A DNA stretch of 64,000 bases, from assembly GCF_021284765.1 (NCBI RefSeq), contig NZ_CP089924.1, positions 558,001 to 622,000 of the forward strand, given 5' to 3'. Positions 1 to 64,000 of this stretch are shown one piece after another. The notes under the pieces were generated by a model. The model ran no database searches, was not told where the DNA came from, and saw only the letters and a program-made list of their open reading frames with translations. A program made the translations under genes and the position numbers. Numbering within the stretch: the first letter of the stretch is position 1; each line of letters begins with the position of its first letter. Source of the DNA: Lysobacter sp. 5GHs7-4 (GTDB taxonomy: Bacteria > Pseudomonadota > Gammaproteobacteria > Xanthomonadales > Xanthomonadaceae).

Positions 1-900
1 CCGCCGCAGCGGCGCGACCGGCGCCGCCGCGGGCATGAGCAGGCGCTGCACGCGTTCGCTCAAGGCGGCGCCGCCGGAAGACGCCATCGCGATGCGCGAC
101 GGCTCGCGCGTCTGCGCCAAACGCAGCAAGCCGCGCGCGAGCGCGGCCGGCGTGGCGCCGTGGCGCACCGCCGACGCATCGCACACGGCCTCGCGTTCCG
201 CCGCCATGCGCCGGTGCAGCGCCCACGCCGCCGGATGGAACCAGACCCCGGCCAATGCCAGCCGCTGCAGCAGGTTCCAGGCGAAATCGCGGCGGCGCGC
301 GTGCGCCAGCTCGTGCAGCAAGATAGCGTCGCGTTCGGCGGCCGGCGATGCCGTCATGAAATCCGCAGGCACCATCAGCACCGGCCGCCGCAGCCCGACG
401 ATCTGCGGGCAGGCGACCTCCGCCACGCGCGCGATCAACCTGCGGTGGCCCGGCACCGTGGTGCGCAAACGCTCGACCGCCGCGACCAGATCGGGCGACG
501 GCATGCGCAGCGGCCATCGCGCCAATCGGACCAGCTCGCGCGCCAGCCGCAGGCAGTGCAGCGCCGCACCCAGCAGCCAGCAGGCCGCCACCGCCGCCGG
601 CAAGCCGAGATACGGCGTGCCGTTCGCCAGCGGCCACAGGTCCGCGGCCGGTTTCTCGCGGGAGATCTCGCCGCCCATGGCCACGAACAGCAGGTGGAAG
701 CCGGCAACGGTCAGTACGGGCAACGCCGCCAGCAGCGCGAAGTGCGCGCCGGCGATCCGGTAGCGCCGTTGCGGCTGGGCGGCGGGAATCGCGCGGCTCA
801 ACAGCTGCCACGACAGCCACAGCAGGCCGCCTTGCAACAGGGTCGCGAACAGGGCGAACGCCAGCAGCTCGAACACGTACGCCAGCGTGGTGGCCGCCAT
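1..900 (-). CDS. M56 family (BlaR1/MecR1-like) membrane metallopeptidase, C-terminus cut by window edge
   Basis: Read on the minus strand from ATG at 900, the frame stays open to the window edge (about 300 residues visible). Two hydrophobic stretches near the N-terminus are followed by a zinc-protease motif LLHELAHARRRDF and, further on, an FHPAAW...EREAVCD segment, the usual signature of M56 peptidases. The start lies 2 nt beyond the stop of a BlaI-type repressor gene, so the two form a signal-sensor/repressor pair. In this family the membrane protease cleaves the repressor when a ligand binds outside. No beta-lactamase or PBP gene is seen beside it, so the target regulon is unknown. The C-terminal sensor region lies outside the window. 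Confidence 0.85.
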   Translation of the reverse strand, partial: MAATTLAYVFELLAFALFATLLQGGLLWLSWQLLSRAIPAAQPQRRYRIAGAHFALLAALPVLTVAGFHLLFVAMGGEISREKPAADLWPLANGTPYLGLPAAVAACWLLGAALHCLRLARELVRLARWPLRMPSPDLVAAVERLRTTVPGHRRLIARVAEVACPQIVGLRRPVLMVPADFMTASPAAERDAILLHELAHARRRDFAWNLLQRLALAGVWFHPAAWALHRRMAAEREAVCDASAVRHGATPAALARGLLRLAQTREPSRIAMASSGGAALSERVQRLLMPAAAPVAPLRR

Positions 901-902
901 GC

Positions 903-1283
903 TCAGTCCGCGTCGGCTTCGAGTCGTTTGATGGCGGCTTTCAACTCCGCCAGTTCCTTCTGGTCGATCGGGCGCGCGTCCAGCGCCTGCATGGCCAGGG
1001 CCAGCGACGAGCCCGAGAACGCGCTGTCCATCCAGCCCCGCACCAGGGTGTTGAGGGTGGGGCGCTCGGACACCGCGGCCTTGTAGACGTGCTGGCGCGC
1101 GTCGGTGGCGCGCGACACCAAGCCCTTGGCCAGCATGTTCTGCAGGATCTTCAGGGCGCTGGTATAGCCGGTGTCGGTGCCGGCATAGACCGCCTCGTGG
1201 ACTTGCTTCACCGTCGCCGGCCCGTCGCGCCACAGGGCGCGCAGGATGGCCAGTTCGGCGGCGGTGGGCGGCGGCTTCTTCAC
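903..1283 (-). CDS. BlaI/MecI/CopY-family transcriptional repressor
   Basis: 126 aa, start GTG at 1283. The N-terminal part has the PTAAELAILRALWRDGPATV winged-helix segment typical of BlaI/MecI repressors, followed by a YTSALKILQNMLAKGLV recognition-helix region. The C-terminal 40 residues are helical and charged, fitting the dimerisation and protease-cleavage region. It is followed after 2 nt by the M56 peptidase gene, the usual partner that inactivates the repressor. No ATG in frame sits close upstream, so GTG is the most likely start. Expected autoregulation through an operator upstream of 1283 was not identified by eye. Confidence 0.88.
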   Translation of the reverse strand: MKKPPPTAAELAILRALWRDGPATVKQVHEAVYAGTDTGYTSALKILQNMLAKGLVSRATDARQHVYKAAVSERPTLNTLVRGWMDSAFSGSSLALAMQALDARPIDQKELAELKAAIKRLEADAD

Positions 1284-1524
1284 CGCATCAGGATGCGACG
1301 ATCGTCATCGCCAGACAAGGCGAGCGCGTAGCGCGCGGCAGGAGAGGAATCGCCCGTAGGCGTGCCGTGCGGTGGCAACCGCAGCGATGCACGTGTCGTG
1401 CACGCATCCGACCGATGCGCGGCCATCGCCACCGGTCGCGACGATCGTGCGGCACCGCGCAGCCGCCCTGCGACGGCCCGTACCTGCATACTGCACCCAC
1501 CGCGCTTTGCACTAATATGGTGCA

Positions 1525-2586
1525 ATGCCCACCGATCCCGCCCCGGCGCCCGCCCTGGACAGCCTCACCACCCCGCTCGCCTGGAGCGATGCGGGCGGGG
1601 CGATCGTCGGCTGCAATGCGGCGTTTTCGCGTTGGCTCGGGGTCGGCGTGCGGCGCCTGTTGGGCTGGCCGCTGGCCAGCCTGGACGCGGGCGACGGGCG
1701 CCTGACCGCCGCGTTGGAACGCACCACCGCCGACGGCTCGCTGCGCCTGCGCCGCGCGCGCCTGCGCTACGCCGACGGCGAGGAGCGCTTCGCCGATCTG
1801 TGGCTGAGCCGGCTCGACGACGACGGCTGGCTGCTGGAAGCGCATCCGGTCGACGAGTTCCCCGGCGACGATCCGGCGCTGCTGCTGCCGTCGGCGCTGT
1901 CGGCCTCGTTGAAAGGTCTGGCCCACGAACTGCGCAATCCGTTGGCCGGCGTGAAAGGCGCCGCGCAGTTGCTGGCGCGCCGGCTGGACCAGGGCCATGC
2001 CGGCAACGGCGATTCGCGCGAGCTGGTCGGGCTGATCGGCAGCGAAGTCGATCGCCTGACCGCGCTGCTCGACCAGTTGCTGTCGCCGGCGCCGCCGCGC
2101 GCGCACGCGGCGCTGAACATCCATGCCGTGCTCGAACGCGTGCTGCGCCTGGCCGAGAGCGAGGCCGGCTGGGCGGTGCGCCTGGTGCGCGATTACGATC
2201 CCAGCCTGCCGGAATTCGCCGGCGACGCCGACCGTCTGATGCAGGCGGTGTGGAACCTGGTGCGCAACGCCATCGAGGCCGGCGCGACCCAGGTCAGCCT
2301 GCGCACGCGCGCCGAGCACAGCGTGCGCATCGCCGACGCGGTGCACGCGATCGCGCTGCGCCTGGACATCGGCGACGACGGCCGCGGCGTGCCGGACGAG
2401 TTGGCCGAGCAATTGTTCCTGCCGCTGGTGTCCGGCCGCGCCGAAGGCAGCGGCCTGGGCTTGGCGCTGGCGCAGCAGGTCGCGCGCGAACATCGCGGCT
2501 CGCTCGCGTATCGCTCGCGTCCGGGCCACACCGTGTTCACCCTGTTGTTGCCGATGCCGATAGAACCGGAGGCGCCGCCCGCATGA
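1525..2586 (+). CDS. glnL: Nitrogen regulation sensor histidine kinase NtrB
   Basis: 353 aa. An N-terminal PAS-like sensor part (about residues 10-115) precedes a HisKA H-box, LAHELRNPLAGVKGAAQLL, with the phospho-acceptor at His134, and a HATPase domain with N-box (NLVRNAIEAGA), DIGDDGRGVP and GSGLGLALAQQ motifs. There are no membrane segments, as expected for cytosolic NtrB. Its stop overlaps the start of the ntrC-like gene (ATGA at 2583-2586), so the two are translationally coupled. Known role of the family: phosphorylates or dephosphorylates NtrC in response to PII signalling. No glnA is seen next to it in the window, although it is the common neighbour elsewhere. Confidence 0.92.
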   Translation: MPTDPAPAPALDSLTTPLAWSDAGGAIVGCNAAFSRWLGVGVRRLLGWPLASLDAGDGRLTAALERTTADGSLRLRRARLRYADGEERFADLWLSRLDDDGWLLEAHPVDEFPGDDPALLLPSALSASLKGLAHELRNPLAGVKGAAQLLARRLDQGHAGNGDSRELVGLIGSEVDRLTALLDQLLSPAPPRAHAALNIHAVLERVLRLAESEAGWAVRLVRDYDPSLPEFAGDADRLMQAVWNLVRNAIEAGATQVSLRTRAEHSVRIADAVHAIALRLDIGDDGRGVPDELAEQLFLPLVSGRAEGSGLGLALAQQVAREHRGSLAYRSRPGHTVFTLLLPMPIEPEAPPA

Positions 2587-3998
2587 GTCCGACCTCCGCC
2601 TCCGCCCGCGTGTGGGTGGTCGACGACGACCGCAGCGTGCGCTTCGTGCTCGCCACCGCCCTGCGCGAGGCCGGTTACGCCGTCGACGGTTTCGAGAACG
2701 CGCACGACGTGCTCGATGCCCTGGCCGCGCGCGGCGCGCCGGACTTGCTGTTCACCGATGTGCGCATGCCCGGCGACGACGGCCTGGTCCTGCTCGACCG
2801 CCTCAAGGCCGCCGCGCCGCGCCTGCCGGTGATCGTGATGAGCGCCTACACCGACGTGGCCAGCACCGCCGGCGCGTTCCGCGGCGGCGCGCACGAGTTC
2901 CTGTCCAAGCCGTTCGATCTGGACGACGCGGTCGCGCTGGCCGCGCGCGCGCTGGGCGCCGAACAGGGCACGGCCGACACCGTCGAAGCCGGCGCCGAAG
3001 CCGGCGCGGCCGACGCCCTGATCGGCGACACGCCGGCCATGCGCACGCTGTTCCGCGCCATCGGCCGTCTTGCCCAAGCGCCCTTGTCGGTATTGATCAC
3101 CGGCGAGACCGGCACCGGCAAAGAGTTGGTCGCGCGCGCGCTGCACCGCGAGTCGCCGCGCGCGTCGCGGCCGTTCGTGGCGCTCAACACCGCCGCGATT
3201 CCGGCCGAGCTGCTGGAAAGCGAATTGTTCGGCCACGAGGCCGGCGCCTTCACCGGCGCCCAGCGTCGCCACATCGGCCGCTTCGAGCAGGCCGATGGCG
3301 GCAGTCTGTTCCTGGACGAAATCGGCGACATGCCGCTGCCGCTGCAGACGCGTCTGCTGCGTGTGTTGGCCGAGGGCGAGTTCTTCCGCGTCGGCGGACG
3401 CGAGCTGATCCGCGTCGACGTGCGCGTGATCGCGGCCACGCACCAGGACCTGGAGGCTTTGGTGGGCGCGGGCCGCTTCCGCGCCGATCTGTTGCACCGC
3501 CTCGACGTGGTGCGGCTGCGCCTGCCGCCGCTGCGCGAACGGCGCGCCGATATCGGCCAGCTGGCCGAGCGTTTCCTAGCCGCGGCCGCCGCCAAGTTCG
3601 CGGCCGCGCCCAAACGCCTGTCCAAGTCCGCGCTGGAACGGCTGCAGGCGCACGACTGGCCTGGCAACGTGCGCGAATTGGAGAACGTGTGCTGGCGGCT
3701 GGCCGCGCTGGCGCCGGGCGACAGCATCAGCCGCGCCGATCTGGACGAGGTGTTATCCGCCGGCGCCAGCGCGCGCCGCGACGACGACTGGGATGCGCGC
3801 CTGGCCGCATGGGTGCGCGCGCAGTTGTCCGAAGGCGCGCAGGACATCCACGCGCAGGCGCGCGAGCGCTTCGACCGCGCGCTGCTGGAGGCCGCGCTGG
3901 AGCACACCGGCGGGCGCCGCACCGAAGCGGCGGCGCGTCTGGGCCTGGGCCGCAACACGCTGACCCGCAAGCTCGGTTCCGGACGCAAGCGCAGTTAG
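2583..3998 (+). CDS. glnG: Nitrogen regulation response regulator NtrC (sigma54 activator)
   Basis: 471 aa with three domains in order. The receiver domain (about 5-120) has acidic pocket VDDD and phospho-acceptor Asp59 in LLFTDVRMPGDDG. The AAA+ sigma54-interaction domain (about 140-375) has Walker A GETGTGKE at 174-181, a GAFTGA loop at 221-226 and LFLDEIGDMP as Walker B. A C-terminal Fis-type helix-turn-helix ends in TEAAARLGLGRNTLTRKL. The start overlaps the kinase stop by 4 nt. It activates sigma54 promoters when phosphorylated by NtrB. The window contains one clear sigma54 promoter (rtcB), but that one is next to its own activator, RtcR. Confidence 0.93.
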   Translation: MSPTSASARVWVVDDDRSVRFVLATALREAGYAVDGFENAHDVLDALAARGAPDLLFTDVRMPGDDGLVLLDRLKAAAPRLPVIVMSAYTDVASTAGAFRGGAHEFLSKPFDLDDAVALAARALGAEQGTADTVEAGAEAGAADALIGDTPAMRTLFRAIGRLAQAPLSVLITGETGTGKELVARALHRESPRASRPFVALNTAAIPAELLESELFGHEAGAFTGAQRRHIGRFEQADGGSLFLDEIGDMPLPLQTRLLRVLAEGEFFRVGGRELIRVDVRVIAATHQDLEALVGAGRFRADLLHRLDVVRLRLPPLRERRADIGQLAERFLAAAAAKFAAAPKRLSKSALERLQAHDWPGNVRELENVCWRLAALAPGDSISRADLDEVLSAGASARRDDDWDARLAAWVRAQLSEGAQDIHAQARERFDRALLEAALEHTGGRRTEAAARLGLGRNTLTRKLGSGRKRS

Positions 3999-4086
3999 TT
4001 TCACCGGCGCTGAACCGGCGCCGCGCTAGCGTGCCGCTGCCGCTATTCGAATTCGTATTCCATCGTCATCGTACTGAGGAGCCGTC

Positions 4087-4656
4087 ATGAACACCGCCGC
4101 CCGTATCGCCCTGACCGCCATCGCCGCCGCGGCCCTGACCGCCTGCGGTTCGGCGCCGAAGAAGACGACCGCGCCGCCGCCGCCCAAGCCGGTGTCCACC
4201 GCGCAGTCGGGTCAGGCGATCCTGGCGTCCGCCTCGGGCAGCCTGGTCAGCGGCAAGCTGAAGATCGTGCCCACCGCCGACGGTGTGCGCCTCACCGGCG
4301 TGGTCGGCGGTTTCGCGCCCAACAGCGTGCATGCGATCCATATCCACGAGAAAGGCGATTGCAGCGCCGTCGACGCCAGCAGCGCGGGCGGGCATTTCAA
4401 TCCGGGCATGAGCGCGCATGGCAAGGTCGACAGCGGCACCCACCACGGCGGCGACATGGACAATCTGGTCGCCGATGGCGAGGGCGTGGCCAAGGTCGAT
4501 GCGCATGCGCGCGCGGTGACCTTGGGCGGCGGCGCGGGCAACGACGTCGCCGGTCGCGCGGTGGTGGTGCATGCGGCGCCCGACGACTACGCCAGCCAGC
4601 CGGCCGGCAATGCCGGTGCGCGCATCGCTTGCGGCGTGATCTCGATTTCGCATTGA
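4087..4656 (+). CDS. sodC: Superoxide dismutase [Cu-Zn], lipoprotein
   Basis: 189 aa. The N-terminus is a lipoprotein signal peptide with lipobox LTAC (Cys20), followed by a Pro/Lys-rich linker (about 24-38) that would lift the enzyme from the membrane. The catalytic domain shows the copper and zinc ligand motifs HIHEKGDC, GGHFNP, HHGGDMDN and the GRAVVVHAAPDDY loop, and ends with GNAGARIACGVI. Cys in HEKGDCS and in RIACG can form the usual disulfide. It detoxifies superoxide in the periplasm. An AGGAG ribosome site lies just before ATG 4087. It is monocistronic by spacing. Confidence 0.95.
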   Translation: MNTAARIALTAIAAAALTACGSAPKKTTAPPPPKPVSTAQSGQAILASASGSLVSGKLKIVPTADGVRLTGVVGGFAPNSVHAIHIHEKGDCSAVDASSAGGHFNPGMSAHGKVDSGTHHGGDMDNLVADGEGVAKVDAHARAVTLGGGAGNDVAGRAVVVHAAPDDYASQPAGNAGARIACGVISISH

Positions 4657-4816
4657 TGCAGCGGGCGGCCGGCGTCGCGCGCCACGATGCGCGGCGTCGG
4701 CTCGCACCATCGCTTTTGCGAGCCCTATCCACGCGCTGCGATGTCGCGCTAGTCGAGCACGACCGCGCCGCATCGCGCGCTTATCCTGTTAACCATTACT
4801 TGCCGACCCCACGCCC

Positions 4817-5308
4817 ATGACCCGCCTGCGCATCCGCGACGCCGAACCCGCCGACCGCGACCTGATCGCCGACTGGATGATCGCGATGGCCTGGGAGACC
4901 GAACACAAGCGGCTGGATCCCGACACCGTGCGCGCCGGCGTCGAGGCCGGCCTGGCCGATGCGGCCAAGGCGCGCTACTTCGTGGCGATGCGCGAGGTCG
5001 AGGTGGCCGGTCGCGAGACCATCGCGGTGGCGGCGGGCACGCTGATGTTCACCCACGAGTGGAGCGACTGGCGCAACGGCGATTGGTGGTGGATCCAGAG
5101 CGTCTACGTCGCGCCCGAGCATCGTCGCCAGGGCGTGTACCAGGCCATGCACGGCCATGTCGCGGCGCTGGCGCAGGCCGCGCCGGGGGTGATCGGCTTG
5201 CGCCTGTACGTGGAGCGCGCCAACACCGCCGCGCAGAGCACCTACCGCGCGCTGGACATGGACGATGCGGGCTACGCGATCTTCGAGACCGAATTCGGCA
5301 AGGGCTGA
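4817..5308 (+). CDS. GNAT family N-acetyltransferase
   Basis: 163 aa. It has the GNAT fold order: an N-terminal RIRDAEPADRDLI strand-helix, a central WWWIQSVYVAPEHRRQGVY segment holding the acetyl-CoA pyrophosphate loop (R/Q-x-x-G-x-G/A type, here HRRQGVY) and the C-terminal LYVERANTAAQSTYRALDM motif. Substrate cannot be told from sequence. It stands alone and is followed by a repeat-rich gap. Confidence 0.88.
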   Translation: MTRLRIRDAEPADRDLIADWMIAMAWETEHKRLDPDTVRAGVEAGLADAAKARYFVAMREVEVAGRETIAVAAGTLMFTHEWSDWRNGDWWWIQSVYVAPEHRRQGVYQAMHGHVAALAQAAPGVIGLRLYVERANTAAQSTYRALDMDDAGYAIFETEFGKG

Positions 5309-5328
5309 AGCGCGGGCGCGTGGGGACA

Positions 5329-5350
5329 TCGCGGCTCACGCCGCTCCCAC
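5329..5350 (-). repeat. REP-like palindromic element, single copy
   Basis: A short imperfect palindrome of the form TCGCGGCTCACGCCGCTCC. The same core recurs in both orientations at 5409-5506, 5566-5590, 7974-8097 and 8119-8236. It lies 20 bases after the acetyltransferase stop. Confidence 0.7.
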
Positions 5351-5408
5351 AGACAGCCATATCGCTTGCCCAGGCGCTGCGTCGACCGGAGCAGTCGTGC
5401 TTGCGACG

Positions 5409-5506
5409 GTAGGAGTGGCGTGAGCCGCGACCCGGAAATTCGCACGGCGGCGCGACCTGCGCTGGCTTCGGCTACATCACGGTCGCGGCTCACGCCGCTC
5501 CTACCC
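5409..5506. repeat. BIME-like composite repeat, copy 1 (two inverted REP units with conserved spacer)
   Basis: Unit A (5409-5431, reading GTAGGAGTGGCGTGAGCC...) and its inverted partner (about 5480-5506) flank a spacer of roughly 50 nt whose sequence (GGCGGCG..ACCTGC..GGCT.CGGC) is shared with the two copies near 8 kb. The whole can fold as a long hairpin. Such elements occur widely in intergenic regions of this bacterial family. No coding sequence is convincing here. Confidence 0.72.
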
Positions 5507-5565
5507 CAAAGCCGGGTACGCCACGCATTCGACTTACCCCAAGGCGCGGGCTAGGCACGGCCTTC

Positions 5566-5590
5566 TGTGGGAGCGGCGTGAGCCGCGATT
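5566..5590 (+). repeat. REP-like palindromic element, single copy
   Basis: TGTGGGAGCGGCGTGAGCCG followed by CGATT, the same core as the neighbouring copies, ending about 40 bases before the stop of the convergent gene at 5632. With the copies at 5329 and 5409-5506 it fills most of the 323-base gap between 5309 and 5631. Confidence 0.7.
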
Positions 5591-5631
5591 ACGCAGCGCG
5601 GTGAACCGCGGATTGCGAGCCGCCGCCCGCC

Positions 5632-6546
5632 TTAAAGCTGCCCGCGCGCGTCGACGCCGTCGTCGCAATGCACGAACGTGGCCGGGATGCCGTGCGCGCC
5701 CAGCACCGCGGCGATCTGGCGCAGGCGCGCCTCGAAATGCTGGTAGCGGCGGTTGAGTTGGGCGCGGCACTCGTCGCTGTCGCACGGCGCCTCGGGCGCA
5801 TAGCGCGCATGCCAGGCCGGCGGCGAGAACAGCGCGATCCGCGCCTCGCCCTGCGCGTAGCGGATCAGCGGCTCCGGCGGCGCGTCCAGCCATTCCTCGC
5901 CGTCGGGCTGCAGCAGCGCGGTTTCCAGGATCGGCCACAGCGGGGCCAGGCCGGCGTGCTCGTATTGCATGGCCATCATCGCGGCCAGATCGTGCACCGT
6001 CAGATAGCGCGCGTGCTCGACCTGCAGGCCGAACGCGTCCTGCGCGGCCAGGGCGGTGTCGGCGCCGGCCATGCCGCGTTCCAGCAGGGTGCTTTCGAAG
6101 GCGTCGCCGACGCGCGCGGCGGTGTCGGGATCGCCGCCGAGCAGGAACGGCACCAGCCGCAGCGGGCCGCCGGCATAGTCGGGCGAGGGCGCCAACGTGC
6201 CGGGCAGGCGGTCCTCGTGGGCGCCGAAGGCGACGATCCGGCCCTCGGACTCGCGCCGGCCGGGCGCGCGTGCGGCCAGCTGGTCGAGCTCGTGATGCAG
6301 CGGCCAGCCGGGGCGCAGCACCTCGATCGGGTCGTAATGGGCGCCGACCACGACCAGCTCCAACGCCGCGGCCTGCGGCGAAAAGCCGGCCAAATCGCGT
6401 GCGATCAGGTCCGCCAGGGCGCCGACCTGGGCCTGGGACAGGGCCTGGCGGGCCACCGCGGCGTCGCCGCGCAGCTCCAGCGCGAGCGCCCCGAGCACGT
6501 GCAGGGGGGCGGGCGGCGCGGGGCGTGGGCTGGCGTCTGAGGTCAT
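5632..6546 (-). CDS. Conserved hypothetical protein
   Basis: 304 aa from ATG at 6546. The frame extends further upstream, but ATG 6546 leaves room for the promoter of the divergent thiolase gene. It has no signal peptide or membrane segment. The sequence is rich in Ala/Leu with a Pro-rich N-terminus, and has motifs such as VVVGAHYDPIEVLRPGWPLH and a C-terminal FEARLRQIAAVLGAHGIPATFVHCDDG. I do not recognise a defined domain. Codon use and frame preservation support a real gene. It is transcribed divergently from the thiolase gene, with about 115 nt between the starts. Confidence 0.7.
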   Translation of the reverse strand: MTSDASPRPAPPAPLHVLGALALELRGDAAVARQALSQAQVGALADLIARDLAGFSPQAAALELVVVGAHYDPIEVLRPGWPLHHELDQLAARAPGRRESEGRIVAFGAHEDRLPGTLAPSPDYAGGPLRLVPFLLGGDPDTAARVGDAFESTLLERGMAGADTALAAQDAFGLQVEHARYLTVHDLAAMMAMQYEHAGLAPLWPILETALLQPDGEEWLDAPPEPLIRYAQGEARIALFSPPAWHARYAPEAPCDSDECRAQLNRRYQHFEARLRQIAAVLGAHGIPATFVHCDDGVDARGQL

Positions 6547-6661
6547 GGGCGGGCTTGGATACGCTGGCGTTTGGTTGCGCGCGGAGGCGGCGCTACACTG
6601 CACCATTATGCCCGCGATGATGTTGCGGGCCGGTCTTTATCCCGCCAGCCGAGGTATTCCG

Positions 6662-7939
6662 ATGCGTCCTGTCCGTCCCGTCGCCGTGCTCGGTGGCGTT
6701 CGCATTCCGTTCTGCCGCCAGAACACCGCCTACGCGGACGTCGGCAACCTCGGCATGTCGGTACGGACCCTCGGCGCTCTGGTCGAGAAGTTCGGCCTGC
6801 ACGGCCAGCAGCTGGGCGAGGTCGCGATGGGCGCGGTGATCAAGCACAGCAGCGACTGGAACCTCGGCCGCGAGGCCGCGCTGTCCTCGGGCCTGTCGCC
6901 GCTGACGCCGGGCATCACCCTGCAGCGCGCCTGCGGCACCTCGCTGGATTCGATCGTGACGATCGGCAACAAGATCGCCACCGGCCAGATCGAGGTCGGC
7001 ATCGGCGGCGGTTCCGACACCACCTCCGACGTGCCGATCGTGTACGGCAAGCGTCTGCGCAGCCGTCTGTTGCAGGCCGCGCGCGCCAAGACCACCAAGG
7101 GCAAGCTGGCCGCGTTCAAGGGCTTCCACCTGCGCGAGCTCAAGCCCGAGTTCCCGGGCGTGGCCGAGCCGCGCACCGGCAAGAGCATGGGCGACCACTG
7201 CGAGGACATGGCCAAGGAGTGGAACATCTCGCGCGACTCGCAGGACGAGTGGGCGCTGTCCTCGCACCAGAAGCTGGCCGCCGCCTATGAGCGCGGCTTC
7301 TTCGAGGATCTGGTGGTCAGCTTCCGCGGCGTCTCGCGCGACAACAACCTGCGCGGCGACAGCACGTTGGAAAAGCTGGCGACGCTGAAGCCGGCCTTCG
7401 ACAAGACCTCCGGCCGCGGCACCCTGACCGCGGCCAACTCCACCCCGCTCACCGACGGCGCCGCGGCCTGCCTGCTGGCGTCGGAGGAGTGGGCGCGCGC
7501 GCACAACCACGAAGTGCTGTGTTACCTGCGCGATTCGCAGGTGGCGGCGGTCGACTTCGTGCACGGCGAGGGCCTGCTGATGGCGCCGACCGTGGCGGTG
7601 CCGGAGATGCTCAAGCGCAACGGCCTGACGCTGCAGGATTTCGACTTCTACGAGATCCATGAGGCTTTCGCCGCGCAGGTGCTGTGCACGCTGCGCGCCT
7701 GGGAGAGCGAGGACTACTGCAAGAACCGCCTCGGCCTGGACGCGCCGCTGGGCCGCATCGATCCGGCCAAGATCAACCCCAACGGCTCCTCGCTGGCGGC
7801 CGGGCATCCGTTCGCCGCGACCGGTGCGCGCATCGTCGCCACCGCCGCCAAGGAACTGAAGCAGCGCGGCGGCGGCCGTTGCCTGATCTCGATCTGCACC
7901 GCCGGCGGCATGGGCGTGGTGGCGATCCTGGAGCGCTGA
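6662..7939 (+). CDS. Acetyl-CoA C-acyltransferase (thiolase, FadI/FadA type)
   Basis: 425 aa from ATG at 6662, chosen because the thiolase N-terminus (RPVAVLGGVRIPFCR) begins there and a GAGGT ribosome site precedes it. The nucleophile Cys91 lies in LQRACGTSLDS. The general-base residues are in NPNGSSLAAGHPFAATGARI (His) and SICTAGGMG (Cys). Thiolases of this length condense or cleave 3-ketoacyl-CoA in fatty acid oxidation. No fadJ or other beta-oxidation partner is adjacent, so the physiological direction is open. Confidence 0.92.
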   Translation: MRPVRPVAVLGGVRIPFCRQNTAYADVGNLGMSVRTLGALVEKFGLHGQQLGEVAMGAVIKHSSDWNLGREAALSSGLSPLTPGITLQRACGTSLDSIVTIGNKIATGQIEVGIGGGSDTTSDVPIVYGKRLRSRLLQAARAKTTKGKLAAFKGFHLRELKPEFPGVAEPRTGKSMGDHCEDMAKEWNISRDSQDEWALSSHQKLAAAYERGFFEDLVVSFRGVSRDNNLRGDSTLEKLATLKPAFDKTSGRGTLTAANSTPLTDGAAACLLASEEWARAHNHEVLCYLRDSQVAAVDFVHGEGLLMAPTVAVPEMLKRNGLTLQDFDFYEIHEAFAAQVLCTLRAWESEDYCKNRLGLDAPLGRIDPAKINPNGSSLAAGHPFAATGARIVATAAKELKQRGGGRCLISICTAGGMGVVAILER

Positions 7940-7973
7940 GGCGCGATGGTAGGCCAGGGCCGGCACTAGGCCC

Positions 7974-8097
7974 TGTAGCAGCGGCGTCCCGCAGGGATTT
8001 CCTTCGCTCGTAAGCCGCGACCTGCGGAACCGCGCGGCGGCGTGACCTGCATGGCCTCGGCTGCATCACGGTCGCGGCTCACGCCGCTCCTACCCCA
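7974..8097. repeat. BIME-like composite repeat, copy 2
   Basis: Same design as copy 1. The left REP unit at 7974-8020 is split by a 23-24 nt insertion (CCCGCAGGGATTTCC...), then comes the conserved spacer, then the inverted unit GGTCGCGGCTCACGCCGCTC (8070-8097). It fills part of the 334-base gap (7940-8273) between the thiolase and macrodomain genes. Confidence 0.72.
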
Positions 8098-8118
8098 AAG
8101 CGCGTAGCTACACCTCTC

Positions 8119-8236
8119 TCTGTAAGAGCGGCGTCCCACAGGGATTTCCTTCGTTCATAAGCCGCGACCCGGAAGTCCGAGCGGCGGCGTAACCTGCACG
8201 GCTACGGCAACATCGCGGCTCGCGCCGCGCCTACCC
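8119..8236. repeat. BIME-like composite repeat, copy 3
   Basis: A near duplicate of copy 2, in direct orientation and immediately downstream, with the same 23-24 nt insertion (CCCACAGGGATTTCC...) inside the left arm and a diverged right arm at 8211-8236. The tandem arrangement suggests local duplication of the whole unit. It ends 37 bases before the macrodomain gene, so it may affect that gene's leader. Confidence 0.7.
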
Positions 8237-8273
8237 CAGAGCTATTGCGCCCCAGCCGCCACTTAGGCCCCGC

Positions 8274-8780
8274 ATGAATCCCGACGCGCTGCAGGCCGAC
8301 ATCGTCACCCTCGAGGTCGACGCCATCGTCAACGCCGCCAACAGCAGCCTATTGGGCGGTGGCGGCGTCGACGGGGCGATCCACCGTGCCGCCGGACCGG
8401 AGCTGGTCGCCGAATGCCGCTTGCTCGGCGGCTGCAAGCCTGGCGAGGCCAAGCTCACGCGCGGCTACCGCTTGCCGGCACGCCACGTGATCCATACCGT
8501 CGGACCGGTCTGGCGCGGCGGCGACCACGGCGAGGCGCAGACCCTGGCGGCGTGCTATCGCAACGCGCTGGCCATCGCGCAGCGGCACGGGCTGGAATCG
8601 ATCGCGTTCCCGTCGATCAGCACCGGCATCTACGGCTATCCGATCGAAGCCGCCGCGCGCATCGCGATCGCGACCGTGTCCGCGGCACTGGTCGCGCAGG
8701 CGCGACCGCCGCGCGTACGGTTCTGCTGTTTTTCCGCCGCCGACCTGGCGGTGTATCGCGCATTGCTCGCAAGCGGCTAG
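8274..8780 (+). CDS. Macrodomain protein (O-acetyl-ADP-ribose deacetylase type)
   Basis: 168 aa, a single macrodomain. It has the ADP-ribose-binding motifs [20 protein letters not shown] near the N-terminus and [10 protein letters not shown] in the second half, plus [10 protein letters not shown]. The Asn-Ala-Ala-Asn and G-G-G-V-D-G residues are those that hold ADP-ribose in YmdB-like enzymes. It probably removes ADP-ribose-linked acyl groups. It stands alone between a repeat cluster and a small membrane protein gene, with no ADP-ribosyltransferase or sirtuin nearby. Confidence 0.92.
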
Positions 8781-8916
8781 GCAAGCGCCGCGGACGCGCC
8801 GTATCCTCGCCGGCACAGGCGCGGCGCGCCGCCATGGGGATGGCGGGCGCAGGCGGCGCGTCCATCGGCCCGACGGCGTACGGACGCGGCCGCGATCGCC
8901 AAGGACAGGGGAAGCG

Positions 8917-9477
8917 ATGACCGCATTCAATCCGTATCAGGCGCCGAAAGCGCCGCTGTACGTCGCGCCGACCCGGCTCGAGCTCGACGGCGATTGCTGG
9001 CGCGAAGGCTCGGTGCTGGTGGTGCGCGCGGAGTGCAAGCTGCCGCAGCGCTGCATCAAGTGCAATGCGCCTGCGCTGCAGCCGATCAAGCACCGCCGTT
9101 ACTACTGGCATTCGCCGGCGTGGTACCTGCTGATCCTGTTCAACCTGCTGATCTATCTGCTGGTCGCGGTGCTGGTGCGCAAGCAGGTGCGCGTCAGCGC
9201 GGGGTTGTGCGCGCGCCACCTGCAACGGCGGCGGATCGGCCTGGGCCTGGCCCTGCTCAGCGCGCCGCTGGGCATCGCGCTGATGTTCGTCGGCGTGGAT
9301 CAGCAGCGCGGTTGGGTGATCCTGGCCGGCGCGGTGAGCCTGTTGACGCTGCTGCTGGTCGGCGTGGGCATGGCGCGCATCCTCGCGCCCAGCCACATCG
9401 GCCCGGTCTACACACGCTTCAAAGGCTGCGGCCCGCAGTTCCTGGCGAGCCTGCCGACCTACCTGGGCGGGCGCTGA
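8917..9477 (+). CDS. Small two-helix membrane protein, unknown function
   Basis: 186 aa, with an AGGGGAAG ribosome site 6 nt before ATG. The N-terminus starts FNPYQAPKAPL. A CIKCNAPALQPIK segment (two Cys) then precedes a hydrophobic hairpin (YLLILFNLLIYLLVAVLV), and a second hydrophobic pair follows (LALLSAPLGIALMFVGV and WVILAGAVSLLTLLLVG). The N-terminal NPYQAP and CxxC features resemble other small uncharacterised proteobacterial membrane proteins, but I cannot name a family with confidence. Confidence 0.72.
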   Translation: MTAFNPYQAPKAPLYVAPTRLELDGDCWREGSVLVVRAECKLPQRCIKCNAPALQPIKHRRYYWHSPAWYLLILFNLLIYLLVAVLVRKQVRVSAGLCARHLQRRRIGLGLALLSAPLGIALMFVGVDQQRGWVILAGAVSLLTLLLVGVGMARILAPSHIGPVYTRFKGCGPQFLASLPTYLGGR

Positions 9478-9490
9478 GGCGCGCGAGGGT

Positions 9491-10744
9491 TCAGCCGCGC
9501 AGGCGCGGCATGCCGTGTTCGTCGCGTTCCTCGACCACGGCCTCATCGAAGATCTTCTGGCGCAGGTCCCGGCCCGGCAGCTCCTCGGCCGCTTCGCCGC
9601 GCGCGGCGCGCAGGGCGTTGGCATAACTCAGGCGCGCGCGCGCATCGTCGCCGGCGGCGGCGAACCCGTGGCCCAGCTCTTCCCAGGCTTCGCTGTTGGC
9701 GCCCTGCGCCAGCGCGCGATGCAGATAGGCCTCGGCCTGCGGCCACTGGCCCTGCGCGCGCGCCAGCTGCGCCAGCGTCACCAGCAGCGCCGGACTGGCC
9801 GGGTGCGCGGACAGCCAGCGCTCGGCGTTGCTGCGGCGCGCGTCCAGGCGGCCGATCGGCAGGCGTCCGTAGAGCGCGGCCAGCGACTCGTCCCAGCGCG
9901 TGTCCAAGGCCTGTTCCAGACTCTTGGCCGCGGCTTCTTCCCAGCGCAGCGCGGCGGCGCGCTCGGCATAGGCGCCGACGGCGGCGGGCTCGCTCTTGAG
10001 CGGCTTGGGCAAGGCTTCCCAACGATCGGCGAGCACGTTGGCGTCGGCGGCTTCGCGCAGAGAGGCTTCCGCCCACTGCGCTTCCAGCCGGCCCAGGCGC
10101 TCGGCCGGCACCGCCTGTTGCTGACGCAGCGCGCCCAGCAAACCGTAGGCCTCGCCGGCGCGGCCCAGCGCGGCCAACGCGCGCGCGCGCAGGATCAGGC
10201 CGCGCGGCGGCAACGGTTGCGCGCCCGGCGCATCCAGCGCGGCCAGGGCATCGGCGGCGCGGTCGTCGGCCAGCGCCAGTTCGGCCGCGGCGATCGCGCG
10301 TGCGGTCGGGTGGCCGCTGTTGCCCAGCGTGTCCAGGTGCTGCGCGCTGGCGGTGGCATCGCCGCGCGCGGCGGCGGCTTGGGCGGCGCCGACGTGCGCG
10401 ATCGCCGCGACCTCGTCGCTGCGCGCGGCCAGGGCCAGCGACTTCTCGGCGCGCGACCAGTGCCCCTGATGCAAGGCGTCCAGACCATCGATCAGACGCG
10501 CGCGTGCCTGCTTCTTGCGGTGCCGGCGCACGGCGGCGAACGGCAGCGACAGCACCTTCCAGGCCAGCCACAGGCCGATCAGGGTCGCGCCGGCGATGAG
10601 GATCGCCTTGGGGACGTTGGTGGTGTAGTCGTTGCCGCCGTAGCGCACCAGCACATAGCCCGGGTCCTGCACCAACAGTTGTGCGACCAGGGCGCCGGCC
10701 AGGGCCAGCACGATCCAGAACAGCAGGTTGCGGAACAGATTCAT
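9491..10744 (-). CDS. hemY: HemY-like inner-membrane TPR protein
   Basis: 417 aa. Two transmembrane helices near the N-terminus (about 5-22 and 43-62) precede a long helical TPR-type region, with repeats such as AQLARAQGQWPQAEAYLHRAL and ARLSYANALRAARGEA. The conserved N-terminus with LVQDPGYVLVRYGGNDYTTN is characteristic of the HemY family that sits with hemX and hemD. It is the last gene of a minus-strand hemD-hemX-hemY operon, 7 nt after hemX. The name is historical, and its biochemical role is not settled. Confidence 0.88.
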   Translation of the reverse strand: MNLFRNLLFWIVLALAGALVAQLLVQDPGYVLVRYGGNDYTTNVPKAILIAGATLIGLWLAWKVLSLPFAAVRRHRKKQARARLIDGLDALHQGHWSRAEKSLALAARSDEVAAIAHVGAAQAAAARGDATASAQHLDTLGNSGHPTARAIAAAELALADDRAADALAALDAPGAQPLPPRGLILRARALAALGRAGEAYGLLGALRQQQAVPAERLGRLEAQWAEASLREAADANVLADRWEALPKPLKSEPAAVGAYAERAAALRWEEAAAKSLEQALDTRWDESLAALYGRLPIGRLDARRSNAERWLSAHPASPALLVTLAQLARAQGQWPQAEAYLHRALAQGANSEAWEELGHGFAAAGDDARARLSYANALRAARGEAAEELPGRDLRQKIFDEAVVEERDEHGMPRLRG

Positions 10745-10751
10745 CCAGGCC

Positions 10752-11777
10752 TCAACGCGTGGTGCGCAACTGGCGCAGTTGCTGCAGTGTGCTGCCCAGG
10801 GTGGGAACCGACAGTGAAAGCGGCAAGGCGGCCAGCGATTTGAGGGTGTCGCGCTGGCGCGTCTGCGCGGCCGAGGCCGGCGCCAGACGTTGCAGCCAAC
10901 CGTCGGCGCGGGTCAGCGCGTTGCGGTAGCCGGCCTCGTCGCGGCGTTCGGCCGCCGCGCGCGCGAGCGAGATTTCCAGTTGCAGCCCGGCCAGCGCGAT
11001 CGCGCGATCGGCCGGACGCAGCGCGACCGCGCCGTCGCTGGGCTGGACGTCGACGATGTTGCCGAACGCGCGCTGCCACCACGGCGCTTGCGGCGCGGCC
11101 TGCTGCGCGTCGCGCACCGGCGCCAGGCTCAGCGTGCGCGCGAACGCGTCCAGCTGCGCGCCCGCGCGCACGCGCGGATCGATGCCCAGCGCATCCAGCG
11201 CGGCACGCTCCTGCATCAGGGTCTGACGCAGGCTGAGATAGGCCGGATCGTCGATGCCGTCGAGCACGCCGCCGGCCAGCGCGTAGGCGCGGCGCGCGCC
11301 GGCCAGGTCGCCGGCGATCTGCAGGCGTTGCTGGCCCAGGGTCAGCAGCAATTCGGTTTCGTCCAGACGCATGGCCTGGGCGCCGTGGCGGTCGGGATCG
11401 GCCAGCTTGGACACGCTGTCCTCGATCAGGCTGGCGCGGGTGCCGATGCCGTGCAGTTCGTCGCGCAACACGCGGTTGGTCGCATCGGCCTGCTGCAGGC
11501 GCCGGTTCTGCGAACGCTGATCGTTGCGCAGCGCGTTGATGCGCTCGTCCAGCGCATCCAGGCGCAGGTCGGCGTCGGCGACCGCGGCGCGATCGCGCGC
11601 TTCGCGCATCTGCCATTGCTTCCAGCCGTACCAGCCGCCGCCCGCGAGCAGGACGAGCAACAGCAGCCAGAGCCAGGCGAACGAGGTACGGCGGGGAGTG
11701 GGCGTGGGTGCAGACACGTCGGAGGCGGGCCGGTAGGAGGGGGAGGCCGGGGCGGAAGCTTCGGGGGAGTCGCTCAT
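10752..11777 (-). CDS. hemX: HemX-like membrane protein (uroporphyrinogen-III C-methyltransferase-like)
   Basis: 341 aa. A Pro/Ser-rich cytosolic N-terminus (1-30) is followed by one transmembrane helix (about 33-52, AWLWLLLLVLLAGGGWYGW), then a coiled-coil stretch (about 55-110: LDALDERINALRNDQRSQNR) and a helical periplasmic region. This is the HemX family layout. It lacks any methyltransferase SAM-binding motif despite the traditional name. It lies between hemD and hemY on the minus strand. Confidence 0.86.
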   Translation of the reverse strand: MSDSPEASAPASPSYRPASDVSAPTPTPRRTSFAWLWLLLLVLLAGGGWYGWKQWQMREARDRAAVADADLRLDALDERINALRNDQRSQNRRLQQADATNRVLRDELHGIGTRASLIEDSVSKLADPDRHGAQAMRLDETELLLTLGQQRLQIAGDLAGARRAYALAGGVLDGIDDPAYLSLRQTLMQERAALDALGIDPRVRAGAQLDAFARTLSLAPVRDAQQAAPQAPWWQRAFGNIVDVQPSDGAVALRPADRAIALAGLQLEISLARAAAERRDEAGYRNALTRADGWLQRLAPASAAQTRQRDTLKSLAALPLSLSVPTLGSTLQQLRQLRTTR

Positions 11778-11813
11778 GACACCGCCATGCTACCGGAAGC
11801 CTCGCCGTTGCAA

Positions 11814-12590
11814 TCAGGAACCGTGACGCAGTGCCGCCGGCGCCGCCGCCAGCAGCTCGCGCGGACGCGGTCCGGCGGCGACCCGGAGCTGGGCGAAACC
11901 CAGCTCCCGCGCCAGCGTCGCCAGGCGTTCGCTGGCGGCCAGGACGGTGGCGCCGCGCAGCGCCCGCGCGGCGTCGTCGGGCAGCAGTTCCAGCACGCGT
12001 TGCAACGCGTCGCCGCTGGACAGGGCCAGTGCGGCGGGCGCGTCCAGCGCGCGCAGGCGCGCGATCGCGCGCGGCGCGGGCGCGATCGGCACCCGCAGGT
12101 AGACGTCGGCGCGCAGCACCCGCGCGCCGCGCGCCTGCAGCGCCGGGGTCAGCGCGCCGCGTCCGCCGGGCGCGGTGATCAGGCCCAGTTCGCGCCCGGC
12201 CAGGTCGTAGCTGTCGAGCAGCGCCAGCAGGCCTTCGCTGTCCATCCGCTGCGGCGCATGTACGCGGCCGATGCCGGCGCGGCGGAGGGCCGCGGCGCTG
12301 CCGGCGCCGACCGCGAACCACTCGCGACGGCCGTCGTCGCGCAAGGGCCGCAGCGCATGCGCGGCGCGCACCGCCTCGGGGCTGGTGAAGACCGCGTACG
12401 GTGCGGCCAGCGCGGCCGCCAGCGCGTCGCGCGCGGCCTCGTCGTCGCAGCGGCGCAGGCGCCATGGCGACAGCGCGATGGTCTGCGCGCCCAACCGCGC
12501 CGCCGCCCGGCGCAGGGTCGCGTGTCCGCCGCTGGGCCGCAGCGAGATCACGTACCATCGCGGCGGCTGTGGCGGTGTGCGCGGATGCAT
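11814..12590 (-). CDS. hemD: Uroporphyrinogen-III synthase
   Basis: 258 aa from ATG at 12590; the frame is open 22 codons further upstream, but the conserved N-terminus (WYVISLRPSGGHATLRRAAA) fits this start. Features include YAVFTSPEAVRAA, FAVGAGSAAALRRAGI and LALSSGDALQRVLELL, the scattered conserved positions of the HemD bilobal fold. It closes and inverts ring D of hydroxymethylbilane to give uroporphyrinogen III. It is the first gene of hemD-hemX-hemY and is divergent from the thioesterase gene at 12655. Confidence 0.85.
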   Translation of the reverse strand: MHPRTPPQPPRWYVISLRPSGGHATLRRAAARLGAQTIALSPWRLRRCDDEAARDALAAALAAPYAVFTSPEAVRAAHALRPLRDDGRREWFAVGAGSAAALRRAGIGRVHAPQRMDSEGLLALLDSYDLAGRELGLITAPGGRGALTPALQARGARVLRADVYLRVPIAPAPRAIARLRALDAPAALALSSGDALQRVLELLPDDAARALRGATVLAASERLATLARELGFAQLRVAAGPRPRELLAAAPAALRHGS

Positions 12591-12654
12591 GCCGGCAGCT
12601 TGGCACAGCCGCGCGAGCCGCGGCATCCCATCCGCCTCCCCCAGCGCGTGCCTC

Positions 12655-13113
12655 ATGAGCCTCGAAGAAGCCTTGCAACGTTTGCGTCACCACTACCAGT
12701 CGATGCCGCCGGTGGCGGCCATGCAGATCGACGTCGCCGACTACGACGGCCAGCGCCTGCGCCTGCACGCGCCGCTGGCGCAACACGTGAACGACAAGGG
12801 CTGCGCCTTCGGCGGCAGCCTGGCCTCGATGATGACGCTGGCCTCGTGGGGACTGGTCTCGCTGCGCCTGGAACAGGCCGGCCTGGATGCCGACGTTTAT
12901 GTGGCCGACAGCCAAATCCGCTACCTCGCCCCCCTGTTCGCCGACATCGACGTCGACGCCGAGCTTGCCGCCGACGCCGACTGGGACGGCTTCCTGAGCA
13001 CGCTGCGCGAGCGCGGACGGGCTCGCACGGGTCTGGTGGCACGGGTGCGGCTGCCCGAAGGCGGCGTGGCGACCGACTTCACCGCCCGCTACGTCGCCAT
13101 AGCGCGAAGCTGA
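12655..13113 (+). CDS. YiiD C-terminal-type thioesterase (hotdog fold)
   Basis: 152 aa. The start MSLEEALQRLRHHY at 12655 was chosen over longer in-frame starts because the hotdog domain begins here and a longer product would run into the divergent hemD promoter. The NDKGCAFGGSLASMMTLASWG segment carries the FGGS loop of the YiiD-type thioesterases. SQIRYLAPLFADIDVDAEL and ATDFTARYVAI complete the hotdog strands. It would hydrolyse an acyl-CoA or acyl-ACP, with substrate unknown. Confidence 0.85.
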   Translation: MSLEEALQRLRHHYQSMPPVAAMQIDVADYDGQRLRLHAPLAQHVNDKGCAFGGSLASMMTLASWGLVSLRLEQAGLDADVYVADSQIRYLAPLFADIDVDAELAADADWDGFLSTLRERGRARTGLVARVRLPEGGVATDFTARYVAIARS

Positions 13114-13185
13114 TCGCCGGCACCGACAGCGCGCGCGGAACCGGCTAGCATGTCGGCCGACGCGGTCCCTTGCCGGAGAGTTGCG

Positions 13186-13602
13186 ATGCGCCTGTTCAAA
13201 GTTCTGCTGCTGCTGTGCCTGTGCGCGGTCGCCGGCGGCGCCCTGGCCAGCAAGAAGACCAACAGCCTGGACACCAACCAGTACGCCTGGTCCGGCGCGA
13301 TCCGCTGGGGCGAGTTCGAGCAGGCGCAGAACCTGATCGACCCCAAGTACCGCAAAGAGCACCCGGTCACCGCGCTGGAGCTGGAGCGCTACAAGCAGGT
13401 CCAGGTGTCCTCCTACCGCGACATCGGCTCCAGCATGGACAAGGAGCTCGGGCTGGCGGTGCGCGACATCGAGATCGGCGTGATCAACCGCCACACCCAG
13501 GCCGAGCGCACCGTGCGCTACCGCGAGGAATGGCGCTGGGATCCGATCGCCAAGACCTGGTGGCTGGTCTCCGGCCTGCCGGACCTCTGGGACGGCCTGT
13601 AA
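13186..13602 (+). CDS. Secreted hypothetical protein
   Basis: 138 aa from ATG at 13186; GGAGAG sits about 7 nt upstream and the signal peptide MRLFKVLLLLCLCAVAGGALA starts there. The mature part (SKKTNSLDTNQYAWSGAIRW) has a YAWSGAIRWGEFEQA start, a conserved W/Y-rich core and ends YREEWRWDPIAKTWWLVSGL. It fits a small periplasmic or lipoprotein-like family found in xanthomonads, function unknown. A rho-independent terminator follows at 13614. Confidence 0.78.
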   Translation: MRLFKVLLLLCLCAVAGGALASKKTNSLDTNQYAWSGAIRWGEFEQAQNLIDPKYRKEHPVTALELERYKQVQVSSYRDIGSSMDKELGLAVRDIEIGVINRHTQAERTVRYREEWRWDPIAKTWWLVSGLPDLWDGL

Positions 13603-13613
13603 GCCGCGCCCCG

Positions 13614-13646
13614 GGCCCGTCGCGACGGGCCGGGACGGGCTTTTTT
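13614..13646 (+). terminator. Rho-independent terminator
   Basis: GCCCGTC at 13615-13621 pairs with GACGGGC at 13634-13640, directly followed by six T (13641-13646). An alternative inner hairpin GGCCCGTC/GACGGGCC overlaps it. It ends the secreted-protein gene. Confidence 0.85.
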
Positions 13647-13704
13647 GCGCCGCCCGCCGTGCTGGGCGACAATCGCGCCCCCATCCGTCCGCCCCCGTGA
13701 TCCT

Positions 13705-14142
13705 GTGACCTTAGAAGAACTGCTCGCCTTCGGCAGCCGCCACATGTTCCTGTCGATGGGTCTGGTCGGCCTGACCGTCGCACTGCTCTACACCGAGAGC
13801 GCGCGCCTGTTCCGCGGCTACAAGGCCCTGCGTCCGGCCGAGCTGACCGGCCTGATCAACCGCGAGAACGCGCTGGTGGTCGACCTGTCGGCGACCAACG
13901 ATTTCGAGAAGGGCCACATCGCCGGCAGCCGTTCGGTCGCGCCCAGCCAGTTCGATCCCGAGAACAAGCTGCTGGCCAGCGCCAAGGCGCTGCCGGTGGT
14001 CATGGTCTGCCGCAACGGCCAGGCCTCGGCCGATGCCGCCAAGCGCCTGAAGAAGGCCGGTTTCGAGAAGGTCTATTGGCTCGACGGCGGCGTGCAGGCC
14101 TGGCAGCAGGCCGATCTGCCGCTGGTCAAGGGCCGCGCCTGA
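13705..14142 (+). CDS. Rhodanese-like domain protein, membrane-anchored
   Basis: 145 aa from GTG at 13705 (protein begins TLEELLAFGSRHMFLS); a longer frame to 13645 would cross the terminator of the previous gene. One N-terminal transmembrane helix (about 13-30) precedes a rhodanese domain with an active-site loop VVMVCRNGQASADAA, where Cys is the expected persulfide carrier. It is the first gene of a rhodanese-secB-gpsA set, an order common in related genomes. Confidence 0.85.
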   Translation: MTLEELLAFGSRHMFLSMGLVGLTVALLYTESARLFRGYKALRPAELTGLINRENALVVDLSATNDFEKGHIAGSRSVAPSQFDPENKLLASAKALPVVMVCRNGQASADAAKRLKKAGFEKVYWLDGGVQAWQQADLPLVKGRA

Positions 14143-14292
14143 TCGCGGCCGCCGTGCGCGGCGGCCCTTGCGCACCGCCCGCGGCGCCCCCACGCCTGAA
14201 CGCGGGGCGAGCTTCATCACGCATGCCATAATCGGCCTCTTTCCGCGGTTTCGGCCGCACCATCAAACACTTAACACCGCTGGAGTCATCCG

Positions 14293-14805
14293 ATGTCCGA
14301 AGAAAACGTCAACGGCGCCGTCGCGCCGGTCGAAGCCGCCGGTCCGGCGTTCACGGTCGAAAAGATCTACGTGAAGGACGTCTCCTTCGAAGTCCCCGGC
14401 GCGCCGGCGGTGTTCAACGAGACCACGCAGCCGCAGCTGCAGATGAACCTCAACCAGAGCGTGCAGCGCCTCAACGACGCCGCGTTCGAAGTCGTGCTGG
14501 GCATCACCCTGACCTGCACCGCCGCCGACAAGCCGATGTACCTGGTGGAAGTGAAGCAGGCCGGCGTGTTCGGCCTGGCCGGCTTCGACGAGGCCACCCT
14601 GGACGGCATGCTGGGCACCCACTGCCCGAACGTGCTGTATCCGTACGCGCGTCAGCTGGTCAGCGACCTGATCCAGTCCGGCGGCTTCCCGCCGTTCTTC
14701 CTGCAGCCGATCAACTTCGACGCCCTGTACGCCGAAGGCCTGCGTCAGCGCGCCGCGCAGCAGCAGGGCGGTCTGGCCGACGCGGAGACCGCGGGCAACG
14801 CCTGA
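14293..14805 (+). CDS. secB: Protein-export chaperone SecB
   Basis: 170 aa. It shows the SecB core: [39 protein letters not shown], and the [20 protein letters not shown] motif, followed by [17 protein letters not shown]. The acidic tail is Gln/Ala rich. It keeps preproteins unfolded and hands them to SecA. The gpsA gene follows after 24 nt, so they are probably co-transcribed. Confidence 0.97.
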
Positions 14806-14829
14806 GGGCCGCCCGCGATCGGATCACGC

Positions 14830-15888
14830 ATGGGCACGGACGCGACGTCTCCCGCTCCCGAGGAACGTGAGACCCCGCCGCGCGTCGCGGTGCTGGGCGC
14901 GGGCTCCTGGGGCACCGCGCTCGCCGCCCTGATCGCCCGCCACGGTCATCCGACCGTGCTGTGGGGCCGCGACGCCGACGGCGTCGCGGCGATCGAATCG
15001 CAACACGAAAACCCGCGCTACCTGCCGGGCATCGCCCTACCCGAATCGCTGCACGCGACCGCCGACATGGCGGCCGCGTTGGCCGGCGCCGACCTGGTGC
15101 TGGTGGTGGTGCCCTCGCACGCTTTCGCGCAAACCCTGCGCGCGCTCGCGCCGCACCGTCCCGCGCACGCGGGCGTGGCCTGGGCGACCAAGGGCTTCGA
15201 GCCCGGCAGCGGCCGCTTCCTGCACGAGGTCGCCGGCGACGTATTGGGCGTAGCGGTGCCGCTGGCCGTGGTCACCGGCCCGTCTTTCGCCAAGGAAGTC
15301 GCGCAGGGCCTGCCCACCGCGCTGACCGTGCATTCCGACGATGCCGCGTTCGCGCGCGCCGTCGCCGGCGTGCTGCACGGTCCCAGCTTCCGCGCCTACA
15401 CCGGCGACGACATGCTCGGCGCCGAACTCGGCGGCGCGATGAAGAACGTGCTCGCCGTCGCCACCGGCGTCGCCGACGGCATGCAGCTGGGTCTCAACGC
15501 GCGCGCCGGTTTGATCACGCGCGGCCTCAACGAGATGCTGCGCCTCAACCACGCCATCGGCGGCCAGCCGGAAACCCTGATGGGCCTGGCCGGCCTGGGC
15601 GATCTGGTGCTGACCTGCACCGGCGACCTGTCGCGCAACCGCCGCCTGGGCCTCGCGCTGGGCCGCGGCCAGAGCATCGACGCCGCCGTGCGCGAGATCG
15701 GCCAGGTGGTCGAGTCGGTGCAGACCGCCGACGAAGTCATGCGCCAGGCGCAGCGCCACGGCATCGAACTGCCGATCTCCAGCGCGGTCCAGGCCGTGCT
15801 GCACGGCACGATCACGCCCGCCGACGGCCTGCGCCAGTTGCTGGCGCGCGAACAGAAGCCCGAGTACCCGCACGACCTGTTCGGCTGA
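14830..15888 (+). CDS. gpsA: Glycerol-3-phosphate dehydrogenase [NAD(P)+]
   Basis: 352 aa. The Rossmann motif [16 protein letters not shown] sits at about 19-34, after a 15-residue Pro/Glu-rich N-terminal extension not usual in Gps[34 protein letters not shown] (catalytic Lys) and [20 protein letters not shown] are the standard substrate and dimer motifs. It reduces dihydroxyacetone phosphate to glycerol-3-phosphate for phospholipid synthesis. It lies directly downstream of secB. Confidence 0.96.
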
Positions 15889-15967
15889 GCCCGGCGCGCA
15901 TCGCGCGCCTTGGCCTGCGACCGCGTCGGCGCCACACTAGCGCGCCTCCCGACGAAACGGACTTCCG

Positions 15968-17506
15968 ATGCGCGCGTTACTCGCGGCCCTGCCGCTGCTG
16001 CTGTGTTTTTCCGCGTCCGCTCAAGCCGCCCCGTCCGCCGTCCCGCCTTGCGGCGAGTACCGGCCGGACAGCGACTACGCGCCGCTGCTGAACTTCGCCG
16101 GCAACAGCGTGAGCGCCCACGATCGCGAGGGCTTCCGCACCAGCGACGCCTGGCGCTACCGCATCGACGGCGACACCCTGTGGATGCGCCACGCCGACAG
16201 CGCCCTGCTCGACGGCTACCGCATCGAAGCCGACGGCGAGCGTCTGGTGCTGCTGCCCGGCGAGCTGCGCAGCGAGCCGATCACCTACACCCGCCACGAT
16301 CCCGCCGTCTGCGTGCCCACCGGCGGCGCCGGCGTCGCGATCGCGCCGGAGGGCACGCCCAAGGCCGATCAGGATCGCCTGGCCTGCGCCGCCGGCGATA
16401 TCCAGGCCTGCGTCGACCGGTTGCTCTACGACGAGCAAACCCCGCCCGAGCAGCGCATCGCGCGCCTGGAGGCCTACTGCCGCCGCGACGCCAGTCCCTA
16501 CGCCTGCGAGGAATGGACCAAGGCGCTGGCGCCCGAGGATCCGAACCCGGTGCTCTATCTGTTCCGCACCAAGCCGGTGACCGCGCCGGAGCTGGCCGCG
16601 CTGCGCGTGGGCTGCGAGGAGGTGCGCTCGGCCAAGGCCTGCACTTCGCTGGCCGAGCAGCACTGGATCGCCGGTCGTTACGCCAGCGCGCGCGACACGC
16701 TGGCGCAGGCCTGCGAATGGCGCCTGAGCGCGCAGGCCTGCAAGCACGCGCAGGGCCTGAAGGTGGTCGAGCTGACCGACGGTCCGCCGCGGCGCAAGCC
16801 GCAGCAGCCCTGCGGCACTTATGCCAGCGGCGAGGGCGGATTGTTCGACGTGTTCCGTTTCGGCGACGAACGCGCGGTCGCCGCATCCGCCGACGGCGAA
16901 CCGACGATGCGCTACCGCCTGCGCGAAGACCAGGTGCTGGTACGCCACGACAAGGGCGACGACTTCGTGCTGCGCTGGCTGGGCGAGGACACTCTGGTCG
17001 GCATGGACGACTGGACCCGATTCACCGTCTACCTGCGCGGCCAGCCGGCCACCTGCAAGCCGGTGCCGATGCCGGTCGCCAGCGACCGCATCATCGAAAC
17101 GCCCTACCGCGTCGACCAATGCGCGCTCGCCGATCCGGGCGGCAACGAGGCCTGCTGCGCGCGTGGCTCCATGTCCTCGTGCATGGGCGCCGGCCACGGC
17201 GCGGCGCTGAGCGGCGACTGGAAGCGCGCGGCGGCGTACTACGACAAGGTCTGCGCCATGCACGTGCGCGAAGGTTGCGGCAACGTGGTCACGGCCTACC
17301 ACAACACCGGCGACGAGCAGCTGCTGACCGGCATCCGCAAGGTCTGCCACGACGAGCCGCGCTCGGTTGCCTGCGAGGAACTCGATCTGGCCAACGCCGC
17401 GGCGGTCAACCAGAAGCAGTTGGAGCGCGAGGTCGAGCAATCGCTGCGCGAGCTGCTGGAGAAGCTGCCCGCCGAGGGCGAAGGCGAGGCGCCGCCCGAG
17501 GAGTAG
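15968..17506 (+). CDS. Secreted Cys-rich protein with Sel1-like helical segments
   Basis: 512 aa with a signal peptide (MRALLAALPLLLCFSASAQA). Two similar beta-type domains start with PCGEY and PCGTY (about residues 25-110 and 280-360, WRYRIDGDTLWMRH versus MRYRLREDQVLVRH), each followed by a helical stretch with paired cysteines (such as CAAGDIQACVDRLLY and CAMHVREGCGNVVTAYHN), in the style of Sel1/TPR repeats with disulfides. The internal duplication suggests a two-lobed periplasmic or surface protein. I do not know a function. A bidirectional terminator follows at 17643. Confidence 0.78.
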   Translation: MRALLAALPLLLCFSASAQAAPSAVPPCGEYRPDSDYAPLLNFAGNSVSAHDREGFRTSDAWRYRIDGDTLWMRHADSALLDGYRIEADGERLVLLPGELRSEPITYTRHDPAVCVPTGGAGVAIAPEGTPKADQDRLACAAGDIQACVDRLLYDEQTPPEQRIARLEAYCRRDASPYACEEWTKALAPEDPNPVLYLFRTKPVTAPELAALRVGCEEVRSAKACTSLAEQHWIAGRYASARDTLAQACEWRLSAQACKHAQGLKVVELTDGPPRRKPQQPCGTYASGEGGLFDVFRFGDERAVAASADGEPTMRYRLREDQVLVRHDKGDDFVLRWLGEDTLVGMDDWTRFTVYLRGQPATCKPVPMPVASDRIIETPYRVDQCALADPGGNEACCARGSMSSCMGAGHGAALSGDWKRAAAYYDKVCAMHVREGCGNVVTAYHNTGDEQLLTGIRKVCHDEPRSVACEELDLANAAAVNQKQLEREVEQSLRELLEKLPAEGEGEAPPEE

Positions 17507-17553
17507 GCCGCGGCGTAAACCGCGCCGTCATACGCGTGCGGCGTGTCGCGGCG

Positions 17554-17580
17554 ATGCGGTTCGCTGCGCTCGCCGCATCC
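17554..17580. repeat. Short intergenic hairpin repeat
   Basis: GATGCGG at 17554 pairs with CCGCATC ending at 17580, with a 13-nt loop. Its look (GCTGCGCTCGCCGCATCCTAC) is that of a dispersed intergenic palindrome rather than a gene part. Confidence 0.4.
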
Positions 17581-17642
17581 TACGAACTTGTGTCCGTGAA
17601 AGCGCGGTCGCGCTGGCGCCGCCGCGAATGGAACGCCCAAAG

Positions 17643-17668
17643 AAAAAGCCCGGCGAACCGGGCTTTTT
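17643..17668. terminator. Bidirectional rho-independent terminator
   Basis: AAAAAGCCCGG (17643-17653), loop CGAA, CCGGGCTTTTT (17658-17668). The A and T runs let it work in both directions, and it sits between two convergent genes. Confidence 0.92.
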
Positions 17669-17693
17669 CAGGATCGTACCGCTTCCGGGAAAA

Positions 17694-18290
17694 TCAGAAG
17701 CTGGCGCGAGCGCCGATCATGTACTGGGTGGTCTCGTCGTTGAACTCGACTTCGCCCACGATGCCCCAGGTCTGGTTGAACTTGTACTGGCCGCCGAGGG
17801 TGCCGACGAAGTCGCCTTCGAAGTCGCCGCCGTCGACGTAACCGGCCTTGACCCAGCCTTCCAGGTTGTCGGTCATCTCGCCGCGGATACCGAGGTTGAG
17901 CTTGCCGCCCTTGGCTTCGCCGCTGATGCCGTCGATGTCGATTTCCTGACGCAGGTACGACAGCTCGGCGATGAAGTCGGCGCGGTCGCTGATGTCGGCG
18001 TGGTAGCCGAAACCGATTTCGGCGGTTTCGAAGTCGGTGTCGAAGCTGAAGCCGCTGAAACGCACGTCGTCCTGCGTCTTGCTGTAGCCGCCGAAGATGG
18101 TGAAGTTTTCGCCCAGCTCAGCCGAACCGCGGATGTAGCCGCCGTCCAGCTCCGGGTCGAAGCCCGAGATGCCGGTGTCGGCGTTGACGCGGGTGTAGCC
18201 GCCTTCGACGTAGGAATAGCTCAGGCCCTCGGCCGAGGCGACGAACGGGGCGGAGGCCAGCAGCGCTGCCAGCACGAGTTGCTTCTTCAT
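17694..18290 (-). CDS. Ax21-family outer-membrane beta-barrel protein, copy 1
   Basis: 198 aa. A signal peptide (MKKQLVLAALLASAPFVASA) is followed by alternating beta strands rich in Tyr/Gly/Asp and a C-terminal Phe (ARASF), the normal outer-membrane barrel ending. The mature N-terminus EGLSYSYVEGGYTRVN matches the Ax21 family of xanthomonads (AE..SYNYVEGGY). It shares layout with the next gene upstream (18525-19079), so the two are tandem paralogues. Ax21 proteins are reported to be DSF-regulated. The older claim of a sulfated immune elicitor from Ax21 was retracted, so only outer-membrane localisation is firmly expected. Confidence 0.85.
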   Translation of the reverse strand: MKKQLVLAALLASAPFVASAEGLSYSYVEGGYTRVNADTGISGFDPELDGGYIRGSAELGENFTIFGGYSKTQDDVRFSGFSFDTDFETAEIGFGYHADISDRADFIAELSYLRQEIDIDGISGEAKGGKLNLGIRGEMTDNLEGWVKAGYVDGGDFEGDFVGTLGGQYKFNQTWGIVGEVEFNDETTQYMIGARASF

Positions 18291-18435
18291 GAATTCTCAA
18301 TCCTGATATGTGGTTTGCGTCCATGCCGCATTGCGGCGGGGCGCACACTAACGAAAAATTCACACCGCTACAACTGCCAAAGGCAACACGGTTTTGCCTG
18401 GAGCCGGCCTAGCGCAGGTTCCACCGGTTCGGCGC

Positions 18436-18464
18436 AAAAAAAGAGCCCGGCCGGGGCCGGGCTC
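18436..18464 (-). terminator. Rho-independent terminator of second Ax21 gene (minus strand)
   Basis: On the minus strand the stem GAGCCCGGCC/GGCCGGGCTC (18443-18464, loop of 2) is followed by seven T (plus-strand A run 18436-18442). It separates the two Ax21 genes, which may therefore be expressed separately. Confidence 0.88.
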
Positions 18465-18524
18465 GATCGCGACGTTCGGGGGAGAGAGAGAAATCGCGAT
18501 TGGTACGGGGTGCCGCGCTCGCGC

Positions 18525-19079
18525 TTAGAAGCTGATGCGCGGGCCAACGAAGAACTGGGTATCGCCGTCGACGAACTTGACGTCGCCGTTCACGCCCCAG
18601 GTGTCGTTGAACTTGACCAGAGCGCCGACGCGGCCGTAGAACTCGCCGTCCGACTTCTCGTAGTCCTCGTAACCGGCCAGCGCGTAGCCCTGGATGTTCG
18701 GGGTCAGCACGCCGTTGACGCCGGCTTCGACGCTGTAGCCGTTGAAGTCCAGACCCTGGCCGGCGTCGAACTTCTCGTAGGCCACGCGGGTCAGCAGGTC
18801 GACGCGCGAGTTCAGCTCGTGGTTGTAGCCCAGGCCGACGCGCCACTGGTCGAAATCGATGTTGGTGTTGTCGATCTCCTGCTTGCTGTAGCCGCCGAAG
18901 ATGTGGAAGTTGTCGGCGATCGCGCCCGAGCCGTTCAGGGCCCAGCCGTCGGCGTCGCCGCCATCGGTGTTGGTCTTGGCGTAGCCGCCTTCGACGTAGT
19001 TGTAGGACACGCCCTCGGCCGCGGAGGCGGCGAACGGCAGGGCGGCAAGCAGGGTCAGGGCAAGCAAAGTGCGCTTCAT
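18525..19079 (-). CDS. Ax21-family outer-membrane beta-barrel protein, copy 2
   Basis: 184 aa with signal peptide (MKRTLLALTLLAALPFAASA). The mature protein starts AEGVSYNYVEGGYAKTNTD, the classic Ax21 beginning. Strands such as NFHIFGGYSKQEIDNTN and QFFVGPRISF (C-terminal Phe) support an outer-membrane barrel. It matches copy 1 in N-terminal motif and strand pattern (FHIFGGYSK versus FTIFGGYSK) but has clearly diverged. It carries its own terminator at 18436. Confidence 0.88.
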   Translation of the reverse strand: MKRTLLALTLLAALPFAASAAEGVSYNYVEGGYAKTNTDGGDADGWALNGSGAIADNFHIFGGYSKQEIDNTNIDFDQWRVGLGYNHELNSRVDLLTRVAYEKFDAGQGLDFNGYSVEAGVNGVLTPNIQGYALAGYEDYEKSDGEFYGRVGALVKFNDTWGVNGDVKFVDGDTQFFVGPRISF

Positions 19080-19410
19080 AAAGGTCTCAGCCTCTTATTG
19101 GTTTTGTTCGTCCGAATCGCGGCGCCTCGGGGTGGGGCGGCTCTTGTGATTCGGATGTGGCGCAGTATCCAAGCGCCGATTCAATCGAAGCTGAATTTTG
19201 TACCTGGAAGTTTAGGAACTCTGCTGTTCGTGCACGGTCGCGCCGAAAGTCATGCCTGTTAAATGCTTGTAAACAAAGGGTTTGCACAGTATTCGCCGAA
19301 CAAAACGGCGGATGAATGCGGATTGGCACCGTTTACATGCAGGCCTGCCAACGCCGGCGATTGCGCCGCTTTGCCTGGCGCGCATCGCCGTCCAACGCGG
19401 CCGCTCGCGC
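19080..19410. other. 331-base gene-free stretch
   Basis: Lies upstream of the minus-strand Ax21 copy 2 and downstream of rtcR. It is clearly more A+T-rich than its surroundings (for example around 19190-19340), as expected for the Ax21 promoter and leader. I see no gene or strong terminator in it. Confidence 0.5.
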
Positions 19411-21015
<1,605 letters not shown>

Positions 21016-21135
21016 ATCCGTTCCTATAAAAACTTCGCCTCCAATATACGAAATATGGAAGCATTCGAACCGGTCGTGCTGCTGCTATCTCGATAACATC
21101 TTATTTATCAGTGATTTAGATTCATCGCCCGAAGT

Positions 21136-21151
21136 TGGCACGGCGATTGCT
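21136..21151 (+). promoter_or_regulatory. Sigma54 (-24/-12) promoter of rtcBA
   Basis: TGGCAC (21136-21141), 5 bases, TTGCT (21147-21151), a full match to the sigma54 consensus with GG and GC 12 bases apart. It points toward rtcB, with a transcription start expected near G21161. The divergent gene encodes the sigma54 activator RtcR, so the match is functionally coherent. A possible activator-site inverted repeat GATAA...TTATC lies at 21092-21109. Confidence 0.9.
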
Positions 21152-21160
21152 CTAAGCCTA

Positions 21161-21290
21161 GTGCGGCCCCGAGCCACCTGCGCACGCTGCGCAGGCCGGT
21201 TCGGGACCAACCCCTCAGTGGTGCCCGGCTGGCAATAGGGCCAGCCGGGCGGGGGGAGGCGCAGGTACTCGGACTTCGGTCCGGCACCGC
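21161..21290 (+). promoter_or_regulatory. Highly structured 5' leader of rtcB transcript
   Basis: From the predicted start the RNA can form four hairpins in about 110 nt. They are an 8-bp stem with a 3-nt loop (21177-21195), a 4-bp stem with a 7-nt loop (21199-21213), an 11-bp GC-rich stem (GCCCGGCTGGC/GCCAGCCGGGC, 21222-21249) and a 5-bp stem capped by a UUCG tetraloop (21270-21283). GTGC at 21161-21164 can pair with GCAC at 21284-21287 to close the set. GCGCAGG at 21259-21265 can compete for the 5' arm of the first hairpin. No U-run follows the strong hairpin, so it is not a simple terminator. Role unknown. Confidence 0.5.
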
Positions 21291-21387
21291 GAACGCATCG
21301 CCCGTCATCCGCTGCACTTCATCGCCGCATCGCTTTCCCGCGTCGCGGCGACCTAGACCGCAACACCCACACCGATAGAGTGATCCC

Positions 21388-22614
21388 ATGAGCACGCACA
21401 ACTACGACGTCATCCAGGAGCCCGGCTCCGCCCCTATCAAGCTGTGGACTCGCGGCGTTCCGCTGGAGGACGAAGCGCGCCAGCAGCTGCAGAACATCGC
21501 CAAGCTGCCCTTCATCCACCGCTGGATCGCGGTGATGCCGGACGTGCACCTGGGCAAGGGCGCGACCGTGGGTTCGGTGGTGCCGACCATCGGCGCGATC
21601 GTGCCGGCGGCGGTGGGTGTGGACATCGGCTGCGGCATGATCGCCGCGCGCACCACGCTGACCGCCAGCGACCTGCCGGACGATCTGTCCGGGCTGCGCA
21701 GCGCGATCGAGCGCGCGGTGCCGCACGGCCGCACCACCGGCCGCGGCGTGCGCGACAAGGGCGCCTGGCAGAATCCGCCCGAGCGCGCGATCGAGGGTTG
21801 GACGCAGTTGGTCGCCGACTTCCAGCGCATCTGCGAGCGCCATCCGCGCCTGAAGAACACCAACAACCTCAACCATCTGGGTACCCTGGGTACGGGCAAC
21901 CATTTCGTCGAGGTCTGCCTGGACGAGGAGCAGCGCGTGTGGTTCATGCTGCACTCGGGTTCGCGCGGCGTCGGCAACGCGATCGGCACCCACTTCATCG
22001 AGCTGGCCAAGCAGGACATGCGCCGCTGGATGATCAACCTGCCCGATCAGGACCTGGCCTACCTGCCCGAGGGCAGCGAGCACTACGCCGACTACGTGTT
22101 CGCGGTCGACTGGGCGCAGCGTTACGCGCGCATCAACCGCGAGATCATGATGCAGCACGTGGTCGCGGCGGCGCGCACGGTGATCGCCAAGCCGTTCGAG
22201 GCCGCGGCCGAGGCGGTGAACTGCCACCACAACTACGTCAACCGCGAGCAGCACTTCGGCAAGGACGTGTTCGTGACCCGCAAGGGCGCGGTGAGCGCGC
22301 GCAAGGGCGAGTTGGGCATCATTCCGGGCAGCATGGGCGCGAAAAGCTTTATCGTGCGCGGCCTGGGCAACGCCGACAGCTTCCATAGCTGCAGCCACGG
22401 CGCCGGCCGCGTGATGAGCCGTACCCAGGCGCGCAAGCTGATCAGCGTGGACGACCACATCAAGGCCACCGCGCACGTGGAATGCCGCAAGGACGCGGAG
22501 GTGGTGGACGAGTCGCCGGCCGCGTACAAGCCGATCGAAGCCGTGATGGCCGCGCAGAGCGACTTGGTCGAGATCGTGCATACGCTGCGTCAGGTGGTCT
22601 GCGTGAAGGGTTGA
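21388..22614 (+). CDS. rtcB: RNA ligase RtcB (3'-phosphate/5'-OH ligase)
   Basis: 408 aa, the length of the E. coli enzyme. It has the metal and GMP-transfer residues: Cys82 in AVGVDIGCGM, the GTGNHFVE and HSGSRGVGNAIG motifs, NCHHNY, and the guanylylated His337 in SCSHGAGR. It joins RNA ends left by stress ribonucleases using GTP. It sits behind a sigma54 promoter and a structured leader, with rtcA downstream. Confidence 0.97.
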   Translation: MSTHNYDVIQEPGSAPIKLWTRGVPLEDEARQQLQNIAKLPFIHRWIAVMPDVHLGKGATVGSVVPTIGAIVPAAVGVDIGCGMIAARTTLTASDLPDDLSGLRSAIERAVPHGRTTGRGVRDKGAWQNPPERAIEGWTQLVADFQRICERHPRLKNTNNLNHLGTLGTGNHFVEVCLDEEQRVWFMLHSGSRGVGNAIGTHFIELAKQDMRRWMINLPDQDLAYLPEGSEHYADYVFAVDWAQRYARINREIMMQHVVAAARTVIAKPFEAAAEAVNCHHNYVNREQHFGKDVFVTRKGAVSARKGELGIIPGSMGAKSFIVRGLGNADSFHSCSHGAGRVMSRTQARKLISVDDHIKATAHVECRKDAEVVDESPAAYKPIEAVMAAQSDLVEIVHTLRQVVCVKG

Positions 22615-22617
22615 ATG

Positions 22618-22676
22618 CGCCGCCCGCGGGCGGCGCGAAGGAAACAGCAAACGGACGGAGCCGGGCTCCGTCCGCA
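22618..22676 (+). other. Two intercistronic hairpins between rtcB and rtcA
   Basis: A 20-nt perfect palindrome (GCGCCGCCCG and its mirror, 22618-22637) and a second hairpin with a 10-bp stem CGGACGGAGC/GCTCCGTCCG and 3-nt loop (22654-22676) lie in the 83-nt gap. Neither is followed by a T run. They may limit read-through or stabilise the rtcB message. Confidence 0.6.
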
Positions 22677-22697
22677 TTCGTTATCGGAAATATCGCA

Positions 22698-23717
22698 ATG
22701 GACATGATCGAACTCGACGGCTCGGCAGGCGGCGGGCAACTGCTGCGCACCGCCTTGAGCCTGAGCCTGTGCACGGGCATCGGCTTCACCATGCAGCACA
22801 TCCGCGCCAAGCGTTCGCGCCCGGGCCTGATGCGTCAGCACCTCACCGCGGTCAATGCGGCCGCGGCGGTCGGCCGCGCCTTCGTGCACGGCGTCGACCT
22901 GGGCGCGACCAGCCTGCGCTTCGAGCCCGGGCAGCCGACGGCGGGCGACTATCGCTTCGCCACCGGCACCGCCGGCTCGACCACGCTGGTGCTGCAGACG
23001 GTGTTGCCGGCGCTGTGGCGCTGCGAGGCGCCGTCGCGACTGGTGCTGGAAGGCGGCACCCACAATCCGCTGGCGCCCAGCGCCGACTTCATCGCCGACA
23101 GCTACCTGCCGGCGCTGCGTCGCATCGGCGTGGACGCGCAGCTGCGCCTGGAGCGTCACGGCTTCTATCCGGCCGGTGGCGGCGTGCTGCATGCGACGGT
23201 GGCGGGCGGCGCGCGGCTGCGCCACGGCGTGTTCGAGTCGCGCGGCGAGCTGCAATCGCTACGCGCGACCGCCCTACTGTCGGCGTTGTCGGCCAGCATC
23301 GGCCAGCGCGAACTGGAGGTGCTGGGCGCGCGCCTGGGACTGGACGAAAGCGCGTTGGAGCTGCGCAGCGTGCGTCCGGCGATCGGGCCGGGCAACGCGC
23401 TCAGCGTGCAGGTGCGTCACAGCGAACACTGCGAGACCTTCACCGGCCACGGCGAGCGTGGGGTGAAAGCCGAGCAGATCGCCGCTCGCCTGGCCGACGA
23501 AGTGCGTGGCTATCTGGACTCACCGGCCTGCGTCGGCGAACACCTGGCCGATCAGTTGCTGCTGCCGATGGCGCTGGCCGGCGGCGGCGCGTTCACCACC
23601 GCCGTCATCAGCGAGCACCTGAGCAGCAATGCGCGCCTGATCGAAAAGTTCCTGCCGGTGGAAATCGACTGGCAGCCGATCGCGCCGGACCACTGGCGCG
23701 TGACGGTCGCCGGCTGA
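22698..23717 (+). CDS. rtcA: RNA 3'-terminal phosphate cyclase RtcA
   Basis: 339 aa from ATG at 22698 (a second ATG is 2 codons on). LDGSAGGGQLLRTALSLSL is the conserved N-terminal motif. IRAKRSRPGLMRQHLTAVNAA and the C-terminal EHLADQLLLPMALAGGG (which carries the nucleotidyl-accepting His in this family) complete it. It converts RNA 3'-phosphate to 2',3'-cyclic phosphate. It is downstream of rtcB in the RtcR-controlled operon. Confidence 0.95.
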   Translation: MDMIELDGSAGGGQLLRTALSLSLCTGIGFTMQHIRAKRSRPGLMRQHLTAVNAAAAVGRAFVHGVDLGATSLRFEPGQPTAGDYRFATGTAGSTTLVLQTVLPALWRCEAPSRLVLEGGTHNPLAPSADFIADSYLPALRRIGVDAQLRLERHGFYPAGGGVLHATVAGGARLRHGVFESRGELQSLRATALLSALSASIGQRELEVLGARLGLDESALELRSVRPAIGPGNALSVQVRHSEHCETFTGHGERGVKAEQIAARLADEVRGYLDSPACVGEHLADQLLLPMALAGGGAFTTAVISEHLSSNARLIEKFLPVEIDWQPIAPDHWRVTVAG

Positions 23718-23738
23718 GGCCGGCGGCCGTGCGTGCGC

Positions 23739-25265
23739 TCAGCCCATCGACAACGTCGGCGACGGCGTTGCCGATGCGCGCGCGTTCGCGGTGTCGCCCT
23801 GCGGCCGGCGCAGCACCACCCACAGGCACAGGCCGATCGCGATCGCCTGGCTGAAGGTCGACAACGCCATGCGGCCGTGCAGTTCGGGCAGCGGCATGCC
23901 GCCGAAGGGCAGCACGGCGCTCAAGCCCAGATACGCGATCGCCAACGCGGCCACGCGCGAGGGTTGCAGGCGACTGCCGGCGGCGACCAGCAGCCACAGC
24001 CAGATCGGCGCGAACAGGCCGTTGTGGTCGGGCACGAAGGGGCTGCGATACGCGGCCAGCGCCAGCAGCGCCAGCCAGGTCGACACCAGTTCCAGCCGCG
24101 ACATCGCGCTGGCGCGGCGCGCGGCGAAAATCGCCAGCGCGAACACCACCAGGGTCCACACCCACGACACGGCCTTCTCGACCACCGGCGTCATGCCGCC
24201 CACGCCCAGCGCGTCCAGCTTCACCGCCAGGCCCGGTACCGAGTCGTTGATCGCCACCACCGGCTCCAGGCCGTCCAGCCACAGGAAGGCCCAGGACTCG
24301 CCACTGAGGATGCGCGGCGCCTGGAACTGGAAGAAGGCCTCGAACGGCGCGGTGCCCAGCCAGGCCAGCGCGATCACGCTGTACAGCGCGGAGAACGCGA
24401 TCGTCCAGGCCGCGTCGCGCCAGCGCCGCGCGGCCAGCAGGTACAGGCCCAGCAAGCCCGGAAACAACTTGAACACGGCGAAGCCGAGCACCGCGCCGCC
24501 CAGCACCGGACGCCCGCGCCAGAACAGCATCATCGCCAGCAGCGACATCGCGATCGCGGCGATCTGGAAGTTGCCCAACTGCAGGGTCAGCAGCACCGGC
24601 GTGCTCAGCCACAGCGCCGGCAACAGCAGGGCGATGCGGCGGCCGGCCGCGCCGCCGATCCAGCGGCCCAGGATCAGCACGCTCATCGCCAGCAGGGCGC
24701 CTTCGATGGCGAACCACAGCGCGCGCAGCTCCAGGAAGCCGCCGCCCAACGCGATGCCGGCGCGCGGCAGGATCAGGAACTGCGGCAGATAGAGGAAATC
24801 GTCGAGCTTGAAGCGGCCTTCCATGCCGCCGTAGTGCTCGGGGTCGTAGAGGTTGGGCACGCCCTGGCCGGCCAGGCCGGCGGCTTTCCACATGCCGGAA
24901 AAACAGTTGTGGCGCACGTAGAACTCGTCGAACCAGTACGCCGAGGCCTGCGCCTGGTTGGCATCGACCATGAACAAGGCGATGCCGGCGGTGCGTGCGA
25001 TCGCGGCGATGGCGATCAGCAGCCACAGCGCGCTCCAGCCCGGATGCGCACGGCTCAGGCCGTCCCATTCGTGCGGCAGGCGGCGCGCGAGCCAGGGCGT
25101 GGCCAGGCCCGCCAACACGATCGCGCTGGCCAGCGCCACCGTCGGCGCGAGTGCGCTGGGCACGAACGCCGCGATCGCCACGGCGGGCAGGGTCGCGAAC
25201 AGCAGGCTCATCAAGGCGGCGACGATCCAGCGTTCGCTGGCGATACGAGGCGCGGACAGGTTCAT
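23739..25265 (-). CDS. Polytopic membrane protein, GT87/DUF2029-type glycosyltransferase candidate
   Basis: 508 aa with about 10-12 hydrophobic helices. An early loop carries ASAYWFDEFYVRHNCFSG and LYDPEHYGGMEGRFKLDDFLYLPQF, an acidic, aromatic pattern like the catalytic loop of GT87 polyprenol-linked mannosyltransferases. FKLFPGLLGLYLLAARRWR is another typical segment. It would use a lipid-linked sugar on the periplasmic side. It is the last gene of the minus-strand operon, 46 nt after the HAD gene. Confidence 0.72.
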   Translation of the reverse strand: MNLSAPRIASERWIVAALMSLLFATLPAVAIAAFVPSALAPTVALASAIVLAGLATPWLARRLPHEWDGLSRAHPGWSALWLLIAIAAIARTAGIALFMVDANQAQASAYWFDEFYVRHNCFSGMWKAAGLAGQGVPNLYDPEHYGGMEGRFKLDDFLYLPQFLILPRAGIALGGGFLELRALWFAIEGALLAMSVLILGRWIGGAAGRRIALLLPALWLSTPVLLTLQLGNFQIAAIAMSLLAMMLFWRGRPVLGGAVLGFAVFKLFPGLLGLYLLAARRWRDAAWTIAFSALYSVIALAWLGTAPFEAFFQFQAPRILSGESWAFLWLDGLEPVVAINDSVPGLAVKLDALGVGGMTPVVEKAVSWVWTLVVFALAIFAARRASAMSRLELVSTWLALLALAAYRSPFVPDHNGLFAPIWLWLLVAAGSRLQPSRVAALAIAYLGLSAVLPFGGMPLPELHGRMALSTFSQAIAIGLCLWVVLRRPQGDTANARASATPSPTLSMG

Positions 25266-25311
25266 GCGGTGCGGCTCCGTGAGGCGTTGCGGCGCGGACG
25301 GCGACGGGCGT

Positions 25312-26076
25312 TCATTGCGCGGCCCAGCCTTCGACCTTGCCCGAGAACAGATAGCGGCTGAGTTCCTCGAAATCGTCGAACACCAGATCCGGCGCGGCCT
25401 CGTGGCCGTTGCCGTTGTGCGCGCGGTCCACCCGCAGCAGGGTGGTGATGCCGAAGCGGCGCGCGCCGGCGACGTCGCTGGCTGGGTCGTCGCCGATCAT
25501 CCAGATCCGGTCCGGTTCGATGCCCAGCTTGTCGATCGCCAGCTGGAACGGCGCCTCCTGCGGCTTGTCGGCGCCGGCTTCCTCGGAGGTCACGACGTAA
25601 TCGAAGCAATCGTCCAGGCCGAAGTAGATGATCTTGCGGAATTGGATCTGCGAGGTGAGGTCGGTGATGATCGCCGTGCCGATGCCGCGGCTGCGCAGGC
25701 TCATCAGGAACTCGCGCACGCCCGGGAACAGCTCGCAATGCGAGAGGAAGGTGCGCCAGTAGGTCTGCTCCAGGTCCAGCGTGATCACCAGCTGGGTCTT
25801 GCGCCCCAGCAGTTCGATGCCGCGCTGGAAGTACAGCAGGCGGCTGTGCGAACTGGCGGTGCGCCCCAGGCGTTGCTTCACCTCCTGGCGCGCCTGGGCG
25901 AAGGCCTGGCGCACGTCGCCGACGCCGCAGCCCAGTAGGCGCGCGGCCTTGTCCTCTGCCGCCGCCAGCGCGCAGGCGTGCGGATGGCTGTAGGCGTACA
26001 GCGTGTTGTCGGTGTCGAAGATGATCGCCTGCGGCGCGCGCAGGGCCGTGTCCGTGTTGTGGATGCTCAGGCTCAT
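25312..26076 (-). CDS. HAD-family hydrolase
   Basis: 254 aa from ATG at 26076. Motif I is AIIFDTDNTLYAY, motif II lies in AIITDLTSQIQF, the catalytic Lys in GADKPQEAPF, and motif IV is MIGDDPASDVAGAR. It is a phosphatase of the haloacid dehalogenase superfamily. Its start overlaps the stop of the transferase-kinase fusion by 4 nt, so it probably dephosphorylates an intermediate of the same pathway, possibly the product of the kinase or nucleotidyltransferase. Confidence 0.88.
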   Translation of the reverse strand: MSLSIHNTDTALRAPQAIIFDTDNTLYAYSHPHACALAAAEDKAARLLGCGVGDVRQAFAQARQEVKQRLGRTASSHSRLLYFQRGIELLGRKTQLVITLDLEQTYWRTFLSHCELFPGVREFLMSLRSRGIGTAIITDLTSQIQFRKIIYFGLDDCFDYVVTSEEAGADKPQEAPFQLAIDKLGIEPDRIWMIGDDPASDVAGARRFGITTLLRVDRAHNGNGHEAAPDLVFDDFEELSRYLFSGKVEGWAAQ

Positions 26077-28169
26077 TGGATGCGGTTCTTCAAGGCTTCT
26101 TCGGTGTGCACCAGGACCAGCAACTGCATGATCCCGCTCATGCCGTCCTCCCACTGGGGACGGATATCCAGCATTTCCTGCAGGCCGGGCACCAGATTGC
26201 GCGCGGCCAGGGCGATGTCCTCGGCGACCACGTCGCCCTCGATCGTCATCTCGACTTCGCCCGACTCCTCGGCCAACTGCACGTCCAGGTGCAGGCCGCA
26301 GACGCCGATCAGGATCCGCGCCACGCGCTCGTGGTAGGTGCCGTTGCGGATCAGCGCGACCAGCTTCAGGCGCACCTGGTCGGGCGGGATGCCGCGTTCC
26401 AGCTGCTGCGGATTGACCGGCTGCAGGCGCAGCACCAGGCTGGCGACGGCTTTCTGCGGATGGATGTAGCGCTGCGAATCCGGCGCGCGCCGTTGCAGCG
26501 AACCCTCGACCGCGGCCAGGTCGTGGCCGCGCTGGTGCACGTCGCGGTGGATCTTCCAGGCGCGGCGCAGCGACTCGTCCACGTCCAGGAACACGCTGAC
26601 GTCGAAGCGCCGGCGCAGGCGCGGAAAGTGCAGCGCGTGCAGGCCCGAGGCGATGACCACGTCGTTCTTGGCCAGCAGCGTCGGCGCCTCGAAGCGGCCG
26701 GCGGCGTGGTCGTAGCGGCGGCAGACGATGGCCTTGCCGTCCATCAGCGCCAGCACGTCGCTGCTGAAGCGCTGCAGGTCGTTGGCGCGCGGATTGAGGT
26801 GGGTCAGGCCCTTCCACATCGGCGCGTAGCGGTCCCAGATGTGGTAGTCGTCGCCCGACACGTGCACCACCGAGTGGTCGCCGAACACGCCGGCCAGAGC
26901 GCGGCTGAGCGTGTCCTTGCCCGAGCCCGAATCGCCGGCGATGCCCAGCGCCAGCGGCTTCTGCGCGATGCGGTAGTAGTCGTTGCGGCCGACGCGTTCG
27001 CGCAGCATCTGCACGATCAGCACCAGACCGGACGCCACCACCAGGGTCATCCACAGCGAGTGCACGTGCGGCGTCACGCGGACAGCGACGGCGGCGATCG
27101 CCGCCGTCGGATCCCAGCCCAGCCAGGGCGCGCTGGCGCCGGAAGAAATGAACACGTGCATCGCGATCAGCAGCAGCGAGAAGCCGCCGGCCAGCACGCG
27201 CGCGCTGCGGTCGCCCTGCAACTGATGCGCGACCAGGAACGGCACCAGCCACAGGTACCAGCCCGGCGGCGCCGGCGTGCCCAGCACGACCAGGAAGAAC
27301 GACAGACCGGTGCTGGCGATCAGCAGTTCGAAGCTGATGCGGCGGAAGCGCCAGGCCGCGTAGGCGGCGAGCAGATACAGCGTAGGGGTGAGATAGAGCT
27401 TGAGCTCCTCGCCCAGCGGCAAGGCCAGATCGAACACGCGGCCGAATTCGCGCGAGCCGAACACCATCGCCACGAAACCCGACGAGGCCAGCCACGGCAG
27501 GGTCAGCAGCGCCGCCACGCCGGCGCAGACCAGCGCGAACGGCGCCAGCATCGAGCGTAGGCGCTTGTTGCGCCACAGGTAGATGCCGATGAACGGCGCG
27601 GCCAGGCCCATGCTGAGCTTGGCCGCCAGCGCCAGGCCCAGTGCGGCGCCGCTGGCGCGCGGCCGGTAGCGGCGGATCAGCAGCAGCGACAGCAGCAGCA
27701 GCGCGATCGGCACGATGTCGGTCTGACCGTTCCAATACGTCACGAACAGCACGATCGGCGACCACCAGTACAGCCACAGCAGCATGCGCGGCCGGTCGGT
27801 GGGCAGCAGGCGGCGCAGCAGCAGCAAGCAGGCCAGGTCCGCGCTCAGCAGGCCCAGGCGGAAGCCGATGCCCAGGAAGGCCTGACTGCCGGTGGCGGCA
27901 TCGAGCAGCCAGCCCAGCGCGCTGCCCGGTGCGTGCGCCAGCAGCATCACCGGGCCGTAGGGATAGGCCAGCGCGCTGCCGCCGGCGGCGAGGAAACTCG
28001 ACCACGGGTCCAGCCCGGGATGGCCGATGGCGTGATCCAGGAACGGCAGGAACCATTCCTGCTGGATCCTCGGCACCAGCAGCACGATCAGCGCCACGCG
28101 CAGCAGCAGCCCGGCGCGGAACTGCGCCGTGCGCAACATCGGGTCCCGCCACCAGCGCGCCAGACTCAT
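26073..28169 (-). CDS. Fusion: membrane glycosyltransferase domain + uridine-kinase-like P-loop kinase
   Basis: 698 aa from ATG at 28169, set by the 4-nt overlap with the upstream gene's stop. The N-terminal ~395 residues hold about ten membrane helices with GT87/PMT-like features (LYWWSPIVLFVTYWNGQTDI, LALAAKLSMGLAAPF). The C-terminal part begins with a P-loop GDSGSGKD (412-419), then VHVSGDDYHIWDRYAPMWKG, ASGLHALHFPRL and FLDVDESLRRAWKIHRDVHQ, the pattern of the phosphoribulokinase/uridine kinase family. The last ~100 residues are unassigned. Fusion of a membrane sugar transferase to a soluble kinase is unusual and links lipid-sugar transfer to phosphorylation of a sugar or nucleoside. Confidence 0.8.
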   Translation of the reverse strand: MSLARWWRDPMLRTAQFRAGLLLRVALIVLLVPRIQQEWFLPFLDHAIGHPGLDPWSSFLAAGGSALAYPYGPVMLLAHAPGSALGWLLDAATGSQAFLGIGFRLGLLSADLACLLLLRRLLPTDRPRMLLWLYWWSPIVLFVTYWNGQTDIVPIALLLLSLLLIRRYRPRASGAALGLALAAKLSMGLAAPFIGIYLWRNKRLRSMLAPFALVCAGVAALLTLPWLASSGFVAMVFGSREFGRVFDLALPLGEELKLYLTPTLYLLAAYAAWRFRRISFELLIASTGLSFFLVVLGTPAPPGWYLWLVPFLVAHQLQGDRSARVLAGGFSLLLIAMHVFISSGASAPWLGWDPTAAIAAVAVRVTPHVHSLWMTLVVASGLVLIVQMLRERVGRNDYYRIAQKPLALGIAGDSGSGKDTLSRALAGVFGDHSVVHVSGDDYHIWDRYAPMWKGLTHLNPRANDLQRFSSDVLALMDGKAIVCRRYDHAAGRFEAPTLLAKNDVVIASGLHALHFPRLRRRFDVSVFLDVDESLRRAWKIHRDVHQRGHDLAAVEGSLQRRAPDSQRYIHPQKAVASLVLRLQPVNPQQLERGIPPDQVRLKLVALIRNGTYHERVARILIGVCGLHLDVQLAEESGEVEMTIEGDVVAEDIALAARNLVPGLQEMLDIRPQWEDGMSGIMQLLVLVHTEEALKNRIQ

Positions 28170-28753
28170 CGCCAACGGTCGGTCTCCTTGGTGCATACCG
28201 CGTCCACCACGATGCCTTCGCGTTCCAGCAGGGCGCGCATCTGCGCGATGCCTTGCGCGGCGTCGCGGCCCTGCAGCTCCGGCGACACCAGGCACAGGCG
28301 GAAGCCGGCCGCGCGCAGGCGCTGCGCCTGTTCGCGGTCCAGCGGGAAGCGCGTGAAGCAGTCGACCCAGACCCATTGCACCTTGCCCGCCAGGCTCAAG
28401 GCGGTGTCGATGGATTCGTACTCGGACACGCGCACCGCGCAGCGCGACTCGCCGCGCGCGGCGGTGCGGACCAGGAACGGGAAGGACTGATCGAGGAAGA
28501 ACCAGTCCTGGATGCCGCGCTCGCGCATCAGCGCGATCAGGCGGTCCTCCAGGCCCTCTTCCTTGACGTTGAGGATCAGCAGGCGATGGCGGTAGTCGTC
28601 CAGCCAGTCCTCGAAGTCCTCGCCGTCGGCGAAGGCGTCGTGGTGGATGATGATGGCGTCGCCGCGGCTGCGCAGGTCCAGCTCGATGCCGTACTCGGGC
28701 GAAGTCTCGCGCAGTTCCTGGCGGGTGTTGCGACGGTGGCGGACGACGATCAT
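28166..28753 (-). CDS. Glycerophosphodiester-phosphodiesterase-like protein (short)
   Basis: 195 aa from ATG at 28753, placed by 4-nt overlaps on both sides. VVRHRRNTRQEL, GIELDLRSRGDAIIIHHD and the C-terminal VDAVCTKETDRW are GDPD/PI-PLC-like barrel motifs, but the protein is shorter than typical GDPDs (about 240-250 aa) and the usual catalytic spacing is compressed. It may be a reduced, possibly non-canonical member acting on a phosphodiester in the pathway product. Confidence 0.72.
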   Translation of the reverse strand: MIVVRHRRNTRQELRETSPEYGIELDLRSRGDAIIIHHDAFADGEDFEDWLDDYRHRLLILNVKEEGLEDRLIALMRERGIQDWFFLDQSFPFLVRTAARGESRCAVRVSEYESIDTALSLAGKVQWVWVDCFTRFPLDREQAQRLRAAGFRLCLVSPELQGRDAAQGIAQMRALLEREGIVVDAVCTKETDRWR

Positions 28754-29469
28754 GCGGGGTGGCTCAGGTCTTTGCGCAGGCGCAGGCTGAAATCCACGGT
28801 GCGGCGGATGAAGCGCGCCTTGGCGCGCCAGTTCACGTTCCAGTGCGAGCTGCCGTGGGCGCGTTCGCCGAAGCGCACCGGAAAACGGCGCACCTGCAGG
28901 CCGCTGCGGCGCGCCTGGTAATAGGCGTACAGATCCAGCGAGAAGTCGTGCGGCGGCGCCTGCCAGCGCTCGAAGAACGCGCGCGCGAACAGGGTCGGCT
29001 GGGCGTTGATGTCCCACAGCCGGCGCCGCAGCAGCAAGGTCTCGAACAGCGACATGCCGACGGTGAAGGCCACGTCCCCGGCCGGGCGGCCGTGGCGGCG
29101 GCCCTTGACGAACACGGTGTCCGGATCGCGGTCGTCGAACAGCGCCAGCCCCTCCAGCGCGTCGGCCGGATCGGTCTGCATATCGGCGTGGGTCCAGCCC
29201 ACGATCAGGCCGCGCGCGGCGCGCAGGCCGGCGAGGATGCCGTAGCCGTAGCCCTGGTTGCGTTCCACGCGCACGCTGCGGATGCGCGGCGCGTCGCGCA
29301 GCAGTTCGGCCAGCACCGCCGGCGTGTCGTCGGTGGAGCCGTTGTCGACCAGGATCGCCTCGACGTCTTCGCGCACGAAGGTCTCGCGCAGCCGCGCCAC
29401 CAGCAACGGCAGGTTGCGGGCTTCGTTGTAGCAGGGGATCACCAGGGACAGGCGCAGGGAAATGCTCAC
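28750..29469 (-). CDS. Glycosyltransferase family 2
   Basis: 239 aa from GTG at 29469 (GTGA overlap with the upstream stop; ATG upstream frames lack the domain). SLVIPCYNEARNLPLLVARL, ILVDNGSTDDTPAVL and WTHADMQTDP (DXD-type Asp) are the GT-A signature. VNWRAKARFIRRTVDFSLRLR is at the C-terminus. It is soluble and cytosolic, similar to dolichol-phosphate-sugar synthase-type GT2 enzymes without the membrane tail. It likely makes a lipid-linked or peptide-free sugar donor for the membrane transferases downstream. Confidence 0.88.
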   Translation of the reverse strand: MSISLRLSLVIPCYNEARNLPLLVARLRETFVREDVEAILVDNGSTDDTPAVLAELLRDAPRIRSVRVERNQGYGYGILAGLRAARGLIVGWTHADMQTDPADALEGLALFDDRDPDTVFVKGRRHGRPAGDVAFTVGMSLFETLLLRRRLWDINAQPTLFARAFFERWQAPPHDFSLDLYAYYQARRSGLQVRRFPVRFGERAHGSSHWNVNWRAKARFIRRTVDFSLRLRKDLSHPA

Positions 29470-30272
29470 GGCGTTTCGATCTTCCTCAACACCACCGAGC
29501 GGCCCATCGCGAACACCGACGGCAGCAGCTTGACCAGGGCGCGGTCGGTGGCGTCGATCAGCTTGAGCAGCGCGCGCGGCAGTTCGACGGTCTTGGCCTG
29601 CACCACCACGCCGCCGGAGACCAGGAACACGAAGCACTCGTTGAGTTCGTTGCGCTCGATCGCGAATCCGGGCAGATGGCGGCGGAACGCGTCCTCGTCG
29701 CGGAACAGCAGCAAGGGGATCGCGCAGTTGGCCGACCAGGGGTCGCGCGGGTCGTTGGCCACCACCGTGTCGTCGAACACGTCGATGTCGTAGGACCAGC
29801 CCTCGTGGCGCATCGCGCGCAAGGCCAGGCGCAGCAGGAAACAGGTGTTGAGATCCTGGATCAGGATCAGCCCGCCCGGCGCCAGCTTGCGCTGCATGAC
29901 CTGGAAGAAGCGCAGCGGGTTGGGCAGGTGGTGGATCATGTGGCTGAACACCGCCACGTCGATCGACCCGTCCGGGTACGGCGGGTCCATGGCGTCGGCG
30001 ACGTCGTCGATCCACGGCCGCGCTTCCACGTCGGTGATGCGGAAGTTGTCGTGGCGGATGAATTCCTTGCTGAAACCCGAACCGGCGCCGAACTCGACCA
30101 CGCGCTGGCCGGGCTTGAGGTAGGCGTTCATCCAGTCGTAGCGCTTGTGCAGCAGGAATTCGAGGTTGCGCGGGCGGTGCTTGAGGAAGAACTCGCGCGC
30201 CATTCCGACTTCGCCCTCGTGCTCGAAGCGGTTCTCCTCGTGCGTGGGGAAGTAGGTGCTAGGCAGGACCAT
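29466..30272 (-). CDS. SAM-dependent class I methyltransferase
   Basis: 268 aa from ATG at 30272, preceded by GGAGAG 8 nt away; a TTG further upstream is a weaker choice. VVEFGAGSGFSKEFIRHDN is the SAM-binding motif, followed by ITDVEARPWIDDVADAMDPP and DVAVFSHMIHHLPNPLRFF. It is a small-molecule methyltransferase, possibly for a sugar or nucleotide-sugar carrier. It overlaps the GT2 start by 4 nt. Confidence 0.85.
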   Translation of the reverse strand: MVLPSTYFPTHEENRFEHEGEVGMAREFFLKHRPRNLEFLLHKRYDWMNAYLKPGQRVVEFGAGSGFSKEFIRHDNFRITDVEARPWIDDVADAMDPPYPDGSIDVAVFSHMIHHLPNPLRFFQVMQRKLAPGGLILIQDLNTCFLLRLALRAMRHEGWSYDIDVFDDTVVANDPRDPWSANCAIPLLLFRDEDAFRRHLPGFAIERNELNECFVFLVSGGVVVQAKTVELPRALLKLIDATDRALVKLLPSVFAMGRSVVLRKIETP

Positions 30273-30320
30273 GGGACGACTCTCCGGCAAGACGGGGTGC
30301 GGCGGACGCGGGTTGCGGGC

Positions 30321-31979
30321 TCAGCATCGGAAGCGCTCCGGTTCGCGCATGCGGTAGCGCTCGGCCAGGGCCGGTCGCGCGTCGGCGGGCACGCGCGGGT
30401 CGTGCTCGATGCGGTAGGGGTGGGCGTCCCATTTGTGGAAGCAGGACTGCCAGTACTCGAAGGTGCGCAGGTCGTCCGGCGTGCCCCAGCACAGGTAGTG
30501 GTCGACCTCGAACACGCGGCAGTTGAGGCCGGCGGCGACGGCGTCGTTGATGCAGCTGTCGACGTAGAACTCGCCGTTGACGCGGCCGTCGCGCGCGATC
30601 ATCGCCTCGGCGGCGGCGGCGAAATCGCCGGCGCGACGGAAGGTGAAGGTGCCCAGCACGATCGGGTCGCGCAGCGGGTCCGACAGCGGCTGCTTCACCG
30701 ACACCGACAGCACGCGGCCGTCGACCTCGTCGACCCAGCCATAGTGCGTGGGCCGACGCGCCGCGCCCGGATAGCCGCGCGCGACCCACACGATCACGTC
30801 CACGTCCTCGTCGTCCAGCAGCGCCGACAGCGCCTGCGCGTCGAACACCGCGCCGTTGTCGCAGGCGCCGATGGTCAGCGGCTGCGCGGGGTCCAGGCCG
30901 TCCAGCCCGAGCAGGCAGGTGCGCGCCTGGCCGTCGGTCACGCGTTCCAGATCGACCAGGGCGCAGCCGGGGAAGCGCGCGCGCAAGGCCTCGGCGATGC
31001 CCTGCGCGCCGTCCAGGTCGCGGCGTTGCACGAACACGCGCCGCGCCGGTTCGGGCAGATCGCGCGCGGCCTGCACCACCATCGGCTCGCCCGACACCGC
31101 GATCAGCGGCTTGGGTTCGCGGTAGCCCTCGCTGGCGAAGCGCGCGCCCAATCCGGCCATCGGCACCATCACCGCGCCGTGCTGGCGCGGCGGCGTTTGC
31201 GCGCGCGCCGGATCGCCCAGGCGCCGGAACGCGTCGGACCAGTAGCGGTATTCCTCCAGATCCTGCGGCGTGCCCCACTGCATGAAGTGGTTGAGTTCGT
31301 AGACCGCCACGCAGGCGCCGTCTTCCAGCAGCGGCTTGTAGGCCAGGCTCACGTAGTACTCGCCGCCCAGGCTCAGATCCGGGCGTGCGACGCAGCGCTC
31401 GAAGGCCGCGCGCATCAGCGCGGCGGACTTGAAGTAGTAGCTGCCGCTGGACGCGTACTCGCGCGTGGGCTGGTCGGTGTAGGGCTGCTTTTCCTGGATG
31501 TCGAGCACGCGCGCGCCGTCGGTGCGCACGTAGGCGTAGTTGGTCGAGCCCATCATGTGCGGATGGAAGCCGGTGTAGCACGGGATCGCGCCGTCGCAGC
31601 CGCTGTCGCGCACGTAAGCCTTGAAGTCGCGGTAGTCCCAGGCGCAGGAGAAATCGCAGTAGTTGACGATGGTGGGCGCGCTGGGGTCCAGCAGATCGAC
31701 CGCCTGCAGCACCGCGTGCACCGGCCCCAGTTTGTGCGGCTCGATGCCGAGCACGCGGCCGCTTGGGCAGATCTGCGCCAGCTGTTCGGCCATGCGGTAG
31801 TCGTCGCGCTGCAGGTGGTCGCGGTTGCACACGAACACGAAGTCGGTCTCGCCCGGAAACAGGTCGACCACATGGGCGATGATCGGTTTGCCGTCGACCT
31901 CGATCAGCGGCTTGGGCACGCGGTAGCCGGCGCGGCGGAAGCGCTCTCCGAAACCTGACATGGGGACGACGATCTGCAT
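30321..31979 (-). CDS. Tandem (double) sugar-phosphate nucleotidyltransferase
   Basis: 552 aa made of two nucleotidyltransferase-like halves. The first has VVPMSGFGERFRRAGY and PKPLIEVDGKPII near residue 5, then VNYCDFSCAWDYRDF. The second, starting near residue 270, has MVPMAGLGARFASEGY and PKPLIAVSGEPMV and later GACDNGAVFDAQ. Each half also ends with matching ELNHFMQWGTPQDLEEYRYW and EVDHYLCWGTPDDLRTFEYW motifs. Both halves keep the GxGxRF loop and the PKPLI lysine, so both may be active. I know no standard enzyme with this duplicated design. Confidence 0.85.
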   Translation of the reverse strand: MQIVVPMSGFGERFRRAGYRVPKPLIEVDGKPIIAHVVDLFPGETDFVFVCNRDHLQRDDYRMAEQLAQICPSGRVLGIEPHKLGPVHAVLQAVDLLDPSAPTIVNYCDFSCAWDYRDFKAYVRDSGCDGAIPCYTGFHPHMMGSTNYAYVRTDGARVLDIQEKQPYTDQPTREYASSGSYYFKSAALMRAAFERCVARPDLSLGGEYYVSLAYKPLLEDGACVAVYELNHFMQWGTPQDLEEYRYWSDAFRRLGDPARAQTPPRQHGAVMVPMAGLGARFASEGYREPKPLIAVSGEPMVVQAARDLPEPARRVFVQRRDLDGAQGIAEALRARFPGCALVDLERVTDGQARTCLLGLDGLDPAQPLTIGACDNGAVFDAQALSALLDDEDVDVIVWVARGYPGAARRPTHYGWVDEVDGRVLSVSVKQPLSDPLRDPIVLGTFTFRRAGDFAAAAEAMIARDGRVNGEFYVDSCINDAVAAGLNCRVFEVDHYLCWGTPDDLRTFEYWQSCFHKWDAHPYRIEHDPRVPADARPALAERYRMREPERFRC

Positions 31980-32016
31980 GGGCTCCTTCCGTGGCGTCGT
32001 GCGGCGGTGATGCGGT

Positions 32017-33051
32017 TCAGTGCCCCGGCCGCGACAGCGCGCGGCGATAGGCTTCGGCTTCCCAGTCCACCAGCGCGGCGACATCCTCATCGCCCAGATA
32101 GACCAACGCTTCATCGCCGCGCAGGCGCAAGGCGACCAGGACCAGGCACAACAGCATGGCCTGCGCGCCGGCCGACAGGCCGGGGGCGACCAGCACGCCG
32201 GCGCCGGGCAGCAGCGCGAACGCGGGCGCGACGCCGCCGGCCGCGACGCAGCGCGCGAACGCGTCGGACAAGGCGTCCGCGCCGTCCAGCACCGCCGCGC
32301 GCGCGCCCAGGAACACCGCGTGATCCGGATACAGCGCGCCGTCGCGCGCGACCGCCAGCGCGGCCGCGTCGGTGGCCAGCGCGTGCACGCGCGGATCGCG
32401 CGGCAGCTCCCAATTCAGGTCGTTGACTGCGTACAGGCGCGCTAGATCGGGCGCGGCGCTCGCGCGTTCGGGCAGGGCCAGGCGGCGTTCGACCTCGCCC
32501 AGCAGGGCCTCGGCCGCGGCGCAGTCGCGCGCGCCCACCACCAGGCCGTGATTGGCCAGCACCAACACGTCGGCGTCGCGCTCGCGCAAGGCCTCGCGCA
32601 CCGCCTGGGTGAGCGGGTAGCCCGGGCGTCGGTACGGCACCCAGGCCCAATTCAGTCCCTGCAACAAAACACTTAGACGCGTGCGCGCATCCGCGCGTAC
32701 CGCCCAGGCGATGGTGTTGACCGAATGCACGTGCGCGACCACCGGATGCGGCAACAAGGCGTGCAGCGAGGTCTCGATCGACGGCCGCAACGCATGCGCG
32801 GCGCCCAGCCGCGCCAGACGCGACTCGCCGTCGGCGTGGCCCAGCGCGGCGCGTGCCTCGTCCAGCGGCAAGGGCACGAAGATGTCGCGCTCGCGCGCCT
32901 GCGCGAGCCAGGTGCCGGAGGCCTTGACCCACAAGGTGCCGTCTTGTTTGACAGACGTGTTACCGCCGCCGCCCTGGACCAGCAGAGGATCGGCGCCGAT
33001 CCGCGCGGACCATGCGATCAAGGCGTCGAGCGCGGCCGCAATAGCGCCCAT
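32017..33051 (-). CDS. Class II aldolase/adducin family protein
   Basis: 344 aa from ATG at 33051 (GTG 3 nt upstream is an alternative). The first ~200 residues carry the class II aldolase pattern: QGGGGNTSVKQDG, LWVKASGT, HPVVAHVHSVNT (metal ligands) and VLVLANHGLVVGA. The C-terminal ~130 residues are of a related, less conserved type. In this family it splits or modifies a sugar phosphate with a divalent metal. It is the first gene of the minus-strand operon and lies divergent from the NRPS genes. Confidence 0.87.
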   Translation of the reverse strand: MGAIAAALDALIAWSARIGADPLLVQGGGGNTSVKQDGTLWVKASGTWLAQARERDIFVPLPLDEARAALGHADGESRLARLGAAHALRPSIETSLHALLPHPVVAHVHSVNTIAWAVRADARTRLSVLLQGLNWAWVPYRRPGYPLTQAVREALRERDADVLVLANHGLVVGARDCAAAEALLGEVERRLALPERASAAPDLARLYAVNDLNWELPRDPRVHALATDAAALAVARDGALYPDHAVFLGARAAVLDGADALSDAFARCVAAGGVAPAFALLPGAGVLVAPGLSAGAQAMLLCLVLVALRLRGDEALVYLGDEDVAALVDWEAEAYRRALSRPGH

Positions 33052-33452
33052 CACGCCCCCGCCGGCGCGGCGTCCCTGCGCAAATTAAGTGCCCCACGCT
33101 GCTGCGAGAACTGCCGATCCATGTGCTCCCCTCCCTGCTGCTGATGCTCCTGAAACCCCTAATACTCGGTTTGGGCCCGCAACCGGCCGTCCTACGGCCG
33201 GGCGAACGCTGTCCGCATCGGTTTCCCCTGCCGGGCACTGGACGACCCGGCAACCGATGTGGTCCGCTTTTGCCCCCTGACCACGTTATGTGGATAGGAT
33301 ACGTACGGGGGCACCACGGATGGAACGCCAAGGATGATCGCGAACGCCGTTCGCGTGCAAGAGCATCTCCGAAGCGACGCGTGCTGGATGCCAAAGGGGT
33401 GCCGACAGGAATCGGTCGGCCGAGGATGCTCGTAAGTCAAGGAAGTTCAGGG
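33052..33452. promoter_or_regulatory. Divergent regulatory region between the glycan operon and NRPS operon
   Basis: About 400 nt with no convincing gene. It contains a perfect hairpin CCGGCCGT/ACGGCCGG (33183-33201) and another GCCGAC/GTCGGC (33401-33420), 32 nt before the NRPS start. A weak -10-like TAGGAT lies at 33295-33300. A ribosome site AAGGAAG precedes ATG 33453. Promoters for both directions must lie here. Confidence 0.5.
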
Positions 33453-36400
33453 ATGAGTGATATCGACCCGCGTATCGCCGAGCTATCGCCTGCGAAACGC
33501 GAACTGCTGCGTCAGTTGAGCGCGCGTCAGCGCGCCGGCCAGAACCGGATTCAGGCGCGTGCGCGGCCTGCGCGCATTCCGCTGACCTTCGGCCAGCGCC
33601 GCCTGTGGTGGCTGGACCGGTTCCTGCCCGGCATGACCGCCTACAACCTGCCGGTCGGCCTGTGGCTGGACGGCGAGCTCGATCGCGGCGCGTTGCGCGC
33701 GGCGCTGCAGGCGCTGCTGGACCGCCACGAAACCCTGCGCACGGTGTTCCTGTCGCAGGACGGCGAGCCGTACCAGCACATCCTCGATCGCATCGATTTG
33801 CCGTGGCGCGAATTGAACGCGCAGGGCGAAAACGCCGACGAACGCGAGGCCGATGCGCTGCGTCTGGCGCGCGCGGAAACCGCGCGCAGCTTCGATCTCA
33901 GCCGCGACGCGATGCTGCGCGCCAGCCTGATCGCGACGGCGCCGCAGCGCCATCTGCTGGTGCTGGGTTTCCATCACATCGCCATCGACGGCTGGTCGAC
34001 CAATGCACTGCTGGAAGAGCTGCAGGCCGGCTACGACGCGTTGCGTGCGGGCCGCGCGGCCGACACCGCCGCGCCGCCGCTGCAGATCGCCGACGTCGCG
34101 CTGTGGCAGAACGAAACCTTGGGCGGCGACGGGCTGCAGCCGCAACTGGATTACTGGAGCCAGCGCCTGGACGGCGCGCTCACCACGCTGGACCTGCCGG
34201 CCGACCGGCCGCGTCCGGCCGCGCAGAGTTTCCGCGGCGCGCTGTACCGCAGCGAAGTGCCGGCGGCGGTCTACGAACAACTGGAACGGCTGGCGCGCGA
34301 GCGTCAGGCGACGCTGTCGATGGTGTTCCTGGCCGCCTATCAGGCGCTGCTGTCGCGCTACACCGCGCAGGACGACATCACCGTCGGCATGGGCGTGGCC
34401 GGGCGCGCGCGGGTCGAGCTGGAGCCGGTGATCGGCTTCTTCGTCAACACCCTGCCGATGCGCGCGCGCATCGACGGCGATCCCAGCTTCGCGCAGTTGC
34501 TGGCGCAGGTGCGCGAGGGCGTGCTGGGCGCGATGGAACATGCCGACGCGCCGCTGGACCGCATCTTGGAAAGTCGCCGCCTGCCGCGTTCGGCCAGCCA
34601 CACGCCGTTCGCGCAGGCGCTGTTCTTCTTCCAGAACTATCCCGCGCACCGGCTGTCCATGGACGGTCTGCAGCTGCGTCAGGCGCATCTGATGGACGTC
34701 GCGCACGGTACCGCGCAGGGCGATCTGAGCCTGTTCGTGAACCAGCACAGCGCGCGCGAGCTGATGTTGGAATACAGCACCGATCTGTTCGACGCCGCGC
34801 GCATCGAACGCCTGTGCGGGCACCTGCTGCGCCTGCTGGCCGCGGCCGCGGCGACGCCGGACGCGCCGCTGAGTTCGCTGGAGCTGCTGACGCCCGGCGA
34901 GCGCGAGGAGCTCGCGCGCTGGAACGACACCGCGCGCGAATTGCCGGCCGATCCCACCATCGCCGCGCAGATCCAGGCCCAGGTCGAGCGCACGCCGGAC
35001 GCGATCGCGCTGCGCTGCGGCACGCGCGAGGTGAGCTATCGCGAACTCGACCGTCGCGCCAACGCGCTCGCGCACGAGCTGCGCGCGGCCGGCGTCGGCC
35101 GCGGCGAGCTGGTCGGCCTGTACGTGGAACGCACGCCGGAAATGCTGATCGGCCTGGTCGGCATCCTCAAGGCCGGCGGCGCCTATGTGCCGCTGGATCC
35201 GACCTATCCCGCCGACCGTCTGGCCTACATGCTGGAAGCCTCGGATGCGCGCGTGCTGGTCAGCCAGCGCGCACTCGCCGACAGCCTGCCCGGCGCTGTC
35301 GCCACGGTGATCTACGCCGACGCCGATGCGGCGCTGGACGCACGCGCCGAACGCGCGCCCGACGGCGGCGCGCAGGCGCGCGATCCGGCCTACGTGATCT
35401 TCACCTCCGGCTCCACCGGCAAGCCCAAGGGCGTGGAGATCCAGCAGCGCTCGGCGGTCAATCTGCTGCGCTCGGTCGCGCGCGAGCCGGGCCTGGCGCG
35501 CGGCCAGGTGCTGTGCGCGATCAGCACGCTGTCGTTCGACATCGCCCTGTTCGAATTGGTGCTGCCGCTGACCGTGGGCGCCACCATCCTACTGGTCGAC
35601 CGCGACACCGCGCGCGACGGCCTGCGCCTGCGCCGCCTGGTCGACGACACCGCGATCGACGTGATGCAGGCCACGCCCGCGACCTGGCGCATGCTGCTGG
35701 AGCTGGGCTGGAGCGGCAAGGCCGGCATCAAGATCATCTCCACGGGCGAAGCGCTGCCGCGCGAGCTCGCCGACCGCCTGCTGCCGTGCGCGAACGAGCT
35801 GTGGAATCTCTACGGTCCCACCGAGACCACGGTGTATTCGGCGCTGTGCCGGGTGCATGCCGGCAGCGGCCCGATCCTGGTCGGCAAGCCCGTCGACAAC
35901 ACCCAGATCCACATCGTCGACCGCCACATGAACCTGCTGCCGGCCGGCGTGCCGGGCGAGCTGCTGATCGGCGGCGACGGACTGGCCAGCGGCTACCGCG
36001 GCCGCCCGGACCTGACCGCGGAGAAGTTCATCGCCGATCCCTTCGGCGCGCCCGGCGGCCGTCTCTACCGCAGCGGCGATCTCGCGCTGTGGCGCCGCGA
36101 CGGCACCATCGAGGTGATCGGCCGCATCGACCACCAGATCAAGCTGCGCGGTTTCCGCATCGAGCTGGGCGAAATCGAATCGGTGCTCGCGCAATTCCCC
36201 GACGTGACGCAGGCGGTGGTGCATTGCCGCGAGGACCGGCCCGGCGACAAGCGCCTGGTCGCCTATGTCACCGCCAACGGGCAGGCGCCGGCCACGGCCG
36301 CGCTGCGCGATCATCTCAAGGCGGCGCTGCCCGACTACATGGTGCCCAGCGCGTTCGTGGTGCTGGAACGCTTCCCGCTCACGCCCAACGGCAAGGTCGA

Positions 36401-36800
36401 CCGGCGCGCGCTGCCGGCGCCGGAAGCCGTCGCCGGCGGCGACGACGAGGCCTACGACGCGCCGGTCACGCCGGAAGAGCAGTCCCTGGCGGCGATCTGG
36501 CAGCAGCTGCTGGGTGCGCCGCGCATCGGCCGCGGCGACAACTTCTTCGACCTCGGCGGCCATTCGCTGCTGGCCACGCGCCTGCTGGCGCGCATCGAGC
36601 AGCAGTACGGCGTGGAACTGCCGCTGCGTGTGCTGTTCGAGGACGCGACCCTGGAGCGTCTGGCCGCGCGCGTCGCCGACGCCTGCAACGACCTGGCGCC
36701 GGACGATCTGGAAAGTCTGCTGGCGAGCCTGGAACACCTCAGCGATGAGGAAGCCAGCGCGCGCCTGGCCGCAACGCTGCCGGGGGGCGGCCATGGCTGA
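33453..36800 (+). CDS. NRPS module 1 (C-A-T)
   Basis: 1115 aa from ATG at 33453. The condensation domain spans about 40-470, with active motif HHIAIDG at 174-180. The adenylation domain spans about 500-985, with FTSGSTGKPKG at 650 and the invariant Lys in PNGKVDRRALP. The carrier domain has DNFFDLGGHS with Ser1038 as the phosphopantetheine site. A short C-terminal helix follows (LLASLEHLSDEEASARL), like a docking tail. Specificity residues read by hand as D-I-F-Q-I-T-L-V-Y, which I cannot match to a standard amino acid. It starts with a C domain although it is the first gene, so an acyl starter unit is possible. It overlaps the next gene by 8 nt. Confidence 0.93.
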   Translation: MSDIDPRIAELSPAKRELLRQLSARQRAGQNRIQARARPARIPLTFGQRRLWWLDRFLPGMTAYNLPVGLWLDGELDRGALRAALQALLDRHETLRTVFLSQDGEPYQHILDRIDLPWRELNAQGENADEREADALRLARAETARSFDLSRDAMLRASLIATAPQRHLLVLGFHHIAIDGWSTNALLEELQAGYDALRAGRAADTAAPPLQIADVALWQNETLGGDGLQPQLDYWSQRLDGALTTLDLPADRPRPAAQSFRGALYRSEVPAAVYEQLERLARERQATLSMVFLAAYQALLSRYTAQDDITVGMGVAGRARVELEPVIGFFVNTLPMRARIDGDPSFAQLLAQVREGVLGAMEHADAPLDRILESRRLPRSASHTPFAQALFFFQNYPAHRLSMDGLQLRQAHLMDVAHGTAQGDLSLFVNQHSARELMLEYSTDLFDAARIERLCGHLLRLLAAAAATPDAPLSSLELLTPGEREELARWNDTARELPADPTIAAQIQAQVERTPDAIALRCGTREVSYRELDRRANALAHELRAAGVGRGELVGLYVERTPEMLIGLVGILKAGGAYVPLDPTYPADRLAYMLEASDARVLVSQRALADSLPGAVATVIYADADAALDARAERAPDGGAQARDPAYVIFTSGSTGKPKGVEIQQRSAVNLLRSVAREPGLARGQVLCAISTLSFDIALFELVLPLTVGATILLVDRDTARDGLRLRRLVDDTAIDVMQATPATWRMLLELGWSGKAGIKIISTGEALPRELADRLLPCANELWNLYGPTETTVYSALCRVHAGSGPILVGKPVDNTQIHIVDRHMNLLPAGVPGELLIGGDGLASGYRGRPDLTAEKFIADPFGAPGGRLYRSGDLALWRRDGTIEVIGRIDHQIKLRGFRIELGEIESVLAQFPDVTQAVVHCREDRPGDKRLVAYVTANGQAPATAALRDHLKAALPDYMVPSAFVVLERFPLTPNGKVDRRALPAPEAVAGGDDEAYDAPVTPEEQSLAAIWQQLLGAPRIGRGDNFFDLGGHSLLATRLLARIEQQYGVELPLRVLFEDATLERLAARVADACNDLAPDDLESLLASLEHLSDEEASARLAATLPGGGHG

Positions 36801-39800
36801 ACTCAATCAACGTCTGGCCGGCTTGTCGCCGGAGAAACGCGCGTTGCTGCTGCAACAGCTGGCCAAGCAGTCGCCGGCCGCGCCGCGCAGCGAGATCGGC
36901 CGGCGCGCGCGCCCGGCGCGGATTCCGCTGTCGTACGCGCAGCAGCGCTTGTGGATACTCGATCAGCTCGATCCGGGATCGGCGGCGTACAACGTGCCGA
37001 CCACGATGTGGCTGCAGGGGCCGCTGGACGAGGCCGCGTTCGCGCGCGCGCTGGACGAAATCCAGCGTCGCCACGAAGTGCTGCGCACCACCATCGCCAG
37101 CGACGAGCAGGGCCCGCAACAAGTGGTGCAGCCGCCGTCGCCGGTGCCGATCGATCGCCAGGACGTGCGTGCGCTGCCGGCATCGGAACGCGAGGCGGCG
37201 GCGTTCGCGCATGCGCGCGCCGAGGCCGCGCGCGCGTTCGATCTGGCGCGCGGTCCCTTGCTGCGCGCGCTGCTGGTGCGGGTGGACGACGACCGCCATC
37301 TGTTCACCCTCAACGCCCACCACATCGCCGTCGACGGCTGGTCGCTGGGGCTGTTGAATCAGGAATTGCGCCAACTCTACGGCGCCTACCACGCCGGCCA
37401 GCCCTCGCCGCTGGCGGAACTGCCGGTGCAATACGTCGATTACGCGCTGTGGCAGCGCGAGCTGATGGAAGGCCCGACCCTGCAGGCGCAGCTGGCGTAC
37501 TGGCGGCAACGCCTGGCCGGCCCGCTGCCGGTGCTGGAGCTGCCGGGCGACCGCCCGCGCCCGCCGGTGCAGAGCTACGGCGGCGACGTGCTGCGCAGCA
37601 CCTTGGCGCCATCGACCTGGGAAGGCATCAAGCGGCTGAGCCGGCAGGAAGGCGCGACGCCGTTCATGGCCGTGCTGGCGGCGTACCAGACGCTGCTGAT
37701 GCGTTACTCCGGCCAGCACGATCTGGTGGTCGGCGTGGGCGTGGCCAACCGCCGCCGCGAGGAACTCGAATCGCTGGCCGGCTTCTTCGTCAACACCCTG
37801 GCCCTGCGCAACGACCTGTCCGGCAATCCGCGTTTCCGCGAGCTGCTGGCGCAGGTCAAGGACAGCACCCTGGGCGCGTACTCGCATCAGGATCTGCCGG
37901 CCGAACGCCTGATCGAAGACCTGCAGCCGGAACGTTCGCTGAGCCATGCGCCGCTGTTCCAGGCGATGCTGTTCTTCCAGAACTTCCCCAACGACGAAGT
38001 CGACCTGGCCGGCCTGACCCTGGCGCCGGTGGACTTCGACCAGATCAATCCGGGTACCGCGCGTTCGGATCTGGCGTTGTTCGCCAGCGAGCAGGACGGC
38101 AGCCTGGCGCTGTTCCTCGAATACGCCAGCGACCTGTTCGACGCGGCCACCGTCGAGGCCTTCTCCGCGCACTTCCAGCAACTGCTGGCGTCGATCGCGC
38201 AGGATCCGGATGCGCGATTGGGCGAGCTGGACATCCTCGATCCGGCGCAGCGTCAACGCTTGATCGCGGAATGGAACGCCACCGATCTGGATGTGCCGCT
38301 CAACCTGCCGCTGCATCGTCTGTTCGAGCAGCAGGCGCAGCGCCGGCCCGATGCGATCGCGGTCGAGTGCGGCCCGCAACGTCTCAGTTACGCCGAACTC
38401 GATGCCCAGGCCGACGCGCTCGCGCGTGCGCTGGCCGCGCGCGGCGCCGGACCGGGCGATCTGGTCGGCCTGTTCGTCGAACGTTCGCCGCGCATGCTGG
38501 TCGGCCTGCTCGGCATCCTCAAGGCCGGCGCCGCCTATGTGCCGATGGATCCCAGCTATCCGGCCGAACGCCTGGGCTACATGCTCGAAGACGCGCGCGC
38601 GCGCTGGATCGTGAGCGAGCGCGGTCTGCAGTCGCAGCTGCCGGCCAGCGATTGCGAGCTGCTGTGGCTGGACGAGCTGGACGCCGCGCCCGGCACGCGC
38701 GTCGACAGCGGCGTCGGCCCGGAAGACCTGGCCTACGTGATCTTCACTTCCGGCTCTACCGGCCGGCCCAAGGGCGTGCAGATTCCGCACCGCGCGGTGG
38801 TCAATTTCCTCGCCGCGGTCGCGCGCGAACCGGGCCTGAGCGAACGCGACACGATGTGCGCGGTCACCACGCTGTCGTTCGACATCGCCGTGCTGGAACT
38901 GCTGCTGCCGCTGCAGGTCGGCGCGCGCATCGTGCTGGCCGACCGCGCCACCGCCGCCGACGGCGCCGCGCTGGCGCGCCTGCTGGACCACAGCGGCGCC
39001 ACGGTGATGCAGGCCACGCCCGCGACCTGGCGCATGCTGCTGGACGCCGGCTGGGCCGGCCGTGCGCAGCTGCGCATGCTGTGCGGCGGCGAAGCGCTGG
39101 CGCGCGAACTGGCGACGCGCCTGCTGCCCTGCGGTGCGGAGCTGTGGAATCTCTACGGTCCCACCGAAACCACGGTGTGGTCGGCGGTCGAGCGCGTCGG
39201 CGCCGGCGATGCCGCGATCACCATCGGCCGGCCGCTGGCCAACACGCAGCTGCACATCGTCGACGCACGCGGCCAGCTGGTGCCGGTCGGCGTGCCCGGC
39301 GAGCTGCTGATCGGCGGCTTGGGTGTGGCGCGCGGCTATCTGGCGCGGCCGGACCTCACCGCCGAAAAATTCGTGCCCGACCGTTACGGCCCGAACCGCG
39401 GCGCGCGCCTGTACCGCACCGGCGATCTGGCGCGGCGCCTGCGCGACGGCCGCATCGAGGTGCTCGGCCGCATCGATCATCAGGTCAAGCTGCGCGGCTT
39501 CCGCATCGAGCTGGGCGAAATCGAATCCGTGCTGGCCGATCATCCGCAGGTGCGGCAGGCGGTGGTGATCTGCCGCGAGGACCGGCCCGGCGACAAGCGC
39601 CTGGTCGCCTACACCCTCGGCGAGGCCGATGCCGCGCAGCTGCGCGCGCACGCGCGCCAGCGCCTGCCCGAATACATGCTGCCTTCGGCCTATGTGAGCC
39701 TGGCGCAGTACCCGCTGACGCCCAACGGCAAGGTCGACCGCAAGGCGCTGCCGGCGCCGGACGCCGACGCGCTGGAGGCGCGCGCCTACGTCGCGCCGCG

Positions 39801-40128
39801 CAACGGCGAGGAAGAAACGCTGGCGCGCTTGTGGGCCGAAGTGCTGGGGCTGGAGCGGGTCGGCATCCACGACGACTTCTTCGACCTGGGCGGCCACTCG
39901 CTGCTGGCCACGCAGTTGATCACGCGCGCGCAGAAGGCCTTCGGCGGCGAGATCGCGCTGCGCACCTTGTTCGAGGCGCCGACCGTGGCCGGCTTCGCCG
40001 AACTGTTGCTGCGCCAGCGCATGGACGGCGTCGACGCCGACGCGCTGGCCGGCATGCTCGACCAACTCGAAGGTCTGTCCGACGAGGACATCCAATTGTT
40101 GCTGGCCGGCGAGGGCGCCGAATCGTGA
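36793..40128 (+). CDS. NRPS module 2 (C-A-T), predicted glycine
   Basis: 1111 aa. The C domain has HHIAVDG at 176-182. The A domain has FTSGSTGRPKG at 651. The hand-read specificity code is D-I-L-Q-L-G-L-V-W, one change from the known glycine code DILQLGLIW, so glycine is the best prediction. The carrier domain has FFDLGGHSLLATQL with Ser1036. It ends with a docking-like LDQLEGLSDEDIQLLL. There is no epimerisation domain. The start overlaps the previous stop by 8 nt, so the synthetases are translationally coupled. Confidence 0.92.
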   Translation: MAELNQRLAGLSPEKRALLLQQLAKQSPAAPRSEIGRRARPARIPLSYAQQRLWILDQLDPGSAAYNVPTTMWLQGPLDEAAFARALDEIQRRHEVLRTTIASDEQGPQQVVQPPSPVPIDRQDVRALPASEREAAAFAHARAEAARAFDLARGPLLRALLVRVDDDRHLFTLNAHHIAVDGWSLGLLNQELRQLYGAYHAGQPSPLAELPVQYVDYALWQRELMEGPTLQAQLAYWRQRLAGPLPVLELPGDRPRPPVQSYGGDVLRSTLAPSTWEGIKRLSRQEGATPFMAVLAAYQTLLMRYSGQHDLVVGVGVANRRREELESLAGFFVNTLALRNDLSGNPRFRELLAQVKDSTLGAYSHQDLPAERLIEDLQPERSLSHAPLFQAMLFFQNFPNDEVDLAGLTLAPVDFDQINPGTARSDLALFASEQDGSLALFLEYASDLFDAATVEAFSAHFQQLLASIAQDPDARLGELDILDPAQRQRLIAEWNATDLDVPLNLPLHRLFEQQAQRRPDAIAVECGPQRLSYAELDAQADALARALAARGAGPGDLVGLFVERSPRMLVGLLGILKAGAAYVPMDPSYPAERLGYMLEDARARWIVSERGLQSQLPASDCELLWLDELDAAPGTRVDSGVGPEDLAYVIFTSGSTGRPKGVQIPHRAVVNFLAAVAREPGLSERDTMCAVTTLSFDIAVLELLLPLQVGARIVLADRATAADGAALARLLDHSGATVMQATPATWRMLLDAGWAGRAQLRMLCGGEALARELATRLLPCGAELWNLYGPTETTVWSAVERVGAGDAAITIGRPLANTQLHIVDARGQLVPVGVPGELLIGGLGVARGYLARPDLTAEKFVPDRYGPNRGARLYRTGDLARRLRDGRIEVLGRIDHQVKLRGFRIELGEIESVLADHPQVRQAVVICREDRPGDKRLVAYTLGEADAAQLRAHARQRLPEYMLPSAYVSLAQYPLTPNGKVDRKALPAPDADALEARAYVAPRNGEEETLARLWAEVLGLERVGIHDDFFDLGGHSLLATQLITRAQKAFGGEIALRTLFEAPTVAGFAELLLRQRMDGVDADALAGMLDQLEGLSDEDIQLLLAGEGAES

Positions 40129-40159
40129 GCCAGCGTCGCATCCAGGGAAGGGAGTGCGC

Positions 40160-44664
<4,505 letters not shown>

Positions 44665-44668
<4 letters not shown>

Positions 44669-45996
44669 ACCGCTACGCCGGCCTGCGCGATTTCCTGCTG
44701 ATCTGGGTCGGCCAGCTGGTGTCGGGCGTGGGCTCGCGCCTGACTTCGTTCGCGCTGGGCATCTGGGTGTACCAGAGCACCGGTTCGACCACGCAGTTCG
44801 CGCTGATCTTCGTCGCGATGGCGGTGCCGGCCTTGCTGATCTCGCCGATCGCCGGCGCCCTGGTCGACCGCTGGGACCGGCGCCGCACCATGATCGTCTG
44901 CGACGCCGCTTCGGCACTGACCATGTTCGCGCTGGCGGCGCTGTACGCGACCGACACGCTGGCGCTGTGGCACGTCTACGCCGGCGTCGGCATCTCGGCG
45001 ATCGCCAACGCTTTCCTGCAGCCGGCCTACGCCGCCAGCATTCCCTTGCTGGCCAGCCAGGAACAGCTCACGCGCGTGAACGGTCTGGTGCAGACCGGAT
45101 TCGCCGTGGCCCAGGTCGGTGGCCCCCTGCTGGCCGGCGTGCTGGTCAGCACGATCTCGATGCAGGGCGTGCTGATCGTCGACGCGCTGACCTTCGTGGT
45201 GGGCGTGGTCGCGCTGCTGTTCGCGCGCGTGCCGCGTCCGCAGCGCAGCGAGCCGGCCGAGGACAGCCTGTGGCGCGAGGCCGCCACCGGCTTCCGCTAC
45301 GTGCACGAGCGCCCCGGCCTGTACGGCCTGCTGCTGGTGTTCGGCGCCACCAACTTTTTGTTCGGCATCGCCAGCATCGCGATCACGCCGCTGGTGCTGT
45401 CCTTCGCCGACGCCGGCCTGCTGGGCGTGCAGATGGCGGTCGGCGGTTGCGGTCTGCTGCTGGGCGGCCTGGCCATGAGCACCTGGGGCGGACCGCGCCG
45501 GCGCGTGCACGGCGTGCTCGGTTTTTCGCTGGCCGCCGGCGTGCTGCTGGCCGTGCACGGCCTGGCGCCTTCGTTCGCGCTGGTGCTGGTGGCCGGTTTC
45601 GGCTTCTTCCTGACGTTACCTGTGCTCAACGCGTCGAACGCCGCGCTGTGGCAAAGCAAAGTCCCGGCCGATCTGCAGGGCCGCTGCTTCGCGATCCAGC
45701 GCGTGCTGTCGGAAGCGGCGATGCCGCTGGGCTACTGCCTGGCCGGTCCGCTGGCCGAACGCGTGTTCGAGCCTTTGATGGCGCCCGGCGGCGCCCTGGC
45801 CGCATCGGTCGGGGCCTGGATCGGCGTCGGTCCGGGCCGCGGGCTGGGCCTGATGTTCATTGTCTTGGGAGTCCTGATGACGGCGGTCGCGGCCAGCGCC
45901 TATGCGGTGCGCGCGATCCGCCGGGTCGAGGACGAATTGCCCGATGCGCCGATCCTGGCGACGGGTCCGGCGGCGCAGGTCAGTGCCGCGGCTTGA
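44665..45996 (+). CDS. MFS transporter, probable product exporter
   Basis: 443 aa from GTG at 44665 (GTGA overlap with the NRPS stop, GAGGAGGAA ribosome site). About 10-12 hydrophobic helices. LVDRWDRRRTMIVCD is the MFS loop 2-3 motif, and QPAYAASIPLLASQEQLTRVNG is typical of MFS exporters found in NRPS/siderophore clusters. It probably exports the peptide product or gives self-protection. Confidence 0.9.
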
Positions 45997-46014
45997 GTTT
46001 CAGAGGGAGGCGTC

Positions 46015-46224
46015 ATGCAAGGAGAAGAGACGGATCTCGGCGCGCATCGCGTGCTGGTCAATCACGAAGACCAGTACTCGATCCTGCCGGTGGCGTATGC
46101 GATTCCGCAGGGCTGGCGCGATGCCGGCTTCGAGGGATCGAAGGACGAATGCCTGACCCACATCCGTGGGCGATGGACCGATATGCGCCCGCTCAGCGTG
46201 CGCGACCCGGCCAGCGGCGGATAA
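46015..46224 (+). CDS. MbtH-like protein
   Basis: 69 aa. The family pattern is [37 protein letters not shown]. The Trp usually found in the first motif (NHExQYSxWP) is Leu here (SILP), while GW and WTDMRP are kept. MbtH proteins help A domains fold and activate amino acids. Its presence supports active A domains in this operon. AGGGAGG is 7 nt before ATG. Confidence 0.95.
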
Positions 46225-46246
46225 GTCAGGGACTAGGAGCAAGGCG

Positions 46247-47101
46247 ATGAGCCCAGACAACGATTCCTTCCAACTGCCCGACCCGGATGCGGCGATGATG
46301 GCCGGCCGCACCCATGTCGAGAGCGCCGGCGCGGCCGCGCGCGGCCAGCTGCTGCGCGCCTCGGACGTCGAGCGCAACCAGCACGCCAGCGCGCCGCTGC
46401 CCACCATCGTGAGCTGGGTGCGCGAGTTTCTCGCGCAACCGCATCCGAACCTGGGACGCACCGGCCCGGTGTGTCCGTTCACGCCGCTGGCGCTGGGCCT
46501 GGACACGATCTGGCTCACCGAGGTCGTCGACCCGGATCCCGATCCGGAGCGCATGGCCGAGCTGATCGCCCATTACCGCGATCTGTTCCTGGAGATCGAG
46601 CCGCGTTCCGGCGCGGCGGCGGTCAACAAGTCGATCCTGATCGTGTTCCCCAACCTGGGGCCCGACGGCGCCAGCGTGGTCGACCGCATCCAGGCCGAAC
46701 ACAAGGGCGGCTTCGTCGAGCTGGGTCTGATGCTGGGCGAGTTCCATGCGCGCAACGCCAGCCCTGGCCTGCGCAATCCGGATTTCTTCCCGCTGCGCAG
46801 CCCGGTGCCGATGCTGGCGATCCGGCATATGGTCGAATCCGACCTGCCGTTCCTGCGCCGCGACATCGATGCGCCGGAAGTGCGCGCGGCGTATCTGCGT
46901 TCCTACCTGCGCCGGCTCGGTCCCAACCTGCGCCGCAACAATTTCGAACAGGCGATCGAAGCCCTGGTCGAGGCCGAACTGCAGCTGCGCCTGCGCGGCC
47001 TGCAGAGCGAATCGCCGCGCCTGAGCGCGGTGTCGCGCCCGGTCGCGCGCGCCAACGCGCGCAGCGCCCGCAGCACCGCCGGAACCGCGCTCGATGACTG
47101 A
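46247..47101 (+). CDS. Unrecognised protein of the NRPS operon
   Basis: 284 aa from ATG at 46247 with AGGAGCAAGG upstream. No membrane segment or signal. A conserved-looking core HPNLGRTGPVCPFTPLALGL and KSILIVFPNLGPDGASVVDRIQ, and a region with GEFHARNASPGLRN. The VCPF motif reminds me of a family annotated as DUF6875 in other NRPS clusters, but I cannot confirm it. It overlaps the flavoprotein start by 8 nt and is 22 nt after mbtH, so it is likely part of the same transcript and may tailor a substrate. Confidence 0.72.
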   Translation: MSPDNDSFQLPDPDAAMMAGRTHVESAGAAARGQLLRASDVERNQHASAPLPTIVSWVREFLAQPHPNLGRTGPVCPFTPLALGLDTIWLTEVVDPDPDPERMAELIAHYRDLFLEIEPRSGAAAVNKSILIVFPNLGPDGASVVDRIQAEHKGGFVELGLMLGEFHARNASPGLRNPDFFPLRSPVPMLAIRHMVESDLPFLRRDIDAPEVRAAYLRSYLRRLGPNLRRNNFEQAIEALVEAELQLRLRGLQSESPRLSAVSRPVARANARSARSTAGTALDD

Positions 47102-48428
47102 GGCCTCCGCAACCGCGCGCGTGGCCATCGTCGGCGGCGGCCTCGCCGGCTCGCTGCTGGCGCTGCGCCTGGCCGCGCTGGGCCATGGCGTCGACGTCTA
47201 CGAGCGCCGCCCCGATCCGCGCGTCAGCGGCGCCGAAGGCGGCCGCTCGATCAACCTGGGCCTGTCCAAGCGCGGCATCCAGGCGCTGACCGAAGCGCAA
47301 CTGATCGACGAGGTCATGCCGACCTGCGTGACCATGGCCGGCCGCGTGATCCATGCGCCCGACGGCAGCACGCGCTACCAGCCGTACGGCAAGGACCGCG
47401 GCGAAGTCCTGCACTCGATCGACCGCAACGAACTCAACCGCCTGCTGCTGGATCGCGCCGAACGCCATCCGCAGGTGCGCCTGCACTTCGATCATCGCCT
47501 GGTCGGTGTCGACAAGACCGCGCGCGAACTGGAATTCGAGCACGCCGGCGCGCGCCTGCGCGTGCGCCCGGACTGGGTGGTCGGCGCCGACGGCGCGTTC
47601 TCGCGCACGCGTCAGGAAATGCAGCGCGGCGAGCGCGCCGACTACCACCAGGAATACCTGGAGTGGGGCTACAAGGAACTCACCCTGAAGCCGCTGGCCG
47701 ACGGCAGTTCGGCGATCGAGCTGGAAGCGCTGCACGTGTGGCCGCGCAGCCACGGCCTGTTCGTCTCGCACCCCAACCGCGACGGCTCGCATACGCTGAC
47801 CCTGTTCCTGCCGTTCGAGGGCCCCGACAGTTTCGCCACCACCCGCGACGAAGACGACGTGCGCGCCTTGTTCACCAAGTATTTCCCCGACCTGCTGCCG
47901 CTGCTGCCGCAGCTGGTGGAGGAATGGATGGCGCACCCGGTCGGGGCGCTGGTGACCACGCGCACCGCGCCGTGGAGCCGCGAAGACTGGATGGTGCTGG
48001 TCGGCGACGCCTGCCACGCCGTGTATCCGTTCTATGGTCAGGGCATGAACTCGGCGTTCGAGGATTGTTCGGCGCTGATGGCCGCGCTGGCGCGGCATCC
48101 GGGCCGGCGCGCGGACGCGTTCGCCGATTACGAACGTTCGCGGCGCCCGCACACCGACACCCTGGCCGAGCTGTCCAAGGCCAACTTCGTCGAGCTGCGG
48201 CAGAAGGTGCAGTCGCCGTGGTTCCTGGCGCGCAAACGCCTGGACGTGAGCTTGAACCGCCTGCTGCCCAAGACCTGGCTGCCGCTGTACACCATGATCG
48301 CGCACACCACGATGCCGTACGGCGATGCGTTGGCGCGCGCGCGCCGGCAGGAACGCATCCTGGTCGGCGCCGGTGCCGGCGCGCTGGCGGTGGCCGCGGT
48401 CGGCGCCTGGCTGATGCTGGGCGCCTGA
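47094..48428 (+). CDS. kmo: FAD-dependent monooxygenase of the kynurenine 3-monooxygenase family
   Basis: 444 aa. VAIVGGGLAGSLLALRLAAL (FAD-binding) near residue 10, then RSINLGLSKRGIQAL and VVGADGAFSRTRQEM, and the second FAD motif GDACHAVYPFYGQGMNSAFED. These are the KMO-specific features, and the C-terminus has a hydrophobic helix (about 425-444) as in membrane-associated KMOs. It hydroxylates kynurenine to 3-hydroxykynurenine. Xanthomonads make NAD via this route, so it could be a primary gene. Its 8-nt overlap with the NRPS-operon gene argues for a link to the cluster. Confidence 0.88.
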   Translation: MTEASATARVAIVGGGLAGSLLALRLAALGHGVDVYERRPDPRVSGAEGGRSINLGLSKRGIQALTEAQLIDEVMPTCVTMAGRVIHAPDGSTRYQPYGKDRGEVLHSIDRNELNRLLLDRAERHPQVRLHFDHRLVGVDKTARELEFEHAGARLRVRPDWVVGADGAFSRTRQEMQRGERADYHQEYLEWGYKELTLKPLADGSSAIELEALHVWPRSHGLFVSHPNRDGSHTLTLFLPFEGPDSFATTRDEDDVRALFTKYFPDLLPLLPQLVEEWMAHPVGALVTTRTAPWSREDWMVLVGDACHAVYPFYGQGMNSAFEDCSALMAALARHPGRRADAFADYERSRRPHTDTLAELSKANFVELRQKVQSPWFLARKRLDVSLNRLLPKTWLPLYTMIAHTTMPYGDALARARRQERILVGAGAGALAVAAVGAWLMLGA

Positions 48429-48476
48429 GCGCGCTGCGCGACGGCCGCCGCGCGCAGCGTACCTGCGCGACCGCGC

Positions 48477-48977
48477 CTAGCCGCGGCGCGCGCCGATCGC
48501 TTCGGCGCGCCGCGCTTGCGGCTCCGGCGCGCCGCGCAGCCCCAGAATCACCTGCCGCGACGCGGCCGCGCACACCAGCGTGCGCAGGCTGTCGTTGACC
48601 GCCTCGGTCATCTCGCGCTGCGAATCCGGCAAACCGTGGCGTTGCGCCAGCCACTGCAGGTCCACATAGGCCACGCGCGTGTGGCCGTCGTCGTGGCGCC
48701 AGGCCAGCGCCCGCATCGGCAGGTCGATCGCCATGGTCGGCTGCTCCAGCATCGCCACCGCGGCCGCCAGCGGATTGCCGAACAACAACAACTGCGTCGG
48801 CGGCATGCGCAGGCCGCAGCCGTCGGCGATGCGCGCGTGGTCGATGCGCGAGTACACGCGCAGGCCGCGTTGTTCGACCATCGCCACCAGCCGGTCGATG
48901 GTGCTGGAGACGGTGTAGGCGCTGCGCAGGATGCACAGGCCGGGCGGTGCGACGGGATCGATAGCTGCAAGAGTCAT
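48477..48977 (-). CDS. DUF302 family protein
   Basis: 166 aa from ATG at 48977. The pattern STIDRLVAMVEQRGLRVYSRIDHA, PPTQLLLFGNPLAAAVAMLEQP and IDLPMRALAWRH is that of the DUF302 fold. Function unknown. It converges on the monooxygenase gene from the other side, with 48 nt between the stops. Confidence 0.85.
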   Translation of the reverse strand: MTLAAIDPVAPPGLCILRSAYTVSSTIDRLVAMVEQRGLRVYSRIDHARIADGCGLRMPPTQLLLFGNPLAAAVAMLEQPTMAIDLPMRALAWRHDDGHTRVAYVDLQWLAQRHGLPDSQREMTEAVNDSLRTLVCAAASRQVILGLRGAPEPQARRAEAIGARRG

Positions 48978-49186
48978 GCGGGTACTCGCTGTGCTGCGGG
49001 TTGCGGCGACGGGCCCGGCGTTGGCGCCGGATTCGTTCGCCTTACCCACTACATCGCGTTGCCGCCGCGCAAGCGGACGCGACCTGCGCCGATCGCGTTG
49101 CGCGCCTCTACTCAGGTTCAGCGATGCGAAGACCGCGTTCACATGGGCGATGGCCCGCGGCGCGGCCGCGCCGTCGCCGCTGCGCC

Positions 49187-49666
49187 TCATTCGCCGCCGG
49201 CGTAACCGAGCTGGCGCCAGGCCTCGAACACCACCACCGCCACCGCATTGGACAGGTTGAGGCTGCGGTTGTCCGGCCGCATCGGCAGGCGCAGGCGCTG
49301 CGCCTCGGGCACGGCCTCCAGCACCTCGCCGGGCAGGCCGCGGGTTTCCGGGCCGAACAGGAAGGCGTCGCCGGGCCGGTACTGCGGGCGGTCGTGGCGC
49401 ATGCGGCCGCGCGTGCTCAGCGCGTACAGCCGCGGCGGCGCGCCCTGGTCCTGGGCGATCGCCGCCAGCGCCGCGTCCAGGCCTTCGTGCACGCGCAGGG
49501 TGGCGTACTCGTGGTAGTCCAGGCCCGCGCGCTTGAGCTGCCTGTCCTCCAGGCTAAAGCCCAGCGGCGCGATCAGGTGCAGACGCGCGCCGGTGTTGGC
49601 GCACAGCCGGATCACGTTGCCGGTGTTGGGCGGAATCTCGGGCTGGTAGAGGATGACGTCGAACAT
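49187..49666 (-). CDS. trmL: tRNA (cytidine(34)-2'-O)-methyltransferase TrmL
   Basis: 159 aa, the usual size. [19 protein letters not shown] at the N-terminus, [10 protein letters not shown] and the C-terminal [22 protein letters not shown] knot motif are the SPOUT methyltransferase signature of TrmL. It methylates the wobble position of tRNA-Leu isoacceptors. Confidence 0.96.
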
Positions 49667-49889
49667 GCGCCCATTATGCGGGGCCGGACCTGACGCCTGT
49701 AGGCACCGAAAATGTGCAACGCGCCTGGGCGCAGACCCCCTACCTAACTTGTGGCCTAGTGCCCCGGGGCGGCCGCGGCGACTAGGATGCAGGGTCGTAT
49801 GCCGGGCCTGGCCCGCGTCCGCTATGCCTGCGTTCGTCCAAATTCGCCGTTTCTATCCGTCGCTACAAATCATCGCTTCAGGAGCCTCC

Positions 49890-52769
49890 ATGTCCCCGAT
49901 CTCGCCGACGTCCCGCGCCGTTCCGCGCGCCGCCGCCCTCGCTCTCGCCCTGTCCGTCGCGCTCGGCGCCGGGCTCGCCGCGCCGGCGCCCGCGTCGGCC
50001 GCCGCGCCCAAGGCCTCGGTCGCGATCCCGTACGACGAGTTCACTCTGCCCAACGGCCTGCGCGTGATCGTGCACACCGACCGCAAGGCGCCGATCGTCG
50101 CGGTCAACCTGTGGTACCACGTCGGCAGCAAGAACGAGGCGCCCGGCCGCACCGGCTTCGCCCATCTGTTCGAACACCTGATGTTCCAGGGCTCGGAAAA
50201 CCACAAGGGCGAGTTCTTCGCTCCGTTCGAGCTGGTCGGCGTGACCGACCAGAACGGCACCACCAACCAGGACCGCACCAACTACTTCCAGAACGTGCCC
50301 ACCACCGCGCTGGACATGGCGCTGTGGATGGAATCCGACCGCATGGGCCACCTGCTCGGCGCGATCGACCAGAAGACCCTGGACGAGCAGCGCGGCGTGG
50401 TCCAGAACGAGAAGCGCCAGGGCGAGAACCAGCCCTACGGCCGCCGCATCAACGCCAAGATGTTCGAGGCGCTGTATCCGGCCGGTCACCCGTACCACTG
50501 GCAGACCATCGGCTCGATGGCCGACCTGGACGCGGCCTCGCTGGACGACGTCAAGACCTGGTTCAAGAGCTGGTACGGCCCCAACAACGCGGTGCTGGTG
50601 CTGGCCGGCGACATCGACCTGAAGACGGCCAAGGAAAAGGCGCTGCGCTATTTCGGCGACATTCCGGCCAGCGCCACGCTCAAGGACATGGCCGCCAACA
50701 TTCCCAAGCGCGCCCAGGACACCCGTGAGACCGTGCCCGACCGCGTGCCGCAGGTGCGCGTGTACCGCGCTTGGCCGGTGGCCGAGAACGGCAGCAAGGA
50801 TTCGACCCTGCTGACCCTGCTCAGCCAGGTGCTGGGCGGCAGCGCGTCCTCGCGCCTGGATTCGCGCCTGGTCCATCAGGACAAGCTGGCCGACAACGTC
50901 GGCACCTCGCTGTGGAACAGCGAGATCAGCGGCACCTTCTTCATCACCACCACGGTCAAGGAAGGCGTGGACCCGGCCAAGGTCGAGAAGATCGTCGACG
51001 AGGAACTGCAGCGCCTGCTGACCCAGGGCCCGACCGCCGAGGAACTCGACCAGGCCAAGACCGCGATCCGCGCCGACTTCGTGCGCGGCATCGAACGCAT
51101 CGGCGGCTTCGGCGGCAAGTCCGACGTGCTGGCCGAGTGCGCGGTCTACAGCGGCAAGCCCGACTGCTACCGCGAAGAACTGGACACGCTGATGGCGGCC
51201 ACGCCCGACAGCGTGCGCGCGGCCGGCCAGAAGTGGCTGGGCGTGGGCTCGCACACCCTGGTCGTGCAGCCCAGCGACAAGCCGGCCTCGTCGCTGCCGG
51301 AAACCGCGCAGGCCGCACCGGCCAGCGCGCCGGCCGCGGTGCCGGCGCCGGACCCCAAGTTCAAGACGGTCAAGTCCGACGTCGACCGCAGCGCCGGCGT
51401 GCCGGTCACCAAGACCTTCCCGGCGCTGAGCTTCCCGACCCCGCAGCGCGGCAAGCTGTCCAACGGCATGGAAGTGGTGCTGGTGGAGCGCCATGAGATT
51501 CCGGTGGTGCAGATGCTGATGGAATTCCCGGGCGGCTACACCGCCGACCAGGGCCGCAAGCTGGGCACGGCCAGCTTCGCCATGTCGATGCTGGACGAGG
51601 GCGCGGGCGACTACAGCGCGCTGCAGCTGTCGGCGCGCAAGGAGGCCCTGGGCGCCGAACTCGGCGCGGGCGCCAACCTGGACAGCGCTTCGATCAGCCT
51701 GTCGGCGCTGAAGGACAAGCTGGATCCGTCGCTGGATCTGTTCGCCGACGTGGTCCGGCGTCCGCGCTTCGACGCGGCAGAGATCGAGCGCGTGCGCGCG
51801 ACCTGGCTGGCCGGCATCAAGCAGGAGAAGGCGCGTCCGCAGACCGCCGCGCTGCGCGTGCTGCCGCCGCTGCTGTACGGCGAAGGCCACGCCTATTCGA
51901 TTCCGTTCACCGGCAGCGGCACCGAGGCCGCGATCGCCTCGCTCACGCGCGAGGATCTGGTCGCGTTCCACCGCGACTGGCTGCAGCCGGACAAGGTGCG
52001 CATCGTCGTGGTCGGCGACACCACGCTCAAGGACATCGTGCCGCGCCTGGAGCAGCGCTTCGGCGACTGGAAGCCGGCCGCGAACGCGCCGGCCCTGCCG
52101 GTGGTGGCGACGGTGTCGCGCCCGCAGGCGCCGCGCGTGTTCCTGGTCGACCAGCCCGGCGCGATCCAGTCCAACGTCTATGTCGGCGAAGTGGTGCCGC
52201 CCACCGGCGACGCCGGTTCGATCGACTTCGATTTCGCCAACGGCGTGCTCGGCGGCGAGTTCAGCTCGCGCCTGAACATGAACCTGCGCGAGGACAAGCA
52301 CTGGGCCTACGGTTCCTACAGCGGCGCCAGCTACACCAAGGGCCAGCGGCCGTGGATCGCCTCGGCGGCGGTGCAGAGCGATAAGACCGCCGAATCGATC
52401 AAGGAGCTCAAGCGCGAGATCGAGTCCTTCGTCAGCGCGCAGGCGCCGATCACCGAGGCCGAAGTGGTCAAGATCCGCGCCAGCAACACCCTCAGCCTGC
52501 CGGGCGCCTACGAGACCGCCAACGCCGTGCTCGGCCAGATCGCCGGCAACCTGCGCTACGGCCGTCCGGACGACTACATCGTCCAGTACAAGGCCCGCAA
52601 CGACGCGATGACCCCGGCGCTGGCGCAGGCCGCGGCCAAGACCATCGACCCGGCCGCGGTCACCTGGGTGGTGGTCGGCGATCTGTCCAAGATCGAACAG
52701 CCGATCCGCGAGCTCAAGCTGGGCGAGGTGCAGGTGCTGGACGCGGACGGCAAGCCGGTCAAGAAGTAA
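49890..52769 (+). CDS. Secreted tandem M16 peptidase
   Basis: 959 aa from ATG at 49890 (CAGGAG site upstream, signal peptide ending near ASA at about 37). The first M16 domain (about 50-500) keeps the zinc motif HLFEH at 92-96. The second (about 540-930) starts TPQRGKLSNGMEVVLVERHE and lacks HxxEH (AMSMLDEG at the expected place), so it is the non-catalytic half as in pitrilysin-type two-domain proteins. It acts in the periplasm. Related proteins are widespread in xanthomonads. Confidence 0.92.
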   Translation: MSPISPTSRAVPRAAALALALSVALGAGLAAPAPASAAAPKASVAIPYDEFTLPNGLRVIVHTDRKAPIVAVNLWYHVGSKNEAPGRTGFAHLFEHLMFQGSENHKGEFFAPFELVGVTDQNGTTNQDRTNYFQNVPTTALDMALWMESDRMGHLLGAIDQKTLDEQRGVVQNEKRQGENQPYGRRINAKMFEALYPAGHPYHWQTIGSMADLDAASLDDVKTWFKSWYGPNNAVLVLAGDIDLKTAKEKALRYFGDIPASATLKDMAANIPKRAQDTRETVPDRVPQVRVYRAWPVAENGSKDSTLLTLLSQVLGGSASSRLDSRLVHQDKLADNVGTSLWNSEISGTFFITTTVKEGVDPAKVEKIVDEELQRLLTQGPTAEELDQAKTAIRADFVRGIERIGGFGGKSDVLAECAVYSGKPDCYREELDTLMAATPDSVRAAGQKWLGVGSHTLVVQPSDKPASSLPETAQAAPASAPAAVPAPDPKFKTVKSDVDRSAGVPVTKTFPALSFPTPQRGKLSNGMEVVLVERHEIPVVQMLMEFPGGYTADQGRKLGTASFAMSMLDEGAGDYSALQLSARKEALGAELGAGANLDSASISLSALKDKLDPSLDLFADVVRRPRFDAAEIERVRATWLAGIKQEKARPQTAALRVLPPLLYGEGHAYSIPFTGSGTEAAIASLTREDLVAFHRDWLQPDKVRIVVVGDTTLKDIVPRLEQRFGDWKPAANAPALPVVATVSRPQAPRVFLVDQPGAIQSNVYVGEVVPPTGDAGSIDFDFANGVLGGEFSSRLNMNLREDKHWAYGSYSGASYTKGQRPWIASAAVQSDKTAESIKELKREIESFVSAQAPITEAEVVKIRASNTLSLPGAYETANAVLGQIAGNLRYGRPDDYIVQYKARNDAMTPALAQAAAKTIDPAAVTWVVVGDLSKIEQPIRELKLGEVQVLDADGKPVKK

Positions 52770-53152
52770 GCGCGCCAAGGTGCCGCGCCGCGCAGCCTGC
52801 GCGGACGCGGCCACGCGGGGCCCCTGCTGCCGTTGGCGGTGGCAGGGGACCGTGCCCTTCGAATTGCAGCCGCCGTCCGTTGCGCATCGCGCCTTTCGTC
52901 GGATGGCCGCGCGCGCTCATGGCGAGCGCCGCCTCGCGGGCTTCGGTGTGTTGCGCCGCTGTCCGCAGCGACGCGTGGCATTGGGTGCCGTTGCGCTGGG
53001 CCGCTGCGGCCCTCTGCGCGCGGCGATCGCGGCCTTGCCGGCTGCTGCCGGAAACGTAGCCAGAAAACGCCCGTTATCAACGGCGTTCGATGCCGGCGAT
53101 GCCGGGTTCCGCCACGGTGAAGTCTGCTATTGTTTCAGCAATGTAACAGTAT
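52770..53152. other. 383-base gene-free stretch
   Basis: A hairpin CCCCTGC/GCAGGGG (52821-52848) without a T run lies shortly after the peptidase gene and may be a weak terminator. The segment 53100-53150 is A+T-rich relative to the rest and may hold the promoter of the next gene. Several open frames cross it, but none looks coding. Confidence 0.5.
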
Positions 53153-54259
53153 GTGACTGGTTTTATGGTGAGGCAGATCCAGACATTCGTGGCGGCGGAA
53201 CGCTTCGTCATCCTGCATTACCACACGTTCAAGAATGCGGGCAGCACGATCGACTACGCGCTGCATCGCAACTTCGGCGAAGGATTGGTCGCGTTTCACG
53301 GTGGCTACGACGACGCGATGCTGGGCGCCGACCATGTTGCGGGTCTGGTGGGCAGCGATCTGTCCATCCGTGCGCTCACCAGCCACCACTTGCGCTATCC
53401 CAAGCCAGTGGTGCGCGGCACGCGCTTCATCGATTTCTGCTTCATCCGTCATCCGCTGGATCGGATCCGATCGCTTTATCACTACGGCCTTAAGCTGGAA
53501 CCCACGACCTGGCTGGGCGGGCTTGCGCAGTCGTTCGATGAGCGGGGGTTTGTCGCGCATCTTGTTCTGCATGCGCCGCATGCGATCAACGATGTGCAGG
53601 TCAATCTGCTGGCCTGCGCCGGCTTCTACGCGCGCCCGCCCGGTGCGGCCGATTTGCAGGACGCGTGCGCGGTCGTCGATCGGGCGTGCGCTTTGGGTAT
53701 CGTCGATATGTTCGACATCAGCATGGTGTCGATCGAGCACTACCTCAGGCCGATGTTCCCGGCCCTCTCGATGGAATATGTACCGCAGAACGTCTCGTCG
53801 CCGCAGGAGCCCGGACGCGAAGAGGGCGCCTATGGTCTGGCCGCCGCGTGCCGGCAAGTGTGGGGAGATGCCCTGTATGCGCAGGTCGTCGCCTTGAACG
53901 AGCAAGACCTGCGTCTGTATGCGAAGGCGAGGGAAGAAGTGATGCGCCGCTATGCGCTGGTGCCCAATGGCGAAGCGCGCTTGCTTGAATTCCGCGAACG
54001 TTGCGCGGCGTTGGCCGAGTCGCTGAAGCCGCCGCCGAGTCCTGAGCCGTCGGAGTTGGACGCGGCATGCCAGGGTGAGGCGACCGAGGGCCCGACGCAA
54101 TCCGGGGTCTCGACAGAATCTGACGCGGTCCAGGTCTTGCCGGAATCCGAAGTGTCCGCGGTCCCGGAGGCGTTCGAAGTAGCCCAGGCCCCGGCGGAAA
54201 CCGAGGAATTCGCGGCGCTCGCGGACTCGGAGCAATCCGTCCAACGCCAGGGCGGTTAA
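53153..54259 (+). CDS. Sulfotransferase family protein with acidic C-terminal tail
   Basis: 368 aa from GTG at 53153, or 364 aa from ATG 53165. The PAPS-binding motifs are HYHTFKNAGSTID (5'-phosphosulfate loop, about 22-34) and FCFIRHPLDRIRSLYHYGL (3'-phosphate loop, about 97-115), as in cytosolic and Golgi-type sulfotransferases. About 280 residues of core are followed by a Pro/Glu/Ser-rich acidic tail (from about residue 295) of low complexity. No PAPS-synthesis gene is near. The substrate may be a polysaccharide or lipid. Its codon use is slightly less G+C-biased than the neighbours. Confidence 0.82.
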   Translation: MTGFMVRQIQTFVAAERFVILHYHTFKNAGSTIDYALHRNFGEGLVAFHGGYDDAMLGADHVAGLVGSDLSIRALTSHHLRYPKPVVRGTRFIDFCFIRHPLDRIRSLYHYGLKLEPTTWLGGLAQSFDERGFVAHLVLHAPHAINDVQVNLLACAGFYARPPGAADLQDACAVVDRACALGIVDMFDISMVSIEHYLRPMFPALSMEYVPQNVSSPQEPGREEGAYGLAAACRQVWGDALYAQVVALNEQDLRLYAKAREEVMRRYALVPNGEARLLEFRERCAALAESLKPPPSPEPSELDAACQGEATEGPTQSGVSTESDAVQVLPESEVSAVPEAFEVAQAPAETEEFAALADSEQSVQRQGG

Positions 54260-54576
54260 CCGGGCACCGATGCCGGCCGTCCTGGCCCGGCGAACGTCGC
54301 CCCCGTCCGGCCAAGCCGGGCTCGCCGGCCTGGCCGATTCGCGCATCCGCGCCGATCGCCGTCCGGTCCGCCGCGTTCCCACGAATGACGGCTGCGCAGG
54401 GGCGGCCCCAGCCTGCGGTGAGCCGCGCGCGAGCGGCGGTGTCGCGCGTATCCAGGCTGCGCGCCCGCGCCGCCATCGCGGCCCCCTAGCGACGGCCGCC
54501 GCGCCCAGTCCTCCCAAATTCACGCAACTGCCGCCAGAATGCGCGTCACCCACGACGCCCTCCGCCGGAGTTCCGC
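54260..54576. other. 317-base gene-free stretch
   Basis: Very G+C-rich. I see no terminator with a T run and no convincing gene or repeat here. Confidence 0.4.
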
Positions 54577-54963
54577 ATGCCTCGTTCGCTCGCCGTTTCC
54601 CTGTTCGCCATGGTGGTCCTCGGCGGTTGCACCTGGGTGCAGATGGCGCCCGGCGCCTCCTCGGTGCGCGTGCTCAGCGGCGGCGCCGCGCCGGCCTGCG
54701 AGAAGCGCGGTGAGGTCGCGGTGTCGGTCAAGGACAGCGTCGCCTTCTACGAACGCAACGCCCTGCGCGTGACCGAGGAGCTGGAAACCCTGGCCCGCAA
54801 CGAGGCCCCGGGCCTGCAGGCCGACACCATCCAGCCCCTGGCCCCGCCGGCCAACGGCGAGCAGCGCTACGCCGCCTACCGCTGCGGCGGCGCGGTCCCG
54901 GCCGCCGGCCGGCCGGCGGCGGCGCCCTCGGAGTCGGCCAAGACCTACCCGGTCGGCGGCTGA
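54577..54963 (+). CDS. Small lipoprotein, DUF4156-like
   Basis: 128 aa. The signal sequence ends in lipobox VLGGC (Cys18). The core includes CEKRGEVAVSVKDSVAFYERNALRVTEELETLARNEA, which is like DUF4156 proteins (a Cys-containing, outer-membrane-type fold). A Pro/Ala-rich tail follows. CGGAG lies upstream of the ATG. Confidence 0.78.
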   Translation: MPRSLAVSLFAMVVLGGCTWVQMAPGASSVRVLSGGAAPACEKRGEVAVSVKDSVAFYERNALRVTEELETLARNEAPGLQADTIQPLAPPANGEQRYAAYRCGGAVPAAGRPAAAPSESAKTYPVGG

Positions 54964-55044
54964 GGCCGTTTCGGCGGGTTGCGCCCCGCCAGGCGGCCTC
55001 CAGCGGGTCGCGAACCCGGCTGGCACGCTTCCGGTGCCCCTCGG

Positions 55045-55069
55045 CACGGGCTGAATCCTTCAGCCCGTG
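55045..55069. other. Strong intergenic hairpin before oleA
   Basis: CACGGGCTGAA (55045-55055), loop TCC, TTCAGCCCGTG (55059-55069): 11 bp without mismatch, no T run. It is about 90 nt before oleA. Confidence 0.6.
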
Positions 55070-55160
55070 GCGCCCATTCAGTGGCCCGGGCGACACCATT
55101 TAATGCAGGGCGGCCTGGAACCCGTTAATCTTTCGTGTTTCCGCTCACGGTTCGCCGCCC

Positions 55161-56177
55161 ATGCTGTTCCAACATGTCGCCATCGCCGGTCTTGCCCACA
55201 TCGACGCGCCGCGTCGTCTGAGCTCGGACGAGATCAACGAACGCCTCAAGCCGACCCTCGACCGGCTCGGCATCAAGGCCGATGTGCTCAAGGACATCGC
55301 CGGCATCCACGCGCGCCGCTTGTGGGATGGCGACATGCTCGCCTCCGACGCCGCCACCCTGGCCGGCGTGAAGGCGCTGGCCGACGCCGGCATCGAGCCC
55401 GACCGCGTCGGCCTGCTGGTCAACACCTCGGTCAGCCGCGACTACCTCGAGCCGTCCACCGCCAGCATCGTCAGCGGCAACCTCGGCCTGTCCGAGCATT
55501 GCCAGAACTTCGACGTCGCCAACGCCTGCCTGGCCTTCATCAACGGCATGGACATCGCCGCGCGCATGATCGAGCGCGGCGAGATCGACTACGCCCTGGT
55601 CGTGGACGGCGAGACCGCCGGTCTGGCCTACGAGAAGACCCTGGAGCGCCTGACCTCGCCCGACGCCACCGCCGAGCAGTTCCGCAACGAGCTGGCCACC
55701 CTGACCCTGGGCTGCGGCGCCGCCGCCATGGTCATGGCGCGCGCCGAACTCGCGCCGGGCGCGCCGCGCTACCGCGGCGGCGTCACCCGCGCCGCCACGC
55801 AGTGGAACAGCCTGTGCCGCGGCAACCTGGACCGCATGGTCACCGACACCAAGATGCTGCTGACCGAGGGCCTCAAGCTCGCCCAGCGCACCTGGATCGC
55901 CGCGATCGGCGCGCTGGGCTGGGTCGCCGACGAACTCGACGAGTTCGTGATCCACCAGGTCAGCCAGGTCCACACCCAGGCCTTCATCAAGGCCTTCGGC
56001 ATCGACCCGAAGAAGGTTCTGACCATCTTCAACGAGCACGGCAACATCGGTCCGGCCTCGGTGCCGATCGTGCTGAGCAAGCTGCGTGAGATGGGCCGCC
56101 TGAAGAAGGGCGACCGCGTGGCCCTGCTGGGCATCGGTTCGGGCCTGAACTGCTCGATGGCCGAAGTGGTCTGGTAA
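55161..56177 (+). CDS. oleA: OleA, 3-oxoacyl-ACP synthase III-type head-to-head acyl condensing enzyme
   Basis: 338 aa. It is close to Xanthomonas OleA in its conserved segments: IAGLAHIDAPRRL, TSVSRDYLEPSTASIVSGN, FDVANACLAFINGMDI and LLGIGSGLNCSMAEVVW. The catalytic Cys123 and base Glu97 correspond to Cys143 and Glu117 in the numbering of the Xanthomonas enzyme. His in EFVIHQVSQ and Asn in EHGNIGPAS complete the triad. It condenses two acyl-CoAs to a beta-keto acid in long-chain olefin synthesis. The oleB, oleC and oleD partners are not in the window. Confidence 0.96.
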   Translation: MLFQHVAIAGLAHIDAPRRLSSDEINERLKPTLDRLGIKADVLKDIAGIHARRLWDGDMLASDAATLAGVKALADAGIEPDRVGLLVNTSVSRDYLEPSTASIVSGNLGLSEHCQNFDVANACLAFINGMDIAARMIERGEIDYALVVDGETAGLAYEKTLERLTSPDATAEQFRNELATLTLGCGAAAMVMARAELAPGAPRYRGGVTRAATQWNSLCRGNLDRMVTDTKMLLTEGLKLAQRTWIAAIGALGWVADELDEFVIHQVSQVHTQAFIKAFGIDPKKVLTIFNEHGNIGPASVPIVLSKLREMGRLKKGDRVALLGIGSGLNCSMAEVVW

Positions 56178-56198
56178 GCGCGGACCGCCGTGCCTGCG

Positions 56199-56224
56199 AA
56201 AGCCCGCGCACCGCGCGGGCTTTT
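56199..56224. terminator. Bidirectional rho-independent terminator
   Basis: AAAGCCCGCGC (56199-56209), loop ACC, GCGCGGGCTTT (56213-56223). It is between the convergent oleA and the AraC-type gene. Confidence 0.88.
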
Positions 56225-56237
56225 CGTTTGTGCGGGG

Positions 56238-57260
56238 CTAAAAGTGTTCCAGCAGCGCGACCAGCGGCAGCGACGCGCCACCATCGCCCACCGCGACATG
56301 GCGCGGCGGCGACAGCGGCAGCTCGCGCGCCTGCGCCGGCGTGCAGCCGAAGGCCTGTTTGAACGCGCGCGCGAAATGACTGTCGCTGCTGAAGCCGTGG
56401 CGGTAGGCCAGCGCCTTGGCCGGCGCGTCGGCGCGACCTGAGCTGAGCAGGTAATGGATACGGCGCAGGCGCCGGCGCTGCACGTAACGGGCCACGCCGC
56501 CGAGGCCGCAGAACAGCCGGTACAGGCTGGAACGCGACAGTCCCAGCGCGGCGCAGATGCGCTCAGGGCCCAGCGACGGCGACTCCAGATGCTGGTCGAT
56601 GTAGCGGCGCACGCGCTCGAAGCGGCCATGCAGCAGTTCGCCGCGCGCGCGCTCGAGCGTGTCGCGGCCGGGCGCCAGGCAGGCCGCCAGCAGGCGCTCG
56701 GTCGCCGGCGCCACGGCCGCGAGTTCGGTCGCGCCCAGGCGCGGCAGGGCCCGGCTCAGCGATAGCAAGTGATCGGCCAGGAGATGGCCCAGTTCGCCCT
56801 CGGCCAGGCTGACGTGGCGCAGCGCGAACGCCGGCGGCAGCGCATCGCGCGGAATCGCCAGGGTGATCGCATCGCCCAGCGGCAGTTCGCCGCTCAGCGC
56901 CTGCGCGGCATCGATCAGCAACGGCCGGCCGCGTTCGGCGCGGACCTCGCGCGCGCTCGATGCGAAGCGCGCGTGGCGCGCCAGGCCGATGCGCAGGTAG
57001 CAGAAGTCGTAGCCGTCGCGGCGCAGCTTGCCGGCGCCGCGATGGATGCGGGCCAGCGGCGGATTCTCCTGCGGCCAGTGCTGGCGTAGCAGCAGGGTCG
57101 ATCCCACCCGCCATCCGTCGACGCGGCAGTCGATGCGCGCGTCGCGATCCAGGCGCACGTCGAACAGCGTGCCGAACTCGGCATGCCAACGATCGAAAGC
57201 CTGCGCCTCGCTCAGTCCCTGTGTGGAGAAACGATAGTGCCGTTCCACGCGCCGCTCCAT
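56238..57260 (-). CDS. AraC-family transcriptional regulator
   Basis: 340 aa. The C-terminal ~100 residues hold the double helix-turn-helix (LGPERICAALGLSRSSLYRLF and PAKALAYRHGFSSDSHFARAFKQAFGCTPAQAREL). The N-terminal ~220 residues are a ligand-binding-type region (ARFASSAREVRAERGRPLLIDAAQ). Its target is unknown; oleA faces it across a terminator. Confidence 0.9.
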   Translation of the reverse strand: MERRVERHYRFSTQGLSEAQAFDRWHAEFGTLFDVRLDRDARIDCRVDGWRVGSTLLLRQHWPQENPPLARIHRGAGKLRRDGYDFCYLRIGLARHARFASSAREVRAERGRPLLIDAAQALSGELPLGDAITLAIPRDALPPAFALRHVSLAEGELGHLLADHLLSLSRALPRLGATELAAVAPATERLLAACLAPGRDTLERARGELLHGRFERVRRYIDQHLESPSLGPERICAALGLSRSSLYRLFCGLGGVARYVQRRRLRRIHYLLSSGRADAPAKALAYRHGFSSDSHFARAFKQAFGCTPAQARELPLSPPRHVAVGDGGASLPLVALLEHF

Positions 57261-57312
57261 GGCAGACCGGCGCCGCGGTGCGCGGCGCCGGCTGCGACCA
57301 TCTTAGGCGCGG

Positions 57313-57609
57313 TCAATCGTTGTAGGGGCCGTCGCCCTCGTGTCCGTCGACCATGAAGCCGGCCGTGGCCGGAATCGGCCCGTCGCAGGCGCCCTCCGAG
57401 GCGGGCCAGACCCAGTACCCCACTTCCCAGGTGCCGTAGTAGCCGGGGTTGTAGCGTCTGCCCCGCACCGAGCAATACCTCTGCGTCGGCTCGGTGCCAC
57501 CGCCACCGCCGATCACACCGCCACCGCCGCCGGGTGGGATACGCGCTTGGGTCGGCGCCGCGGCTAGCAGCACCGATACCGCGATCAGGCTGACCAATGT
57601 GAGTTTCAT
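57313..57609 (-). CDS. Small secreted Gly-rich protein
   Basis: 98 aa from ATG at 57609. Signal peptide MKLTLVSLIAVSVLLAAAPTQA, then a Gly-rich stretch (GGGGGVIGGGGG), two Cys and a Trp/Tyr-rich region (YYGTWEVGYWVWP). Function unknown. It is transcribed toward the AraC-type gene. Confidence 0.65.
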   Translation of the reverse strand: MKLTLVSLIAVSVLLAAAPTQARIPPGGGGGVIGGGGGTEPTQRYCSVRGRRYNPGYYGTWEVGYWVWPASEGACDGPIPATAGFMVDGHEGDGPYND

Positions 57610-58094
57610 ATCACTTCCTTTTGATAGAGGACGGAATCGCCGGCACGCCGGCCGGCCGGCGCATGGCACGGCGAGCATTCCTCAGCGCGCGCGCGATCGC
57701 GAGGCCTGCGCGTTCCAGTTCATTGCCTGTGCGTCCCAGCGGCCGAGGTGCCGGCTGGACGCCGCGGCGGCTGGCATCTGTATGGCGTACTGGATGCGCA
57801 TCCGGTGTGTTGACGCTCCATGGCGCGCGTGTGCCTCTGGCCCTTATGGCGAACGAGCGTGCGGCCTCCGCCGTGCGGCGGTCGTCCTTGCCGTCAGGAT
57901 CGGTTCGAGGCTTGGATCGCGCGCGGGGCGGGCACGTTATTCCGTCGGGGCGCGCATGCCGTGGCCACGAGCGCCGCAACGCATGCGGCGCGTGCCGCGC
58001 ATCGCGGAAGCGTCGAGTCGCTGGCGAGTGATAGGAATCTTCATCCGCGTCGCGCTAGCATCGGACCCCCGATCGCCCACCGCACAGGACGCCC
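57610..58094. other. 485-base gene-free stretch
   Basis: Upstream regions of the secreted Gly-rich protein (minus) and the 80-aa protein (plus). I see no clear terminator, and no convincing gene. Short frames here lack ribosome sites and conserved features. Confidence 0.4.
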
Positions 58095-58337
58095 ATGACG
58101 ACCCCCAAGAGCCATCTCGAAATCGCCCTCGCCTCGATCCCGGTGTTCACCAACGACGGCGAACTGGACGCGCAGGAATTCGACAAGCTGCTCGCGCTGG
58201 CGCTGCGCGACCAGAGCATCGACGACGACGAGAAGCGCGTGCTGGGCAACATCTTCAAGCAGGCCGAACTGGGCGAGCTGGACGCGAACGTGAAGACGCG
58301 CATCGCCGAGGCGCGGCGCCTGCACGGCATCGCCTGA
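58095..58337 (+). CDS. Small helical protein, unknown function
   Basis: 80 aa, Leu- and acidic-rich. TNDGELDAQEFDKLLALALRD looks like a degenerate EF-hand or TerB-like acidic helix pair: it keeps D-G-x-L-D-x-x-E-F but lacks the first calcium-ligand Asp. The second half (SIDDDEKRVLGNIFKQAEL) has a similar acidic turn. Not recognised with certainty. Confidence 0.65.
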   Translation: MTTPKSHLEIALASIPVFTNDGELDAQEFDKLLALALRDQSIDDDEKRVLGNIFKQAELGELDANVKTRIAEARRLHGIA

Positions 58338-58470
58338 AGCCCAGCCGACGGCGCGGTGCCCGCGCCCTGGCGGCGTCCGAACCGCGTTCGGGTGCCGCCA
58401 GCGTTGTCGCCAGGGGCGACGCGGGTGCATGCTGGCCGCTGAGTGGTGCCAATCCATCAAGGAGCGATGC

Positions 58471-58944
58471 ATGCGTGGTTCCGTCTACAGTCTGGCCCTG
58501 CCGTTGCTGCTCGCGGGCTGCGCCTCGGCGGCGCCGGCCGCGTCCAAGGCCGGCGGCACCGACCTGTGCCAACAGGTGCGGGCCTGGAAAGCGTCCGGCG
58601 ACTACGCGCGCCGTCAGGTCGCGCCCAGCGGCTCCGACGAGGGCGGCTTGAACTACCGTTTCGATCTGGCCGGTCGCCACGGCCTGAAGTCGGTGTCGGC
58701 CGAATGCGGCGCCGGCAGCTATTCCGAATGCCAGTTCGCGGTCGAGCGCGCCGACGGCGGCCGCTACGCCTTCACCGAGCTGTCGCGTTTCGGCCTGATC
58801 CTGGTCGAGGACCGCTACTACCTGGTCTACGGCATCGTCGGCGCCAGCAAGGGCAGGGATCCGCATGCCCAGCGTGTGGTCGAACTGAGCGACCCGCCCA
58901 AACCCGTATGCGATCAGATCGGAGATTACGCCGATCTGATGTGA
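58471..58944 (+). CDS. Lipoprotein, candidate immunity protein (X-Tfi) for the adjacent effector
   Basis: 157 aa from ATG at 58471, AAGGAGCG upstream. The lipobox is LLAGC (Cys17). The mature part has several Cys (DLCQQV, AECGAGSYSECQ, VCDQIGDYAD) and a compact beta-rich pattern. It stops 55 nt before the effector gene and is in the same orientation, the normal layout for X-Tfi immunity lipoproteins that protect against peptidoglycan-degrading effectors. Function is inferred from context only. Confidence 0.72.
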   Translation: MRGSVYSLALPLLLAGCASAAPAASKAGGTDLCQQVRAWKASGDYARRQVAPSGSDEGGLNYRFDLAGRHGLKSVSAECGAGSYSECQFAVERADGGRYAFTELSRFGLILVEDRYYLVYGIVGASKGRDPHAQRVVELSDPPKPVCDQIGDYADLM

Positions 58945-58999
58945 ACCACCCGCAGTACCCGCGCCCTAGGAAGGGCGGATCACCAGGAGCGATAGCGTC

Positions 59000-60856
59000 A
59001 TGGATTACAACGAGCTGACCCAAGAGCAATACAACGAACTGATCAAACGGCTGGTCAAGATCACCGAGTCGCTGCACGAGCGTTCGCAGGACGTCGGCGA
59101 CGCCCGCGCCACGATCGGCTACGGCTACACCTTCAACCGTTCCAACAACGTCGAGATCTGGGACCGCTCCGGCATCGAGCTGACCCGCGACGAACGCGCG
59201 CTGCTGCAGCGCATCGACGAGGCGCCCGCCGCCGACCGCACCCGTCTGGGTCTGACCTTCCCGCGCGCGCTGGACGCGGCCCAGGCCGACCGGCTGCTGG
59301 AGGCGTCCATCCCCGAATACGAGGCGCCGGTCAATGCGCTGAACATGCCGATGTCGCGCGAAAAGGCGGCGGCGGTGTCGGTGGTCTACAACCGCGGCGT
59401 CGGCTCCTACAACCGCAACATGGAGCCGTTCCGCGACGCGGTCGAGGCCGGCGATCGCGCCGAGGCCTGGTTCGAACTGCGTTACAACTCCTGGGGCTCG
59501 CACGCGCCGTCCGAAGGCGGCCTGCGCAAGCGCCGCTACATGGAAGGCCAGCTGTTCGGCCTGTACGACGATCCGGCCAACGTCGGCGCCGACGAGGCGC
59601 GCGACGTCTACCGCAGCTTCCAGCTGCACCGCGACCGCATCGTCCGCGACGAAGCCAACTGGGGCGAGTCCATCGACGGCCGCGACGCCGCCCGCAACAT
59701 GATCGACGCGGCCAACCGCGACTACAGCAACATCACCGCCGACTACGGCGACGTGCAGACCATCCGCGAAGCGCTGACGCCGGCCAAGAACGCCTTGCTC
59801 ACCGACCTGCGCCGCGAGCATCCCGACCTCGCCGACCGCCTCACCAACGAATCTTTCGAGGCCGGCGCGATCTATCTGGATCCGGGCCGCAACGCCGCCA
59901 CCGTCGCCGTCGACGCCGAGCACGCCGCCACCCTGGATGCGCGCCGCACCCGCAACAACGCCGAGATCTCCAGCAACGACCTGCTGATCGGCGAGGGCGG
60001 CGACGACACCCTGCGCGGCGCGCGCGGCGACGACATCCTGATCGGCGGCGCCGGCCGCGACCGTCTCGAGGGCGGCCAGGGCCGCGACACCTACGTGGTC
60101 GGCGATGGCGACACCGTGCTCGACAGCGACCGCATCGGCGAAGTGCGCTGGGGCGGGCAGCAGCTCACCGGCGGCACGCGCAACGAGGGCGACCCCGAAA
60201 ACACCTACCGTAGCGCCGACGGCCGCTACACCTACCAGCTGCAAGGCACCGACCTGCGCATCACCGACCAGGCCGGCGCCACGGTCACGGTCAAGGAGTT
60301 CGAAAGCGGCAACCTGGGCATCACCCTGGGCGCCACCACCCCCGGCGGCGGCACGCGCAGCACCGGCGATGCGCCGGTGACCGCGCCGGCCGAAGACGGG
60401 CGCGTGCCGGCCGAACGCACGCCGGCGGAGCGCACGCAGGGCGGCCCGCGCGCCGATGCCGGCGACAACCCCCTGTACCGGCAGTCGCTGGAGCAGGTGC
60501 AGGCGCTGTACGACCGCCACGGCAAGAGCGCCAGCCCCGAGGAAATGCAGCGCACGGCGATGGTCGTGGCCGGCGACGCCACGCGTGCGCGCATGACCGG
60601 CGTCGACCACCTGGTCTTCAGCCGCGATCCGCAGACCGGCGGCCCCGACCTCAACGGCAACCTGATCGCGGTGCAGGGCCGCCTGGACGATCCCGGCCAC
60701 CGCTTCAGCGCCACCGCCATCAACGATGCCGCCCGCACCCCGCTGGCCGACTCGCAGCGGCGGCTGGACCAGGCCGGGCAGGACGTGGCCCTGGCCCAGC
60801 AGCGCGATCAGTCGCAGTTGGAGCAGCAGGCCCTGGGGCCGCGTCGCATGGGCTAG
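59000..60856 (+). CDS. X-Tfe type IV secretion effector: lysozyme-like domain, RTX repeats, XVIPCD
   Basis: 618 aa, no signal peptide (as expected for a T4SS effector). The N-terminal region has Glu23, Asp31 and Thr38 in the E..D..T layout of phage-type lysozymes, with GYGYTF after the Thr (TIGYGYTF). At about 331-373 are RTX-type glycine/aspartate repeats (GEGGDDTLRG, RGDDILIGG, GAGRDRLEGG, QGRDTYVVG). The last ~130 residues (DGNPLYRQSLEQVQAL..., GVDHLVFSRD, LIAVQGRLDDPGHRFSA, glutamine-rich tail) match the XVIPCD that Xanthomonadaceae T4SS recruit. It would be injected into rival bacteria to cleave peptidoglycan. Confidence 0.85.
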   Translation: MDYNELTQEQYNELIKRLVKITESLHERSQDVGDARATIGYGYTFNRSNNVEIWDRSGIELTRDERALLQRIDEAPAADRTRLGLTFPRALDAAQADRLLEASIPEYEAPVNALNMPMSREKAAAVSVVYNRGVGSYNRNMEPFRDAVEAGDRAEAWFELRYNSWGSHAPSEGGLRKRRYMEGQLFGLYDDPANVGADEARDVYRSFQLHRDRIVRDEANWGESIDGRDAARNMIDAANRDYSNITADYGDVQTIREALTPAKNALLTDLRREHPDLADRLTNESFEAGAIYLDPGRNAATVAVDAEHAATLDARRTRNNAEISSNDLLIGEGGDDTLRGARGDDILIGGAGRDRLEGGQGRDTYVVGDGDTVLDSDRIGEVRWGGQQLTGGTRNEGDPENTYRSADGRYTYQLQGTDLRITDQAGATVTVKEFESGNLGITLGATTPGGGTRSTGDAPVTAPAEDGRVPAERTPAERTQGGPRADAGDNPLYRQSLEQVQALYDRHGKSASPEEMQRTAMVVAGDATRARMTGVDHLVFSRDPQTGGPDLNGNLIAVQGRLDDPGHRFSATAINDAARTPLADSQRRLDQAGQDVALAQQRDQSQLEQQALGPRRMG

Positions 60857-60889
60857 GCAGGCCGCGATCGATCCACTGCCGCCCGTTCC

Positions 60890-60913
60890 CGCGGCCCGCT
60901 CCGGCGGGCCGCG
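60890..60913 (+). terminator. Strong hairpin after the effector gene
   Basis: CGCGGCCCGC (60890-60899), loop TCCG, GCGGGCCGCG (60904-60913). Only GTCGTTTGCGG follows, so it is a hairpin with a weak T tract. Confidence 0.5.
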
Positions 60914-61039
60914 GTCGTTTGCGGAGGGGCTCGATGTGCCAGGTGGCGCTAAATAAGTGCTTGTTTTTTAAGCGGCCGCACCGGTTCGGCGCAAAGGGCT
61001 CGCCGTTTGTCGATTATCACATGTCAGCCGTTGCAGTTG

Positions 61040-61049
61040 TTACATGTAA
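61040..61049. promoter_or_regulatory. Palindromic candidate operator
   Basis: TTACATGTAA, a perfect 10-bp palindrome, with ACATGT again at 61019-61024. It lies 19 bases before the ATG of the DUF2170 gene, in an A+T-rich stretch. Possible repressor or stress-regulator site; unproven. Confidence 0.35.
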
Positions 61050-61067
61050 TGCCGTAATGTGCGCTCC

Positions 61068-61700
61068 ATGGAACGCAAGTCCTCCGCCCACTACCAGCGC
61101 CTGCACCGCGATCGCCTGCGGCAGAAGGGGCTGGTCAAGAAGGAGGTCTGGATCCTGCCCGAGTACGGCGACGAACTCGTGGCAGTGGAGAAGCGCATGC
61201 GCCAGCCGCGGGGCGCGATGGGTGCCCCGCCGGCGCGATCGGAGAAGGAGAGCGGTATGAGCGAAGCCAAGATGTGGACTGCGGCGGCCCTGTACGACGC
61301 GCTGGCGGCCACCGAGCAGTTCCGCAGCGGCGAGTCCCAGGTCGAGCTGATCGAGGGCGCCGAACCCAGCCTGCACGTGGTCATGTCCGAGTACGGCGAC
61401 CTGCCGTTGTTCGTGGCGGTGGTCGGCGAGCAGATCGTGGTCGAGGCCATGCTGTGGCCGGTGGCCCAGGTCTACGACAGCGCCGCCTTCAACGAGCTGG
61501 TCCTGCACGCGCACAAGCTGTTCCCGCTGTCGACCATCGGCATCGAGACCCTGGCCGACGGCGAGGCGGTCTACATCATGTTCGGCGCGCTCAGCGCGGC
61601 CTCGTCGCTGTCCAACGTGCTGTTCGAGATCGAGACCCTGTCGGACAACGTGATCAAGGCCACCGAGGCCTACGAAACCCATCTGCGCGAGGCCGCGTAA
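61068..61700 (+). CDS. DUF2170 (YjfI-like) protein with N-terminal extension
   Basis: 210 aa from ATG at 61068. Residues 1-60 (KSSAHYQRLHRDRLRQKGLVKKEVWILPEYGDELVAVEKRMRQP) form a basic, ribbon-helix-helix-like helical extension. From about 65 the DUF2170 domain follows (MSEYGDLPLFVAVVGEQIVVEAMLW and MFGALSAASSLSNVLFEIETLSDNV). It starts a four-gene operon with PspA, a YqiJ-like protein and flotillin. Confidence 0.85.
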   Translation: MERKSSAHYQRLHRDRLRQKGLVKKEVWILPEYGDELVAVEKRMRQPRGAMGAPPARSEKESGMSEAKMWTAAALYDALAATEQFRSGESQVELIEGAEPSLHVVMSEYGDLPLFVAVVGEQIVVEAMLWPVAQVYDSAAFNELVLHAHKLFPLSTIGIETLADGEAVYIMFGALSAASSLSNVLFEIETLSDNVIKATEAYETHLREAA

Positions 61701-61720
61701 GCGCGCCCAGGAGAGCAGGC

Positions 61721-62413
61721 ATGAACATCTGGAACAAGCTGATGACCGCCCTGCGCGGCGGCGCCAACGAAGTCGGCGAATCGCTGGTGGACGGCCAGGC
61801 GCTGCGCATCCTCGATCAGGAAATCCGCGACGCCGACCTGGAGCTGCGCCGCTCCAAGGAAGCGCTGGCCGAGATCATGGCCAAGCACAAACTGGCCGAG
61901 GAACGCTCGGGCAAGTCGAGCGCCAAGGTGGCCGAGTACGAGGCCTACGCGATCAAGGCGCTGGAAGGCGGCGACGAGCCGCTGGCGCGCGAGGTCGCGG
62001 CCAAGATCGCGCAACTGGAAGGCAGCCGCGACGGCGACGAGCAGCAGGTGGCGCAGTTCGCCGCCAGCATCGCCGATCTGCGCCGCGCCATCGCCCAGGC
62101 CGAAGGCAACATCCGCCGGCTCAAGCAGCAGGTCGACACGGTCAAGGCCACCGAGAGCGTGCAGCGCGCCCAGGCCACCGTCGCCAGCCGCTACAGCGGC
62201 TCGCAGACCCGGCTGCAGACCGCGGTGGAATCGCTGGAACGCATCAAGGCCCGTCAGGCCGAGCGCGGCGCGCGCATGAACGCGGCCGCCGAACTGGCCC
62301 GCGATGAAGGCCAGGACGCACTGGACACCAAGCTGCGCGAGGCCGGCATCATTGCCGATCCCGCCGGCGCCGACGCGGTACTGGAAAGGCTGAAGCAAAA
62401 GAGCGCCGGCTGA
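61721..62413 (+). CDS. PspA/IM30 family protein
   Basis: 230 aa. MNIWNKLMTALRGGANEVGESL is the family N-terminus. It is long, helical and coiled-coil (DLELRRSKEALAEIMAKHKLAEER..., EGNIRRLKQQVDTVKATESVQRAQATV). This fits membrane-stress proteins that coat the inner membrane. Ribosome site AGGAGAG. It follows DUF2170 as in E. coli yjfI-yjfJ. Confidence 0.9.
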   Translation: MNIWNKLMTALRGGANEVGESLVDGQALRILDQEIRDADLELRRSKEALAEIMAKHKLAEERSGKSSAKVAEYEAYAIKALEGGDEPLAREVAAKIAQLEGSRDGDEQQVAQFAASIADLRRAIAQAEGNIRRLKQQVDTVKATESVQRAQATVASRYSGSQTRLQTAVESLERIKARQAERGARMNAAAELARDEGQDALDTKLREAGIIADPAGADAVLERLKQKSAG

Positions 62414-62449
62414 GGCCGCGCGCCGCGACATTAGGGGAAGGGGGTCGCG

Positions 62450-63082
62450 ATGTTCTTGTTCCTGCAAATCGTGCTGTCGTTTCCGACCGTGGTGTTCAGC
62501 CTGCTGCTGGCCGCCGCGGTCCTGTACTGGCTGGTCGCCGCGCTGGGCCTGCTGGAAATCGACGTGCTCGACGGCTGGTTCGCCGGCGACAGCGCCGACG
62601 TGGATGCCGAGGCCATGGCCGGTCCGCTGATGCGTTATGGCCTGGGCGGGGTGCCGCTGACGTTGGTGCTGACGGTGCTGGTGTTTTTCGCCTGGCTGCT
62701 GTGCTACTTCGCCGAACTGCTGGTGCTGCGCCATCTCCCCGGCGCGCTGCACTGGGCGGTGGGCGTGGCGGTGGCCGTCGGCGCGCTGGTGGTCTCGGCC
62801 TTCGCCACCGGAATCGCCTTGCGCCCCGCGCGCCGCTTCTTCGCCAAGCTCAAGCCCGCGCCGCAGAAGTCGGTGCTGGGCCAGACCGCGATCGTGCGCA
62901 GCCCCGAGATCACGCCCAGCCTGGGCATGGCCAGCGTCGAGGACGGCGGCGCCGGCCTGATCCTGCAAGTGCGCGACGAGGGCGGCCGCTACAAGCGCGG
63001 CGACCGCGTCGTGCTGATCGAATACCTGCCCGAGCAAAACGCCTACCGCGTGGTCGGCGAAGACGAATTCCAGGGCCTCTGA
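62450..63082 (+). CDS. YqiJ-like membrane protein with OB-fold domain
   Basis: 210 aa. Three hydrophobic helices (about 5-35, 70-90, 95-115) precede a cytosolic OB-fold-like domain (about 145-205: SVLGQTAIVRSPEITPSLGMASVEDGG...KRGDRVVLIEYLPEQNAYRVVGED). In E. coli yqiJ lies next to the flotillin yqiK, as here. It probably works with flotillin in membrane stress. Confidence 0.85.
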   Translation: MFLFLQIVLSFPTVVFSLLLAAAVLYWLVAALGLLEIDVLDGWFAGDSADVDAEAMAGPLMRYGLGGVPLTLVLTVLVFFAWLLCYFAELLVLRHLPGALHWAVGVAVAVGALVVSAFATGIALRPARRFFAKLKPAPQKSVLGQTAIVRSPEITPSLGMASVEDGGAGLILQVRDEGGRYKRGDRVVLIEYLPEQNAYRVVGEDEFQGL

Positions 63083-63122
63083 GCCCGGTAAGCAACACCA
63101 TCGAGTCATAGGAGACGTTTCG

Positions 63123-64000
63123 ATGATCACCACCATCCTGCCCTTCCTGATCGGCCTCGGCGTGTTCTTCGCCGTGATCGTGGGCTTCTTCGGTCTGTTC
63201 AAGGCCTTCTACATCAAGGTGCCGCAGGGCACGGCCCTGATCGTCAACGATCTTTCGTCGACCCCGAAGGTGCATTTCACCGGCGCGCTGGTTTATCCGG
63301 TGATCTACAAGAAGGAGCTGATGCAGATCTCCTTGATCACGCTGGAGGTCGACCGCCGCGGCAAGGACGGCCTGATCTGCAAAGACAACATGCGCGCGGA
63401 CATCACCGTGGCCTTCTACCTGCGCGTCAACGAGACCCAGCAGGACGTGCTGAAGGTGGCCAAGGCCGTCGGCACCGAGCGCGCGTCCGACCGCGCCGCG
63501 GTCAACGAGCTGTTCAACGCCAAGTTCTCCGAGTCGCTGAAGACCGTGGGCAAGAAGTTCGAGTTCACCGACCTGTTCGAGAACCGCCAGGACTTCCGCG
63601 ACCGCGTGCTGGAAACCATCGGCAACGACCTCAACGGCTACCTGCTGGAGGACGTGGCGATCGACTATCTGGAGCAGACCCCGAAGGCCTCGCTGGATCC
63701 CAACAACATCCTCGACGCCGAAGGCATCCGCAAGATCACCGAGCTGACCGCCACCCAGAACGTGATCACCAACGAGCTCGAGCGCAACGAGCAGCTGGCG
63801 ATCACCAAGAAGAACGTGGAAACGCGCGAGTCCATGCTGGCCCTGGAACGCCAGCAGGCCGACGCCGAGGCGCGCCAGAAGCGCGAGATCGAGACCATCA
63901 AGGCGCGCGAGGAAGCCGAGACCGCCAAGGTGCGCGAGGAAGAACGCCTCAAGGCCGAGCAGGCGCGCATCGCCGTGCAGGAACAGCTCGACATCCGCGA
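63123..64000 (+). CDS. Flotillin/YqiK family protein, cut by the window end
   Basis: About 292 residues visible from ATG at 63123. One N-terminal membrane anchor (about 5-28, ILPFLIGLGVFFAVIVGFFGLF), then an SPFH domain (KVPQGTALIVNDLSSTPKVHF and DGLICKDNMRADITVAFYLRVNET), then the start of the charged coiled-coil (EARQKREIETIKAREEAET). It scaffolds membrane microdomains. The C-terminus lies outside the window. Confidence 0.92.
   Translation, partial: MITTILPFLIGLGVFFAVIVGFFGLFKAFYIKVPQGTALIVNDLSSTPKVHFTGALVYPVIYKKELMQISLITLEVDRRGKDGLICKDNMRADITVAFYLRVNETQQDVLKVAKAVGTERASDRAAVNELFNAKFSESLKTVGKKFEFTDLFENRQDFRDRVLETIGNDLNGYLLEDVAIDYLEQTPKASLDPNNILDAEGIRKITELTATQNVITNELERNEQLAITKKNVETRESMLALERQQADAEARQKREIETIKAREEAETAKVREEERLKAEQARIAVQEQLDIR

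What the first reader, a model, noticed from the sequence alone, without database searches (positions are those of the whole stretch)
33453..48428. Three-module NRPS with reductive release, apparently undescribed gene set
C-A-T, C-A-T and C-A-T-R single-gene synthetases with tight coupling (8-nt, 32-nt and GTGA overlaps), then an MFS exporter, an MbtH-like protein, an unknown protein and a KMO-like flavoprotein. The final reductase predicts a short peptide aldehyde, alcohol or cyclic imine, a type of product often active against proteases. The combination of genes is not one I can name.
Basis: partly seen in the sequence, partly recalled or inferred. Interest (0 to 1): 0.75.

Follow-up and report, generated by a model that had tools for sequence, protein, structure and literature searches.

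The report
Oxidised-tryptophan NRPS cassette with reductive release
A Lysobacter gene cluster that probably makes a short peptide ending in an oxidised tryptophan-type residue and releases it by reduction; the same oxidising enzymes and the same residue-selecting pocket recur together in distant bacteria, so the unknown product may be a widespread one.

Summary
In detail: 33453-48428 encodes C-A-T, C-A-T and C-A-T-R synthetases, an MFS exporter, an MbtH-like protein, a DUF6875 protein and a KMO-like flavoprotein. The set is not a one-off. DUF6875 and this KMO type occur together in 16 of 20 Lysobacter genomes and are both absent from 4. The last adenylation code, DAGDMGHVC, is identical in the 16 Lysobacter clusters, 2 Rugamonas loci and 19 of 20 fetched actinobacterial loci (one differs at one position); those 20 loci all have the KMO-like gene, an R domain and an MFS gene. 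Three Lysobacter clusters keep DUF6875, KMO-like and the code but lack the R domain, so the oxidases track the building block, not the release. The KMO-like enzymes keep the amino-acid clamp but share a Leu-to-His pocket change (42 of 42 rows). Best reading: DUF6875 plus the flavoprotein make a ring-oxidised tryptophan-type amino acid, loaded last after a probable glycine and released by reduction. Product and activity are unknown; MIBiG could not be searched.

The parts
33453..36800 (+). NRPS1, C-A-T (1115 aa); C about 33576-34913, A about 34974-36395 (code DIFQITLVY, substrate not called), T about 36483-36674
   Evidence: Pfam; code from motif-anchored alignment
36793..40128 (+). NRPS2, C-A-T (1111 aa); C about 36922-38262, A about 38323-39732 (code DILQLGLVW, glycine-like by recalled table), T about 39817-40008
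   Evidence: Pfam; code
40160..44668 (+). NRPS3, C-A-T-R (1502 aa); C about 40325-41650 (HHIVTDAWS), A about 41717-43174 (code DAGDMGHVC), T about 43262-43450, thioester reductase about 43574-44635 (GYNQSK)
   Evidence: Pfam, TIGR01746 302 bits, motifs, code
44665..45996 (+). MFS exporter, 443 aa
   Evidence: PF07690 120.5 bits; TIGR00900 244.6 bits, below its cut-off of 319.6
46015..46224 (+). MbtH-like protein, 69 aa
   Evidence: PF03621 65.9 bits
46247..47101 (+). DUF6875 ('cytochrome P422' family) protein, 284 aa, probable heme oxygenase of tryptophan or a tryptophan-like amino acid; Cys76 invariant in the alignment made here
47094..48428 (+). KMO-like flavoprotein, 444 aa; residues equivalent to PfKMO R84, Y98, N369, Y404 kept, L226 replaced by His
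   Evidence: PF01494 103.7 bits; alignment to solved KMOs; 42-row alignment

Best explanation
The cluster makes a short peptide whose last residue is a dedicated, ring-oxidised tryptophan-type amino acid (here Z). The DUF6875/P422 heme enzyme oxidises free L-tryptophan, most likely adding a hydroxyl to the benzo ring (C7 by analogy with ZigI). The KMO-like flavoprotein then adds oxygen next to that activated position of the free amino acid. NRPS3's A domain (code DAGDMGHVC) selects Z. NRPS1 adds an unassigned residue, NRPS2 probably glycine, NRPS3 adds Z, and the R domain reduces the thioester, giving an X-Gly-Z aldehyde or alcohol, or a product cyclised from the aldehyde; the MFS protein exports it. 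Shown by sequence: gene content, domains, co-conservation of DUF6875, KMO-like and the A code, retention of the KMO amino-acid clamp, intact C and R motifs. Inferred: heme binding here, Trp as substrate, the positions oxidised, the order of the two oxidations, Gly in module 2, export, and the final structure. My confidence is 0.6 for 'the two oxidases make the residue loaded by the DAGDMGHVC domain' and about 0.35 for a 7-hydroxy or dihydroxy tryptophan in particular.
For: Co-occurrence in the genus: 16 of 20 genomes have both DUF6875 and a KMO-like protein at 71-100% identity, 4 of 20 have neither; all 20 keep a second KMO at 42-44%. In the window's genome that second KMO lies near a kynureninase and a tryptophan dioxygenase is present elsewhere, so the cluster copy is not the housekeeping one. 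Code DAGDMGHVC in the window and 15 of 15 other Lysobacter clusters, 2 of 2 Rugamonas loci, 3 of 3 Saccharothrix loci and 19 of 20 fetched actinobacterial loci L112-L131, the other being DAGDTGHVC (one Saccharothrix contig is in both sets). Over 39 distinct rows 8 of 9 code positions are invariant against 49 of 199 A-core columns (hypergeometric P 6e-5); without L119 it is 9 of 9 against 50 of 199 (P 2e-6). Three Lysobacter clusters (L029, L033, L034) have no R domain on that module but keep DUF6875, KMO-like and the code. A close relative of this A domain was found in 18 of 297 genomes and all 18 also have DUF6875. KMO clamp residues kept in 42 of 42 rows with L226 to His in 42 of 42. An O-methyltransferase-like sequence lies downstream of the R synthetase in 18 of 20 actinobacterial loci by tblastn (Pfam PF00891 checked on two, L049 and L126), as expected for a phenolic residue. 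The DUF6875 model's nearest fold is AglA, a Cys-ligated heme hydroxylase. PMC13307353 reports DUF6875 proteins as heme-binding tryptophan oxidisers and expects ZigI to be a C7 hydroxylase.
Against: No product or enzyme assay exists for this cluster. The P422 preprint is not held, so its residue rules for C7 hydroxylases could not be applied. Foldseek gives no match at E <= 0.001 (best 0.019 to AglA) and there is no sequence match to AglA. Asp at code position 278 is also seen in codes for polar or basic amino acids (recalled), so the code alone does not say 'aromatic'. Clusters in related genomes share ancestry, so counts and P values are not independent evidence. The 20 actinobacterial loci were picked for high DUF6875 scores, so they are one subfamily; 13 more distant DUF6875 loci have neither the code nor an R domain. 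The 18-of-297 search scored only 5 candidates a genome and missed at least 7 genomes known to carry the code, so it cannot exclude diverged DAGDMGHVC domains without DUF6875. NRPS1 starts with a C domain and no loading module is seen, so what it accepts is unexplained. No O-methyltransferase relative was found in the Lysobacter or Rugamonas loci.
Confidence: 0.6

Rival explanations
1. Kynurenine route: the KMO-like enzyme makes 3-hydroxykynurenine (or a close relative) from the cell's kynurenine pool and NRPS3 loads that; DUF6875 supplies or further oxidises it.
For: The KMO-like protein is nearest to true KMOs among solved structures (E 4e-86) and keeps all four substrate-clamp residues in 42 of 42 rows. 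The genome has tryptophan dioxygenase and kynureninase genes.
Against: A housekeeping-type KMO already exists in all 20 Lysobacter genomes, so a second source of 3-hydroxykynurenine would be redundant; L226 to His and H320 to Tyr/Phe in the ring pocket point to another ring; DUF6875 would have no clear role.
Confidence: 0.2
2. Saframycin-type logic with tryptophan: C-A-T / C-A(Gly)-T / C-A-T-R, where the R domain makes a dipeptidyl aldehyde that the last C domain joins to the oxidised tryptophan by a Pictet-Spengler step, giving a beta-carboline type alkaloid.
For: Same module layout with glycine-like module 2 and a terminal C-A-T-R as recalled for SfmA-B-C; a heme enzyme that hydroxylates an aromatic amino acid has the same place as SfmD (recalled). 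Layout shown.
Against: No acyl-ligase loading module. The last C domain keeps an ordinary HHxxxD motif. Three related Lysobacter clusters place Z inside a longer peptide without an R domain on that module, which needs no Pictet-Spengler step.
Confidence: 0.12
3. Ordinary protease-inhibitor peptide aldehyde with a basic last residue; DUF6875 and the KMO-like enzyme decorate another residue or the finished peptide.
For: Asp at code position 278 resembles codes for polar or basic substrates (recalled); reductive release is typical of argininal-type inhibitors (recalled).
Against: The code goes with the two oxidases and not with release. The KMO-like enzyme keeps the clamp for a free amino-acid carboxylate.
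Confidence: 0.08

Closest known systems
Saframycin/safracin/ecteinascidin synthetases (SfmA-B-C type; recalled)
   Same: Three modules, glycine-like second module, terminal C-A-T-R, a heme enzyme that hydroxylates an aromatic amino acid
   Different: No acyl-ligase loading domain here; tryptophan-linked oxidases instead of tyrosine ones; last A-domain code differs as far as I recall
zig cluster of Micromonospora zingiberis (zigralone; PMC13307353, passages)
   Same: DUF6875 enzyme (ZigI) in tryptophan-derived chemistry, followed by a methyltransferase (ZigH) on the new hydroxyl, as the O-methyltransferase in the actinobacterial relatives may do
   Different: Terpenoid pathway; no NRPS and no KMO-like enzyme named in the passages read
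AglA (YqcI/YcgG family; PMC12866846, passages)
   Same: Closest fold to the DUF6875 model; small Cys-ligated heme hydroxylase
   Different: Arginine-type substrate, no detectable sequence similarity, different family
Kynurenine 3-monooxygenase (Pseudomonas fluorescens KMO, 5fn0)
   Same: Same protein family; residues equivalent to R84, Y98, L213, F238, F319, N369, Y404 kept
   Different: L226 to His, I224 to Val and H320 to Tyr/Phe in all 42 rows of cluster copies
Pyrrolobenzodiazepine clusters (porothramycin: search listing of PMC4194701 only; rest recalled)
   Same: NRPS with reductive release and KMO-type chemistry from tryptophan
   Different: No kynureninase among the cluster genes and no anthranilate-type loading module here; three modules instead of two

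Membership tests
NRPS with reductive (R-domain) release | C, A, T and terminal thioester-reductase domains above cut-off with catalytic motifs | tested here: met
   Pfam and TIGR01746; HHxxxD and YxxxK motifs
NRPS with reductive (R-domain) release | Aldehyde or alcohol product | not testable with these tools
   No chemistry available
DUF6875 / cytochrome P422 | PF21780 match above gathering score | tested here: met
   About 201 bits against 24.5
DUF6875 / cytochrome P422 | Conserved heme-ligand residue | tested here: inconclusive
   Cys76 invariant in 45 of 45 rows; that it is the ligand is inferred from AglA
DUF6875 / cytochrome P422 | Oxidation of L-tryptophan | not testable with these tools
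   Reported for the family in PMC13307353 passages; not shown for this protein
YqcI/YcgG heme hydroxylases (AglA) | Same fold | tested here: inconclusive
Kynurenine 3-monooxygenase | Amino-acid clamp residues R84, Y98, N369, Y404 | tested here: met
   42 of 42 rows; roles of the positions recalled
Kynurenine 3-monooxygenase | Ring-pocket residues L226 and H320 as in the bacterial enzyme | tested here: not met
   His at 226 in 42 of 42, Tyr (27) or Phe (15) at 320; roles recalled, and position 320 may vary among true KMOs
Saframycin-type tetrahydroisoquinoline clusters | Acyl-ligase/ACP loading module at the start | tested here: not met
   NRPS1 is C-A-T only
Saframycin-type tetrahydroisoquinoline clusters | Pictet-Spengler activity of the last C domain | not testable with these tools
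   Motif alone does not tell
Pyrrolobenzodiazepine clusters | Kynureninase and anthranilate-type first module | tested here: not met
   No kynureninase hit among the seven cluster proteins scanned, and the first module has a C domain
Le-pyrrolopyrazine (led) cluster | Six-module led synthetases of L. enzymogenes (recalled) | not tested
   led sequence not available; PMC9410377 passages report it only in L. enzymogenes among the strains compared

The most novel reading that the evidence does not exclude
A cross-phylum family of tryptophan alkaloids built by one code: P422 plus a recast KMO (L226H) turn free tryptophan into a phenolic or catechol tryptophan, the DAGDMGHVC domain reads it, and reductive release sets up ring closure of the resulting aldehyde onto the activated indole ring (for example at C4, para to a C7 hydroxyl, giving a tetrahydrobenz[cd]indole) or a Pictet-Spengler step. 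It would be a tryptophan counterpart of the saframycin logic, with an A-domain code for a residue that I do not know to have been read before.
Probability: 0.17. Interest if true: 0.8.

Novelty: new variant of a known kind. Interest (0 to 1): 0.56.

Why it matters
It ties a newly described heme-enzyme family to a concrete biosynthetic role and gives a testable three-part signature (DUF6875, KMO-like with His at 226, A-domain code DAGDMGHVC) found in Lysobacter, Rugamonas and a group of actinobacteria. If right, it adds a readable adenylation code for an oxidised tryptophan-type residue and predicts a class of mostly reductively released peptides for which my searches showed no described product. 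It can be tested with two purified oxidases and one A domain.

Tried and rejected
A protein database search for DUF6875 relatives could not be made; I used the search for related loci and whole-genome searches instead. A sequence-profile search of the PDB with the DUF6875 alignment found nothing relevant; AglA appears only by fold. ARAGORN reports a tRNA-Gly at 41656-41737 inside NRPS3; I take it as a chance match in coding sequence. The upstream gene 30321-32114 is found upstream in 12 of 12 syntenic Lysobacter loci but matches nucleotidyltransferase families, so I left it out of the cluster. A first script seemed to show that the last C domain lacks its motif in actinobacteria; the alignment shows HHxxxD in 19 of 19 rows. 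I looked for DAGDMGHVC elsewhere: 24 A domains in 25 fetched loci (20 from the four DUF6875-free Lysobacter genomes, 5 from other NRPS genes of the window's genome), none has it; these are best-scoring samples out of a far longer list. Thirteen DUF6875 loci outside the cassette (L132-L144): none shows the code or an R domain in the 12-20 kb held, two have a KMO-like gene. L051 has NRPS domains with other codes and no KMO hit. L048 has DUF6875 and a KMO-like gene, but its synthetase is cut by the contig end, so the code was not seen. The C domain of NRPS1 could not be typed as starter or ordinary from PDB similarity. A first rerun of the code count picked a wrong segment for L035 and was replaced; both missed L128, whose code is. 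One search used 18 rows that did not include L119, the one exception; one search includes it and gives the weaker P 6e-5. Whether these clusters are among the 'unknown' NRPS rows of PMC9410377 could not be checked.
Full report
WHAT IS THERE. The window lies in a 4.71-Mb, single-contig genome. Five of the same-genus genomes (G007, G011, G012, G013, G018) have contigs of the same lengths as the named records L. antibioticus HS124 and Lysobacter sp. Root690, Root76, Root916 and cf310, so I take the genus to be Lysobacter. Overlaps are 8 nt, GTGA and 8 nt; the NRPS2-NRPS3 gap is 31 nt.

THE KMO-LIKE ENZYME. It is closest to solved kynurenine 3-monooxygenases (E about 4e-86). Each of 20 Lysobacter genomes has another KMO at 42-44% identity. 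In the window's genome that gene lies close to a kynureninase gene, and a tryptophan dioxygenase gene exists. In 42 rows of cluster KMO-like proteins (41 distinct loci) the residues equivalent to PfKMO R84, Y98, N369 and Y404 are kept in 42 of 42, while L226 is His in 42 of 42, I224 is Val in 42 of 42, and H320 is Tyr (27) or Phe (15). Residue roles are recalled from the KMO literature. So the enzyme seems to hold a free amino acid by the same clamp but to meet a different, more polar ring.

THE CASSETTE. DUF6875 is in 16 of 20 genomes of the genus; the cluster-type KMO is in the same 16 (71-94% identity in the other 15) and absent from the other 4. Of the 15 loci fetched, 12 are syntenic with the window from NRPS1 to KMO-like, and 3 (L029, L033, L034) have a larger synthetase followed by MFS, DUF6875 and KMO-like. 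By tblastn MbtH is seen in 7 of the 12. In the family of the Saccharothrix genome G020, DUF6875 is in 77 of 297 genomes. I fetched 20 of the 25 best-scoring loci (L112-L131): 20 of 20 have a KMO-like gene near DUF6875, an R domain and an MFS gene, and 18 of 20 an O-methyltransferase-like sequence downstream of the R-bearing synthetase (Pfam confirmed on L049 and L126). In L117, L120 and L123 that sequence comes after the MFS gene and lies in the same open frame as a further synthetase. These 20 were picked by DUF6875 score, so they are one subfamily. Of 398 genomes of the window's phylum drawn evenly, 9 have a match and 7 one over the cut-off. Thirteen other DUF6875 loci (L132-L144) show no R domain and no such code; L138 and L144 carry a KMO-like gene.

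THE CODE. The nine pocket residues of the last A domain (positions recalled from GrsA, taken by motif-anchored alignment) are DAGDMGHVC in the window, in 15 of 15 other Lysobacter clusters, in both Rugamonas loci and in L049, L050 and L052; in L112-L131 they are the same in 19 of 20 (17, plus L129 and L130), with DAGDTGHVC in L119. Over 39 distinct rows 8 of 9 code columns and 49 of 199 A-core columns are invariant (P 6e-5); leaving out L119, 9 of 9 and 50 of 199 (P 2e-6). Actinobacterial A cores are 48-55% identical to the window's. In 297 genomes 18 have a close relative of this A domain and all 18 are among the 77 with DUF6875; that search was strict and missed at least 7 genomes whose loci carry the code. 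In the three Lysobacter clusters without an R domain the code sits in an inner module and the synthetase ends in C-A-T. This is the main argument: the two oxidases go with the code, not with the release. Module 2 has a glycine-like code in the Lysobacter three-module clusters, and 14 of 20 actinobacterial loci have a similar DILQ-type code.

HOW IT MOST LIKELY WORKS. Tryptophan is hydroxylated by the DUF6875 enzyme, the phenol so formed is oxidised further by the KMO-like enzyme as a free amino acid, NRPS3 loads it, and the chain X-Gly-Z leaves by reduction. The order, the positions and the residue X are inferred or open. What NRPS1's C domain accepts is unexplained. In L138 and L144 a KMO-like enzyme with the same His and a DUF6875 gene lie in neighbourhoods with an ATP-grasp amino-acid ligase and a cupin, L138 also with a Lys/Orn N-oxygenase and a MetRS-like protein (not every gene there was scanned). 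That fits a free amino-acid product used by different condensing enzymes; but their KMO-like proteins have His in place of Y404, so the substrate may differ.

WHAT IS KNOWN. Ten paper searches were made; those aimed at the cluster or its product showed no description of it in the listings seen. PMC9410377 (passages) lists several 'unknown' NRPS clusters in Lysobacter. MIBiG was not available. I rate it a new variant of a known kind: reductively released NRPS, with a conserved building-block cassette for which I found no description.

Noticed in passing
L138 (1227-2528, 9686-10345) and L144 (9703-10362, 15896-17233): Other DUF6875 loci that also carry a KMO-like enzyme with the same His pocket residue, beside an ATP-grasp amino-acid ligase, a cupin, a berberine-bridge-type oxidase and, in L138, a Lys/Orn N-oxygenase and a MetRS-like protein: the set resembles hydrazine (N-N bond) pathways (recalled). 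Their KMO-like proteins have His where KMO has Y404.
   Followed up: partly
L029, L033, L034: Three Lysobacter genomes have a synthetase frame of at least 4600 aa, cut at its 5' side in the stretch held, with DAGDMGHVC in an inner module and a C-A-T end without release domain, followed by MFS, DUF6875 and KMO-like genes.
   Followed up: partly
L117 1681-3721: A D-2-hydroxyacid dehydrogenase gene and a D-Ala-D-Ala-ligase-type gene side by side about 5 kb from the cassette, a pair reminiscent of glycopeptide-resistance gene sets.
   Followed up: no
window 41656-41737: ARAGORN predicts a tRNA-Gly (gcc) inside the NRPS3 coding sequence; probably a chance match.
   Followed up: no
L051 10001-10501: A Bryobacterales genome has DUF6875 beside NRPS domains with other codes (DAQALGGVT, DLFWLGCTF) and no KMO-like hit in the stretch held: perhaps a separate use of DUF6875.
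   Followed up: no
G020:C1:177310-177819 (L074, L136): A second, more distant DUF6875 gene in the same Saccharothrix genome, outside the cassette.
   Followed up: partly
L046 15877-17610 and window 30321-32114: A relative (58%) of the nucleotidyltransferase-type gene upstream of the Lysobacter cluster lies downstream of the Rugamonas cluster.
   Followed up: no
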